Shown here: piece by piece, positions 1 through 64,000 of the stretch
How positions within the stretch are numbered: the stretch's first letter is position 1
Layout of the letters: each line of letters begins with the position of its first letter
Assembly: GCA_964019695.1 (NCBI GenBank)
Contig: OZ026524.1
Location: 28,250,164-28,314,163, forward strand
From: Loripinus fragilis
Taxonomy: Eukaryota; Mollusca; Bivalvia; Lucinida; Lucinidae
DNA length: 64,000 nt
Reading direction: 5' to 3'
Program-made: the position numbers and the translations under genes
Notes under the pieces: model-generated
Databases searched by the model: none
What the model was told of the DNA's origin: nothing
What the model saw: only the letters and a program-made list of their open reading frames with translations

Positions 1-1640
1 TTTTTAGCACCGAAAGCCATGTTTAAACTGATGGATAAGAAGACACTCACAAATTTTCGTTTATCTAGACTTATAAGGTCGTGCATGTATGAAGGAATGA
101 GCCGGCTGAAAAGACGTTGGCAGGCTTTAATAGCATAAAATTCGAAGTACGTACGCGTGGAACAGGCTGAATGCATTCAAACTGCTGAATACATACAAAC
201 AGCGTAGACACCGATGTGACGCCACAAAATGCGGCGTCTCATCAGGGTATGTGCTGTTTGCCTAGATAATTGCATTGTTGGTAATTGAGATTTTAAAAAT
301 CGTATGTGACCAGGCCTTCATTCACTTTGCAATAACTGGTGATAAATCTATATAACAATATCATCACAAACTCTGTAAAAATTGTATTTTGAGAGATTAA
401 TATTGCTTCTACGCACACGTTTTGTACACATAAAATCAAGAATCCAATGGAACTGTGATAAAATTTTCCAATATCTTTGGTCCAAATGTGTACGCAGTAG
501 CGTTTTTGCGTATATGTAGCTACGCCCCTGCACTATCACAGTATGTAAACTGAAATAAACACCCTGTACCCATTCCTTCTAGCTCACGCCATATAACATG
601 AATTTCAGCGGTCGTGCGTAACCAGTAGTCGGAAAATTCGTGTAATAATAGTGCTGTACACGTTTCGATTTCCATTGTTACGGTTACAAATAGGACACAA
701 TCGAACAAGGTATTAATGCTTTTTAACTAAATTCTAAAACTTGATTCCATAATTTTATCGGTTAACTCCTATGCAGTACGCGTTTTAAATATACAACCTG
801 CTTGAAAACAGTGCCGTTTTGTACCGATAATGAGTTTAAATGCCAGTTTGCATGGTTTTGATGCGTCTCTCAGATCTGTGAAAAATATCAACCTAAATAG
901 ATGGACCCTCACAATTGCAGCTGTACCATCAACTGTCACATCTGAGCTAATCGATTTACCTTTAACTTGTGCGTAACTTTACGTCTACCTCTATTGACAG
1001 ACTATTTTAAACGACTAAAAGTCACGAGCGAAATGTTTAGTCCTTCGTAAATGATTTGTATATAATCCAAAACAATTTTTGACAGAAAACATATCTCTTT
1101 TTTAAACAATATTAATTGAGTTAATGACATTATCATGGTTTATGGACTGCGCCATGGAGAAGGTCTGGCGTGCCAGTTTGATACAGCCTTCACTCTAATT
1201 TACGGAGTAATGACCTATGATTTATTCGCAAACATTGTTACATCTAAAGATCTGTGTGATCATGTACCCTTATATAAGGACGAATTATTTCTTTGCATGA
1301 ATTAATGTTTGTCATGTCCTGAGAGACGTTACATACTGAGGAAAAAGCCCGACGTTTGGGACGTCTCGCAAGGGACCGGGGTAATGCAAAATCAATTGAA
1401 ACATAATCATAATTGCATTGATTTAATAATATATTCAAAACTACAATTTGGCACTATAACTTGTCACCGTTTGTGGTTGGACGCTTTCATCATTATTCAT
1501 GTTCCATGACCAAACGGTAGGTTAAGTATTGATAAACATTATTAAACTCATATAAATCCGTTATACTAATTTTGATTTCAGGACATTACAAAAGGAATTG
1601 GTTTCAGAATGTACATTTTCTAATCATCTGACCATCACTG
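1..1640. other. No gene recognised; AT-rich intergenic DNA
   Basis: No open frame here resembles a known protein and no exon could be assembled. The only structured piece is near 480-535, where the minus strand begins with the motif GCAGGGGCGTAGCTAC, which resembles the terminus of a short DNA transposon. No matching opposite end was found, so it is not called as an element. Confidence 0.4.
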
Positions 1641-1652
1641 TCCCGATTAGCT

Positions 1653-1715
1653 GTATGGACAGGATGTGTAGATGTCAAGGCTGAGATTGTGGGTTCGAGT
1701 CTCACGATATGGCAT
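1653..1715 (+). repeat. tRNA-like head with B box, probable SINE remnant
   Basis: The segment contains GGGTTCGAGTCTC, a good RNA polymerase III B-box match, preceded by an A-box-like stretch about 40 bases upstream. It does not fold into a clean cloverleaf, and the sequence continues directly into T-rich DNA, so a decayed tRNA-derived SINE head is more likely than a working tRNA gene. Confidence 0.3.
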
Positions 1716-1835
1716 TATATATTTTTCAATTTTCTTTCGATTTTCTTTTCTTTTATTTATTTTTGGTAAAGTATATGCTAATGACTTTGTCTGTAAATGA
1801 AACCAAAACGCTGAGACATACATATAAAGTAAGCA

Positions 1836-2215
1836 AGGGTGCAAAGATCAGCAATCGATACAATCAAGTACCACACTTGACCCAGGATTCCAATGGGAAA
1901 GTGACAAACTCACAGCCAGACACCACAAACGAGAGCCAAGAGGACAGCCCTTTCCCAGCAGGTGACCACAAGGCACATATAAACAGACGCGCACAAAGGT
2001 ATAGCAAACACAAGACAGAAAAAAACACAAACGATCAACAAAAGAAGTACCGCCTTGGAACAGTCAGTAAAATATTTTACTGGAGGGCTTAAACCAGTTT
2101 CACGGCGCCAACCTCACCCTTGATTCTGTTGTGGACCAGGACACATTTGGGAAAATGACAAAACACAACATACACGAAAGCCAAGAGGCAACCCCCTTCC
2201 CAGCAGATGAGTCAT
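1836..2215 (-). mobile_element. Naiad-family PLE 3' tail fragments, inverted
   Basis: Read on the minus strand, 1836-2130 matches the 3' tail of the Naiad element at 29730-30020. It shares the block ending GGTTGGCGCCGT, the palindrome GTAAAATATTTTAC, the GGCGGTACTTCTTTTG block and the terminal CTGATCTTTGCACC block. Immediately beside it, about 2120-2215 repeats part of the same tail in a more diverged form, which suggests two partial copies head to tail. There is no coding sequence. The copy is truncated at its 5' end, as usual for this class. Confidence 0.75.
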
Positions 2216-2412
2216 TATGAGCCAGGACATGAGATACGCGCAGTCTGATCAAAGTCTTGGCTAGTTGCTTAAATATTCTGCGATTTTTTACTTACTACCG
2301 AACAGCATTTGTAAGATCTAAGCTTTAAATCAGGCTTCGCAGGTACGTCTGAGTCTACACTTGTCAAAATGCAATATTGTTGGGAAATCATATGTTAAGG
2401 CTCATATATGGG
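2213..2412 (-). mobile_element. Short inverted-repeat element (MITE), family M1, decayed
   Basis: This is a diverged copy of the ~240-bp element seen intact at 43474-43712. Shared blocks include GACATGAGAT near one end, CGCAGTCTGATCA inside and a final CACTTGTCAAAATGC block. The terminal inverted repeats are partly lost. It has no coding capacity. Confidence 0.6.
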
Positions 2413-2587
2413 CTGGTGGTCTAGATCTCGATACTTATAACGCATTCACTGTACAGACGTAGATGAAGGCACAGACAGTGTGAGTGATGTCCCTTGATAA
2501 TGGTTGACATGTTTTTTTCAACGTGGTCAATTTATGTATGAAAATTTAAAATGGGAGTCGATATACAAGTTTGGCGGATACGTATAG

Positions 2588-3715
2588 GAACTTTTAGTCA
2601 ACCTAGGAAGGGATAAACTATTTTTGTCTAGGAAGTCTTTATTTTCGGCTGTGAGGATATGTTTGATGTTATCGCTCATTATGTTATGTGGTGACGTGGA
2701 ATCGAACCCTGGACCACCAAAATCAACACGCCAAAATGAAAGGGTGACGACTAGGCAGTCAACATTAGAGTCATTTTCGTCGGATAGACGGGCTTCAATT
2801 GAACAATCTCGTTTTCCAATCTCGGAGCCGACGGAGAGGGTACATGAAAGACCCCAAAGTGAGTTATTTAGTTTCCTTTCACAAATGAAATCGGACCTGT
2901 CTGCACAAAATCAGAGTGTGATGACCGAAGTACGAAATATAAACACGAAAATTGTTAGTTTGTCTCAAAGTGTGCAAGACTTAAAAACTGAAAATGAAAA
3001 TCTCAAAAAATTCAATGCAAATCTACAGACCCAACTAAATTGATTTCATCAAAGTTGGACTATATGGAGGGTCAATCTCGTAGAAATAATCTGCGCTTTA
3101 ATGGTCTACAGGGTCGTTTTGACGATGACTGGGAGGTCACAGAAGAGAAAGTCCGATCATTCATTAAGGACGAAATGGGATGAACACGTCAAAATTGAAA
3201 GGGCGCATAGACTGAAATCAGCAGACAGAAATAAATGTACTATTATCGTAAAATTTACCAAATACAAGGACCGAGAAGCTATTCTGAGGAGAGCCAATGT
3301 TATCTTTAACCCTGAAACACCCTTTTCTGTGCAAGCGGACTATACACAGCGAGTTAAAAAACATCGACGTGAATTGGGGAAGCAGATGATAGCCGCCAGG
3401 CAGGCAGGTCAAGACGCTAAAATCAAATATGACAAGTTGGTTATTGGTAACAAGATTTATCGCTATGATGATGAGAGAGAGACTTCTGTGCTCGTGCGAG
3501 ACAATAGCACTTTAACGCGCGCACATGGCTCATTATTCAGGAGATCAGCTGACTATAGAAGAATCCCAGGACACGAGACTATCTCAACCAATCGAGAAGC
3601 GAGCGGCTCAGTGAACGGTGTCGACGAGCGCGAAAATGACAGCGCGCGAAGTCAAAACGAGGATATGGGCGGCGCTGAAGGCGGTAACAACGGTGACACA
3701 GAGCGCGTTTACTAG
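2588..3715 (+). pseudogene. LINE ORF1 protein (L1-type RNA-binding), frameshifted
   Basis: ORF1 proteins bind the element RNA and act as nucleic-acid chaperones. The frame opens after a TAG at 2585 and runs to a TGA at 3041. The protein continues in another frame from about 3046 to 3180 and returns to the first frame to 3715, so at least two frameshifts are present. In order I see a hydrophobic stretch ending in a 2A-like motif, a Ser/Thr-rich linker, a coiled coil rich in Leu, Asn and Lys (about 2870-3040), an RRM-like block with RRNNLRFNG (3085-3111), the ERAHR motif with a following IIVKF strand, and a basic C-terminal domain. The last 60 codons are acidic and Asn/Gly-rich. Confidence 0.8.
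2666..2716 (+). other. 2A-like ribosome-skipping peptide at the start of ORF1
   Basis: The codons at 2690-2716 read GDVESNPGP, which fits the 2A consensus D-V/I-E-x-N-P-G-P, and a hydrophobic Leu/Ile/Met-rich segment precedes it, as in working 2A sequences. Skipping would occur between the Gly at 2711-2713 and the Pro at 2714-2716, releasing a short N-terminal peptide from ORF1. 2A-like sequences at this place are known from several invertebrate LINE clades. The ATG at 2666 would leave only a very short leader; the frame is open back to 2588. Confidence 0.85.
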
Positions 3716-3781
3716 GGACATGGCCGAGGCATACCAAATGATGAAGCCTAAATAAACATTTCGCATACTGATAGTTCTTGC

Positions 3782-4070
3782 GTGAAAATACTTACATGGA
3801 ACATTGAGGGGTTACAAAAGTATACGGATGATGTTGAACTGAAAAAATATTTGCAAACTTTTGATATAGTATCACTGGTAGAGACCTGGGGTAAATCATG
3901 TGGGTGAATTTAGCAACTTCTTGTCTTCCTTTACGACTTACGAATATGTTCGAATCAGAAAGCCTGGGTCAGGAAGAAATAGTGGCGGGGTATGTGTATT
4001 TGTCAAAGACTGGATATTAAATGCTAATTTGATTGAACGCATATTCCCAGATTCGGGAGACTGTGTAGTT
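3782..4070 (+). pseudogene. LINE ORF2, N-terminal part of APE endonuclease
   Basis: The frame starting with VKILTWNIEGL is the first strand of an apurinic-type endonuclease, with the catalytic Asn in TWNIEGL, and it continues to VSLVETWG, which supplies the catalytic Glu. A frameshift near 3900 moves the protein to the next frame, which holds the SGGVCVFVKD motif. The frame is then cut at VVL (4062-4070) by the long insertion and resumes in register at 11734. The enzyme nicks target DNA to prime reverse transcription. Confidence 0.85.
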
Positions 4071-4751
4071 CTGGATCCGATTGTATCAATATTTAATAAC
4101 AAATTAAACCATCATTAAACCATCATTAATTAAATCGTCCTTAAACCCGGTTGTACTAAACTTTTAATGACGAATGTTCGTCGTTAAATCCGAGAGTTTG
4201 TCATTAAAGTTAACGATGGTCGGGGGGTAGTTTTAAACCGTCATTAGCGGAAATAAAGATGGCCGCCAATGTTGTTTTTTCATCGACTCGGACCTATGAA
4301 ACCAAAGAAATGCTCGAAAAAGACGCCTACTGAAGATCTAGAAGTTGTTAAAATGGCCAAAGAGATCAAAAATACATGGATACATACTTGAGCTATTCTG
4401 CTTGAAATAGAAACCAAATCAAAACGAGTAAACAATATCGGCAAAACGTTCAGTCTCCATTTGGTTGCATTTCATCGTCCTTCTCTGAAAGATCAGCTGT
4501 TGTTTTGACTGATGACGTATTGAAATCGACATGACGTGATAAAATAAAATAAAATACCGCACACTAGTAATTTGCATAATAAACCGTATGAAAATATTTG
4601 ATTATTTAACGAAGGATTCAGTGGGGACAGGGACTGGGGTCCGGACCCCCCCCCCCCGTCGGAAAATGAGAAAACTGAGGGAGGTCACCCTCTGAAAAAT
4701 TTAATGACCCACTTCGCTTACTGTATATAGGTTTTTAGGCATGGACTTCCC

Positions 4752-5125
4752 CCAGGTGGGGTGGGGGTACTCTCAATTTTCTACATACGTAGGCTCGGGC
4801 CCAGCATCTACCCTTCACCCCCAAAAAATATCAGGAATTCCAAGCACCCCAAAAAAATATTTGAAATTTTAACAACCCAAAAAATATCCCCATTCTGTAC
4901 AATGACCTTAAGAAAAGACCCTAAAATGCATGGAAATAACCCCGAAATGTAGTCCAATTTTGAATTGACCCCAAAAAAATATCCACAAAATCTTCATACC
5001 CCCAAAAAACCCGTTTTTCTGAAAACCCCCCAAGAATATTGAAATTCAAAATTTTGAACCAAAAAAAATGACCCGAGCCTACGTATGTATACAAATATCA
5101 GAGTACCCCCACCCCCCCCCCCACC
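4752..5125. repeat. C-rich inverted-repeat element
   Basis: The left end reads GGGGGTACTCTC followed by TACATACGTAGGCTCGGG. The right end carries the inverse, CCCGAGCCTACGTATGTA followed by GAGTACCCCC. The interior is low-complexity DNA of CCCCAAAAAATAT-like units. Related end sequences occur at 9925-9985 and 10540-10575. No coding sequence is credible here. Confidence 0.6.
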
Positions 5126-5129
5126 CCCC

Positions 5130-6370
5130 CGGGGGACCTCCTCTTTCCTCTGTAAAATACTAGTAAGACGATGTAAACAAAACACTCTGAACCTGAACAC
5201 CATTCTTTCCCACCCCCTCACGCCCTGACGAAACTTTCTGTGCCCGCGTAGAGCACAGGAAAAGTCACAAAACTTTAGAATAAAAAAAGGCCTATATTTA
5301 CTTTTATAGACGATACACGTCAGCCTTTTTTCTAAAATGTTTGTGACTATAGTTCCTGTGGCGTAGAGTGGTAGATGACTTGATTGTAAACCCAGAAGAA
5401 CAAATCCATTTGAACCAACGGTCCAACCACCAGATTAAAAATCCTTTCAACCGACAGAGGGATGAAGAAAAAAAGAACAAATGTAAAAAAGAGCAGTTGG
5501 AATACCGACTCAATCCTTTATCTATGACAAATAAAGCAAGCCACACTCTTGTCTGAGCCTATACCCTTACCCTACCATAAGCCAATCTTGCAGTTATTCT
5601 CGATTTTAAAAACTAAAATTCCGAGAATCGGATGTTTCGCCTAGCAAAACTGAAGTCAAACCAGTCAAATTTGTCAAACTTATATCCCCGGGGAAGGGTT
5701 ATTTTAGATAAACATATAAATCACAAAACATAAATCCCATTTCTCAAAAACCTAAGTACATTGGGTAGCATGCAGATCAAAATTTAAAGCCTATCGACCA
5801 GTTTTCATTGGTCAGTTCAATAATAAAAATAAAAACTTATCTGTACAATTTCAATATCTGACTTCAACCTGACCCAGGGTCAGGGGTGTGTATAAGGTCA
5901 AAGTGTTTACCTCTATGTTAGTCTATACTTCTTTCCCAAAAATTTGATATGCAACATGACCACATTCAGATTTATTTTTACTTTTACTCGAACCCACAGG
6001 TTGAGAATGTGTGTAATGAGAAAGTATGTGCTTGCATAATGGTATGTATATGCTTCATTCCCTTTTATTTTGACATACAACATGACCATGTTCTGAAAAA
6101 GTTGAATTTTGATTTCTTTTTACCCCCCCCCCCCCCCCCCAGGTTCGGGGGCTCTTTATCGTTTGTTTTTAAACATAATTTTCACGTTGACGCTGGAAGA
6201 ATGATAGTTAAATGCGTGAAATTTAAAGAAATATCTGCGTCGATGGTTTAAAAAAATAATGTATGGCGCAATTACCTTTTCCGTAGGGAAGAACTGTCGA
6301 TATTTGTAGGTTACGGTCAACAAACTAATATTTGTTGGTTGCGGCAAACTAAATTGATTATTCTATAGGT
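5130..6370. other. No gene recognised; C-tract and AT-rich repeat DNA
   Basis: The stretch lies inside the 7.66-kb insertion. It contains C tracts (about 5104-5130 and 6123-6140), an A-box-like motif at 5357-5395 (GTGGCGTAGAGTGGTAG) without a matching B box, and otherwise unstructured DNA. Open frames here are short and low in complexity. Confidence 0.4.
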
Positions 6371-6371
6371 A

Positions 6372-6502
6372 TTGCTCGATAAGCGTAGAGTTACGTAGTT
6401 GGTCAGGTGATGGTGCTTTATTCACCCGATTGGACAAATACAGGGTTTTCTTTCATACTTCTAACTGTTAATCTATTTCGTCACTCTACGCTTACCGAGC
6501 AA
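6372..6502. mobile_element. 131-bp MITE with ~20-bp inverted ends
   Basis: The left end is TTGCTCGATAAGCGTAGAGT and the right end is ACTCTACGCTTACCGAGCAA, inverted copies with one mismatch. The interior of about 90 bp has no coding sequence. Flanking bases do not show an unambiguous target duplication. Confidence 0.7.
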
Positions 6503-6900
6503 GGACTCTACTACTGTTTTAATTTTTTTTGCACCAGGCATGTATGACACTAGTTACTTGAATATGCAGCGTTTGAGCGCAGGGATTTTTTTCGATCTTA
6601 TTCGAGTTTTCGCGAGAATCCAGCAATCCTGTACCCTATAGAAGCATCACTGCAGATATTTTGGAATGGCATAGGTTCCTTAAGCCAAACGCTTTACTGA
6701 GCTCAGCTGACATAAGAAAGTATAAACATTCCCCATTTTCTTACGAAAATCTCACGTTACTCATTCAAATATGTCTTCTGTCACTTCGTCGTTTATCTTT
6801 TTAAAGATATTTCTTGTATACGTTAGCTTATGAAACATGTATGTTTTTTTCTCAGCATGCGTGATATGATTTATTATGGTGTATTCAATGCAACGCGCGT

Positions 6901-7095
6901 TTTGTTTGATTTGATTCTTTACGTCCACTCAACAATCTTTCAGTTATGCGGGACGATCTTCCTGGGTTGAACCAGTACAAAGCTAGGATAAATGTGTCTT
7001 GCTCAAGGACCACAACGCAGTGACGCCGGTGAGGCTCGAACCCGCGGCCCTTCGGTCTCGAGTCAAGCACACTACCACTGAGCCACTGCGCTCCC
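6901..7095 (-). mobile_element. tRNA-derived SINE with perfect 14-bp target duplication
   Basis: On the minus strand the element begins with a tRNA-like head carrying an A box (GTGGCTCAGTGGTAG) and a B box (GGTTCGAGCCT), then a body with CCTTGAGCAAGACAC, and ends in GGACGTAAAGAATCAAATC plus a short A-rich tail. The 14-bp repeat AATGCAACGCGCGT flanks it at 6887-6900 and 7096-7109. It is about 195 bp long. The perfect duplication marks it as one of the younger insertions here. Confidence 0.9.
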
Positions 7096-7424
7096 AATGC
7101 AACGCGCGTGTCTCCGTACATTGATATAGCGTTGACTTTTTTTGCAACACCTGCTTCTAGAGTAGTTCAAATTTGCGTCACTTTGTTCTTCTGTGTGACC
7201 GTCTTTCAACAATTTATGTTAAAGTGCCTCTTTTCTGCAGCTGCTACAGAATAGTGCTAGGGGTCTGAAAATTGAAGCCGACAGTTTATTTTTCTTCTTC
7301 AAATTTTGTATTAGAAGGATTCAGTATTTACTGTATTAAGAGGTTGCCAAAGTTTGGTGTAAATCTCTCAAAGGGTCCAGGAGATGCGAAGCGGACAGGA
7401 ACGGCTGAATATTTTGCCAGAAGC

Positions 7425-7700
7425 TCCCTCTACCCGTATAGGTTGCTGCCCTTAGACAATGCAGTGGTTCTGTTGTTGTTCATTCATTGTTGCATCATTT
7501 GTGTGTGTGTGTGTGGGGGGGGGGGTGTGTTTGGTCCTTGTTTTGTTGTGTAGTACTTAATTTCCTTTCTAGGTTTGTAATCATCTCGCTGGGGAAGAGA
7601 GAGCTGGTTGCTTATTTTCAAATGCCTTCTATATGTCATGTCAGTGTTATGTGTTTCTTTCTCATGGTGCCGTGAGTTGGTCTACACTGTGTGATTGTGG
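7425..7700 (+). mobile_element. PLE-like 3' tail, second family (tail B)
   Basis: This segment shares a sparse pattern of blocks with 17770-18035, 53060-53365 and, inverted, 44840-45130: a TGGTTCTGTTGTTGTTSATTC-type opening, AGAGAGCTGGTTGCTT, and a closing TGTGATTGTGGCATT. The order resembles the Naiad tail, so I read it as the 3' end of another PLE family. A GT-rich microsatellite and G tract (7499-7526) sits inside. Confidence 0.5.
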
Positions 7701-7704
7701 CATT

Positions 7705-7915
7705 CGCGGATCTAGAGGGGGGCAGGGGGTCCGGACCCCACTGAAATAGGATTTCCTAGTAATAATGGTCCTGAAAAATCATGAAGCTAGGAAGCCAGCA
7801 TTTAATGTTGGGCCATCATAGGCACGCCAGCGACGAAACGCCATTTTAATAATGATGGCGATCCGCTTTATGTGGCATTTGGATCATCAACTAAAAATAA
7901 AATCTGGACCCGCAT
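7705..7915. mobile_element. MITE family M2 (CGGATCCAGAGG ends, C/G tract)
   Basis: The copy opens with GCGGATCTAGAGGGGGGC and GGGGGTCCGGACCCC and closes with TCTGGACCCGCATATG, so the ends are inverted copies of about 15 bp. Shared interior blocks (AGCATTTAATG, GGGCCATCAT, CGCCAGCG.ACGAAACGCC) identify other copies at 9030-9395, 36476-36690 and 37453-37605. It has no coding capacity. Confidence 0.65.
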
Positions 7916-8104
7916 ATGTAGACTTACAGCGACATTTAGGGGATTACTGTGTTCAAAATTTTCATTTGAGGGGACACATCATCGGCTAAATGGTCCGAAA
8001 ATGTGCATGGTTATCCCCATTCTACATACATCGAGGACACCTTTGTTTTTTCCCGTTCTTGAAACAAATATTTCATTAAAAATAGTCTATATTTATATTT
8101 CCAG

Positions 8105-8333
8105 CTCAGATATTGATGCGACATCAAATCTGCTGAGTGGTAGAGTGCTTGACTCCAGACCAAGGAATTGCGGGTTTGAGTCTCACCGGTGTCACTAATA
8201 GTTGTGTCTTTGAGCAAAACACATTTATCCTTGCTGAACACTGCTCTAACCTAGGTAGAACCGTCCCGACATAGATGTAACTGAAAAATGTTGACTGGGA
8301 CGTTAAGAATCAAATCAATCAAACAAAGAAACA
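8105..8333 (+). mobile_element. tRNA-derived SINE, diverged copy
   Basis: This is the same family as 6901-7095. It has GCTGAGTGGTAGAGTGCTTG as the A-box region, GGGTTTGAGTCTC as the B box, and ends GACTGGGACGTTAAGAATC followed by an A-rich tail. It is more diverged, and no target duplication was found. Confidence 0.75.
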
Positions 8334-9029
8334 TATTTGGGATATAGCATGCGTAAACACAATTTTGGTCAAAATTTGATTTTAAATTGCTGGTGTGAGT
8401 TTGAAAAGGTCAAGGTCACCCAGTGTATCTATACAAGCTTGGTGAAAATCCACGACAGAGAGCTCATTCAGTCTTAAAGGGATGGTGACCTATAAAATAA
8501 GGCCAAGTCACAACTTTTTATTGTGCTGTAATAAAACAATATATATATAAAAATTGACCAGAATCCATTGTTCCATTGTTCGGTTCAAGAAAATTAGGTC
8601 TAAGTCACCAAATCTAATCAACTCTTTCCGCCCTTTGGTCAAAGTCCATTCACTGGTTCAGAAGAAGAAGCAGAGAGTTGTTAAAGCTGATACGTGCACA
8701 CTTAACATGCACAAACAAACAAGGAATATTTTAAACATAATTTGTGACTGCGTGTCCCTTTGACAATAACGGCGTTATGATAATATCGCATGTAATGCGT
8801 TGATTTATGCTTTGAACGACTATTCTGCATTCGGCGTCGTTCTTTTTCTTCTTCTTGTTTTCTTCAGGGAATACGATGTTAAGTATAAACTAATTCTGCG
8901 ATTGGGATATAACAAATTATGTGTGAGTTACTTGTATTGATGGGAGCGGGGGCCTGTCAACTTTGCGAATGATAGACATTACTGTCGAAAGGCGATATGG
9001 CTCTAATAACCCCCGGTCTGCACTGCTGG
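8334..9029. other. No gene recognised
   Basis: AT-rich DNA within the 7.66-kb insertion. A short open frame at 8554-8763 shows no recognised motif and is probably chance. Confidence 0.4.
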
Positions 9030-9395
9030 TATGACATGCGCGGATCCTGAAAACTTTGTCATAGGGGGTCAACTTTAACAACGTTTTTTTCTTGTTTTTT
9101 TTTGTTTTGTTTTTTTGTTTTTTGTTGTTGTTTTTTTTTGTCGATGAGGGGATAGAGAATCCAAATACTACTATTAGCGGGCCATCATCGGTCCGCCAGC
9201 GAAACGCCATTTAAATGGCGTTTCGTTGGTGTGCGGATGATGGCCCAACATGGATGCTGGCTTAGAAGCTTTGTGATTTTCATGGAATCTGGACCAGTTG
9301 TGCTAAGAAGCCCTATATTTTTGTGATTTTTCTGGTGGGGGGGGGGGGGGGGGTCCGGACCCCCTGCCTCTCTCTGGATCCGCGCATGAGGGACA
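9030..9395. mobile_element. Two M2 MITE copies facing each other
   Basis: At 9040 the motif ATGCGCGGATCC opens one copy and at 9378-9390 TGGATCCGCGCATG closes the other. In the centre (9195-9235) CGCCATTTAAATGGCG forms a palindrome flanked by inverted copies of the GGGCCATCAT block. A G tract precedes GTCCGGACCCC near 9340-9365. The arrangement is a foldback made of two inverted family members. Confidence 0.6.
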
Positions 9396-9924
9396 GAAAA
9401 CAGGGGCAGCATAGGTGACGAAATCAGCGCAATCGTCTGTTGATTTCTACTAGTGCGCTGATTGAATTATCAGTACGCTGTCAAATAAACATCGGGTGAT
9501 TTTTTGTGACGTTTCACATTTACACGACTGTCTATCTTCGCAATCGTAACCAAAACGACTTTCAATAGCTGGTAGCTGCAAATATAGATAGTCTTTCATA
9601 ATAAAAATGCAAAATTTAGTTATAAGAGCGTATCTGATTTATGTAATGGGTGTGTAGATTACATTATTTTTGAAACTTTGCATACGTTTTCGACATGTTA
9701 CATGTATCAGGATATGCATGTAGATTCACTGGTTGCATCGTCAGGTTATTTACTTTTTTTTTTTTTTACTTATTGTAGCTATGTTACTGACGGCGCTCTT
9801 ACAGTACGTTACTTCTGACCAGACACAGTCTATTTTCTACTATTGACACTGCAAGACCATGAACAATCTAAAATAACACTCAAATTTGAAAATCTATAAT
9901 AGCGCAGACGCATAATTAATGGGG

Positions 9925-10575
9925 GTATGATCCCAGTGTGGTGGGGGTAGAGGTCTCTTCAATTTTATATGTACGTAGCCTTGATCAATTTTTTTCTTGA
10001 ATCAGATTTTTTAAAAACTACATATTTTAGCGGTTCACTGAAAAATTTATAAGATCAAGGTAAAAGATGGGAATATTATATGGGGTATAAGGATCGTAAG
10101 TACGTGTACGTAAATACGCACGTGCGTACAACTTGACGCAGCAAGGTACAATAAAACCTGTCTTCATCGGCCACTCAAAAATAATTTTAAACATCTTCAT
10201 GACAAATGGTACCTTCATGATGGTCAAAAATATTGCAGAATGCTCCCTTAGGAGCATTCTGCAATACTTATGACCTGCATTAAGTAAGCGATAATCGGTC
10301 TTGAATCCCAAGTTTTGGTCTTCTTTTTGAGTGGTTTTGCTGTATTTAATTTGACTTTGGAAGAAAAATGTAGCTAATAGTGTTAAGTTGCGTGTCTTGA
10401 GGGCTCATTTTAGCTCTTTGGAATGTCCTAAAACTATTTTTTGCCACAGGCTTTACCCCTGACCCCACACAGGGGGATAACCCCCACATCCCCTCAAGAA
10501 TGCGTACTCTATAAAATGCATCAGGACCGCACCTGGGTATTATGATGAGAGTACCCCCCCCCCCCCCCAACCACG
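9925..10575. repeat. Probable second C-rich inverted-repeat element
   Basis: The left part, GGTGGGGGTAGAGGTCTCTT followed by TACGTAGCCTTG, resembles the left end of the element at 4752. The right part ends ATGATGAGAGTACCCCC plus a C tract. The middle has a hairpin near 10236-10267, where TTGCAGAATGCTCC faces GGAGCATTCTGCAA. No coding sequence is evident. Confidence 0.4.
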
Positions 10576-10713
10576 CACACACTCTCTTCTAGGGTATAAC
10601 CGTACCGTATATCTTTCTTACAATCGAATTGTCTAATGACATCATGGAACATTAATAAAACTATATGAAATATAGAAGGAAATAACACTTACAAGTTACG
10701 ATAACAAAATTTG

Positions 10714-10912
10714 AGCTGCGACATGAGATTTCCATTTGAATATGCGCAGTCTGATCAGAGCATTTGCTAGTCGCTTGAATATTCTCTGACTGTTAAGCTA
10801 CTGACGGAACATCATTTGGAGTTTCTAAGCTTAAAAGGAGGCTGCACAGGCTCCTCTGAGTCTACACTTGTCAAATGCCACATTGTTGTAAATCATATGT
10901 CGTGGTTCAAAT
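10714..10912 (-). mobile_element. MITE family M1, inverted copy
   Basis: It begins with GAGCTGCGACATGAGATTTCC and ends with CCACATTGTTG, then ATGTCGTGGTTCA. These are the inverted ends of the family seen intact at 43474-43712, with an interior deletion. Internal blocks GCGCAGTCTGATCAGAGC and AAGCTTAAAAGGAGGCTG are shared. Confidence 0.7.
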
Positions 10913-11733
10913 TCAACTTACTGTGCCCTGGTGTAAGCTGAAACTGTATTACAGAATTCCATTTAGGGAACGTAAGCAAGCAAAGATCCTGCTATCGTGT
11001 GGCTCTGAGATTCGCTCTGTCTGAGCGTCAGTTTGCCCATGCCACGCAATCTCGCATCGATTTTTTTTCTGCTGAAGCAAATTTGAGAAGAATTGGGGAA
11101 AAAAAAACCTGGAACAAATAGAATTCAAATGCAATTTTACAATTATATACTTGTAGGCGACCTCACTCAACAAGCTAATCTCAATGCTGGTTTAGCAAAA
11201 CTTTCAGCGTTTTAAATTCGCTCACGATGTTGGAATTGTGATGATAAGTAGTCGTGAATAATTTGTATGTTTTGAATTAAATCATGAAAAAAGCAATTAT
11301 TTATACGAGATAATTCCACTTCATCAGCGATAGGTACATGTAGATTCTCATAAGTTCTCTCCTGGGACGACAGTTTTAGTGATCGAATATTCCTGATTCT
11401 TCGTAGATTTTTGTTGTTGCTGATAAACGATGTAACAGCTGACTCGTATCAACATTCATTTGTTTTAATTTTCTTTCTTTTGGTCAAACGAACTTATATT
11501 TGTTAGATCTAATTGTTTTGTTTACCGACCGGAAATTCTATAGGTGACTGGTTCACGTTGATTTTAATGTCGAGGTTCGTCATTAGCGCGTTATTAACTA
11601 ACGTCGGCTTAATGAACCTTTCGTACAACCCACTTTAATGCCGTCATTAACTAATACGTCGTTAGCGTTTTAATAACGTATTAGCCGCTAATTTGTCGTT
11701 AGGCTAATGACGTGTTGATACAATCGGGTCCAG

Positions 11734-14174
11734 CACTTTAAATCTAGCTTATTTTTTGATATGCAAGATAAGGTCATGTATTTTGCGTACGTTTCTCCAC
11801 AAGGGTCGACAATTTACAATAATTCAAATGAGAAAATTGGAATTGTTCTATTAGAGAGCAATATAGCTGATGTCAAATTCTGATACCCCGACTCGTATTT
11901 CTTCCTGGCCGGCGATCTAAATGCCAGAATAAAAGATTTCATTGACTTTATACCAAATGACGATCTTCAATATGTTTTTGGGGAAACGAATTATGAATCC
12001 GATGATTTTGATATGAAAAAAAGCAATAAGGATGGTGTTTACAATTTATTTGGAATCAGCCTAGCTGAGTTATGCTGTACGTTTGATATGCATATTATAA
12101 ATGGGCGCTTATTCGGTGACCAAGATGGTAACTTTACTTGTATAGCAAACAATGGGGCCTCTGTGGTTGATTATAATATTGCTTCAAGTAAACTTTTTGC
12201 TAAAATATCAAATTTTCCGATTGAAGATCGCGATGAGAGCAATCATTTCCCCGTTTATTGTCAGTCCACATTTCCACATAAAAATCCTACACCACATATT
12301 GGAGATAAACCCCAGAACCGATCGTCACAAAATAACTTAAATTATTTGCGTTGGAGTGATGAACAGAAGGAAAATTTCATGACGCATTTTTGTAATAACT
12401 TAAATATTTCGAAACGAGACATTTCTCAGCAAATAAATGAAAATATTGATGCAGCTATTGAATTGTTAACAACTGTATACACTTCTGCAGCCAATTGTAT
12501 GTCCAAACCCTCGAAACCGCGAAGTTTACCTTCACAACCTCCCTGGTGGGATATAACATGTACTGATTTGAAGCAGAAAAAATATGCAGCATTGCGTAGG
12601 TTTAGAGAAAGTAATGAAATTTCTGATTTGAGAAAATATAAAGATCAGAGAAATTTATTTAAGCACGCATGTCGGTTAACAAAACAACATCATCAAAAGC
12701 ACTGTAGACAAAAATTAATGGAAGCAAGTAAGGACCCTAAAATATTTTGGAAGACTGTTAAAGTATCTCAAACACCACCAACCCCTAATATAAGCGATTC
12801 CCAATGGTATTATCACTTTAAGTCCCTTCTCTTTTCAGAAAATCAAAATTTAGGACCTCAAAACGAAGATGACGCAGAGGTACATGCAGATAATACAGCT
12901 GATATTTTAAACGAAGAAATTACTATTGAGGAAATTATTTCAACTATTAAATCTTTGAAGACCGGGAAAAGCACAGGGCCGGACATGAATTTTATAAAAG
13001 TACCGCTACAGATATTGTTCCAATTTTGAAAGATGTATTTAATCGCATTCTTGATTCTGGTGTGTGTCCCAAGTCTTTTGGTGAAACTATTCTATGTCCC
13101 TTACATAAAAGTGGACCAACTAGTGATCCCAACAATTTTCGAGGTATATCATTAGTAAATACAATGTACAAAATATTTTCCAGTATTTTAAACAAGCGCC
13201 TTTATGCCTGGGTCGAAGAAAATGAGAAACTTGATGAGTCATAAGCCGGGTTCAGAACAGGCTACTCTGCTATTGATAACATATTTTCTTTAAGTGCTCT
13301 TATCCAAAAATACTTATCAAGACGCGGCGGACGGTTCTATTGTTTATATGGTGACTTCCAAAAAGCATTCGACATTGTGGAACACGAACAGCACTTTAAA
13401 AGTCTAATGAAAAAAGGAGTACATGGCAAATTTTTAAGGACAGTAAAGTCTTTATATTCTAACTTATACGCATCGGTGCGCACAGTTAATGGTCTTACGA
13501 AAGCTTTCCTTTGTAATATCGGTACCAGACAAGGGGATGTAAGCAGTCCGCTACTATTCGCATTATTGATTAACGATTTATGTACCTTACTCCGAGAGCA
13601 GTGCGCTGGTGGAATCTTCATCACCGAGGAGGTTTCAGACATATTCTGCCTAATGTTCGCAGATGATATCGCAAATTGTGCCGATACACGGATAAGACTG
13701 CAAAAACAATTAAACATTATCTCTGAATTTTGTCAATTAACAAAAATGACGGTAAACTTGAATAAAAAGGAAATTATTGTATTCCGAAATGGCGGTCCTT
13801 TACGCAGTTATGAGTCATGGACCTTTAATGGTATACCAGTTAAAACTACTTCTGAGTAAAAATATCTGGGCCTTATATTTACACCTAAACTTTCGTGGTC
13901 TAAAGCGAAACGGAAACTGGCATCCCAAGCTAGAAAAGCAATATTTTGCATAAAAACTTATCAAAGAAAATTTGGTTATTTTCAACAGGATGAAATATTC
14001 CGTCTTTTTGATTCTATGGTTAAACCGATTCTCTGCTATGGGTCTGAGGTCTGGGGCACTGAATACTCAGACGTTATAGAATCTGTTCATTTCAATTTTT
14101 GTAAATATTTTCTAGGAGTCAACAACTCAGTAAATAATGCTGTTGTTATTGGTGAGTGTGGCCGTCTTCCTCTT
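11734..14174 (+). pseudogene. LINE ORF2: endonuclease C-terminal part and reverse transcriptase
   Basis: After the insertion the frame resumes with HFKSSLFFDMQDKV, followed by an in-frame TGA at 11881 and the endonuclease motif FLAGDLNAR, whose Asp and Asn are catalytic. A long frame (12013-13029) completes the endonuclease (SVVDY, SNHFPV) and enters the reverse transcriptase at KTGKSTGPD. A frameshift near 13000 leads to NNFRGISLVNTMYKIF, and a TAA at 13241 interrupts before the AGFR motif. The catalytic motifs GDFQKAFD and MFADDI (13654-13671) are both preserved. A further stop at 13857 precedes KYLGLIF. The protein would copy element RNA at nicked target DNA. Confidence 0.9.
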
Positions 14175-14622
14175 CAGTCAGGTGCATAACTTCCAAAAGT
14201 TAAAAAATATATCACTTAAAGCAGTTAACTTTTTTAGCAACAAAAAACAAAAGTAACCTGTTTGAGTGAAACTGTCTTTTTTCATCTTCATATTCCGGAG
14301 TTACTGCAATTTTCACGGCCATGTGGATAATTTTATCTGAAAGACCTATTACATAACTTTACGATTATGCAATAAATTTGTGTACGCATCGTCTAGAAAT
14401 TTGTACGCAAGGTCATTGAAGATCAGAAAATAAGTTACTTTTTAACTTGAATAAGTTATATGTTTGACGTCCTGAAATTTGACCTTGGCGTTAATAATTT
14501 GAGATATAACCTTAATAAGTTACTTTCGATGGCCTCACTTTGAAATCATTTTTAAAAAAGACACAATTGTAACTTCTTCAAGTGATATATATTTTAACTT
14601 ATACAGGTTATGCCCCTGACTG
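14175..14622. mobile_element. 448-bp MITE with CTCTT target duplication
   Basis: The ends are inverted: CAGTCAGGTGCATAAC on the left and GTTATGCCCCTGACTG on the right. A second inverted block, AAAATATATCACTT on the left and AAGTGATATATATTTT on the right, lies just inside. The 5-bp repeat CTCTT occurs at 14170-14174 and 14623-14627. Removing the element and one CTCTT rejoins the LINE frame as RLPLCVTYF. A 5-bp duplication with CAG ends would suit several DNA transposon superfamilies, and I do not assign one. Confidence 0.85.
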
Positions 14623-14627
14623 CTCTT

Positions 14628-15312
14628 TGTGTAACTTATTTCACAAGTTGTATAACATATTGGTGTAAACTTTTACATATGCAAAATAATAGATATCCAA
14701 TGAATTTGCTATAAAATGTTGAAAGCATTAGATGAAGCAGGCAGACAAAATTGGGTTTCAAAAGTTCGTATCTTATTATTTACTTATGGGTTTGGGTATA
14801 TCTGGATTGCTCAAGATGTGGGAGATATTGGTATGTTCATATCACAGTTTAAGCAAAGATTAACAGGTTGCATGAAACAGCGGTGGCACGCAGATTTATC
14901 TGAGTCTTCTCGGTGTGATACATATAAAGAATTCAAGTCGTTGTTAAATGTTGAAAAGTATTTATGCATAGACATACCCTTTTCTTTAAGGAAAGCATTT
15001 GCAAGATTCCGTTGCTCTAGCGACGAATTTAATATTGAGCTTGGTCGCCAAAGGGGAATAGAAAGAGCGGATAGAGTTTGCTTATATTGTTTAAATAACC
15101 ATAAATTTCTTATTGTTGAGGATGAATATCATGTATTTTTTAAATGTGAAAAATTTGATGCCTTAAGAAATGAATATTTGAACACGTGGTATCAATCTGG
15201 TGATAGTCTGCAAAATTTCCACAACATTATTAGTACAAAAAATCCTGTACTGATAAAGAAAATGTGCATATATATTAACGAATTGTTGAAACTTAAAGAC
15301 AATGAGAACTGA
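14628..15312 (+). pseudogene. LINE ORF2, C-terminal domain with Cys/His motif
   Basis: The frame continues through YPMN, shifts once near 14713, and then runs open from 14716 to 15312. Near its end VCLYC, DEYHVFFKC form the Cys-x2-Cys ... His-x4-Cys arrangement common at the C-terminus of APE-type LINE proteins. The text upstream (ALDEAGRQNWVSKVR, RLTGCMKQRWHADL) is the helical connector typical of these elements. Confidence 0.8.
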
Positions 15313-17224
15313 TTTTATTCTAAATTTAAATCTGTTCTCTCCAAATATTAAGTGAAATTTAGAATCTTAAATATCAGTTTTGTTACAGGTGATCTTGATA
15401 ACCAAGACAACACTTTCTTTGAGATAGAGATGTGTTGTTTGGGTTCTCTGGATTACTTATAACATGGGATATGATAACAAAGTATGACAGCAAGGTATGA
15501 TAACAAGGACCTCACTGCAACTTGTAATTTTGTTGAAATACAATGTGATGTATTTTTGGGCCGGAGGCCTTTGTTTACCAAATAAATAAATCTTGAACAA
15601 AACGTTTGATCTCTAGCTTGTCAATATGGGCGTTTGTTATTTGCATTAACGCATATGGGATAAGTACCCCCTGATTCAGACAATGGTAGCAGCACAGAAA
15701 CAGCGAGTATGGATAGTACTACAAATACAACAAGTAGTATCGCCTAGTAATGAAAGACAATGCACTGGATGGAATTAAGCCATTTTTTTTAGTGATTTGC
15801 TTACACAGATGGGGTTTTGATCTGGCCCCAGAGAGGAGAGCATGAATGAGCGATGGCGTGTACATGTATGTGTGAGCTAGACCTTGGACTTCAAGATCAC
15901 AATTTAGAATCTAAATCTATGTTTTAATCTCCTTACCATGAGTAAATATTTTGCTATATATGAACTTCCTAGATAAAAACGAAACTGGCGCTAGCCTTAC
16001 GAACGGTAGACTGGTTGTTTTAGTAAAGGTGACATTGGCTTTTGAATACAAGGCCATAGCACTGATATGGCACTTATATTCGTAATTACACACCATTCAT
16101 TGTGAAAATTATGACTACCCTCCATCAAAAAATAAAAGAAGAGTGAGTTTCATAGTAAGTAAGGGTGCAAATATCAGGAACTGATACATCAAGTACTACA
16201 CAGTCAAGCCTTAGAAACGATTTTAGTATATCAATCTTTTGCAGTTTACTCAAGGTCATATTGGTGAGTTCAAACTTTTGTTATAGTCTATACACCATAA
16301 ACAATAATTGGGCTAAATATAAACTTCCTCCATCGAAAAACAATACAAGAGTTATTTTCATGTTTATGAGTTTTTGACAGATATTAAGTACATGTGACCT
16401 TGATCTTTGACCTTTGTTTTTAATCTACACATGGTAGGAAATCGTTGTGTTAAGACGTGTATAATTCAAACTCAATGCTTTTATCGTTTTTCCGTCGATT
16501 TTGATTGCTCTGTTTGCAAAATTAAATGGATTTTTATACTTCCATATAAACCTATGCTTATGAATATTTGATATGCCTTAAATTCACTGTGCTATTAAGT
16601 ATAATGTTAATAAATACGAACTGTACATAAAGCTTCGAACACAAGTATTGTTGTGTCAAAGATAAAACATTCACGAGTTTAAATATAGTCAAGCATGTGG
16701 AAAGCTCATTTTAAAACCATTTTGGTAGTGCATCTTCAAAGCAATGAGTGGCTCTAAGAAATTAACCTGATGACGAGGTTATATGACGTCACTTAACAAA
16801 CAATCATGTCATTGAAAAGAATCGGTATCAAAACAATGTCAAGACCTTACACCAACAACAAAATGTTTCAACACAGTTTGACGACGTCTAAACAAACTTT
16901 TAAAATTGACGCTTAATTAGGTCCTACTAATTAATGTAGGGATAAGCCCAGCAAGCTGTTTGACATAAGGAAACGATTCCAGACTAAATGGAGTTGGTTT
17001 TTGAGCTTATTCTCACATATTTTCACCCAATAGAATGATATTTTAATCATGATTTAGCAAAGAAAAAGTTTGAACTGACAGAAGTTTCAAGATGGCTGTG
17101 CCATCTTTCATGGACAGTGGCTATAAACTATTTCCCTTCAGTGGGTTTTAAATTTGAATAATTGTCAACAACCCTTTACAGATGAGCTGTTTTGTTCCAA
17201 AATTGAATTATAAGGACTTAATTG
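15313..17224. other. LINE 3' end, then repeat-poor intergenic DNA
   Basis: The LINE 3' untranslated region runs to about 15602, with the short repeat GTATGATAACAAGG near its end. Beyond that I see no gene. A minus-strand fragment of the Naiad tail lies at 16141-16225, where AAGTAAGTAAGGGTGCAAAT matches its terminal block. Confidence 0.5.
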
Positions 17225-18035
17225 GTATTTTGTGGATTTTATCGATATGTAAACTTCGGCAATCACTCACAAACTTTACATAAACCCCTTTTGGCTTTAC
17301 TCAAATTGTGAGTGATTTGCTGGAGTTTACAGATCGATAAAATCTAAAAAAAATAAATTTACTTCTATAATAAACACCCTTGACAGTCATAATAATGAAA
17401 GAGGAATTCTCGTTGCGAACATAGACAGGCTTAAAAAGTGCAACAACTACAGCATAATCTAGGGCGAAGATTTGGTACCAGTAAAATGCATTTAAGACCC
17501 CCAGTGGCTTAGGCTCTAGTACATTCCAAGTTGATGGTTCTTCGGGCTTTACTCAGTTTGTGAGTGATTTGCAGAAGTTAACACATTGATAATATCCACA
17601 AAAATAAAAATTATTCCTATAATAAACGCCCTCGACCACAGTCAAAACAATGACAGAGAAATTCTCGCTGCAAACCTAGACTGGCTTAAAAGATTATGCT
17701 TCAACAACAGCAGAATCTAGGGCTAAAATTTGGCACCAGTAAAATGCATTTAAGCCCCCCCCCCCGTGGATTAGGCTGCTGTCCATTCTTAGGTGGTGGT
17801 TCTGTTGCTGTTGATTCGTTGTTGATACTCCCATTGTGGGATTCTGTAATTGTTCTATGTTTTGCTATGCGTTACTTTATGTCCATTCTAGTTTTGCAAT
17901 CATCTTTATGTGGAAGAGAGAGCTGGTTGCTTTGCTTAGTTTGTCTTCCTGGTGATTGTTGTGTGGCTCTTCCTTGTGGTGCCATGGGTTTGTCTGCAGT
18001 TTGTGATTGTGGTATTTCATGATCATACTCACTTA
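17225..18035 (+). mobile_element. PLE-like tail B with duplicated ~300-bp upstream unit
   Basis: Two diverged direct copies of a ~300-bp unit (about 17225-17530 and 17531-17790) each contain TTTGTGAGTGATTTGC, an AATAAACRCCCTYGAC block, and TAGGGC.AAGATTTGG followed by ACCAGTAAAATGCATTTAAG. The second runs into the tail-B sequence (GGTGGTTCTGTTGCTG ... GTTTGTGATTGTGG), ending near 18035. The minus-strand relative at 44840-45240 has the same order, so unit and tail belong together. Confidence 0.55.
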
Positions 18036-18089
18036 CTATTTTTTAAAGGGGACAGCACCATTGAAAGCAAAAAATATTGAAATTTAAGT

Positions 18090-18215
18090 TAAGTAAAAAG
18101 ATCAGGAATCAATACATTCAAGTACTACACCAGACCCAAGACACCATGTGTGAAAGTGACAAACACACAATATGACATCACAAACAAGGGCAAAGAGGTC
18201 AGCCCTTTCGCATCA
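18090..18215 (-). mobile_element. Naiad-like tail fragment, inverted
   Basis: On the minus strand it matches the end of the Naiad tail, with GTACTTGAATGTATTGATTC in the place of the family's GTACTTGATTGTATCGATTC, and the GAGGTCAGCCCTTTC block inverted. It abuts the plus-strand tail-B copy, giving a head-to-head pair. Confidence 0.6.
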
Positions 18216-18540
18216 GTGTCTCTACTGTTTACTTACAGAATATTCTATTAAGATTTGAATAAAAATAAAAATACCACCCAAAAGCACCCTTAAAACGGTA
18301 ATGGACTAGTCCAAGTAATAAGAATATGTTATTCCATGAACAATATGAACTGTTCCCCCAGCGAGGGCTCTGACTTGTTAGGGTACCAAAAGAACCCATC
18401 AGATCAGTGTGATCACTCTGCCCTCAATGCCCAACGAGTCGCTAAGGACTCATGATTTATTTGTGCGCACAGTAAAGACCTGGCACACTGCTCATTGTAT
18501 TGTCTTCTTAGAATTCACTCTGTATCTTATAACAACAGCA

Positions 18541-18542
18541 TC

Positions 18543-18590
<48 letters not shown>
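18541..18590. repeat. (GTA)n microsatellite
   Basis: About 16 uninterrupted GTA units. The runs of Val or Tyr in open frames on both strands here are products of the repeat and not proteins. Confidence 0.95.
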
Positions 18591-18820
18591 TATTGCTTCT
18601 GTTGCTGCTTCTGTTGTTGTTTTTGAGGCTGATGTTGTTGCTACTGGTGGTTGGTGTGGTGATCAGATACGGAATATACATGCTGTTCCATATCTTCCAT
18701 GCTCGCGTTGCTCGCGCCGTTTGTTTGGAACATTGCCCAACGTCCAAGTCAACCCGTTATGTCATTGTGGAACGACTTAACCATTTGTATGTTAGGCAAT
18801 ATTTCGTGCTTTTATATGGT

Positions 18821-19463
18821 GCTGTCACATATAATCGGATAAAGGTAACGGACGCCGAACGGACAGAAAATATGCAAAAAAATGTTTATCCAGTGATGGA
18901 AGTCGTCTCAGTGGCGGTGAAGATCGTCGCGGAAGTCGTAAGGATCGCATACGTACCGAACAAGTAACGGATAATGAACGGTCAACAAACATACGTGTAA
19001 CAGTTGTATAACGGACAAAACAAATATGTACCGTATAGGAAACGGACAAAACGTTCGTCGAACGATCAAAGAATGCGCATGCGATATTCGTCCGGGGGAC
19101 TTCTGTTACCTGTCCTGAAGTTGACCGATCACAACTCAGGTCGAACGGACATCAACGGATACATACAGGATACCTACAGGATGCCGAACGCATGGCAACC
19201 GGACAAACCGCATGAGAACCGGACAAACTGCATACCAACGCACGAGTAACGTTCTTCCACCGGACATCTTTATCGGGTGGCGTCCGTTCGAAGTTTTAAC
19301 ATGTCCAAAACTTGCCAACGGATAGGACCGGACAAAACGGTTATCACCTGACATGGAACGCATTTACCACATGAGGAACGGACAAGAAACACATGCGAAC
19401 GGACAGAGAATTTTACTGTCCGTTACGCATCCGTTAGCGCTATCCGGTAAGGTGTGACAGTCG
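18821..19463. mobile_element. 643-bp MITE packed with AACGGACA-type repeats
   Basis: The left end GCTGTCACATATAATCGGAT and the right end ATCCGGTAAGGTGTGACAGT are inverted relatives. Inside, the motif AACGGACA or its inverse recurs many times across the whole element, for example near 18851, 19012, 19042, 19142, 19376 and 19399. This resembles the sub-terminal transposase-binding arrays of some DNA transposons, but here they span the whole length. There is no coding capacity. Confidence 0.7.
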
Positions 19464-19494
19464 CTTTAATTTGTTGTCGACTTTTTTCTTCAAA

Positions 19495-19510
19495 TTTATT
19501 ATTATTATTA

Positions 19511-19563
<53 letters not shown>
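19495..19563. repeat. (ATT)n microsatellite
   Basis: More than 20 ATT units with one ATC interruption. Confidence 0.95.
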
Positions 19564-19566
<3 letters not shown>

Positions 19567-19883
19567 AGAAACCTTTCAATAATTTTATCAGAGTGTCAAA
19601 CTGTTTCAAACCAGGTTCTATCTGTCCTGGCCTCGAGGTTATAAAACTTGAGTTCATTCTCAGACTCAAAATAAAGCGCAATGATTGGCTACTTGCGGAC
19701 ACGTTATTTTGAGTCTGAGACTGTGTCGAAACTGTGAGATCCGGTCCAGTCATGACATACCTATGAATCCAACGTCATGTTCAAGCTTATCGAAGCTGAA
19801 CGCGAGGAGGATACATTTGTATCCTATTTGACCCTGAATTTAAATTAGGATAAATATATGCGAAACGGTGATTTTCTACACTC

Positions 19884-20127
19884 CTTAGCCCTTAGTGCGC
19901 CAATCGCAACAAAAGTCGTCTGCTTTTCTCGTGTGCTGGAATGTTTAAGAAGCCTCTATGGCAAACAGTGTGGACCCAGATCAGACTGCTCGGAGCAGTC
20001 TGTTCTGGGTCCACGCTGTTTACTTCTATTCTTAATTCGTCAGTAATGTTAGGCAATTATTTGCAGCAGACGACTTCAGCAGATGGCATTTTCAGATGCA
20101 TTTTTCTTGGCGTTTTAAGGGTTAATC
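19884..20127. mobile_element. MITE family M3 with internal cruciform
   Basis: The ends are CCTTAGTGCGCCAATCGC and TTGGCGTTTTAAGGGTTAA, inverted relatives. TCGTCTGC and GCAGACGA form a second inverted pair. In the centre GTGGACCCAGA, CAGACTGCTC faces GAGCAGTCTG, CTGGGTCCAC, a hairpin of about 20 bp. Other copies lie at 60290-60537 and, halved, at 46445-46585. Confidence 0.75.
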
Positions 20128-20318
20128 CTTCCCTTGCTAGCGGCGTAGATAACCTTTTCAAACAGTTTGGACCCAGATCAGGACAAACAGGACGTATCAA
20201 AACCGTTTGCACGCCGATAGTTGTCCTGAAAGTATCTTTTGAAAAAAAATTATTTTGAAAAAAAAAAATGTCAGCAGACGATAACAAAGGTATGACTAGT
20301 CAGCATGCAAAGAGTTAA
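20124..20318. mobile_element. MITE family M4
   Basis: It directly follows the M3 copy. It starts near TTAATCCTTCCCTTGCTAGC and ends CAGCATGCAAAGAGTTAA. It matches 42985-43455, where a SINE has split the family member. Shared blocks are AAACAGTTTGGACCCAGA and AAAATGTCAGCA. Confidence 0.65.
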
Positions 20319-20435
20319 GTGAAACTGAGATATTATCTAAAAATAGTAACCTGGGAAAAACCTTCTAAAAAGCAGTATTTCTTGACATTCCAACCATTTG
20401 TTAATTGGACTAGCCAAAGTACATGTATGTACTCC

Positions 20436-20519
<84 letters not shown>

Positions 20520-20597
20520 CTTGTAGAACCTATATCAATATTATTTTTATGTTTATTATGCTTATCAGTATCATTATTATTTTTTGTATTATCATTA

Positions 20598-20648
<51 letters not shown>
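20436..20648. repeat. Compound (ATT)n/(TAG)n microsatellite
   Basis: An ATT run, a TAG run, about 70 bases of unique DNA and another ATT run. Open frames of poly-Ile, poly-Ser or poly-Asn across it are artefacts. Confidence 0.95.
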
Positions 20649-20649
<1 letters not shown>

Positions 20650-20699
20650 AATGTGATATCAGGTAAATTGTTAGGTTGTTGAAAAGCAAGAGTATGTTA

Positions 20700-21480
20700 A
20701 CTGTGAATCCTTAAAGTGTTTGTTCTTGACTTTTAACATTTTACTTGAATCAAAAATAAATATTTCATTATGTACTGATCTTATATTTACAGATCATTTA
20801 TTCATCTGCTAAGTTAATAACAGGACTATTATCAGCTATGTGCTAACATCTGGAAGCATCCATCTTACAGCAGCACACACATTAAGAGTTTACCTCTTTA
20901 TGCAGGTCAGCTCAATGATTGAAGGAGCACCTTCAGTCAATTTCTTCATTTGAATATTGGATAATTGATATTCTGTTTTAATTACAATCAACGGTCAGAT
21001 CAAAGCAAATTAGAATGTTACAACTGTCAAATGAAAAGTATTTTAATTCTCAATAAGTTTCATTTGATTTTAATCTATCTTTTTGTACCCAAAATGAAGA
21101 AAATTGTTACAAAATATATCGTCTGCTATAGTAATAATTAGTGCTTTAAGGGTTGAATTTTTGAAATAAATATTAAATATCGGCCAGGCATCAAAATATA
21201 CTTATTAATGCATCCACTGCTAAAAATAATACTCTGAAACCCTGTTATTTTTGACAGTATCAAGGGTATATACCTTTGCTTGTGTTGTGTATAAGCAGAT
21301 GGAAGTGCTTCAAGTTTTCTTGTGTAGAGCTCATTGATTTGAAAATAGCCAGGTTCCCATGAACTAGCTATAGTAATTAATTACAGGCTAATTGAAGACC
21401 ATTCACAAACATTTAATGAGGGATTATTCCTGCGATACTGTAAGCTTTATAATAAATGCATTTGAAAAAGTGCGAATTTT
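20700..21480. other. No gene recognised
   Basis: AT-rich DNA without recognised coding or repeat structure. Confidence 0.4.
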
Positions 21481-21484
21481 CTCT

Positions 21485-21745
21485 TTAAATTGTGCGGCCT
21501 CGACGCGAGAAAAACTGACGTCTGTGTTTGCGAACAAAAAAGGAGCGTACCAGCTTGCGCATTCGCGCAGTCTGATCAGCACCTTTGTTATTCACTTATT
21601 GGAACGTATCATATCCAAACTTGCTACACGCGATATTTCAATTTTCTAGCTAGTACCTGTAGCTTAGTAGGCTGGTTTGAGCCTCACTTTGTCGGAAACC
21701 CTAAAGACAGGCCTAGGTTTTCTCGTGATCAGGCCCATATATCTC
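21485..21745. mobile_element. MITE family M5
   Basis: This matches 61330-61560 over its length: a CGCGAGAAAA opening, a CGCAGTCTGATCAGC block, TTTCAATTTTCTAGCTA, and CACTTTGTCGGAAACCC. The right end TTTTCTCGTGATCAGGCCC inverts the opening. A TGGTTTGAGCCTCAC stretch looks like a B box, but no A box is placed correctly. Confidence 0.6.
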
Positions 21746-22019
21746 TTAACCCATGCCCTACGGGGTAAATAAATGTTTCATAAATGTGCATGGGCACTTT
21801 AAACAAGGGAAATCGAATTTCCTCCAGCAGCCCATAATAATGAAAGACATTAAATCAAGGATATAATTAAAAAAATCTTAGCTGATCAGGATCTACACTT
21901 TTTCTTCTGCACGAAGTATCTATATATTAATGAAATCACGTTTAAGAAAAAGAGCAGTCATCGCAGGTTGCTTGCAGACACACAATATTATATTTGCTTC
22001 TACTGTGATCGTTCTTTTC

Positions 22020-22190
22020 ACGATGGTATTTTCATTTGGACTTATCACATATAATAGGATAAGTTCTAAAATTAGCTATTATAAGTAACAGCCAATTTCT
22101 GGCTGGCCATCGGGATTTTATGTGTCCGAAATGTGTTCACAGACTAATGAATGGGCTATGATAGTCAATAGTTATTTTCTCATGGCATCA
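22020..22190 (-). repeat. Fragment of repeat family F
   Basis: On the minus strand it matches part of 55600-55740, sharing the CATTAGTCTGTGAAC block, the GGCCAGCCAGAAATTGGCTG block and AGCTA.TTTTAGAA. Confidence 0.5.
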
Positions 22191-22859
22191 AACAACGAAG
22201 ATTATGAAAAAGTGCAGAAATAGAAAGATTGACATATTTCTGTATATTGTTTGCGAAGTTACACGCCATTATGTAGCTGAGCGCAAATGTCTAGTAGTCA
22301 GGGGCACTGTACCAGTAGTCCTGGGTCTAAAAAGGCAATTTGTATGCAGTCGTCAATATGTGTCTGGACGCTGTCAATGGGAGCATGAGCAGTAGCGGTT
22401 TTACTATTGTTTTATTTTTTCTGGAGCGTTCACAAAATGTCGCAACAAAGCTTGCAAATCAATTTCAATGCAAAAATTAGCTTATAGCTGTGTCACACTG
22501 TCACAAATAAGGCCAACTTTGTCTTGAAGCAAACAATTTTTCAAATTTCGTTTAAAGAGAAAATGCACTTTACACAATCATGACAAAAACAATAATACAT
22601 GCAATATTAGTCATTATCAGTTACCTCGCATATTAACTGCATTGTTGTGCGATGCCTGATAAACGTTTTCTATCTTACGACATGTGCCTTTATCAGGTCA
22701 TGATGACGTTGTAGCAGTTTTTAAATGACATCGCTAGTGACGCTGAATCAACAAAAAATCGAAAATACGTCATAATCGCTAGTTTGAAGAGTGAAACAAT
22801 GGGTAAACTGATAAATAGATTACCAGGTTTGCGTCTTTTGATATCAAATTTACCATGCT

Positions 22860-23152
22860 CGCCTTTGAGAATGAATGTTGAATCAGTTGACAAACAGTAC
22901 GTAGGAGAAACCAAAGGCCCATTTAACAAACGTATGAATGGCCCCCGTGACGACTGGAGACACCGTAGGTTTGAAAGATCACCAACAGCAGAACATTTTC
23001 ATTCTGCAGATCATGACTTCTTGAGTAATGCCTCTGTCTGCTGCCTTGAACACAACAAGGAGTGGTCAGATTCGACCAGGAAACTCCGTGAGAGCTACTG
23101 GATTCGGCGTCTGAACACCCTGTGTCCATTTGGCATCAACAAGGGTGACTGA
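22860..23152 (+). pseudogene. Canonical PLE, C-terminal GIY-YIG endonuclease fragment
   Basis: The frame carries KQYVGETKGPFNKRMNG, the YIG half of a GIY-YIG nuclease with its conserved Arg, then DDWRHRRF, AEHFHSADHDF with conserved His residues, and RESYWIRRLNTL, whose Glu is the metal ligand, ending INKGD and TGA at 23150. In canonical PLEs this nuclease lies at the protein's C-terminus, and the stop right after it fits. The GIY half and all of the reverse transcriptase are missing, and the upstream 80 codons are unrelated, so this is a 5'-truncated insertion. It belongs to a different PLE branch from the Naiad at 25956. Confidence 0.85.
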
Positions 23153-23500
23153 CTCTATCTGGTCATATAGTAGAACGCTTGGTGTGCTGTGTTGTTGTAG
23201 ACGATCTTTTAGACTTCTGTTCTACACAAATTTTCGTACAAGACATTTCTTGCCAGAACGCCAATTTTGTACGCTGTATTTAATTCATTAATATTGTGCA
23301 GTCATATTTGCGAAAATACACGTACAATAGCTGGGCCCTTTTTAGGGCTTAAATAATCACATAATTCATGTATATAGTTATATTTTGTTAACTATTCACC
23401 TAATCTATTGTGTCTTGAAACTCTGATGAAGGCGAAAGCCGAAAGCGCTTAGTTTAAAAAAAAATTTAGCACTGTTTTTTGATTTATATCATTTTATATT
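23153..23500 (+). mobile_element. 3' tail of the canonical PLE
   Basis: AT-rich tail following the endonuclease stop. It carries the hammerhead-like motif near its end and then an A-rich stretch (23455-23464). The exact 3' border is not clear. Confidence 0.55.
23418..23455 (+). ncRNA. Hammerhead ribozyme-like motif (PLE type)
   Basis: In order: AAACT (helix I, 23418-23422), CTGATGA (23423-23429), a single A, GGC-GAAA-GCC (short helix II with tetraloop, 23431-23440), GAAA (23441-23444), GCGC (23445-23448), TT and AGTTT (23451-23455), which pairs with AAACT. This is the conserved hammerhead core, with a self-complementary GCGC as a minimal helix III, the form known to work as a dimer in PLEs. 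Cleavage would follow the second T at 23450. The extra A before helix II is the one irregularity. Hammerheads are a known part of canonical PLEs, which agrees with the endonuclease just upstream. Confidence 0.75.
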
Positions 23501-24555
23501 TATTTCTCAAATCAATTTAGCATCTTTACTGGATCCAGTGCCACAGGAAAGATATCTCGTTTGGTGCATTAGCCTATTTCTCACTCTATATATATATTCT
23601 ACGAATTAACAAGGCCGCGAAGTTGGTTAAAATCCTCATTGATACCACATTCCCTGGTCATCAATAAACATAGTCCTTTTTTGCATGAATGATTACTTTG
23701 TAAATATGTATCCGGAAATTGCCTGTAACGATACTTCTGGTTGCTATGTAGGTCATATGCAAGTAAAAAAGCCGTTTTTGAAATTTCAGTATTTATTTTC
23801 ACTCATATAAAATACATTAATTTTAAATATATTTTTCGAACTACGAAATTCACATAAAGAATTCCATCTTTGGCTTACCCTGGAATGAATAAAACAAAAC
23901 ATGGCCTTTCATTGACGTTTGCATTAGATATTCTGGCACTTATTGACATGCAAGTATTCTGGCTTGCCTTTCAATCTTTGTTATAAAATAATAAGAAACA
24001 AAGCTGGCATACCACACAAGTGAGATACATGTGCTCCTAGATATTGGTTTCAGTTTAATTGCTCGGCCGCCTATGCATTGTGAGTATCTAAACTTTGATA
24101 CAATAAAACGGTCCTATCCTGACACAAAGCCAAAATGCTGATATTCAAGAAACGTGCATAGTTTAGTGTTACGTCTCTTGTTTTAAACGCCGTCAACGCA
24201 AGAGTGGGTAACGTAGTAACACCGTCAAAAGAGAAATCAGTACCGGTCAGAAGTTGACAATGTTTTAGCAGGTGAAAAGGGGATTGAATCTGATAACTAC
24301 GGATGTGCCATTCATGCTTCTTAACTGTTCGATTTTGAAAAACAGAATACTTTCCTTAAGTTGTTCAAGCGTTTCTTTGCAACCCAGAGGAAAATGTAGA
24401 CAATGTATATGAGTGTGATATTTATGACCGCAAAAAAGTTGATGGGGCATATTGCTTTGGGCTCGTCCCCCTCCGTGTGTGCGTTTAAAAACAATTTAAG
24501 TTAGGATTTCTTAAATTTCAAAATTTAATGGCTCTTCATCAAAAAATAACTGACC
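23500..24555. other. No gene recognised
   Basis: AT-rich intergenic DNA. Short open frames show no recognised motif. Confidence 0.4.
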
Positions 24556-24717
24556 CATATTTTTTTTAGTCTGAATTATCTTCCTTTGTGGAGTTATGCC
24601 CCTTTTAAAGGGTCATAATGGCATTTTGTAATCAAGATGTCCCAAAAATACTACAGCTAGGAGCTTCAAACTTGGTCAGCTGAAAGAAGATAATAAGTGA
24701 ACTACCTGGTGAAAGGG

Positions 24718-24907
24718 AGAGCAGTGGCTCAGTGGTAGAGTGCTTGACTCGAGACCAGAGGCCCCGAGCTCGAGCCTCACCGGCGTCACTGCGTTGTGGT
24801 CCTTGAACAAGACACATTTATCCTAGCTTAGTACTGGTTCAACCCAGGAAGACCCGTCCCTGTTTTACTGAAAGATTGTTGATGGGACGTAAAGAATCAA
24901 ATTAAAC
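24718..24907 (+). mobile_element. tRNA-derived SINE with 12-bp target duplication
   Basis: The A box GTGGCTCAGTGGTAG and the B-box region GCTCGAGCCTC are followed by the body block CCTTGAACAAGACACATTTA and the end GGGACGTAAAGAATCAAAT plus an A-rich tail. TACCTGGTGAAA is present on both sides, consistent with a target duplication within the tandem-repeat unit. Confidence 0.85.
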
Positions 24908-25099
24908 AAACAAAATTACCTGGTGAAAATATAAAAAATGTGATTTTTTCTCGAGTTTTTGCCCTTTGCAAAACTAGGCATTGAAAACTTATAATAAAGA
25001 TATCTTTAAACATTTTATAACTAGCAGCTTCAAACTAGATCAGCTGATAGAAGATAATAAGTAGATTTAAGAAATAGACTAGCTCTAACAGTGAATTCT

Positions 25100-25565
25100 T
25101 GTGTAATAATTCACTGTTTGGAGGTCAGTTGTAATCTCTTCAACCTCTTCCAACTTTCCACTATTGCACTAAATAATTCCCGCAAATAGTGGGACTGTGT
25201 CGCATACGTTTACAAGTAATTGTAACGTCTTTCAAGCGTAAAAACGACGTCACACCGTCTAACACCATGACTGACGTCATTTCGCAGCAATAAATGACGT
25301 CAGCTAGCGCGCGTTTCCCTCGTGCTTTCAAAACTGTGAATTATTGTGTTTTTGTGGCCGTGTTCCTTGGCTGTACGAGTACTGGCCGGGTGGGTTTATG
25401 CTTTTTGTGGTTCTATGTCCTTGAACTCCCGAAGGCTCAACCGGCAGTGGTTCTGGTTTTAAAGCGTCTCAGAAGACGGGGCAACGGCTTAAAGTCTCAT
25501 CCGACAGACTGGGAGAAGCCAGGAATCGAACCTGCGACCCCTGGTTTACAAGACATAGGTTTATC
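25100..25565 (-). mobile_element. SINE with tRNA-Thr-like head, 5'-truncated
   Basis: On the minus strand 25515-25556 reads TCTTGTAAACCAGGGGTCGC followed by a B box GGTTCGATTCC, which closely resembles the anticodon and T arms of tRNA-Thr(TGT). The D arm is missing because the segment starts at the anticodon stem. About 400 bp of body without coding sequence follows. The body borders are approximate. Confidence 0.5.
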
Positions 25566-26346
25566 CCCTTTCGAGTTGTTTCCCTTTGCAAATTTGGGCA
25601 TTGAAAATGTGTGATAAAGATATCTCGAAAATTTTATATCTAGCAGCTTCAAACTTGGTCAGCTGTTAGATGTTTAGTAGATTACCCGGTGAAATTATTT
25701 TTTTAAGCTATTGCTCTTCGCATATTTGGCTATTGAAAACGTGTAATCATGATATCTCAAAAATTATTATAGCTAGGAGCTTCAATTTTGTCAGCTGATA
25801 GAGGATGATGAGTAGTATTGCTAGAGGCTTCAAACCTAAGATGCCACTTCCTTATAAAGGAGTACCATCCTATAAAAAGCAAAGGGTTGAGGGCACAGTG
25901 TTTCATTTCTAGCTTAAAAGTCTGTAGCTAATTAAGTACGTAAGATAAAATGAGGCTGATCTTTGCACCATTACTTACTTTTATTATCAGAGTTGTTTTG
26001 TCTGTGCTGCGTGGCGGCCCTAAAAAGTCTCCCCGCACTTTCATTTAATGCTCTTATTTTTCCAATCCTCAGGATAGTGTGTACAATCTCCTTCCATTAT
26101 TCCTGTCCCTGGATATCCTCTATGTCTTGTACCGCATTTAAGATCACTAGATGACCGATTTTCATACCCCGTTGTATAACTTCTGCTTTCTATATACCTG
26201 TGGACTTGTATTAGCCATTTGGATTATCGCTTGCATTTGTTATACCTTCCTTTGCTTTTAAGGACTCATATTATACTGGCTTGTCATTTTAATAACCGGT
26301 GTGTTGATTGCTTGTCTTGGGATGGTACTTACCCACACAACTTTTA

Positions 26347-29300
26347 ATGATAAGAACGAAAATAACAAAATTACATTTATCTCCCATTAGTTTACATTCG
26401 GCGTCCTCTGTTCGTATTCCTAGTTCAGTTAACAATTTTCGGGATATGCTTCCTATCATTAGGTTATCTCCTCTTGGGTCACCTATTATCAGGAAGTATA
26501 CTAAACCATTTAATGCATTCAAAAGACGCGGAATGTATCCTAATGTTTCTAAGTGCAATGCCAAGAGGTGTGTCTGTTGCACATATTTATGTACTAAAAC
26601 TACCATTACATCATCTGTAAATGGTAGAAAATTTTCCATAATTAATAATAATGATTTGGACTGAACTTCATCGGATCTGATTTATGTTATTACTTGAACT
26701 GAAACTAACTGTGGAATGCAATATGTTGGACAAACTGGCCGATCCCTCAAGACTAGGTTTCGTGAGCACTTTCGTAAAATGAAAAAGCCTAAAAAATTTG
26801 ACACATTTCTTTATCGCCATTTCAAAAATAATGGTCATCCACCTAGTAAAATTGTAATTCAGCCGGTTGAAAAAATTACATATGATCCAAATTCATCAAC
26901 TAGATTAAAAAATATTAAGAGACATGAAACTGAACTTAAATGGATTAAATTTTTGCAATTACCTTTTCCTTTAGGCTTTAATGATAATATATACCATGAA
27001 GGCAACATTTCTAAAATGCCAGATTTTGATGTTTTTTCTGTTTTGGAATGTAAAAAACGTAAAAGAAGATCTCATGGTAAACGAAAAAATGGCAACATTA
27101 AGCGCAAAATTTGTACTGAAAAACGCTTAAATACTTCTCTAAAGGATCTTTCTTTGGCTTTAACTAATCATGGTCGACAAGACTTATTTTCATTTTTAAG
27201 TTCCTTGCCTATCTCAGTTTTACGCAATTTAGAGTTAGAGGCTAATAAACTTTATGATAGAGCAAACAAATTATATAAAGCAGCACTCCTTTCAAGGTGT
27301 TATGTTCAACATTTCCTTAGTCCTTATATCGATTCTGAGGTCAACCATAAACGACATTTTATCAAAATTCCATTCATTAACAAAGGTATTGAGTTTATTG
27401 ATTTACATAGTATCTTCAAGGATAATTCAGTGATTTCATCTATTCCAAATTACTTTAATAATTCTGAAACTCCTATCATTTGTTATAAATATAACAAACC
27501 AATAAGGTCTACGATATTTAATTTTAATAAAATTGTAAATGATTTAGATATAGATTCCAATACTCCTGCCTCCTGAGATTGTAAAAATTCAAATTATTTA
27601 TATTCCTCTGCAGGGCATGTTATTACAGGTAATCTAAATGTCATTCCTGACGCTAGAGTTCGCAATATCATTTCTAAAGGTCCTAAATATAGATTTCCCT
27701 CTAATATTGATTTCTCTAAATGTCGTAGAGAGATCGCTGCTTCTTTAAATGACTTCAGTAATCGTTGGTGCAAACGGGAAAATGTTGAACCTGATGCTTT
27801 GAAGGAATGGAAGATTAACATTTTTAAAATTATTGATACTCGTATTTCATTTTACTCTCGTAATACACATCTTTTGCCCCCTAAACCTAAATCTTCTTTT
27901 AGTCATCTTAAACGAGGTATCCAGGATTTTCATATGAACTATGTTTTGGTTCCAGCAGATAAAGCTGCTAACAATGTTGTAGTTGTTTGACGATTGTATT
28001 ATATTAATACTCTTAAGCGTGAGCTTGTTGACACTAATGCCTATAAACTGCAGCCTTCTTTAAGTGAAAGGGTGATTGTTGATGGGCATGGTTGTCATAC
28101 AGCCCTACATTTTGGTGTCAAAGCTAAAGAAAATCAAGACAAAGTTCCTACGTTGTACTGGTTACCTAAACTCCATAAAAAACCCTATAAAGCAAGATTT
28201 ATTGCAAATTCTAGTTCTTGTTCAACAACAGAACTTTCTAAATTGTTAACCTCATGTCTTACAGCTGTTAAAACACATGTTATCAAATATTGTGAAAAGG
28301 TATATGAGAGATCTGGTAAAAACCTATTTTGGTCGACTAAAAATTCAGGTGAAATTTTAGATAAACTTAAAGCTAGAGATTTCAATGCGACCAGTTTGTC
28401 TACTTATGATTTTTCTACTCTTTACACTACTTTACCTCATAATTTAATTAAAGATAAACTTATTGATCTTATTGAAAGTACCTTCCAGAGAGAAGGCTCT
28501 CCTTACCTTGCATGAAGTGACAGAAATGCATTTTTTACTTCAGAAAAACCTAAAAAATATCATGCATGGTCGTGTCAAAATGTATGCGATGCGCTGACCT
28601 TTTTGTTGGACAACATTTTTATTCGATTTGGCACCAAGCTCTATAGACAAGTTGTTGGGATTCCTATGGGCACTAATTGTGCTCCCCTGGTTGCAGATTT
28701 ATTCCTGTTTTGTTATGAAAGGGACTTTATGATGTCTCTTTCTGATGATAAGCAGGCTGATGTTATTGATGCGTTTAACACTACTTCCAGATATTTGGAC
28801 GATATTTTAAATATTAATAATGTTTATTTTGACAATATGGTTAGTCAAATATACCCTTCAGAGCTCTAACTTAATAAAGCCAATGCCTCTGATACCGAAG
28901 CCGCATTTTTAGACTTGCATTTGTCAATTTCTAATGATATTGTTTCTACCAAAATTTATGACAAACGTGACGACTTTGATTTTGAAATTGTCAATTTCCC
29001 ATTTTTAGATGGTGATGTTCCTCGTTCTACATCCTATGGAGTCTATATCTCTCAACTCATTCGTTTTGCTAGAGCATCTAGCTATGTTGCTGACTTCAAC
29101 ACTCGCAATAAATTGTTAACTCAGAAACTTCTTAAACAAGGCTATCGGTATCATAAACTTCGCAAAACATTTTCAAAATTTTATAGACGATACTATGATT
29201 TGATTTCTAAATTCCAAGTTGGACTTAAATCTCTCTTGCGCCAAGGACTTTGGGAACCTGATTCCTATGGTGACTTGGTGTATAAGTTGAAGAAGATTGT

Positions 29301-29490
29301 TGGCTCTAATAATTTTTCAGCGCAGTTCATTAAAATAATTTCCCATTATAAAAAGATTGGCTATAACATTAATGTATTGCAACAGACTGCATGCTTGGTA
29401 GTCAACCCAATCACGGTTGGCAACTTTGCTTTCCTCTTTAATTGCACGCCGGTGGGTCGGACTTCAGACTCTATGATGGTTCCGACTTAA
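26347..29490 (+). CDS. Naiad PLE polyprotein (GIY-YIG endonuclease + reverse transcriptase), five in-frame TGA
   Basis: The enzyme nicks DNA and copies the element RNA. From the first ATG at 26347, one frame of 1047 codons runs to TAA at 29488 without a frameshift. In order: a Cys-rich CNAKRCVCC block (residues ~78-86); the GIY-YIG nuclease with LIYVIT (112-117), YVGQTGR and FREH; a basic tract (236-255) that could be a nuclear signal; the PADKAANNVVVV motif; YWLPKLHKKPYKARFI; the catalytic YDFSTLYTTLP with Asp 688; IPMGTNCAP (772-780); and YLDD (816-819). Stops inside are TGA at codons 106, 117, 410, 548 and 723 and TAA at 841 (28867). At 106, 117, 548 and 723 I recall Cys in relatives. Selenocysteine is therefore likely, and the TAA (CAA with one change) probably inactivates this copy. 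Nuclease-first order defines Naiad and Chlamys PLEs. Confidence 0.88.
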
Positions 29491-29998
29491 AGACTCATCT
29501 ATTGATGAGATGGTAGGGGCCTGATGCTTTGGCTGTTTGTCGGGCCCACCGGGGTTTACCTGTTGGATTTCTTTTGCTCCGGTATTCAGTTTAATTTACT
29601 GTTGAGTCCTTATCCTTGCTTTATCTCCTTGTTATACCTTGATTTATATGTTTTAGGAGATGATGCATTGATAAGTTAGGGGTCTTTCATGCAAACCAAA
29701 TATCTATGTGTCTTGATCCACATCTGAATTAAGGGTGAGGTTGGCGCCGTTAATCGGTTTAAGCCCTCCCGTAAAATATTTTACTGACCGTTCCAAGGCG
29801 GTACTTCTTTTGTGGATCTTTTATGTTTTTGTTCTGTCTTGTGTTTGCTATGTTTTGTGCGCGTCTGTTTATATGTGCTTTGTGGTCACCTGCTGGGAAA
29901 GGGCTGACCTCTTGGCTCTCGTTTGTGGTGTCTTCTGTGAGTTTGTCACTTTCCCATTGGTATCCTGGGTCAGGTGTGGTACTTGATTGTATCGATTC
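29491..29998 (+). other. Naiad 3' untranslated region
   Basis: The tail is shared with copies at 50600-51128 and 63483-63955, at roughly 95% identity by eye. It carries a hairpin at about 29511-29550 (GGT..GGGCC facing GGCCCACC), a small CTCATC/GATGAG hairpin at 29494-29509, the palindrome GTAAAATATTTTAC and the block GACCGTTCCAAGGCGGTAC. If the TGA codons are read as selenocysteine, a SECIS element should lie here. I could not place one confidently by eye. Confidence 0.6.
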
Positions 29999-30284
29999 CT
30001 GATCTTTGCACCATTACTTACTTTTATTACATCATTTGAATTGCCAAGCATTGATCGTTTGTTCCGTATATAGTATATAATCATAACCTGTTTGTGGATG
30101 AAGTTTTGAATGTGTTTTCATTACTTATTGAATTATACCCCTCGTATACTGATTTTTAAGGAAGGTTGTTGTTTTTCTAAATATATTACAATAATTTGTT
30201 CTCACTTATATATCCATCTTCATGTGCTTAACCGGAGTTGATGCAGCACCTGAATTATGCGAAAGGGATTTATTTTTTAAGAAA

Positions 30285-30725
30285 CATGATGAAACGCAGC
30301 TTATTAATTCTGGAATTTATGCTTACTTTTAAAATAATGCAAAATATCAGTACTTCAATGTACAAAAGTTCGTAACTTATAGACAGTGCATTTGATGTCT
30401 GATGTCATGAACTAATAACTATTGACTTTAATAGCGCACCCATTAGCCTGTGAACATTTTTGGACACATGGATTCTCACTGGCTAGCCATAAATTGGCTG
30501 GTACTTGGCTAGTTTTAGAATTTAAAGGCTCAAATTAAGCAGAATTGACACAAATATCTACATGATAATTCCAAGCGAAAATATTATCGTTAAATTTAAT
30601 AATTGTAAAACACTTACTCATATAATGGATCACAGTAAACCAAAACAGTATATTTTGTACCCTCGTTGACTTCAGCCAACCCGCAACTACTGTTATTTTC
30701 GACTACAGTGGCTCTCTGAGGTGTA
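30285..30725 (+). repeat. Repeat family F, plus-strand copy just upstream of the FYVE gene
   Basis: It matches 55560-55920 in the same order: TTTAATAGCGCACCCATTAG, CTGTGAAC, a GCTGG..GGCTAG block, CTAGTTTTAGAAT, GATCACAGTAAACCAAAA and CTACAGTGGCTCTCT. It ends about 100 bp before the first coding exon of the FYVE gene, so it may supply part of its upstream region. Confidence 0.6.
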
Positions 30726-30825
30726 GTGTAAACAAATCATAAAGGACTTTGTGTACGCTCATTAGAGCATGTTCACTAATTAGATGGTATGTCATTTCTT
30801 GTTTTACTTTTGAACAGCAAGCACA

Positions 30826-33800
30826 ATGAAGGATGAGATATTGACAACTGGACTGGACCAGTTTGGTTGCTTGGTTGACGAGTGCTCGCAAGGTGTTGAT
30901 TTTTCCAACGACTCCACAAATACATGTAAGGAAACACTGTTCCAAGAAGCCACATATGTAGCTGCTGATAAAGATTTTACAAACGAAGTTGGACAGGAAA
31001 CAAGAAATAGTTGTGCTTTGGGGGAAATCTCGCGTGAAGATGATGACGGAAGAGATTTTGGAATGTGTCCGATAAACGAACTTGCAGTGAGAGTCAACAT
31101 TTATGGGCGTAAAAGTAAGAACATTATTATTGTTAAGGAATTCGACCCACTCTATCCTTTTTTCAGTCATTCATTCACTTTTTTTAACATATATAACAGT
31201 TTATAGATCCAGTTAATTTAGCGCAATTTAAACATGTATTGGGTGCTCAGAAGAAATGACACGGTTTTTGCCGTACCTAAACATACGTTTTGGTTGAAAA
31301 ATAGGATAAATATTTTTTAACTTAGCACTCTTATCTGGAGGCCCTAATTACCCACATGAGAAGCATATGCATTAGTGTCATTTTCAATGATTTTGATGGC
31401 AGCAAAATGACTGAAAGAGAATCAATTTGACAATTAATAAATAGAGGGGAACAGATTAAGTAAAAGCAAACAAAAACATTTCTTAGGCGTACACATGTTC
31501 TCAAAAGTTTGTGTTTCCCAAAGTTTCCACTACGGTGTACCTTAAAAATGTGAACTGTTCAGTTACAAGACACAAGCTAGAGGGCCACATGAAGACCCGT
31601 CTCGACACGACTGAAAAATGTTGACTGAGACGTAAAGAATAAAAACGCACATTTACCTGGGTAGGCATTGACTCTAACGTGTATCCCCTTGATAAACAGG
31701 GTCACAAGTACATTATGCAAAGTCATAGTTCACCAAATGCGTCAATAGAATACTAAACACTGTTACAGTTGTATGCATGCTGTTTTTCGCTCCAATGCAA
31801 AGATTGTATGTTTAGTTACATAGTAATTATTTCCTTATACATTTAGACATAACTAAAAGCCACTATGTAGACGGGTCCACAAGAGATGCGTGTGCCAATC
31901 CACCGTGCAGGATACCTTTCTCGTACCGTGCTCGGCCTCATCACTGCAGGAGGTAAGGTGAAACTGAAAAAAATGAGCCAGTCTCGGCCTCCCCATCCCC
32001 ACCCCCACCCCCGAGAAGCCAGTTCGTGAGATGTTGGTACTTATCGCGTAATAACTATGCGAGCAGGGAAGGCTCAGACAAACCTGTACAAAATGCGCAG
32101 TTTTGTCTGAGCCTTCACTGCTTGCACACAGAGCTAGTATATTAAGACATCTTTCGACCTAAATTCTATGCCAGTGTTGTTTTAAGTCTGACTCTAATTT
32201 TGTATTGCAATTCACTAGCTTGTCTAAACATAATTACGTCTATTGAATTAACATTCTTAAAATCACATTCAGATCAGTCTAAATTGCATTGCACTCCTTT
32301 AAATCTCATTCGCACTCATACTCTTAGAGCGTCCCTTGAAATCACATTCAGATTAATCACGACTGCATTAAGTCACATGAAATCACATTCAGATTAATCA
32401 CGACTGCATTAAGTCTCTTGAAATCACATTCAGATTAATCACGATTGCATTAAGTCTCTTGAAATCTCATTCAGATTAATCACGTTGCATAATTACGTCC
32501 TTGGAATCACATTTAGACTAACCACGACTGCATTGCGTCCCTCGAAATCCCAATCAGACTAATCACGACTTTCTAAGGTCTCTTGAAATAACATTCAGAT
32601 TAATATAGACTGTATAACGTCTCTTGAAACACCATTCAGATTAGCATACTAGTTGCCGTCTCTTGAAATAACATTCAGATTGATATAGACTGCCCTGCGT
32701 CGTTTAAATTTACATTAACGTGCCTAACGTTTTTGATACCATTCAGATTAATCAAGGCTGTCATACGTTTCCTCAAATAACATTCAGGCTAATCTCGACT
32801 GTGTGACGGCTCTTGAAATAAGATTTACATTCAATAACATTCGCATTCATTCATCATTCATTTGAAACAGCATTTAGATTTATCATGACTGTCATATGTC
32901 TCTTGAAATAGAATTCAGATTAATATAGTCTGCCTTACGGTTCTTGATGTAACATTCACATTCATTTCGGCTGCCTTGCGTATCTTGACGGACCATTCAC
33001 ATTCATTTAGACTGCCTTGCGTATCTTGACGGAACATTCACATTCATTTAGACTGCCTTATGTTCTTGGTGTAACATTCACATTCATTTCGGCTGCCTTG
33101 CGTATCTTGACGGACCATTCACATTCATTTAGACTGCCTTATGTTCTTGGTGTAACATTCACATTCATTTAGACTGCCTTGCGTATCTTGACGGAACATT
33201 CACATTCATTTAGACTGCCTTGCGTATCTTGATGTAACATTCACATTCATTTCGGCTGCCTTGCATATCTTGACGGACCATTCACATTCATTTAGACTGC
33301 CTTACGGTTCTTGATGTAACATTCACATTCATTTCGGCTGCCTTGCGTATCTTGACGGAACATTCACATTCATTTAGACAGCCTTATGTTCTTGGTGTAA
33401 CATTCACATTCATTTAGACTGCCTTGCGTATCTTGACGGACCATTCACATTCATTTCGGCTGCCTTGCGTATCTTGACGGAACATTCACATTCATTTAGA
33501 CTGCCTTATGTTCTTGGTGTAACATTCACATTCATTTAGACTGCCTTACGGTTCTTGATGTAACATTCACATTCATTTCGGCTGCCTTGCGTATCTTGAC
33601 GGAACATTCACATTCATTTAGACAGCCTTATGTTCTTGGTGTAACATTCACATTCATTTAGACTGCCTTGCGTATCTTGACGGACCATTCACATTCATTT
33701 CGGCTGCCTTGCGTATCTTGACGGAACATTCACATTCATTTAGACTGCCTTATGTTCTTGGTGTAACATTCACATTCATTTAGACTGCCTTGCGTATCTT

Positions 33801-36800
33801 GACGGACCATTCAAATTCATTTAGACTGCCTTATGTTCTTGGTGTAACATTCACATTCATTTAGACTGCCTTGCGTATCTTGAAGGACCATTCACATTCA
33901 TTTAGACTGCCTTGCGTATCTTGACGGACCATTCACATTCATTTAGACTGCCTTATGTTCTTGGTGTAACATTCACATTCATTTAGACTGCCTTGCGTAT
34001 CTTGACGGACCATTCACATTCATTTCGGCTGCCTTGCGTATCTTGACGGACCATTCACATTCATTTAGACTGCCTTGCGTATCTTGACGGAACATTCACA
34101 TTCATTTAGACAGCCTTATGTTCTTGGTGTAACATTCACATTCATTTCGGCTGCCTTGCGTATCTTGACGGACCATTCACATTCATTTATACAGCCTTGC
34201 GTATCTTGACGGACCATTCACATTCATTTAGACTGCCTTGCGTATCTTGACGGAACATTCACATTCATTTAGACTGCCTTATGTTCTTGGTGTAACATTC
34301 ACATTCATTTCGGCTGCCTTGCGTATCTTGACGGAACATTCACATTCATTTAGACTGCCTTATGTTCTTGGTGTAACATTCACATTCATTTAGACTGCCT
34401 TGCGTATCTTGACGGAACATTCACATTCATTTAGACTGCCTTATGTTCTTGGTGTAACATTCACATTCATTTCGGCTGCCTTGCGTATCTTGACGGACCA
34501 TTCACATTCATTTAGACTGCCATATGTTCTTGGTGTAACATTCACATTCATTTAGACTGCCTTGCGTATCTTGACGGACCATTCACATTCATTTAGACTG
34601 CCTTGCGTATCTTGACGGAACATTCACATTCATTTAGACTGCCTTGCGTATCTTGACGGACCATTCACATTCATTTAGACTGCCTTGCGTATCTTGACGG
34701 AACATTCACATTCATTTAGACTGCCTTATGTTCTTGGTGTAACATTCACATTCATTTCGGCTGCCTTGCGTATCTTGACGGACCATTCACATTCATTTAG
34801 ACTGCCTTATGTTCTTGGTGTAACATTCACATTCATTTAGACTGCCTTGCGTATCTTGACGGAACATTCACATTCATTTAGACTGCCTTATGTTCTTGGT
34901 GTAACATTCACATTCATTTAGACTGCCTTGCGTATCTTGACGGAACATTCACATTCATTTAGACTGCCTTATGTTCTTGGTGTAACATTCACATTCATTT
35001 AGACTGCCTTGCGTATCTTGACGGACCATTCACATTCATTTAGACTGCATTGCGTATCTCGACGGAACATTCACATTCATTTAGACTGCCTTGCGTATCT
35101 TGATGTAACATTCACATTCATTTCGGCTGCCTTGCGTATCTTGACGGAACATTCACATTCATTTAGACTGCCTTGCGTATCTTGACGGACCATTCACATT
35201 CATTTAGACTGCCTTGCGTATCTTGACGGAACATTCACATTCATTTAGACTGCCTTGCGTATCTTGATGTAACATTCACATTCATTTCGGCTGCCTTGCG
35301 TATCTTGACGGACCATTCACATTCATTTAGACTGCCTTGCGTATCTTGACGGAACATTCACATTCATTTCGGCTGCCTTGCGTATCTTGACGGACCATTC
35401 ACATTCATTTAGACTGCCTTATGTTTTTGGTGTAACATTCACATTCATTTCGGCTGCCTTGCGTATCTTGACGGAACATTCACATTCATTTAGACTGCCT
35501 TATGTTTTTGGTGTAACATTCACATTCATTTCGGCTGCCTTGCGTATCTTGACGGAACATTAACATGCATTTACACTGCCTTGCGTATCTTGACGGAACA
35601 TTCACATTCATTTAGACTGCCTTATGTTCTTGATGTAACATTCACATTCATTTCGGCTGCTTTGCGTATCTTGGCGGAACATTCACATTCATTTAGACTG
35701 CCTTATGTTTTTGGTGTAACATTCACATTCATTTCGGCTGCCTTGCGTATCTTGACGGAACATTCACATTCATTTAGACTGCCTTATGTTTTTGGTGTAA
35801 CATTCACATTCATTTCGGCTGCCTTGCGTATCTTGATGGAACATTAACATGCATTTACACTGCCTTGCGTATCTTGACGGAACATTCACATTCATTTAGA
35901 CTGCCTTATGTTCTTGATGTAACATTCACATTCATTTCGGCTGCTTTGCGTATCTTGGCAGAACATTCACATTCATTTAGACTGCCTTATGTTTTTGGTG
36001 TAACATTCACGTTCATTAAGACTGCCTTACGTTCTTGATGTAACATTCACATTAATTTAGACTGCCTTAAGTTCTTGAAGTACCATCACATTCTTTTAGA
36101 CTGCCTTACGTTCTTGATGTAACATTCACATTAATTTAGACTACCTTGCGTGCTTGATGTAACACTCAGATACATGTACATCTGGATTTTCATACGTTTT
36201 TATGTAACATTCATTTAGACAGCCTTATTTTTCTTGAAATAACATTTAGATTCATCTAGACTACATTTAATTACACCTTTAGATTAATCTGGACTGCATC
36301 ACCTCCCTTGAAATAGCATTCGCGTTCATCTAGACTGCATCACCTCCCTTAGAATAGCATTCACGTTGATGTTGATCTAGACTGCACTACCTCCCTTGAA
36401 GTAGCATTCAGATTCATCTTGCCACATTGCGTTCCATAAAACAACAATCACGTTCATATTGAGCGCATAAAATTCATGGGCGGATCCAGAGGGGGGACAG
36501 GGGGTCCGCCCCCCCCCCTGAAAAATCACAAAAATATAGGGTTTCCTAGCATTATTGATCCGGATCCCCTAAAATCATAAAGCTACCAAGCTAGCATTTA
36601 ATGGTGGGCCATAATCAGCAGGCCAGCGAAACGCCAAAGTTCGACCCCTCTGACAAAACGTTCTGGACCCGCGCATGAAATCTTTTGAAATAACATTCAC
36701 GTTCATCTAGACTACACTGCGTCACTTAGCAGGAATGCGACTGTTAATTCGAGTGACTCAATTTAGTCAAGCCATTTTTGCCAGGCACCATTTTAATATA

Positions 36801-39800
36801 GGCTGTTCAAGCCATGCAAACTGTTGCGTTATCATGTAATAGACCAAGTAAGAAAATGGGGATTTCTATTAACGTATAACTGTCTATTACAGATGCGGAG
36901 AGGTGTTCTGTAGAAAGTGTCTCCGACTTCAAAGAAAACTGAACAGACTAGCACAGCCTGATCCGGATGGTGTACTTTGCAAGGTACGTGTATGTCGTAA
37001 ACTATAAGATTTTGGTTATTAATTGCATTATCAAGCAACGAAGGCCCAGGCGAGTCTGCGCAGTTGCTCGCATCGCTGCTGGTACACATAAAGTATGGAT
37101 GTATATGAAGAAAAGTAAGAAAGACTCAATCCAAAAAGACCTATAATTTCAGACCAAAAAATTTGGCATCTTACCTCATTGGATACGTCATCGTGAAAAT
37201 TAAAGAAAGCTATTGCACAAAATCCTATTTACTGGCCCAAGCTAGTTCGAGACTCATCAGAGGCACTGGCGTGTGTCCTTGAGCAAGACATCCTCTGCTT
37301 AGTACTGGTACAACCCAAGATGAAAGGAAAAACGTCCGGATATGACTGAAAATGTGTTGACTTGGACGTAAAGCATGATTACAAACTCACAAATATTCTG
37401 GCTGAAATGAGTGTTAATTCTGAGTGTGACGCTCGTTAAGTACTATGGTCGTATGGGCGGATCCAGAGGGGGACAGAGGATCCGGACCCCCCCTCTGGAG
37501 ACTCACAAGTTGCTATATGTTTCCTAAGAAATACTTGTACGGACCTCCCTCACCAAAGCAGGACCCCCCTAACGGTATTTGCTTGATCCGTGCTCAGCAC
37601 AGTTAAGATTTGGAGTGCTCATTTTGACAAGTACAAAATCAGTATATGAAGCTATTAATATGCTCAACAAAATTGTGCGTTTTTTTCAAATATATTCTAA
37701 ATCTGGAACTGTTTAGCATGTTATATAAACTAACCAAAATAAGTTAAGCCCCATGTCAGTTGTTTTCCAAAGACATAATGTAAATATTCCAAAGTTTAGT
37801 TGTCAATTTCAAAAATATGCAAAATAATTGAAAACTGAAACTCAGCTAAAGTGTGAGATATTAGTTTACAAAGTTTCAATCGAAAATATCCATTGCTGAA
37901 TAATCCTTGAGTACCCATATTTTGGCAAGTTAACTACATATTTGATCATTTTAGGTGTGTGAAAAGTGCTTTGCGGAAAGTCACGAAGAGAGCGGCATGG
38001 CTAAACGATCTTTGACAGAAATGTTCGTGAAAGTACGAAAAATGACGAAAGATGAACTCAACGATATCCGTTGTGATTTAATCATTGAAAAAAGAAATGC
38101 TAGTGTGATTCCTGCTTTTTGGAGAGATCAGTAAGTTAAACCATATCTGACGCTTTTACTTTTTCAGGCCTCAAGATAAACGTTTTCAGGCCTCCAGATA
38201 AGAGAGTGTATTTTAAAATTAGTTTTCTTATTTCTCAACCAAAAATATGTTGTGTGTACTGAAAAGAACCATTTCAATGGCCTTCTATGCAATTGTGGCA
38301 GACTTTAACACCTTTTTCAAGAATGACCTGACGACACGATTTGAAAATAAACTGCAAAAATTTTAAGTGGTAGTGCGATCATGCTATCACACTCGCTAGA
38401 AATGTACAAAATATGAAACCTGTGTAAAATTGCACGCAAATCTTGTGTTTTATCTATTTTCATCAGCTCGTGTAACATCGCTTAAGTGCTATAGTGTTCT
38501 AAGTGACATTTTGGTCAAAAATTAGTTATGCATACCGTTGGGAAGGGGACCAAATCTTCTATCTACTGGTGAAGGTTTCATTTGCCTATCTCTTCCCATA
38601 CCTATGCTTTTCTGTTGTATCTACAAAATGACAATTTCGTTCAGTGTTTTAGTGTTCTAAGTGATTTTCATCCAATGGCCAATGATGATTATGTCACGTT
38701 ACTGGGTGAGTTCAGTGTCATACTGTTCTATCTGCATAAAGTCACTTCCCTTGGATAAATTGCTAAAAATTGCAGTTACCTCCCTTACACGAATTTAAAT
38801 GTCCTAAATTGAAGAGGTTCGTCGGCCTTATGATGAACTAATGGCTATATCGGCTACTTGTAGGTCCAAATAATCCGCTCAGTCAAAAAATATACCGCAA
38901 ATTGATCCATGGACAGAATAATAAGTTGTAGAAACAAATTACCTCCCTAATGCATATTTAAACTGCCTTAATTGAAGTAATTTGTCGATGTCATTTAAAA
39001 TCAATGGTTACATCTGCTTCTTTTAGGTCTAAATTATCAGTTTAGTCTAAAATATTATACAAATTTACCCCATTGACAGAAAAATTAACTGTAGAAGCAG
39101 ATTACCTCCCTTACATAAATTTTAATGGGATAATCTGTGCGGTTTGTTACTGTAATGCCAAATATATGACTAAATCTGCTGCTTTTCGGTACAAATAATC
39201 ATTTCTGTTCAGACTAGTATATGAATTGACCCCATAAACAGAATTATAAGTTGTAGGAAAATATAGAACACTATAGCACTGAACGCAGATGACGATTTTT
39301 AGGGCATAATGTTCTATCTGCAAACCGTAAAATGCGCATTTATCCCATATTACTGTAAAACTTTCTTCAAAGCAAGGTCATTAACACTGTATGTATATAT
39401 TTTAACCCTCTGGTATAATTCAAAGGTCTGTGATAAATAAAGCATAAAAAATCAGGATATTAAAATTTTCAAACTAATTTTTCTCAAAACTTGTGCAACT
39501 ATAGCACTGAATTGACGATATATTCAATAACACATGAGTACTCATGTAAGATCATTTATACCACCTTTACCAACTTAAGCATGAAATATCTCGTACTGAG
39601 CAAGGTCTACACTGATGTAGGTGGTATAAAATAGTTATACCATGTTTGTCCACCTGTACGTAAGATAATCCACTCGCTAAAGCTCGTGGATTATCTCCAC
39701 GTACAGGCGGACAACCCATGGTATAACTTGTACTTATTTATGCTTACCTTACAGATTCCATGTAGATATTTTGCGAGAGTGTCGTCGTCTCCTTGAAGGC

Positions 39801-42800
39801 TTTAGTATTGCAACGAGTTCCTCAAAAACCTATATTCACAAAACTGTTCAGGAGCTGAGACATCTTGTTGAAGTACCAGCTTGGCAGAAACCAGTCTTCT
39901 GGAAGGTATGTATCCTAATACAAGCAACATAACAAGCCATACAAGCACAAAGAAGCCAATACAGCGAATCCTTTCATCCATCAACGTTGAATTTCCGCAA
40001 CGATGTACCGCTAGAAGCTAGACAATATTTTGAATTCTTATTTTTTTCTTAAAAAAACTACTTATCAATTCTTAAATAATTTTTTTATGAAAAAGAAAAT
40101 GCTAGATACTTAATTCACGTGTACATACAGTGCATACAGTGAAACTTTGAATTTATTAACTAAAACCTATAGAGGATATTTACTTTTTTGAGGTACTACC
40201 AATTATAAATCATCGAGTGTGTTAAACATCAGAATTTTCACGAGTGTGCAGCACGATTGAAAATTCTGATATTTTCAACTCACGAGATGAAATATATTTC
40301 GTATTTACTGAAAAAAGTAAATTTTATTTTTATTTTATACTATTATAGGCTACATGCAATGTCTCACCCACTGAAAAAGGAGGTGCTAAAATGCAAAAAC
40401 AAAATATTTTAGCAAACCCAAATAATTTTGGTACCAAAATATTCGTTATGTTCTAACTAAGAACATGCATACCCATATTTGATGTTTTCTTTCACAAATA
40501 AGAAAGTTATGGGCGTTTGAAGTGAAATGCATTAAGTGAATGGAAAAGTCAGAGTCACTAGTGATTGATATCATATCATTTCACGAGTGGTCGATATCTC
40601 TTTTATTTGTCTTTGATGTGCATTGATTTGACTGCTAAGTATAAAATAAATTTTTGTTTGTGGTAGCATTGAAGATTCACAACACTACTTCATTCTATTT
40701 CATAACTACTAAATTCATATAAGGACGTCTAAACTCAATCGCTTAATAACAAACTGCTCTCCCTTAAGAAGGACCCACAACTATATTTGATCAGATGCAC
40801 AAGTAAAGTCAAACAAAGGACCTCTGACACTTGATAGGGTATCTGCCTATTTTTATATGCTTCCCAAAACTTCCATTTGCATAAGATATCACTGGTATCC
40901 TTTTGAGTTGGACGCTTGATGTACTAGAAGCAAATTAAGGTTATAATTAGGCAGATCCCTACGACAAAACAGGAGACGCTACCTAAGGGTGTAGGGGTTA
41001 CAAAATAATTTGACTTCACCAAAACATTTAGAAATCAATTATTTTCACGTGTAAGGGTATTATACTATCAATACTCGATTACAAATCACAGTGAAAGTAT
41101 TTTAAAGTCCAAAATCATGAGCATTTTATTGATTATTTTTGTTGTTGTTTTTTCGATCTAATTTGTTAAGAAATATTTTGAAGTGCAACTGTAGTCCATA
41201 TTCAAACGTGATGATAATGCATTTAACTGGTCCAATATTATGCAGCAATGTACTATACCCATGCGTAAAGTACACCTACTGTAGTATTACGCCTCAAATG
41301 GAACACAGTTTTTCGTTTTTAAAATTTTACATGAAGGTTTCTTTACCCTGAAATTTTGCATGCCAATAGATATACCAAACCCTAACTAGATATAAATTTT
41401 GGCGGAGAATGATATCAATCTCACTGCTCTGATATCTTGTAAAATTAAATAACTTTTTTTTTTGTTGGAATGAAAATACCCGTTTAGTACCTATTTTTGT
41501 GCTGTCAGTGCAATACACCTGGGATAGATATCGTAGTATTTGCTCAGCTATAAAATGTCCATTAGAGATTACAGCAGACGATTATTTTGTAACATCAAAT
41601 AGTGCGGTTTACGATGCAATCCAAGCTGCTCCTGTAGGTCTACGGTAATAGGTTTTTAACGCGTTTCATGCCTACCAAGTACCATCATTGTGCATGCTTC
41701 CGTCTGTCTACCTAACTGTAAGTTTCGTTCAATGTGTTTGTATGTGCGAGCGTACAACTAGAAATGCACAGGCCTTAAAATACGAATAAGATCACAGATG
41801 TTCGGGCACTTACATGTACTACATTTAATTTTATATCTAACTTTTACTACTTCTTTATATGATGGACAAATATGCCTGTGTTCATATGGAAGTGGCGAGA
41901 TCAATAAACAGACCCATTTATAGAATAGCTAGGCAAATGGGCGCTTCCAACAGAGGGCATTTTGGATAGTAGACATCTATAGATGTAGCGTTTAGTATGG
42001 GTCACCGTCTTTGTGACATGGTTAGATAACTGAAATATTGTTGACCTTGCTGATAAACAGCAACGCAAGCCAATACGAGCTTCATTTAAAACCCACTGAT
42101 GCATTGTAAATTGTCTTATATTAGTATATACATGGTTTTATATTCAACTGATAGTCATTCATACATATTGCTCACGGTACAAGCAGGAAATGTCATTTGG
42201 CATAAAACATTCGGAAATTCTATCCTATCCCAGCATTTATGAAAAAAGATACAAACTTTCAAAAAATATTTTTGGTTAGGGTCTTTTGGATAAAATAAAT
42301 ATTTTCGAATTAAATTTAAAGTTCCCATTTTAGATTTAATATTATTGCCAAAAAACAGTGTTCCATTTGAAGGGATATTCTACAGTAATACATTATATGT
42401 GCAAAATAATATACCAACCAAATTAGGTAAACGGACAGTTTTCATAATCTAAAGAAAAAATATGCTAAAACGTTGTAATATTTCATGACTAATGGGTTAT
42501 GAAAAGAAAGCTTACTTGTACTAATTATTTCATTATACCGGAAAAAATATTTTCAAGAGAGCACACTAAAAATCCAAATGCTAATGCTCTGGCTCGCACA
42601 GACGTCACATTTTGGGCTGTGGGATATCATCCCCCCCCCCCTCGAGTCCCAACTAGCTTTTCGCATATATATGTAAAATATGAGAACATACTTACGTGCA
42701 AAAGGATTAGTTGGGACTAAGGGGGGGGGGGTGATGTTTAAAAAATACTTTTCTATTTCCTTTATGAATACTACAAAAAGTGACCCTTTTAGCCTCAAAT

Positions 42801-45133
42801 AAAGCAGTACATTTATGGAAATAGGAAATCAAATACAAAATCATAAAATAGAGACAAATAGCGAGCTTATATATGATGATTGAAGCGTTTGATCAACTTT
42901 AATTTTTATCAAATTTATAGGCAGGGATACACTGTGATTCCCATAACCACCGTCAGATGTCCTTCGTTACGAAACTGGTCTGTAAAAATCTCCAAATTTC
43001 ATGCTCAATTTTTAATGCACTCCTCGCTAGCGAAGTTGCGTCTTTTGTCATCTAGTGATAACTTTTGCAAACAGTTTGGACCCAGAACAGGACCAACAGA
43101 ATTTGGTCCTGATCTGTAACAAACCGCTTAGGCGAAGTGCAGTGGCTCAGTTGATAGAGCGTTAGATTGGAGATCGAAGGGTTGCTGGTTTGAGCCTTAA
43201 GGCTGGCCAACTCTCTGGGTTGTGTCCTTGAGCAAGACACTTTATCCGCTACTAAGGACTGGACCAAACAAGGTAGACCTGTCCCAACATGAGACTGATA
43301 TATTGTTGACTGGGACGTAAAGAATCAAAGCAAACCGTTTTGACATTTTGATTGTGTTCTTAAAAGATTTTTTTTTAAATTTAATTTGTAAAAAATGTCA
43401 GCAATCGACTACAAAAGCGTGAAAATTTACCCAGCATGCAAAGAGTTAAATGATCTTGCCTTACCATTATTGAGCCGCGACATGTGATTTCCAACAATGT
43501 GGCATTTTTAAAAGTGCAGATCAGACGAGCCTGTGAAGCCTCCTTTTAAGCTAAGAAATTCAAAATGATGTTCAGTCAGTAGTTTAACACTCAAAGAATA
43601 TCCAAGCGACTAGCAAATGCTCTGATCAGACTGCGCGTATGCGCAGGCTGATCTTAGGCCTTGCTTGTCGCACAAACCACATTGTTGGAACTTTCATGTC
43701 GCGGCTCATATTTTTTTCTGTCTTACTCATTCACATATTACATTCAGTCAGCTTTTGTCCATGTTCTTTAGCAAGTTAAGCAATTGACATAGATGTATCA
43801 AAATACTAAAATATCTTATCATTGACACATCTTATAGCCTTGGTAGTAGTGAAGTCATCACTAACGTCAACACCGTGACGCCAATAAATCCATTATTTTT
43901 TATAAAATAAACGGCGGATACATGATTGTTAAAATGAAATTATAAAAGAAGTGTTTTGATAAATAGTTTACTCTGAATCATACAAAATTTTATCTAACTT
44001 TAAAAAGAGTTCTAAAATCAACTTTTTCAAACCTTGGCCAGCCGGGAACCAAAATAGTAAAACTTTTAAAAAAATGACAAAGTAAACAAACACATTCCAG
44101 TCTTAGATATTGCCAAGAATAAACCGGCTCTTATCTCTGGCATAGCAGAAATTCGAACCTGAAAAAAGTGCAATGTGATCTGAGTTTCATTCGATATAAT
44201 GAAATGTGAAATGGTGTTTTGAGGGTAGTGCTCTTCAAGATCCACTTTCTCATTCGTTTCCGATCTGATCACAATACAATTTCAATGGCTAATGCAAATA
44301 TAGATGCATTTAACGCTGATAGTCTCAGAAGAAAAATATCATATCTCTTTTGCGAGTAAGTGTACATTTTATAAGTGGCGCGTAACTAAAGTGGCTCACT
44401 ACATAACCTTAACCTTAATATAGTATATGACATATTGTAAGGGTAACCAAACCACAGTAAAGTAGCCGAAGACTTGTAAACTATGTACATAACCTGTACA
44501 GTATGAAAGTACAGATGAAGGCAAAGATCAGTAATAGATACAACCAAGTACCACACCTGACCAGGGACATCATATATTATAGATGTTTGTTTCGCATGAA
44601 CGATCTCTAACTTATTGGTGCATCATCTCCTAGTACAAACAACCCAAGGTACAAAACGGAGATGAACTAAGATAAGGACTCAACAGTACATGTAACTGCA
44701 TAATGGAGCAAAAGAAATCCAACAGCCTTGAAAGATTATCAATATTAAAGGACTAATGTAAATGCATGGTATAGAGCAAAGATTGTAATGTTTTTTATGT
44801 CCAGTAATGTAAACAACTATCATGCATGTGAATAAAAAAGTAAGTGAGTATGAGCAGGAAATACCTCAATCACACACTGCAGACCAACCATTCGCGCTGC
44901 GATGAAGAGCCACAGATCATTAATAGTCACAAGACACCTGGTAGATAATTAAAGTAAAGTAACCAGCTCTTTCTCGTCCTCATCAAGATGATTGCAAAAC
45001 TAGAAACACACTAAGTACTGCATAACAAAACAAGGATCAAACACAGAACCCCCACAAAAAATAAGGGCAACATTAAATAATGAATCAACAACAGACACAC
45101 CACCTTAGAATGGACAATAGCCTAAGCCACTTG

Positions 45134-45170
<37 letters not shown>

Positions 45171-46851
45171 GGGGGGGGGGGGTTAATGCATTTTACCAGT
45201 ACCAAAACTTTGCCCTCAGGAGTTTGAGACAGATGGGGAAGATTGCTAGCCCTTTGTATAAAGAGAGCTCCGGCTATGTAATTATAATTCTTTCTCCTAG
45301 CTATAAATGTTAACTACCTTTTATCTTACACAGTTGGAGAAAACTACATCTACCTGTAGGGTGTGTCATGCAAAATTTAGCAAGCTAGGCAAACGACAAA
45401 AAGTGCGAAATTGTAGGATCTGTGGGCTAGCGCTTTGTAAGACTTGCTCCAACAAAGAATTACTGGTTTACTTCGATGACAGATTGATTGAAGAGGAGAG
45501 AAATGCTCCCAAAATAGCCATCATCAGACTGGAAGGGGTAGGTATCGAAATGAGCTCCAGCTTACGAGATTTTGTTACTTATTACATAAGCTTTAAGTAA
45601 CTCTCTATATCATTAAATCTGAATGGAATTTCCCACTCTTACCAATTGGACCAGCCCATTTCCGTTTTAAACGTTGTTAGATTGTATTTTTCATTTTTAT
45701 TCAAATTTTTCATAGAACATGTTGTTAGCAAAGAGTAGATACCCTGATCAGAAAATGATACCCTGATCAGATCATCGATTTGGTTCTACACTGTTTGGCT
45801 GTGTCCCACACTTATTTAGCACACTTAAGTATAAGGTTTAAGGCATTCTATTTTTTTCGGTTCGGTTTCGGTGTATATGTGATATGGCCTTTACATGTAT
45901 AGCGTATGGTGTGTACATTACAACAACTGTTACAGATCATTGCAATGACCTTGGAGTCAAAGTTCAAGGTCAGATATACTTATAATATGTCTTACGGGAT
46001 AAAACACGATCTCCTCTTGTATTTGTGACAGAAGTGCTTAATATTTTGTATAATATTTGCCAGTGTGGTCTATGCGTCAAAGGTCAATGCCAAGTATCAT
46101 AAAAATTCAGGCTGTTTGGCTTCAAATGCCAACTTCTTTTACTTTTTTGACGGAGGATATTCATATTTTACGGAACCACATATTAAAATTTATAAGTCAT
46201 CACTGAAATTGTGCCCTCTCATCGCAAACACAGTTTGCTAAAAATATAAAACAAAAGCTATCGTCGAAAAACAATGTTAAAAACATAAAAAACGAGTTTA
46301 AGAGATTTTTTCTAAAAATCCTAATGATGGGGCTTTAGCTTTAGCCATTAAAGCACAGGCAAAATGTCTAAAAATGTCGCCTGCCTTGGTCGTCTGATAC
46401 ATATTTTGCTACAGTATTTTAGTTATTAATGTAAGTATAGGGATAATTAGTATGGACCCAGATCAGACTGCTCCTATTGGAGTAGACTGATCTGATCTAC
46501 ACTTTTTGTCGGAGAGGCTTCTGAAACATTTCAGCAGACGACAATAGCAGACGACTTTTGTTGTGATTGGCACTTTAAGAATTAAATATCATTTTGCAGA
46601 GTCCAGAGGTTGAACCAGAGCTGTCCGTTCTTCTGTATGTCTGTTCTGATTGTAAAGCGGAGGTTGTTAATAGACAATTAGAAGATCCAGTGTGGTTTGA
46701 AGAGAAACCGGAAGGTCATGATGTGATGTCACAGCTTGTGAAAATATATGATGGTCTTTGTGATATCAAAGAATCCATACAGAATAAAGACATAGAGGCC
46801 AGTATCTATACCCCACCCCATTCCCCACAAAAACACTTAAAGATCACATAG
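30826..46851 (+). CDS. Two-zinc-finger FYVE-domain protein, seven exons
   Basis: Exons with GT-AG borders and matching phases: 30826-31114, 31847-31952, 36893-36983, 37955-38130, 39755-39905, 45334-45537 and 46600-46851 (TAG). The joined product has about 422 residues. FYVE zinc fingers bind phosphatidylinositol 3-phosphate on endosomes. Residues 112-167 hold CANPPC, ARPHHCRRCG (the R-HHCR-CG signature), FCRKC and VCEKC; the first pair is Cys-x4-Cys rather than the usual x2, and the N-terminal WxxD motif is absent. Residues 279-357 form a second cluster of four Cys pairs (CRVC, CRIC, CKTC, CSDC) like a degenerate FYVE or PHD finger. The middle is helical and Lys-rich. A preceding acceptor (AG at 30816-30817) suggests an upstream non-coding exon. 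The name is unknown, and the end at 46851 may be only one isoform. Confidence 0.75.
31953..32214. other. Start of intron 2 with a ~20-bp inverted repeat
   Basis: After the donor AG|GTAAGG there is a C-rich stretch (31995-32012) and then GCAGGGAAGGCTCAGACAAA at 32063-32082 facing TTTTGTCTGAGCCTTC.CTGC at about 32101-32121, a hairpin with a loop of about 18 bases. Confidence 0.6.
32215..36470. repeat. 4.2-kb minisatellite of 40/41-bp units with 81-bp higher order
   Basis: Roughly 100 units lie in intron 2 of the FYVE gene. Each has a core ACATTCACATTCATTT, then AGACTGCC or CGGCTGCC, then a variable end: type A TTGCGTATCTTGACGGA (41-bp unit) or type B TTATGTTCTTGGTGTA (40-bp unit). A and B often alternate, giving an 81-bp period, which is why open frames with a 27-residue repeat appear at 35378-35847. 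Units at both edges (32215-32950 and 36020-36470) are diverged, with GATTAATCACGACTGCATT or CATCTAGACTGCA forms, while the core is almost uniform. This is the pattern expected from unequal exchange. No protein is inferred. Confidence 0.95.
36476..36690. mobile_element. MITE family M2 inserted at the edge of the minisatellite
   Basis: It opens with CATGGGCGGATCCAGAGGGG and closes with TTCTGGACCCGCGCATG. The interior has a C tract and the shared block AGCATTTAATGGTGGGCCAT. Minisatellite-like sequence (TAACATTCACGTTCATCTAG) resumes after it, so it inserted into the array. Confidence 0.75.
37236..37385 (+). mobile_element. Partial tRNA-derived SINE in intron 3
   Basis: It retains the B-box side (TTCGAGACTCATC), the TGTCCTTGAGCAAGACA block and the end TTGACTTGGACGTAAAGCAT. 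The 5' part of the head is missing. Confidence 0.65.
37453..37605. mobile_element. MITE family M2, shortened copy in intron 3
   Basis: It opens with ATGGGCGGATCCAGAGGGGG and the GGATCCGGACCCC tract and ends near TTGATCCGTGCTCAG. The middle part of the family consensus is missing. Confidence 0.6.
38485..39285. mobile_element. ~800-bp inverted-repeat element with three internal repeats, intron 4
   Basis: AGTGCTATAGTGTTCTA at about 38485 and its exact inverse TAGAACACTATAGCACT at about 39268 bound the element. Between them are three diverged direct copies of a ~165-bp unit, each with TTACCTCCCT, an AATTGAAG-type block, GGTCCAAATAAT-like and CCATGGACAGAAT-like blocks. Confidence 0.6.
39535..39735. 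repeat. Foldback just upstream of exon 5 of the FYVE gene
   Basis: GTCCACCTGTACGT and GATAATCCAC (39648-39676) face GTGGATTATC and ACGTACAGGCGGAC (about 39688-39713), with a loop of about 12 bases. An outer pair, TTATACCATG at 39635 and CATGGTATAA at 39717, extends it. It ends about 30 bp before the exon's acceptor. Confidence 0.7.
39906..42620. other. Intron 5, no other gene recognised
   Basis: AT-rich intron sequence. A small hairpin at about 40231-40276 pairs ATCAGAATTTTCA with TGAAAATTCTGAT. No coding sequence was recognised. Confidence 0.5.
42625..42737. mobile_element. Short foldback with C/G-tract ends
   Basis: CATC followed by a C run and GAGTCCCAACTAG (42627-42656) faces TTAGTTGGGACTAAG, a G run and GATG (about 42709-42736). 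The loop is about 50 bases. The two homopolymer tracts, about 12 C and 11 G, would pair in a hairpin. Confidence 0.7.
42985..43455. mobile_element. MITE family M4 split by a SINE
   Basis: The parts 42985-43126 and 43338-43455 match the intact copy at 20124-20318: AAACAGTTTGGACCCAGA on the left, and AAAATGTCAGCA and CAGCATGCAAAGAGTTAA on the right. The intact copy shows AAAACCGTTTG at the place where the SINE sits. Confidence 0.7.
43127..43330 (+). mobile_element. tRNA-derived SINE nested in M4
   Basis: The A box GTGGCTCAGTTGATAGAG and B box GGTTTGAGCC are followed by TGTCCTTGAGCAAGACACTT and the end GACTGGGACGTAAAGAATC. CAAACCG flanks it at 43120-43126 and 43331-43337, a 7-bp target duplication supported by the empty site in the other M4 copy. 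Confidence 0.85.
43474..43712. mobile_element. MITE family M1, intact copy
   Basis: The ends are TGAGCCGCGACATGTGATTT and the inverse of TGAGCCGCGACATGAAAGTT, followed by CCAACAATGTGG on both sides: inverted repeats of about 32 bp with few mismatches. The interior contains GATCAGACTGCGCGTATGCG facing CGCAGGCTGATC. Relatives lie at 2213, 10714 and 59248. Confidence 0.85.
44515..44740 (-). mobile_element. Naiad-like tail fragment, inverted, in intron 5
   Basis: On the minus strand the sequence runs TACTGTTGAGTCCTTATCTT and then, after a divergent middle, GGTGTGGTACTTGGTTGTAT and CTGATCTTTGCC, the order found in the Naiad tail. The segment between is shortened. Confidence 0.55.
44840..45240 (-). 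mobile_element. PLE-like tail B, inverted, with GT/G tract
   Basis: On the minus strand it matches 17700-18035: TTGGTACTGGTAAAATGCAT, GTGGCTTAGGCTATTGTCCA, then AGAAAGAGCTGGTTACTT and GTGTGTGATTGAGG. A (GT)n run followed by a G tract (45134-45182) replaces part of the unit, as at 7499. Confidence 0.6.
46445..46585. mobile_element. Half copy of MITE family M3 beside exon 7
   Basis: It has GGACCCAGATCAGACTGCTC, a hairpin, TCTGAAACATTTCAGCAGAC and the end TTGTGATTGGCACTTTAAG, which match M3 at 60290 in inverted order. It ends about 15 bp before the acceptor of the last FYVE exon. Confidence 0.6.
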
Positions 46852-48270
46852 CAGGGCACTGCCTATAATTTCACATATGAGCCAGCACATGAGATGTTGG
46901 TACTGATAACATATGCGTAAAGCATTATTAAAACATACACTGAACCGAAGTTCTAAGTAGCCACTTTTCAATTTCTTTTTTTCGGACTAAGCCCTAGTGA
47001 TATTGAAATGATTTTTTTCCCAAGTATGTGCATTGTAATGGACTAAAGTTAAGCGGTGTTTTGGAAGAGTTTTCTATCACTTCACGAGTTTTGGGGTTCA
47101 AAAATGCAAATATCTAATTTTTGAAGAAAATAAGTGTTTTGAGTGCAGTTTTTATCAAATTCAAGTACAGGTGATTGCATACCTGCCTAGTCGACTTGAA
47201 AAAACACAAAACACTTGACATTTTGCTAATGAAAGATTTTTCATGAATTTTTAAAAATTGATAATTTTCCGAATTTTCCAAAATGTTCGGAAATCATCAG
47301 CTGCACATACTAAAATCATTGTATGTGTTTTATTTTATGTTAATATGTTTGAAAAAAACACCATGCAACTTGATGCGCCCGTTTTCTAACGATATATTTT
47401 ACTAATTTGGTATTCACTTCCGATTTTAAAGTGAAAGATTAAAGGTCATTTAAATGGCATTTATTAAAGATTTCTTTTAGTTTTTAAGCAGAACAGTGAC
47501 GCCAATTCATAATGAAGAGCCCCTGAAAATTGCACTGCTGTGCCGCAGATAATAAAGCGTACAGAGCAATGCAAAGTGAGTATGCAACCTGAATGGTTAA
47601 GCTAAAAATCTTTTGATTAAGTTGTTGACCGTGGCTGTCTTCATGTTAACGTAGAAGAGAAAAGGAGTGTTCAATTGTCAAAAAACTTTTGATTCTTTTC
47701 ATCTTATATCACAGCTGTTATATAAACATCTTCAAACTAATTAAAATATAAATAGGTAATGTATCTGATGAATAGTTTATATCACACTTAAAAGTGTGAC
47801 TTTTTGAAATGATGGTACCTTTACTCGGGCCTCGTCTGTGCAAGGTCTACCCGTCATTTTGAAATCACATAATTTGCAGAGTCTCGACAAAGCGGTGGAC
47901 CTTTTTATAGAATTAAAATTTTGTGAGGGCGATTTTTACTTTCTGAACGGCAGCAAAAATTGTATGGTGGCTACTTATAACTTTGGTTCAGATTATATAC
48001 ACGACTATATCTAGGAGCTAGACAGCTTGAACTCAGTCTGCGTCTTCCTCTATGTAACTTAACGTTATGTATGCTAGAGTACATCTGAGTTTGTGCTGCT
48101 CAGCCATATGACAAGTACCAAAATCTCACGTGCTGGCCCATATGAACGAACCGGCAATTCCCCACCATCCTTGAGATTCTCGCTAGACAACCTCTGTAGT
48201 CATCGTGGGTTGGTTGCAGTCGACGAGGGCACAAATATACCATTTTAGTGTACCTATCTGTTAAAAACTA
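46852..48270. other. Downstream of the FYVE stop codon; no gene recognised
   Basis: A possible polyadenylation signal AATAAA occurs near 47551. The sequence is AT-rich and I see no further exon with convincing borders. Confidence 0.4.
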
Positions 48271-48591
48271 ATCTTTTTGTCAATATTTATACCCCCCGCA
48301 AACTTTGTTTGTGGTGGGTATACTGTTTTTACATTGTCCGCCCATCCGTGCGTGTGTGCTTCCGTGCGTGCAGCCGTGCGTCCGTCCGTAACGTTTTGTT
48401 TCCTTAATATCTTGACGATTCATTGCTGGATTTTCATCAAACCTTGCGAACATGTTCATATATGCAAGACAAATACTTTAGACAAAAAAGTTAGGGCTAG
48501 GGGCCAATTCTATTAGAGTTATTTCCCTTTGTAGTTCTAAATGGCTTTTTATAGGGTTTTATGCTTATGCTATTAAAGGCCATACAAGGGC

Positions 48592-49250
48592 GGATTAACT
48601 CCTACCACAGCTTTTGATGGAACAGTTTGATATTTTTTCTATACAATGTAGACACATTGAACATATGCATGGAGGAGTTTGGTTCAGAAAAAATAATTTT
48701 TGACAAAATGACAGCAGTTAGAACTTAAACAATTTTCCCTAATAAGGTGTTTGTATATGCATAGATTGTGCCTTCATGGGCCGATCAACTCTTACCACAG
48801 CTTTTGATGGAGCAATTTGATACTTTGCCTATACAATGGAGACACATTTAACATATGCATGAAGCAGTTTGGTTCAGAAAAAATAATTTTAGACAAAATT
48901 ACAGCAGTGAGAACTTAGACAATTTTTCCCTAATAAGGTGTTTGTATATGCATAGATGGTGCCCTCATTGGCTGATCAACTCCTACCACAGCTTTTAATG
49001 GAGCAACTTGATACTTTGCCTATACAATGTAGACACATTGAACATATCCATGAAGGAGCTTGGTTTAGAAAAAATAATTTTTGACGAAATGACAGCTATG
49101 AGAACTTACACTATTATTCCCAATTATTGCTTTTGTATGTGCATGGATAGTGCCTTTATGGGCCGATCAACTCCTACCACAGCTTTTAATGGAGCAGTTT
49201 GATATTTGCAGATACAATGTAGACACATTGAACATATACTTGAAAGAGTT
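48592..49250. repeat. Tandem repeat, 189-bp unit, ~3.5 copies
   Basis: Units begin near 48592, 48780, 48969 and 49158, with GATCAACTCCTACCACAGCT, then CAATGTAGACACATTGAACA and AAAAAATAATTTTTGACAAA. Between neighbours the identity is high but not complete. A lead-in at 48288-48330 (ACCCCCCGCAAACTTTGTTT) looks like the end of an interspersed element. Confidence 0.85.
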
Positions 49251-49539
49251 TATAATTTTTGTTTGCACAGATTCTACTGAATCCTTCTTTTCAAAACTAA
49301 GGTCTACTGGTTTGAACTATAACTTGTCAAGTTTTTTTTCAATGACTCTTACTGTGCGGGGGTATCTAATAAGCATTGCTTATTGACTTTTTTCATTTAC
49401 TTCTGAAAATATTCTTCTCTGATCATTGTCACATATATCCAGGTGTGTAGCCGCTTAACTAGATTTATCAAAGTTAAGCGATATTCGATGCAAAAAAGTG
49501 ATTGTTTCCTGAACAAAAAGGATGAAATGCATTTTTGTT

Positions 49540-51390
49540 TATGTTCTGGAATTTATGCTTACTTTAGATAAAATGCAAAACATCAGTACTTTAATGTGCA
49601 AAAGTTCGAAATCTGAGGGCATTTTGAAAGCTATTCAAGCTTTTCATGCTGTACACATAGTACTGTATATCAGGTATTCTGGCCCAGTGATCGGGTAAGC
49701 GACTGCATACATATTGATTATAGTGCGGGGTCCAATTCACAATTGTCACATAGAAAATGAGTTCGTAGTACTCTGTGTATAACAGCATATTTTGCTGAAA
49801 ATGGTTAGATAAAAGGTAATATTTTATCAATTTGCATGATGCCAAGGCTAAATCAAGGGCAGCTACCCATGAGGCTGCCCTAAAGTATGACGTCACAAAT
49901 ATACAAATCGCAGTAATTTATTTCGAAAACTTCTTTTCAATCTTAATTTCTCAGAGAGTTTTGTATATTATCCAACAATATCAATGCATTCAAGAAATGA
50001 GTTATACGGGGTTATTTTTAGACTTGCATTTGTCAATTTCTAATGGTATTGTTTCTACCAAAATTTATGATAAACGTGAAGACTTTGATTTTGAAATTGT
50101 CAATTTCCCATTTTTAGATGGTGATGTTCCTCGTTCTACATCCTATGGAGTCTATATCTCTCAACTCATTCGTTTTGCTAGAGCATCTAGCTATGTTACT
50201 GACTTCAACACTCGCAATAAATTGTTAACTCAGAAACTTCTTAAACAGGGCTATCGGTATCATAAACTTCGCAAAACATTTTCAAAATTTTATAGACGAT
50301 ACTTTGATTTGATTTCTAAATTCCAAGTTGGACTTAAATCTCTCTTGCGCCAAGGACTTTCGGAACCTGATTTCTATGGTGACTTGGTGTATAAGTTGAA
50401 GAAGATTGTTGGCTCTAATAATTTTTCAGCGCAGTTCATTAAAATAATTTCCCATTATAAAAAGATTGGCTATAACATTAATGTATTGCAACAGACTGCA
50501 TGCTTGGTAGTCAACCCAATCACAGTTGGCAACTTTGCTTTCCTCTTTAATTGCACGCCGGTGGGTCGGACTTCAGACTCTATGATGGTTCCGACTTAAA
50601 GACTTATCTATTGATGAGATGGTAGGGGCCTGATGCTTTGGCTGTTTGTCGGGCCCACCGGGGTTTACCTGTTGGATTTCTTTTGCTCCGATATTCAGTT
50701 TAATTTACTGTTGAGTCCTTATCCTTGCTTTATCTCCTTGTTATATCTTGATTTATATGTTTTAGGAGATGATGCATTGATAAGTTAGGGGTCTTTCATG
50801 CAAACCAAATATCTATGTGTCTTGATCCACATCTGAATTAAGGGTGAGGTTGGCGCCGTTAAACCGGTTTAAGCCCTCCAGTAAAATATTTTACTGACCG
50901 TTCCAAGGCGGTACTTCTTTTGTGGATCTTTTATGTTTTTGTTCTGTCTTGTGTTTGCTATGTTGTGCGCGTCTGTTTATATGTGCTTCGTGGTCACCTG
51001 CTGGGAAAGGGCTGACCTCTTGGCTCTCGTTTGTGGTGTCTTCTGTGAGTTTGTCACTTTCCCATTGGTATCCTGGGTCAGGTGTGGTACTTGATTGTAT
51101 CGATTCCTGATCTTTGCAACCTTACTTACTTATATTTAACAGCATTTAAAACATGAGAATACTTATCTACGGTGGATTATTAAGGTCATGAATGTTATGG
51201 GTATACTTGTTTCTTATCAATTTCACAAAAGAGGGTTGTATCAAATGTATTATTTTCCTTATCAGTAAAGGAAATAATATAAATTTTACACACATTATAG
51301 TCGAATATATGGGCAAGCAGCGTGTAGAAAGATAAATAAGAAATACGGCTCCATTATTGCATAAAAGGGCAAAACGTATAACACCCAATT
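49540..51390 (-). repeat. Repeat family F, minus-strand copy split by a Naiad insertion
   Basis: The parts 49720-49980 and 51150-51340 are the inverse of 55190-55440 and 54955-55130. Shared blocks include AGTGCGGGGTCCAA, TAAATCAAGGGCAG, AAGTATGACGTCACAAATAT and GTGGATTATTAAGGTCATGA. The Naiad fragment at 50009-51128 sits between them, so the unbroken copy at 54955 serves as the empty site. Confidence 0.75.
50009..51128 (+). mobile_element. Naiad PLE, 5'-truncated copy 2
   Basis: It starts within the reverse-transcriptase C-terminal part (FLDLHLSISNG) and continues in one open frame to TAA at 50597, then carries the full tail ending at the CTGATCTTTGC block. The protein part is about 190 residues and differs from copy 1 at only about six positions. 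The frame contains no TGA, and copy 1 also has none in this stretch. Confidence 0.9.
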
Positions 51391-51394
51391 TCCT

Positions 51395-53055
51395 CGAAAA
51401 TGGCTGAGTTAAGTTTCATTGACAGAGAAACACGTTCTATAAATTGTTTCCGGTGATCACAAAGTCAGTAATAATGTTTTATAATATCAATACTAATATT
51501 ATGAAAGCCCAATACTGCCATATATTCATTATTATTTGTTGAAACTTATAATCAGAAGGTCGTAAAACATAAATTTATTTTGCTTCAAAATACAATGATT
51601 GTATTATTCCTAAGATAATTATTTGCAGGATGATTCGATTGTAATATTACATTGTCAGGTGCAATTAATACAAACAATAATTAAGAGAAAGATCAATTTA
51701 AGGTCACTACTGGCATCAACAACCAATAATGATTTGCAAGGTCTAAATATACCAAATTATGGTTTCGCAGTACTCATGTTTTTTATTTAGTATTAAAGAC
51801 ATGTGCTTGCTTGAAATAATTTGCTTTTTTGCCAGTCCTGAAAATGCGGTATAAGAAAGCAAGGAAAATAATAAGACAATGCCCTAATTTTGATCATATT
51901 ACGTTACAGTAGCTCTCATTTGTTCGTCGAGTTCGCATGACCAATACGTAAAAATACTTTTATTTCCTGTAGGTCATAGTATGCCAATATGTCATAGTAT
52001 ATGTTTGATGACAATCAATAAGGTGTCTTGTCTAACACGCAGTACATAAGCTGAGTATCCATGATGTATATGTAATTTGATAGTGCCTTGTGACTACTAT
52101 CAATATATGTCGTATGAAAATATACTAGCCAACCACTTTCATTTAGGACTTGTGACTATGTGTGGACGTTTGCATATTACTGATCCTTTGAATGGAGTTT
52201 TAAAGCAAAATCTTATGAAAACGTGTCTATCTAAATCGTTTTCTGTGAAGTTTTTAAAAGATTTTCTGTATATTTTAATTAGAAACAAAATAACCATTCA
52301 CTTTAATAACTGTCATTCAAGCCCACTTAATTCAACTGGTTATCTGCTAAAATGTCTTCTTATTTAACATTTTATCATACAATATGGATGAGAGACTGCC
52401 TCCTTGTAGCAAACGTGAACTATATAAGAACTAAGAAATTTGCACGTCGATTTCTATGTCTCATGATTAAAATCCTATTACATTTTTCATTCGGCTTTTT
52501 ATGAGAGATCGTACTAAGTCGCTTAAAGCATCCGGACGTCCTACTTGTTTTGCTGCAAATAATGCAGGTTTTGGTAGAAACCGATGAAAAAACAGAGTGG
52601 TAAAAATAAATTAGTAATTACAAAGGAATTTACGTTTGATCAAGATAATTATTTTGAAATTCACTTTGAATAAAAACATTGTCATTGTGACATACATCGC
52701 ATGGATATCATGCGATTGTCTGTATTCTTGGTTGTACATGTATACCTATCCTGGTTTTCTATGGTTTCCTCTTTCATTGCTAGGCAGTTGGTAAAGCCTC
52801 AGACTCAATGAAAAAAACTGACCAAAAACTTTCATCGAGCTGTTGGTGACTGATAATTGTCTTTGGCTGGGCCCATCGTGGATCAACTTGAGTTTTTCGC
52901 TAGCTCTGACTATTTATGGTTCATTAGCCATTTTATTTTCATTTCTCTGTGATGATGCATTGCATAACCTAGGAAACATACATGCGAGCTAAACAATGTT
53001 TGTGTTTATCAACTGCATAACCTAGTGCGAAGATAAGGCGCCTGTAAAATACATA
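51395..53055. other. No gene recognised
   Basis: AT-rich DNA. An open frame at 52077-52367 has no recognised motif and no convincing codon pattern. Confidence 0.4.
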
Positions 53056-53059
53056 ATAT

Positions 53060-53365
53060 GTAGTGGGTTTGGCTTCTGTCTGTTCCGAGGCGATGGTGTT
53101 GTTGTTATTGATTCACTGGTTATTTGTGCTCTCATTGTTTGGGTGGGTGGATGTTGTAATTGGTCCTTGCTGTGCATTACTTAGTGGCCTTTCACTTTTG
53201 CAATCATCTGGCCGAGGAAGAATAGCTGGTTGCTTTACTTTGATGGTCTATTTACTAGCGCTGTTTCTTGTCTTTGATGCTCTGTGTCTCTTCCTACGGT
53301 CTTGTGGGTGGGCTGCAGTGTGTAATTGTGGCATTTCCTGGTCGTATTTATTTATTGTTTAGGTA
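53060..53365 (+). mobile_element. PLE-like tail B
   Basis: Blocks GTTGTTGTTATTGATTCACT, GAAGAATAGCTGGTTGCTTT and GTGTAATTGTGGCATTTCCT follow the order of the copies at 7425 and 17770. It ends near 53365 with a poly-T run. Confidence 0.55.
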
Positions 53366-54246
53366 CATTACACATGATTGTTTTTTTTCTCTCTTTCTTA
53401 TTTCATTTACCTAATTATCGTAATTATAACTCTTTCCAACTAGTCATGATGTTTTACTTTTAATTGCCACTTCTTAGTTACTTTGTTCGTATACGATACT
53501 CACACAAGCAACATTGAAAAGTGGCTTTTCTGCAATACCAAGTACACTGGTGAACACCACTGCTGTAAAATTCAGCATGGGAACTAGTGTCAGCTGTAAT
53601 GCAATAAGTTTATCATTCTCCCAAATGAGTAACCCCAATATATCTAGTAAGAAAGGCGACAAATATCAGGAATTGAAACAATCAAGTAATAACTCAAATG
53701 TGCCTCTTCTGAATTGACAGAGTGTAACTGCGCCAGAAAGCCAAGCCAAGAATACTGGGTTCTAGTGCGTCCTAAAGGTGTACAGATTGTATCTGAGTTA
53801 AATGGCACTAGATGAACGATCAGGCTAGTTGTAGGATTAGCTGAACCTAGTTGAATATCATAGACTAATTTGCAATAGAATTGTATTAAAGCAGAATCGT
53901 GGTAAAAGGATAGTCCCTCAACTAGTCTGCTTTTTTTATCATTTCTATTAAAATTAACTCTGTATTTTATAATTAATTTCGTATCCTACTACGCATAAAA
54001 CAAAAGATAAACGTTTGTAGTATATATTGGTTAGTATAATTCTCTTTTTTTAAAGAGGAAAGTACCTCTTTTTTGTAGGAATTTTCGGGACTTGGCTTTG
54101 ATATTCGCATTCCTGCATAATTTGAAAATTTTGAAAACGTCTTTAAGGTATAAAGATTGAATTGAAGCGTTAGGCAACGTTACTTGAGAATAAACAGGTT
54201 TTATCAAAATCACTGTCATTTTAGTTATTAAGCATTGGCAAGTTGC

Positions 54247-54594
54247 CATGGAATCATCACATGGTGTAGAACAGAGATATATTATTTTTTCTCCTGTCAA
54301 GAAGAGGAGGTATGAACAGTATACATGTAGTTCTGAACTTTGTGTGTTCTCTCACAAAAGTGAAAGTGTAGATAGCCTTGGGAGGGGAAAAGTCAAAGGG
54401 TTATGTCGTGTGAATTAGTCTGTAGGCTGAGGTTAGAAAATAATCCACGTGATTATGGTTCTAATGGTATAGAGCAGCTATTGCAATCATCGGTCAAGAG
54501 GAAGCCTAAATGGCACAGGCAGTGTTATCAACACTTCACAAATCAGAACAAACTTGATAGATTGTTATCAAACCAACTAATAGAATGTGTTTGA
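54247..54594 (+). pseudogene. Exon-like fragment, unknown protein, interrupted
   Basis: A frame from the ATG at 54249 begins MESSHGVEQRYIIFSPVKKR and runs to a TAG at 54416. The next open frame (54419-54591) contains RKPKWHRQCYQHFTNQNKL, resembling a Trp-His-x3-Cys-Tyr motif that I have seen in repeated bivalve proteins of unknown function. The stop between the two, with no good splice site, suggests a pseudogene or a domesticated transposon relic. The match is from memory and weak. Confidence 0.35.
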
Positions 54595-54954
54595 GGAACA
54601 GAATCTGAAGTTAAGGGAAGTTTTAAATTGCAGGATAAATATTTATTCAGTGGGAAACACCCTACAAACCATTTCTTTTAAGTATAACACAATCATTTTA
54701 TTCGAAACAAATTATTTTATGATATTCTAATTATTAGTTACAACATATAGTTATGAATATCGCGTGAACATTGCATGTAGGTGCTTCCATAGCATAAGTA
54801 CTGATTTCATGAAACACAATTACTGATTTTGTGATCACCAGAAATATTTAACACATTATTTTGTCTCTCGTTGTAACTTAACAAAGCCTTTTTCGTGAAA
54901 TATACCTATTATATTCTTTGCCGTATTATGTAATAATAACAAATTATTTTTAAA

Positions 54955-55920
54955 AGATTTTTTGCATATAACAAGCGCATATAATAGACTTTAATATGTG
55001 TAAAATTAATAGCGTTCCCATCACTAAAAAGGGAAATAATACATTCGATACATCCCCTTTTACAAAATGTATAAGAAACGTATTTACCCATACTTATTCA
55101 TGACCATAATAATCCCCCGTAGATAAGTGAATCGATTTTTTAAATACTGTCAAATAACTCTACATAATTTTATTTTAGAAATGAATTAACTTTGTTTGAA
55201 AATATACAAAAGTTTCTGAGAAATTGAAGTTGAAATGAGGCTTTCAAAATGAATTACTGCAATTTTGATATTTGTGACGTCATACTTTGAACCAGCCTAG
55301 CGAGTTACTGCCCTTGATTTAATATTGGCAACATGCAAATCTATTAAATATAACCTATTTTATAATCGTTTTTACCAAAAAGTTGCTGTTATACGCTGAG
55401 TACTACCAGACCATATTTTGGCATGCTTGGACCCCGCACTATTATATTTAGACCCTCGATTACTGGTAAAATGCCCTTGACTACTCAAATGTTTTGTACA
55501 GCTACAAAATGCCGTGCAACTTCGCAATCAATAAACAGAAATTATACAAAACGTTCTATTTCTTCACTTATTTGTATTCTTCATTATGTGATGGCATTAA
55601 ATCATAACTAATAACTTTAATAGCGCACTCATTAGCCTGTGAACGCATTCGGGACACACACAATCCCACAGGCTGGCCAGAAAATGGCTGCTTCGTAGCT
55701 AGTTTTAGAATGTAAAGGATACAATTGAGCCGGAATGGACTACAATACCTAGGTTATGTGGTAATTCCAAATGAAAAGTCATCATGTAAATTAAAGTAGT
55801 AAATAACTTACTCTTAGAATGAATCACAGTAAACCAAAATAGTATATTTTGTGCCCTTTTTGACTGGAAGCAACCAGCGATGATTGCACTGTTCGAGTAC
55901 AGTGGTTTTCTAGCGTGAGA
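54955..55920 (+). repeat. Repeat family F, longest copy
   Basis: The segment serves as the reference for family F because it is unbroken and covers both the part inverted at 49540-51390 and the part repeated at 30285-30725. No terminal repeat or coding sequence was recognised, so its class is unknown. Confidence 0.6.
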
Positions 55921-56019
55921 TTTAAGCTCATAAAATAAATGCCCTTCGGCATGAGAAAGTCTGTTTCTTGCAAACCATGGTTTCCACTGTTTTTACCCAT
56001 ATAAGAAATTTATTTCTCA

Positions 56020-57610
56020 CATACCAACACATACAAGATCGAGTGCTCCCTATGTTAGCTCGCTGTCGGAAAAATCTGCCCCACATCGCTACCCATGTGA
56101 GATAAGGGTAACTAATACGAGGTAAGCCACACGCCGCCGGTTGCTAATGTGAGATAACCCATGCAAAACATTTTTTGGCGCATGAGTGTAGTCCTTCGAA
56201 AACTAAAGTTGAATTGTTGACAGTCAGGAAAAAATTCAATGTTGAAATTTCAGCCATTTAAGTCGGCCTTTAACGTGATATAAAGTTAAACTGCGCATTT
56301 TCATATCAATGCTTTAAACGGCTGATTGCATTGCAAATGACATATTTGATGTGTAGAGCAATGAGTGACTGAATGCACCGGAAAAAAGAAACAAATTTTC
56401 CTTAACAAAATTATTTAGTCGCGTTACAGTGGCTGATAAGCTAGTTCTTGTTAATCCATTTTGGTGAAATAACCATTTGTTCATTGTTTTATGCGCTGTA
56501 TATTCGCTTTTTCAGTTGATTTGTACAGCGCACGTCATTGATTGTAAACATTGACCTCAGTGAAGTCACCAACACATTATACTGTACGAGTAAGGCCGCT
56601 AAATGTAGAAATGTTATATAAGAAAAAGAATCGATCATAGGTGTTCAGTGGTTCCAGAAAACTCCCAACCCTGGGCTCCACCGTTCAGTGGGTAACTAGG
56701 CAAGGCTCAGGTTGGGATTTTTCTGTCCCAACTGGACAACAATGATGGATTCTATTTTTATCACATACCAATGCATACAAGATCGAGTGATCTCTCTGTT
56801 AACTCGCTGTCGGATAAATCTGTCCCACATAGCTACCCATGTAAGATAAGCGTAACTAATATGAGATAAGGCACACGCAGCTGGTTGCTCATGCGAGATA
56901 ACCCACATGCGACATTTATGGCGCATGACTGTATTCCTTTGAAACGAAAGGTACAAAAAAAAATTCAATGTTGAAATTTCAGCGATTTAAATCAGCCTTC
57001 AATGTGGTATAAAGTAAAACTGGGCATTTTACTTCAACGATTATTTCAATGCTTTGAACATGCTACGTGCATTGCAATTGACATATATGACGTGTTGGGC
57101 AATGAGTGACTTAATGCACCGGGACGGGGAGCCTTGACCATGTAAACAAAGAATAAATTTTCCTCAACAAAATTATTTACTCGAGTTACTGTGGCTGATA
57201 AGCTAGTTCTTGTCAATCAATTTTGATGTAATAACCATTTGTTCATTGCTTAATGCGCTGTTTATTTGCTGTTTCAAGTTGATTTGTACAGCGGGCGTCA
57301 TTGACTGTAAACATCGACCTCAGTGACGTCACCAACATAATTATATCATACTGTACTGTACCGTATGGTCACTAAATGTAGAATTGGTATATGAGAAAAA
57401 GAATCCATCATTGGTGTTCAGTGGGTCCAGAAAAATCCCAATCATCTGGTCCACCGTTCAGTTGGAAACTCGAAAAGCCTCGTTTCTCACGGGAACGGTG
57501 GGCCCTCTGGTTGGGATTTCTCTGTCCCCACTGAACACCAATGATGGATTCTATTTATCTCACGTTATCCGTACCAACCAGTGGGAAAGATGCACACTGG
57601 AAGACAAGTG
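56020..57610. repeat. Direct duplication of a ~730-bp unit, each ending in a hairpin
   Basis: Unit 1 (about 56020-56755) and unit 2 (about 56760-57555) share ACATACAAGATCGAGTG, GTTAGCTCGCTGTCGGA, TTCAATGTTGAAATTTCAGC, GTGGCTGATAAGCTAGTTCT and GATTTGTACAGCG. Unit 2 ends in a long inverted repeat: 57401-57465, from AATCCATCATTGGTGTTCAG, faces 57485-57552, ending CTGAACACCAATGATGGATT. Unit 1 ends in a shorter, mutated form of it. Confidence 0.75.
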
Positions 57611-57881
57611 ACCTCATTATAAAGTTTAAGTGACGTAATCATGTTATGTCACTTTTCAGCGTATTCAGGACTTCTGGAAACCTTATTTAAATATAAAAAT
57701 GCAAAATTAAATGGCGAGCAAGAAAAATCATTCATTAATCGTGTGAGGATGAGATAGAAAAATCCGTCAATCGGGATCACTGGTTATCATCACTCGACAA
57801 GCCTAGGGATGCCAATCAGTGATCCTCGGGACAGATTGTTCTATCCACAGGAATTTGTCAAAGTTGTTTTAAGAAACTATA

Positions 57882-58972
57882 GACAAGGACTGTAACGCTG
57901 GTTGTTATGGTACTCTGTTTGACTCATCAAAACAGTCCGAAAACTTTACTTTATAAGCAAAACTAAAGTGTCCAGGATTCAAGAGAAACTAGTCTGTCTA
58001 ACAATACCAACCTTTTGTTCTTACGTTGAATAAGTCCCATAAAATAGTCAAGAACAACTCAGATTTAAGCGTCTGCTTGGAGCTCGTTCGCTTACACTTT
58101 CCTCTGGAGATTGCTAAAAACACAGTTTAATCATGTTTTTTTTCTAACTTCCAACGAAGAGATGCCGCTTAAAGTGGTAAATCCTGGTTTACATTAACTT
58201 TTTTCTTCATGCAGTCTTTAAAATATTGAGAATTTATTTCAAATGAAAGCCAAACGGCGACTTCTTACGGAAATTATGCTGACCTTTTCTACCTGACTGC
58301 CATGTTTGCAAAAGTTTACATTTGAAAATTTCGCGATCACTGATTGGTCAATGCTGGGCAGACGCTACGAATGCGTCACATGAAGAAGGTGAAACCCGTC
58401 CGGGGGAATCCCTGTATTCACGTGGTGTATTTCCGGAGTACTTCAATTTACACCATTACTCTCAATAGACTGCTTTACTTCCCTTGATATAAAATCGCGA
58501 AATCACCCCATATAGATGACGTCACATGACCGTGGTGAATGGAGATTTTCAGAAAAACATCGGGTAGAAGAAGGTAGGTGTAATTTCTGTAAAAAAGTCG
58601 CCGTTTGGCTTTCATTTGGAATAAATTCTCAAGATCTTAGTGACTGCATATGGAAAAAGAACCATTGAAAAGCAGGACTTACCACTTTTAAGCGGCATCT
58701 CTTCGATCAAAGTCAGACTGTGTTTTACCATCTCCAGAGGAAAGTGCAAATGAACAAGTTTCAAGAAAAAGCTAAAATCCCAACTGTTCTTGTTTTTTCA
58801 CGAGACTTACTTAACGTAAAAACGAAAGGTTGGTATCGTGAGACTGACTAGTTTCTCTTGAAGCCAGGACACTATAGTTTTGCTCATATAAGTTGAGTTT
58901 TTGCGCTGTTTTTGATTAGTCAAATAGGGTACCAGAACAACAAGCGTTACAGTCCTTGTCTATATTAAGTAA
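57882..58972. mobile_element. 1.09-kb foldback element with ~390-bp inverted arms
   Basis: The left arm (57882-58280) begins TATAGACAAGGACTGTAACG and the right arm (58590-58972) ends CGTTACAGTCCTTGTCTATA. Matching inverted blocks run the length of the arms, among them AGAGATGCCGCTTAAA facing TTTAAGCGGCATCTCT and GAAAGCCAAACGGCGACTT facing AAGTCGCCGTTTGGCTTTC. The centre of about 310 bp has no coding sequence. No clear target duplication was found. Confidence 0.85.
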
Positions 58973-59247
58973 ATATATGCCTACTTTTTCTTCTCAGCGG
59001 TTTGTTACTAGTTCCTGTAATTCTATCCCACCATCACACACATGATAGATTCTTTTATTATTGGGTCTGCGATTATGTAAGGTTCAATCCAGCCTGCTCA
59101 GCTACAGACACTAGCTAGCATTACTAATCAAGTTATTAAGTTTTTTTTTTATTGCAATTCGATTTTGTTATTGATACTGAGACAGTTTTGAAAGTCTTCT
59201 GCTTCAGATATACAGTGGCTTTTCTGATTTTACACTTCGTGCCATAA

Positions 59248-59485
59248 TGAAAAAAGAGCCACGACATGTGATTTCCAACAATGTGGCAATTCTCAGACCA
59301 GCCTGTGCAGCCTCCTTTTAAGCTTAAGAACTCCAAATGATATTGAATCAGTAGCTGAACTGTCATAGAGTATTTAAGCGGCTAGCAACAGCTTTGATCA
59401 GACTGCGTGCATGCGCAGGCTGATCTGAGGCTTTGCTGGTCGCACATACCACATTATTGGAAATCTCATGTCGCGGCTCAAATGA
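59248..59485. mobile_element. MITE family M1
   Basis: It is bounded by GAGCCACGACATGTGATTTC and the inverse of TGAGCCGCGACATGAGATTT. Internal blocks match the 43474 copy, including CAGCCTCCTTTTAAGCTTAA and GATCAGACTGCGTGCATGCG. Confidence 0.8.
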
Positions 59486-59736
59486 GGAACGTTAATGGAT
59501 CGGACAGAAACGTCATTTGCAGAATATAAGTACGATATTGTAGGATCACATAAATATTATCTCATCATATATGGCACAACATTAGATTACAGTGTATTAC
59601 TTTTAAAAACACTGAGAGAATATTCTTAAAGCACCGCAAATATCATTTTATTAAACATTTTATTACACATAAGTCCTGATCATTCTTTTTGTAAGTATGC
59701 TAAGCTATTAAGTTTGAATTATTATCTTTTTTTCAG

Positions 59737-59847
59737 GATGAGACCATGCCGCGGCTGTCGGAAATTCCAAGCTACATTCAAAAATTGAAAAGTTTAGGAG
59801 ATTGCCAGAGCAAAACGATGACCATCCTCATTAGGAATATCATCAAG
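59737..59847 (+). CDS. Internal exon, possibly of the FYVE gene
   Basis: A polypyrimidine tract and CAG precede the exon, and AAG|GTATAA follows. Only one frame is open and it encodes 37 residues (DETMPRLSEIPSYIQKLKS ... IIK), phase 0 at both ends. Exon 7 of the FYVE gene has no phase-0 donor before its stop, so a direct join is not supported. An unseen intermediate exon, an alternative isoform or a separate gene could explain it. Confidence 0.55.
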
Positions 59848-59891
59848 GTATAATCTGCTTTGTTTAGCCCTGACATGAGATGCCTGTATAG

Positions 59892-60800
59892 TTGAGCTAC
59901 ATTATGCTCCCTACACAATATGCTTCCCAGAGGATAATTTGGTGTACCCTACCTACACAAAATGCTACCCGAGAACATATTGTGCACCCTACCTACACAA
60001 TATGCTACTCTAGTAGCATATTGGGTAGGGTCGGTACATTTGTATTTCATTGGTCATCAGAGGGTACACAATATGCTCCACTAGAAAAATTGTCTCGTTC
60101 TTCTGGTATGCTTGCCTGTTTTTCTTTCCATCCGTTCATCGGTCGGTCTGCATATCTTTTGATCCGACTGTCTAAAATCGTTCCCGCTAAAATCCTGCCC
60201 GCTTCGTGCTTGTTTTACATTGAAGTCTTGCATTATACAAGGAGGAGAGATTATTGTACTGGTCAAAGGATACCTGTGTTGCTGTTAACCCTTAATGCGC
60301 CAATCGCAACAAAAGTCGTCTGCTTTTCTCGTCTCCTGAAATGTTTTAGAAGCCTCTATGACAAACAGTGTGGACCCAGATCAGACTGCTCCTATAGGAG
60401 CAGTCTATTCTTTGTCCACGCTGTTTGCTTCTATACTTAATTCGTCAGTAATGCTAGTCAATTATTTGCAGCAGACAACTTCAGCAGACGACATTTTCAA
60501 ATGCATTTTTATTAGCGCTTTAAGGGTTAAACTGACAAATAGGTAATAGCAGACAGACGGACGAACAAAAGAACGACCAAACACACTTATGTCAAACATT
60601 ACTTCATAAAACATGACATCATTGTTTAAGTATCGAAATTGATCAGCTAGGGAGCATTTTGTGTAAGTATTGTACATGTCCTACACAATATGTTCTAATT
60701 TTCATAGCAGCATATTGTGTTTGCAGGGTACACAATTAAAATTGCTCTCGCGGGAGCACATTGTGTAGGGAGCATATCTTTGGCTCTCACATTCTATCGG
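59892..60800. mobile_element. ~900-bp inverted-repeat element built on CTACACAATATGCT motifs
   Basis: The left end TGAGCTACATTATGCTCCCT and the inverse of the right end (TGAGAGCCAAAGATATGCTC, then CCTACACAATGTGC) are related. CTACACAATATGCT or its inverse recurs about eight times in the outer 150 bp of each side. An M3 MITE (60290-60537) is nested inside. Confidence 0.65.
60290..60537. mobile_element. MITE family M3, nested copy
   Basis: It is highly similar to 19884-20127, with ends AACCCTTAATGCGCCAATCG and TTAGCGCTTTAAGGGTTAA and a central hairpin CAGACTGCTCCTATAGGAGC. Confidence 0.8.
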
Positions 60801-61228
60801 TTTTCCTCATTAATTCGTTAATAAATTCAATAAAACATGAGCACTCATGTTAGATCTTTTATACATGTGCATGTTTTTCATGCTACCTTGCTTGTTTTAT
60901 ATTTTGTGTCATCTATACTCCCTAATTGATTCTAATTCCAATTAATGTTTAAATTTGTGATCAAATGTTAAACGATTATTTATTTGTTTCATATAAAATG
61001 CTTTATCATATGACGTCACCTACGCAATGCATTTAAATCGATAAACCACTAGTGGTTTACATATAAGTAGCGTAACGTAATGACGTTCGTTATAACGTTG
61101 CATAAATGATGGCAAAATATTGACGCTTTCACCAAAAATGCAATTTTAAGTAATTTTAATGCTATGTGATAAATAGAATCTAACACTCCTGCTCCTGTAT
61201 TATTGAATTTATTAAACTGGTTGCGAAC

Positions 61229-61268
61229 AAGCGATAAAATGCGAGGCAAGCCTCGCATTTTATCGCTT
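61229..61268. repeat. Perfect 19-bp hairpin with 2-base spacer
   Basis: AAGCGATAAAATGCGAGGC at 61229-61247 is the exact inverse of 61250-61268, separated by AA. It lies between two inverted stretches containing GAATTTATTAAA and TTTAATAAATTC (61204 and 61279), so a larger inverted structure surrounds it. Confidence 0.85.
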
Positions 61269-61329
61269 TTCCCCAACTCATTTAATAAATTCAATAAACA
61301 TGAGCACTTATGTAAGATCCTCTATCATT

Positions 61330-61560
61330 TGGGCCTCATCGCGAGAAAACCTGTCTTCGGGGGTTTGCGAACAACACAGGCGCAGACCAGCCTGTGCATC
61401 CGCCCAGTCTGATCAGCGCCTTTGTTATTCGCTTTTTGGAAAGCATTATATCTAGACTTGCTACGAGCGAAATTTCAATTTTCTAGCTACTCTCTGTAGC
61501 TGAGCAAGTTGGTTTGAGTCTCACTTTGTCGGAAACCCCGAAGACAGGCCCATTTGCAAT
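61330..61560. mobile_element. MITE family M5, second copy
   Basis: It opens with GGCCTCATCGCGAGAAAACC and CCTGTCTTCGGGG, whose exact inverse CCCCGAAGACAGG lies at the right end. It lies just before the acceptor at 61600. Confidence 0.65.
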
Positions 61561-61601
61561 CAACATAATTCGTTTGAGTGACACTACTATTTTCATTTCA
61601 G

Positions 61602-61715
61602 AGTATTTGTGATTTCTACCTGCATTACAAACAAAAGCTGTATGAAGTTGAAAAGAACACTAAACCATTAATCAACCACAACAACCAGGGGCCAGGAATT
61701 ACAATGCCTCCTTAA
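61602..61715 (+). CDS. Terminal exon reading into a MITE
   Basis: The exon follows a TTTCATTTCAG acceptor, phase 0, and encodes SICDFYLHYKQKLYEVEKNT, then KPLINHNNQ and a final GPGITMPP ended by TAA at 61713. It is in phase with the exon at 59737-59847. The last eight codons and the stop come from the inverted-repeat element that starts near 61690. Confidence 0.5.
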   Translation, partial: SICDFYLHYKQKLYEVEKNTKPLINHNNQGPGITMPP

Positions 61716-62300
61716 AGTTAAGCAAGACTTAAAGTTAGGCAAGTTGAGCGGCTCTTCCTCGTGGTGCCACGGGGTTGTCTGCGGTTTGTGATTGTGGTAT
61801 TTCCTGAACATACTAACTTACTATTTTTAAAGTTAAGTATTCATATTTCAACATGCTCTATTAAATGTTTAATAAATTGCCTGGATCGATGCGGTATTTG
61901 TGATCGAAGATATCATTCTGATCTTCAGAACAAATAAAACTATTTTGATTGTTTTTTCAGTTTTAAACATTAGTTTTCGCCTCCTGAAAAATCAATACTT
62001 AACTAAAGTCGTCCTTAACTCTAAGGATGCATTGTAATTCCCGGTCCAGGTCCCAAAATTACAATACTTCCTTAAAGTTAAGTACGACTTAAGTTAAGTA
62101 TTAAAATTTCAACACGTTACACTAACGTTTAATAAATTGCCTTGATCGATGCGTTACTTATGGCATAGATATCATTGTGATCTACAGAAAAAATGAAACT
62201 ATTTTGGTTTTAATAAGATTGAAACGTTATTTTTAGCCCCCAAACAATCAATACTTAGCTTAAGTCTTTCTTAGGTTTAAGGAGGCATTGTAATTTTGAG
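61690..62300. mobile_element. Two adjacent MITEs (family M6), the first carrying a tail-B fragment
   Basis: Copy 1 (about 61690-62048) has ends GGCCAGGAATTACAATGCCT and the inverse of GGACCGGGAATTACAATGCA. Copy 2 (about 62050-62300) has AAAATTACAATACTTCC and the inverse of CAAAATTACAATGCCTCC. Both carry TTAATAAATTGCCT and GATCGATGCG. Copy 1 is longer because a tail-B piece (61745-61825, GGTTTGTGATTGTGGTATTT) is inserted in it. Confidence 0.7.
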
Positions 62301-62394
62301 CCCAGATCTCAAAGACAGTGTTTAGGAAAAATAAGAAGATAAATACAGGACTTCAGTTAAGAGTGCGAAATTTAATTTCCTTATTTTTCAACCA

Positions 62395-62465
62395 AAACAT
62401 ATGTTGTGGGTACTAAAAAGAACCGTCTAAATAGGACGGTTCTTTTGAGCACCCAAAACATATGT
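62395..62465. repeat. Hairpin with ~30-bp arms
   Basis: CATATGTTGTGGGTAC and AAAGAACCGTC face GACGGTTCTTT and GCACCCAAAACATATG with a loop of about 7 bases and three mismatches. A half-arm relative appears in intron 4 near 38250. Confidence 0.75.
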
Positions 62466-62752
62466 TAAAACTGATGGTAAGAAAATATTTACATTTTTAC
62501 GCTGAAAAATTGTGTTTATCTAAACCTGTGTACTTAGTATAGAAAAGCTGAACAGTGTTAAGAAGGAGGATTCAACAGAGATGAAGATATATGCACATTT
62601 ATTTATTAAGATAGGCATACAGTATTAAGAAAGATAAACAGTATTATGAAATATTATACAGTATTAAAATTTGTACAGTATTTAGATATATGTGCAGTAT
62701 TAAGAGATATCTACAGTGTTAAGAGGGCAGACTAACTGATGGATGTAAAGAG

Positions 62753-63322
62753 ATATATACTGAGGGAAAAAAGTTTAGCAATCTACTTTGGGGATTCACA
62801 GTTTAGAAGAAATAGGACTTTAAATTTCATAGTGTCAAAAATATATGTTGACAAACGTTCACAAGTACGATGACATTAACAGGTTGAAATTTCACATAAT
62901 GTAAAGTCTGATTTTATGCCCCCTTGCTTAAACAGCTTATCTGACAATAGTGCGAAAAGTTTTCAACTAAAAGCTTCATTTTTCTGTCATATGTTTAGAT
63001 CCAAAAGTAAGAAAGTGAAAAACGGTTTAAAATTGAATGTTATGTTCACCCTTTTCGTACAGTTTTTAGTTGAAAATCGTATTTATCCAAATTACCTCCC
63101 TTTCAAATGAATAACGTTTGAAATTGAAATGCTCAGCAGATCAAATCCTCACTATGAAGTCGGATTTTGCTTCTTTTGACCACTTGCGGGTAGCCATTAG
63201 TTCATTTTCAAGCAACGGGCATGTTTGCGAACCTGTCAATTAAAAAGATCTATTGATTTAAAGATCGCCTATGGAAACCCCATTATAAATAATTGCTAAA
63301 CTTTTTTCCCTCAGTATATATT
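62753..63322. mobile_element. 570-bp MITE with 30-bp perfect inverted ends
   Basis: The left end ATATATACTGAGGGAAAAAA, extended by GTTTAGCAAT, is exactly inverted at 63292-63321. The flanks are rich in ACAGTATTAAGA repeats on both sides (62580-62720 and 63335-63350), so it lies within a degenerate short tandem repeat. No coding capacity was seen. Confidence 0.85.
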
Positions 63323-63451
63323 GTATAAGGAAATACATACAGTATTAAGAGAAAATAAGACATTTGAACATTATAAAATAGAGATGTACACTATTTGTGT
63401 TTGTTTTGCCATTTTTAGCCTGATCACTACAAAGATAGTTCTTTTAAAAAT

Positions 63452-63456
<5 letters not shown>

Positions 63457-63482
<26 letters not shown>

Positions 63483-63955
63483 TTACCTGTTGGATTTCTT
63501 TTGCTCTGGTATTCAGTTTTATGTACTGTTGAGTCCTTATCTTAGCCTTATCTCCTTTTTATATCTTGATTTATATGTTTTTGGAGATGATGTATTGCTG
63601 AGCTATGGGTATTTCATGCAAACCAAACAGCTATGTGTATTGATCAACATCTGAACTAAGGGTGAGGTTGGCGCCGTGAAACTGGTTTATGCCCTCCAGT
63701 AAAATATTTTCACTGACCGTTCCAAGGCGGTACTTCTTTTGTGGATCATCTTTGTATGTGTGTGTTTGTTGTTTTTTTGTGTGTCTTGTGTTCCTCAAAC
63801 TTTCGCGTCTGTGTGGTCACCTGCTGGGAAAGGGCTGACCTCTTGGTTCTAGGTGATGATGTTTATTGTATTTTTTGTTACTTTCCCATGTGGTACCCAT
63901 GGTCAGGCGTGGTACTTGATTGTATCGTTTCCTGATATCTGCCGTCTTTCTTACT
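63457..63955 (+). mobile_element. Naiad PLE tail, copy 3, with expanded G tract
   Basis: A run of about 25 G (from 63458) leads into TTACCTGTTGGATTTCTTTT and then the whole Naiad tail to the TTGATTGTATCG block and CCTGATATCTGCC. In copies 1 and 2 the same place reads ACCGGGGTTTACC, so the G run seems to be an expansion of the natural GGGG at the truncation point. Confidence 0.8.
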
Positions 63956-64000
63956 TTGTTTAGTATCACCTAATTATAAAGTAGAGTGTTAGCAGTGGTG

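Follow-up and report, generated by a model that had tools for sequence, protein, structure and literature searches.

How is a reading frame to be understood that encodes a nuclease and a reverse transcriptase (RT) in one uninterrupted register, and yet carries several in-frame TGA codons? The frame lies at positions 26347-29490 of a 64-kb window of the Loripinus fragilis genome (by the window we mean the whole stretch of DNA analyzed, 64,000 nucleotides). We read the window as holding a damaged copy from a Naiad family that was copied recently and whose single protein is a selenoprotein with four selenocysteines (Sec), and put the probability of this at about 0.92. The nuclease-RT enzyme very probably contains selenium. 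Support for this reading comes from four conserved TGA codons under purifying selection, from cysteine standing opposite them in relatives, from a SECIS-like hairpin found in two subfamilies and from a tRNA-Sec in the genome. Decoding of UGA as Sec, like activity of the protein, is inferred.

The frame belongs to a Naiad-type Penelope-like element, with the following layout:

25956..29998, + strand: complete unit of the element, 4,043 bp, with 31-bp perfect direct repeats 4,043 bp apart

29999..30029, + strand: the 31-bp terminal repeat again, as the start of a following unit, pseudo-LTR-like

26347..29490, + strand: single open reading frame (ORF), 1,047 codons when TGA is taken as Sec and a private TAA is passed over

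26668..26994, + strand: GIY-YIG nuclease domain, codons 108-216

27496..28866, + strand: RT region, codons 384-840, the end of the modelled part

Several Naiad features were seen, namely the nuclease-first order (GIY-YIG nuclease N-terminal to a telomerase-like RT), a CCHH set in the nuclease, a CxC motif between nuclease and RT, and tandem or pseudo-LTR units. Naiads are not known to carry a hammerhead ribozyme, and none was among the Rfam matches in the 64-kb window at the sensitivity of that search. Nucleotide matches in the own genome included a tandem array of three copies at 4,044-bp spacing (G000:C11). The first part of the 31-bp repeat, with a few changes, was also found at the 3' end of 29 other copies, so the repeat is element sequence; as a target-site duplication it was rejected on the same ground. 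Searches with the window protein gave no GIY-YIG or RT match in Pfam and no match among PDB sequences, and scans of viral contigs with the window protein and P0041 as queries gave no relatives. An earlier note on this DNA had described a single frame without frameshift and with TGA at codons 106, 117, 410, 548 and 723, all of which was found again, but it had missed a TAA at codon 841.

Stop codons were compared in an alignment of the window copy (L001, the reference row) with 29 others, which together make up 30 of the 42 places matched in the 1.99-Gb assembly of the own genome. At four codons TGA filled 117 of the 120 cells, and the three losses were to TTA, TGC and CGA. These sites are given below with their counts in the 30 copies, in the four copies of a second subfamily and in the Cys-type protein relatives, both of which are described further on:

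26662..26664, + strand: conserved TGA, codon 106 (proposed Sec 1); 28 of 30 copies, 4 of 4 in subfamily 2; Cys in 8 of the 9 Cys-type rows covering it

26695..26697, + strand: conserved TGA, codon 117 (proposed Sec 2); 30 of 30 copies, 4 of 4 in subfamily 2; Cys in 11 of 12 rows

27574..27576, + strand: conserved TGA, codon 410 (proposed Sec 3); 30 of 30 copies, 4 of 4 in subfamily 2; Cys in 13 of 13 rows

27988..27990, + strand: conserved TGA, codon 548 (proposed Sec 4); 29 of 30 copies, 4 of 4 in subfamily 2; Cys in 13 of 13 rows

Apart from these four sites and the terminal one, stops occupied 16 cells at 15 codons in 11 of the 30 copies (9 TAA, 5 TGA and 2 TAG); 19 copies had no such extra stop, although 2 of the 19 had indels. 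Conservation of TGA at the four sites exceeds chance, with 117 of 120 cells set against 16 scattered stops of all three kinds. Places scored for the N-terminal part in a protein search of the own genome numbered 83; 82 of them had at least two TGA, and 12 of the 83 also had a TAA or TAG (both counted by eye from the numbers of stops, without their positions). Roughly counted, with a transition weight that was assumed, the nonsynonymous-to-synonymous ratio was 0.24 among variants common to several copies and 0.77 among singletons, as expected if the transposing lineages are under selection.

The second subfamily consisted of four copies (L031-L034), 98.7-99.6% alike and 70-71% identical in DNA to the window copy, with TGA in 16 of 16 cells at the four sites. 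One of them, L031, runs from start codon to terminal TAA without any stop other than the four TGAs; downstream damage in the subfamily comprised a TAA in L034 and frameshifts in L032 and L033. Compared with the window copy (protein identity, 68%), L031 gave a dN/dS of 0.38 before codon 106, 0.17 between 117 and 410, 0.12 between 410 and 548, and 0.14 after 548, with dS of 1.4-2.0 in the stretches after 117, 410 and 548; the value of 0.63 between 106 and 117 covers ten codons, too few to judge. Selection downstream of 117, 410 and 548 argues that these TGAs are translated through.

The same values bear on a reading that overlaps with ours, in which the TGAs are mainly regulatory truncation points, short products dominate and Sec insertion is rare. 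The first two TGAs do precede most of the nuclease, and Sec insertion is generally partial, as that reading would have it. A stop at codon 106, however, would leave no domain recognised here, and purifying selection after 117, 410 and 548 needs a full-length product made regularly, so that we consider a mainly regulatory role improbable.

For the residue inserted, relatives of the window protein were informative. An alignment of the window protein with 18 of 32 protein search hits covered codons 1-840 and included 13 Cys-type rows, in which nine columns were at least 70% Cys (70, 75, 78, 106, 117, 122, 410, 412 and 548); all four TGA sites are among the nine. Codon 117 is TGA in the window element at the first position of a C-C-H-H set (117/122/141/158), whose residues were C, C, H and H in 11, 11, 12 and 11 of 12 Cys-type rows. 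Codon 410 opens the CxC motif (410/412), with Cys at both positions in 13 of 13 rows and TGA-x-Cys in the window element, and codon 548 falls, within the RT part, on a column that is Cys without exception. Read more crudely, from pairwise alignments, site 410 had Cys in 28, Trp in 12 and another residue or a gap in 11 of the 51 proteins covering it, noise that is mostly due to gaps near the CxC motif, although P0021 truly has Leu.

A second alignment held the window protein and 20 of 40 protein hits. All 18 short proteins in it (P0035-P0044, P0046-P0052 and P0054) begin after 117, end exactly before 548 and have Cys at 410, while two longer ones (P0033 and P0053) continue past 548 with W. By analogy with the window element, this suggests that many related families have a stop codon, presumably TGA, at 548 and keep Cys at 410, and with it a stepwise gain of Sec.

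Relatives with an organism name came from Pinctada imbricata and from metagenome-assembled genomes (MAGs) of Candidatus Thiodiazotropha, a taxon that is elsewhere listed as an endosymbiont of the lucinid clam Ctena decussata. Two proteins filed under these MAGs, P0102 and P0103, are Naiad fragments and probably stem from DNA of the clam host that was binned with the symbiont. A scan of genome contigs with A4 gave a single match (L036:5001-5294), a Cys-type Naiad-like remnant with Cys at site 548 that lies in a Bathymodiolus symbiont MAG and is probably mussel DNA.

A candidate Sec insertion signal was found at the end of the ORF, and again in a second element copy in the window:

29450..29551, + strand: SECIS-like hairpin; Rfam SECIS_1 match at 29465-29535

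50559..50660, + strand: same hairpin in a second, 5'-truncated copy; SECIS_1 match of 25.0 bits at 50574-50644

The hairpin core is AUGA / AAA / UGAU, with AUGA at 29473-29476, UGAU at 29522-29525 and the stop codon (29488-29490) inside an A-rich loop. The element-like part of the second copy (about 50010-51130, + strand) comprises the ORF's 3' end, the hairpin again and the 3' tail. Scores for SECIS_1 were 25.3 bits in the window copy, 25.0 bits in the second window copy and 26.5 bits in L031, below the Rfam gathering score of 35. For the window copy the E value was 0.092 for 4.2 kb and 1.4 over the whole window with all families, and matches to other families that are surely due to chance outscore SECIS_1 there (e.g., mir-5879, E 0.0007). 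Up to an E value of 10, the SECIS_1 matches on both strands of the 64 kb were the two element copies only.

The 101-nt hairpin stretch folds at -40.3 kcal/mol (z, -3.3). Of the 30 copies, all kept AUGA and UGAU and 29 kept AAA; in subfamily 2 all three were kept in 4 of 4. Pairing and covariation were scored on 9 hairpins (5 from family 1 and 4 from subfamily 2) of 35 (the 30 copies, the second window copy and the 4 of subfamily 2). Pairing was present in 92% of cells, against 25-53% for slid helices, a figure that is favoured because the structure was drawn from these very sequences. Covariation between the subfamilies was not significant, being equalled in 181 of 500 shuffles, and was dropped as proof of a SECIS.

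In both subfamilies the 5' arm of the hairpin is coding, forming the last dozen codons, and the UAA stop supplies part of the A-rich loop. C termini were surveyed in 117 new proteins among the 120 rows listed of 2,869 (many near-identical, from few families). An SDSM-like tail, which the hairpin 5' arm encodes in the two families read, was present in 62 of the 117; three proteins end at its SD and nine a few residues earlier. The position of the stop thus varies between families, and not every family has it overlapping the hairpin core. A review, in the excerpt used here, places all cellular SECIS elements in the 3' untranslated region (UTR) and gives a fowlpox mRNA as the exception in coding sequence (PMC8310308). 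By that account the place of the stop-straddling hairpin is unusual, and the arrangement may be new. A SECIS search had been proposed in the earlier note for 29491-29998; the hairpin was found, but it starts upstream of that interval.

Two candidate tRNA-Sec loci were found in the own genome by family search (77.8 and 77.6 bits; next match, 49.2 bits), and ARAGORN called the first of them tRNA-SeC with anticodon tca. Because the family search also matches 14 of 14 control genomes, 5 of them above the cut-off, the weight lies on the ARAGORN call.

Against plain readthrough or a reassigned code, with TGA giving Trp or another residue and no Sec involved, stand the SECIS-like hairpin and the tRNA-Sec. 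The frame is indeed open with TGA as W, and W is the residue given in P0001-P0009 and P0014 wherever they cover one of the four sites (P0014, 41-42% identical, at all four), but this W most likely reflects how the annotation program read TGA. In the 13 Cys-type rows Trp never occurs at the four sites, which have Cys except in P0027 (Leu at 106 and Ser at 117), and readthrough of four stops in series should be very inefficient. We regard this explanation as very improbable.

Two further stops in the window copy are of another kind:

28513..28515, + strand: private TGA, codon 723, damage; TGA in 1 of 30 copies, a Cys codon in 29 of the 29 others

28867..28869, + strand: private TAA, codon 841, damage; TAA in 1 of 30 copies, a sense codon in 29 of the 29 others

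Because of these two codons the window copy is itself to be taken as damaged. The 13 Cys-type rows have Val (7), Ile (3), Leu (1), Lys (1) or a gap (1) in column 723, and Cys occurs there only in close relatives; in subfamily 2 it is present in the three copies whose frame gets that far. The retroelement protein with five Sec that was first proposed, nuclease included, is accordingly reduced to four sites: 106, 117, 410 and 548 belong to the element, with 117 inside the nuclease and 106 just before it, and 723 is a private mutation of 1 copy in 30. Alignment of other copies, which had been suggested as a check, gave the same division, with TGA kept at the four codons and Cys encoded at 723 in all 29 others. 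Cys had also been expected opposite the TGAs at 106, 117, 548 and 723; this was borne out at the first three but not at 723 (Val in 7 of 13), and 410, which had been left out, qualifies. Pseudogene decay, in which the TGAs would be inactivating mutations spread by the copying of one dead master, holds for 723 and 841 and agrees with the presence of at least one stop besides the four in 11 of 30 copies, but for the four sites it is in our view refuted by the same TGAs in a subfamily at a dS of about 1.5 and by the dN/dS of 0.12-0.17 after 117, 410 and 548, the TGAs moreover sitting on conserved Cys columns, and we give it almost no credence there.

Other features were noted in the window. A frame at 22715-23149 (+ strand) has a YVGET...R pattern, which we take to resemble the GIY-YIG nuclease that canonical Penelope-like elements carry at the C terminus. 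An open frame at 2588-3040 (+ strand) contains GDVESNPGP, presumably like a 2A ribosome-skipping motif, and may be ORF1 of a non-LTR retrotransposon. Frames at 11884-13856 (+ strand) resemble two parts of such an element, the endonuclease and the reverse transcriptase (a label from sequence reading). A 41-bp tandem array of about 80 copies spans 32913-36151 and shows strong strand skew (GC skew of -0.18 in 32001-36000). The mir-5879 match at 32053-32131 occurs on both strands (34.8 and 32.3 bits; cut-off, 97) and is probably just a palindrome.

Taken together, these observations are explained better by Sec at the four sites than by any of the rivals considered. Under the selenoprotein reading, the host tRNA-Sec would decode UGA at codons 106, 117, 410 and 548. 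The signal would be the SECIS hairpin that straddles the ORF end, with the last dozen residues encoded by its 5' arm and the UAA stop placed in its loop. Sec would replace Cys just before the nuclease domain, at the first position of the C-C-H-H set, at the first position of the CxC motif and in the RT part, where it would most likely stand in for Cys as a metal ligand or redox residue. A host that decodes UGA well may tolerate such replacement, which would tie the full-length nuclease-RT to selenium supply.

A further proposal joins two ideas and is unlikely to hold as a whole, namely that the hairpin acts as a governor because the SECIS is melted at termination, and that Sec was gained stepwise in an old bivalve clade. 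A ribosome terminating at the UAA would have to melt the SECIS, so that SECIS-bound factors could act only when no ribosome was finishing, which would limit the full-length nuclease-RT made per mRNA. For the gain of Sec, sites 548 and probably 117 may have come early, and 410 may have come later or flipped between Cys and Sec.

A mobile enzyme that appears to need Sec at four conserved Cys positions and exists in many copies offers a natural experiment in Cys-to-Sec exchange, at metal-binding and reverse-transcriptase sites. If the selenoprotein reading is true, transposition would depend on host selenium metabolism. There is also a warning for annotation, as databases seem to hold such proteins either split at TGA or with Trp entered there. 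A stop codon placed within a SECIS would be relevant to the question of how one mRNA serves both terminating ribosomes and SECIS factors.

Naiads of clams and spiders with several Sec were reportedly described in 2021 by Craig, Yushenova, Rodriguez and Arkhipova. Our literature search returned no paper joining Penelope-like elements and Naiads with selenocysteine, or Penelope-like elements with selenoprotein, a result of little weight since its coverage excluded that work. Multi-Sec Naiads being reportedly known already, what deserves following up is the hairpin that straddles the stop, together with the stepwise gain of Sec that may have occurred. With the Sec Naiads so described, the present element shares the N-terminal GIY-YIG nuclease, the CCHH set, the CxC linker, the telomerase-like RT, tandem repeat-ended units, many copies and, on the selenoprotein reading, several Sec. 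With Cys-type Naiad-like proteins (P0012, P0013, P0017, P0018, P0019, P0022 and others) it shares the domain order and most of the nine Cys columns; these proteins differ in having Cys at the sites covered, except P0027, and are 23-38% identical to the window protein.

Selenoprotein P, the SECIS elements of which lie in the 3' UTR, is unlike the Naiad in being a host gene and not a mobile element. In bivalves it resembles the proposed Naiad selenoprotein in that several Sec come from one mRNA, with 46 Sec in oysters and 132 in one bivalve according to the excerpted text (PMC8230778). The glutathione-peroxidase-type SECIS of fowlpox, as given in the excerpt of the review, is like the Naiad hairpin in not being confined to the 3' UTR, but it lies in coding sequence, whereas the Naiad hairpin straddles the stop codon (PMC8310308).
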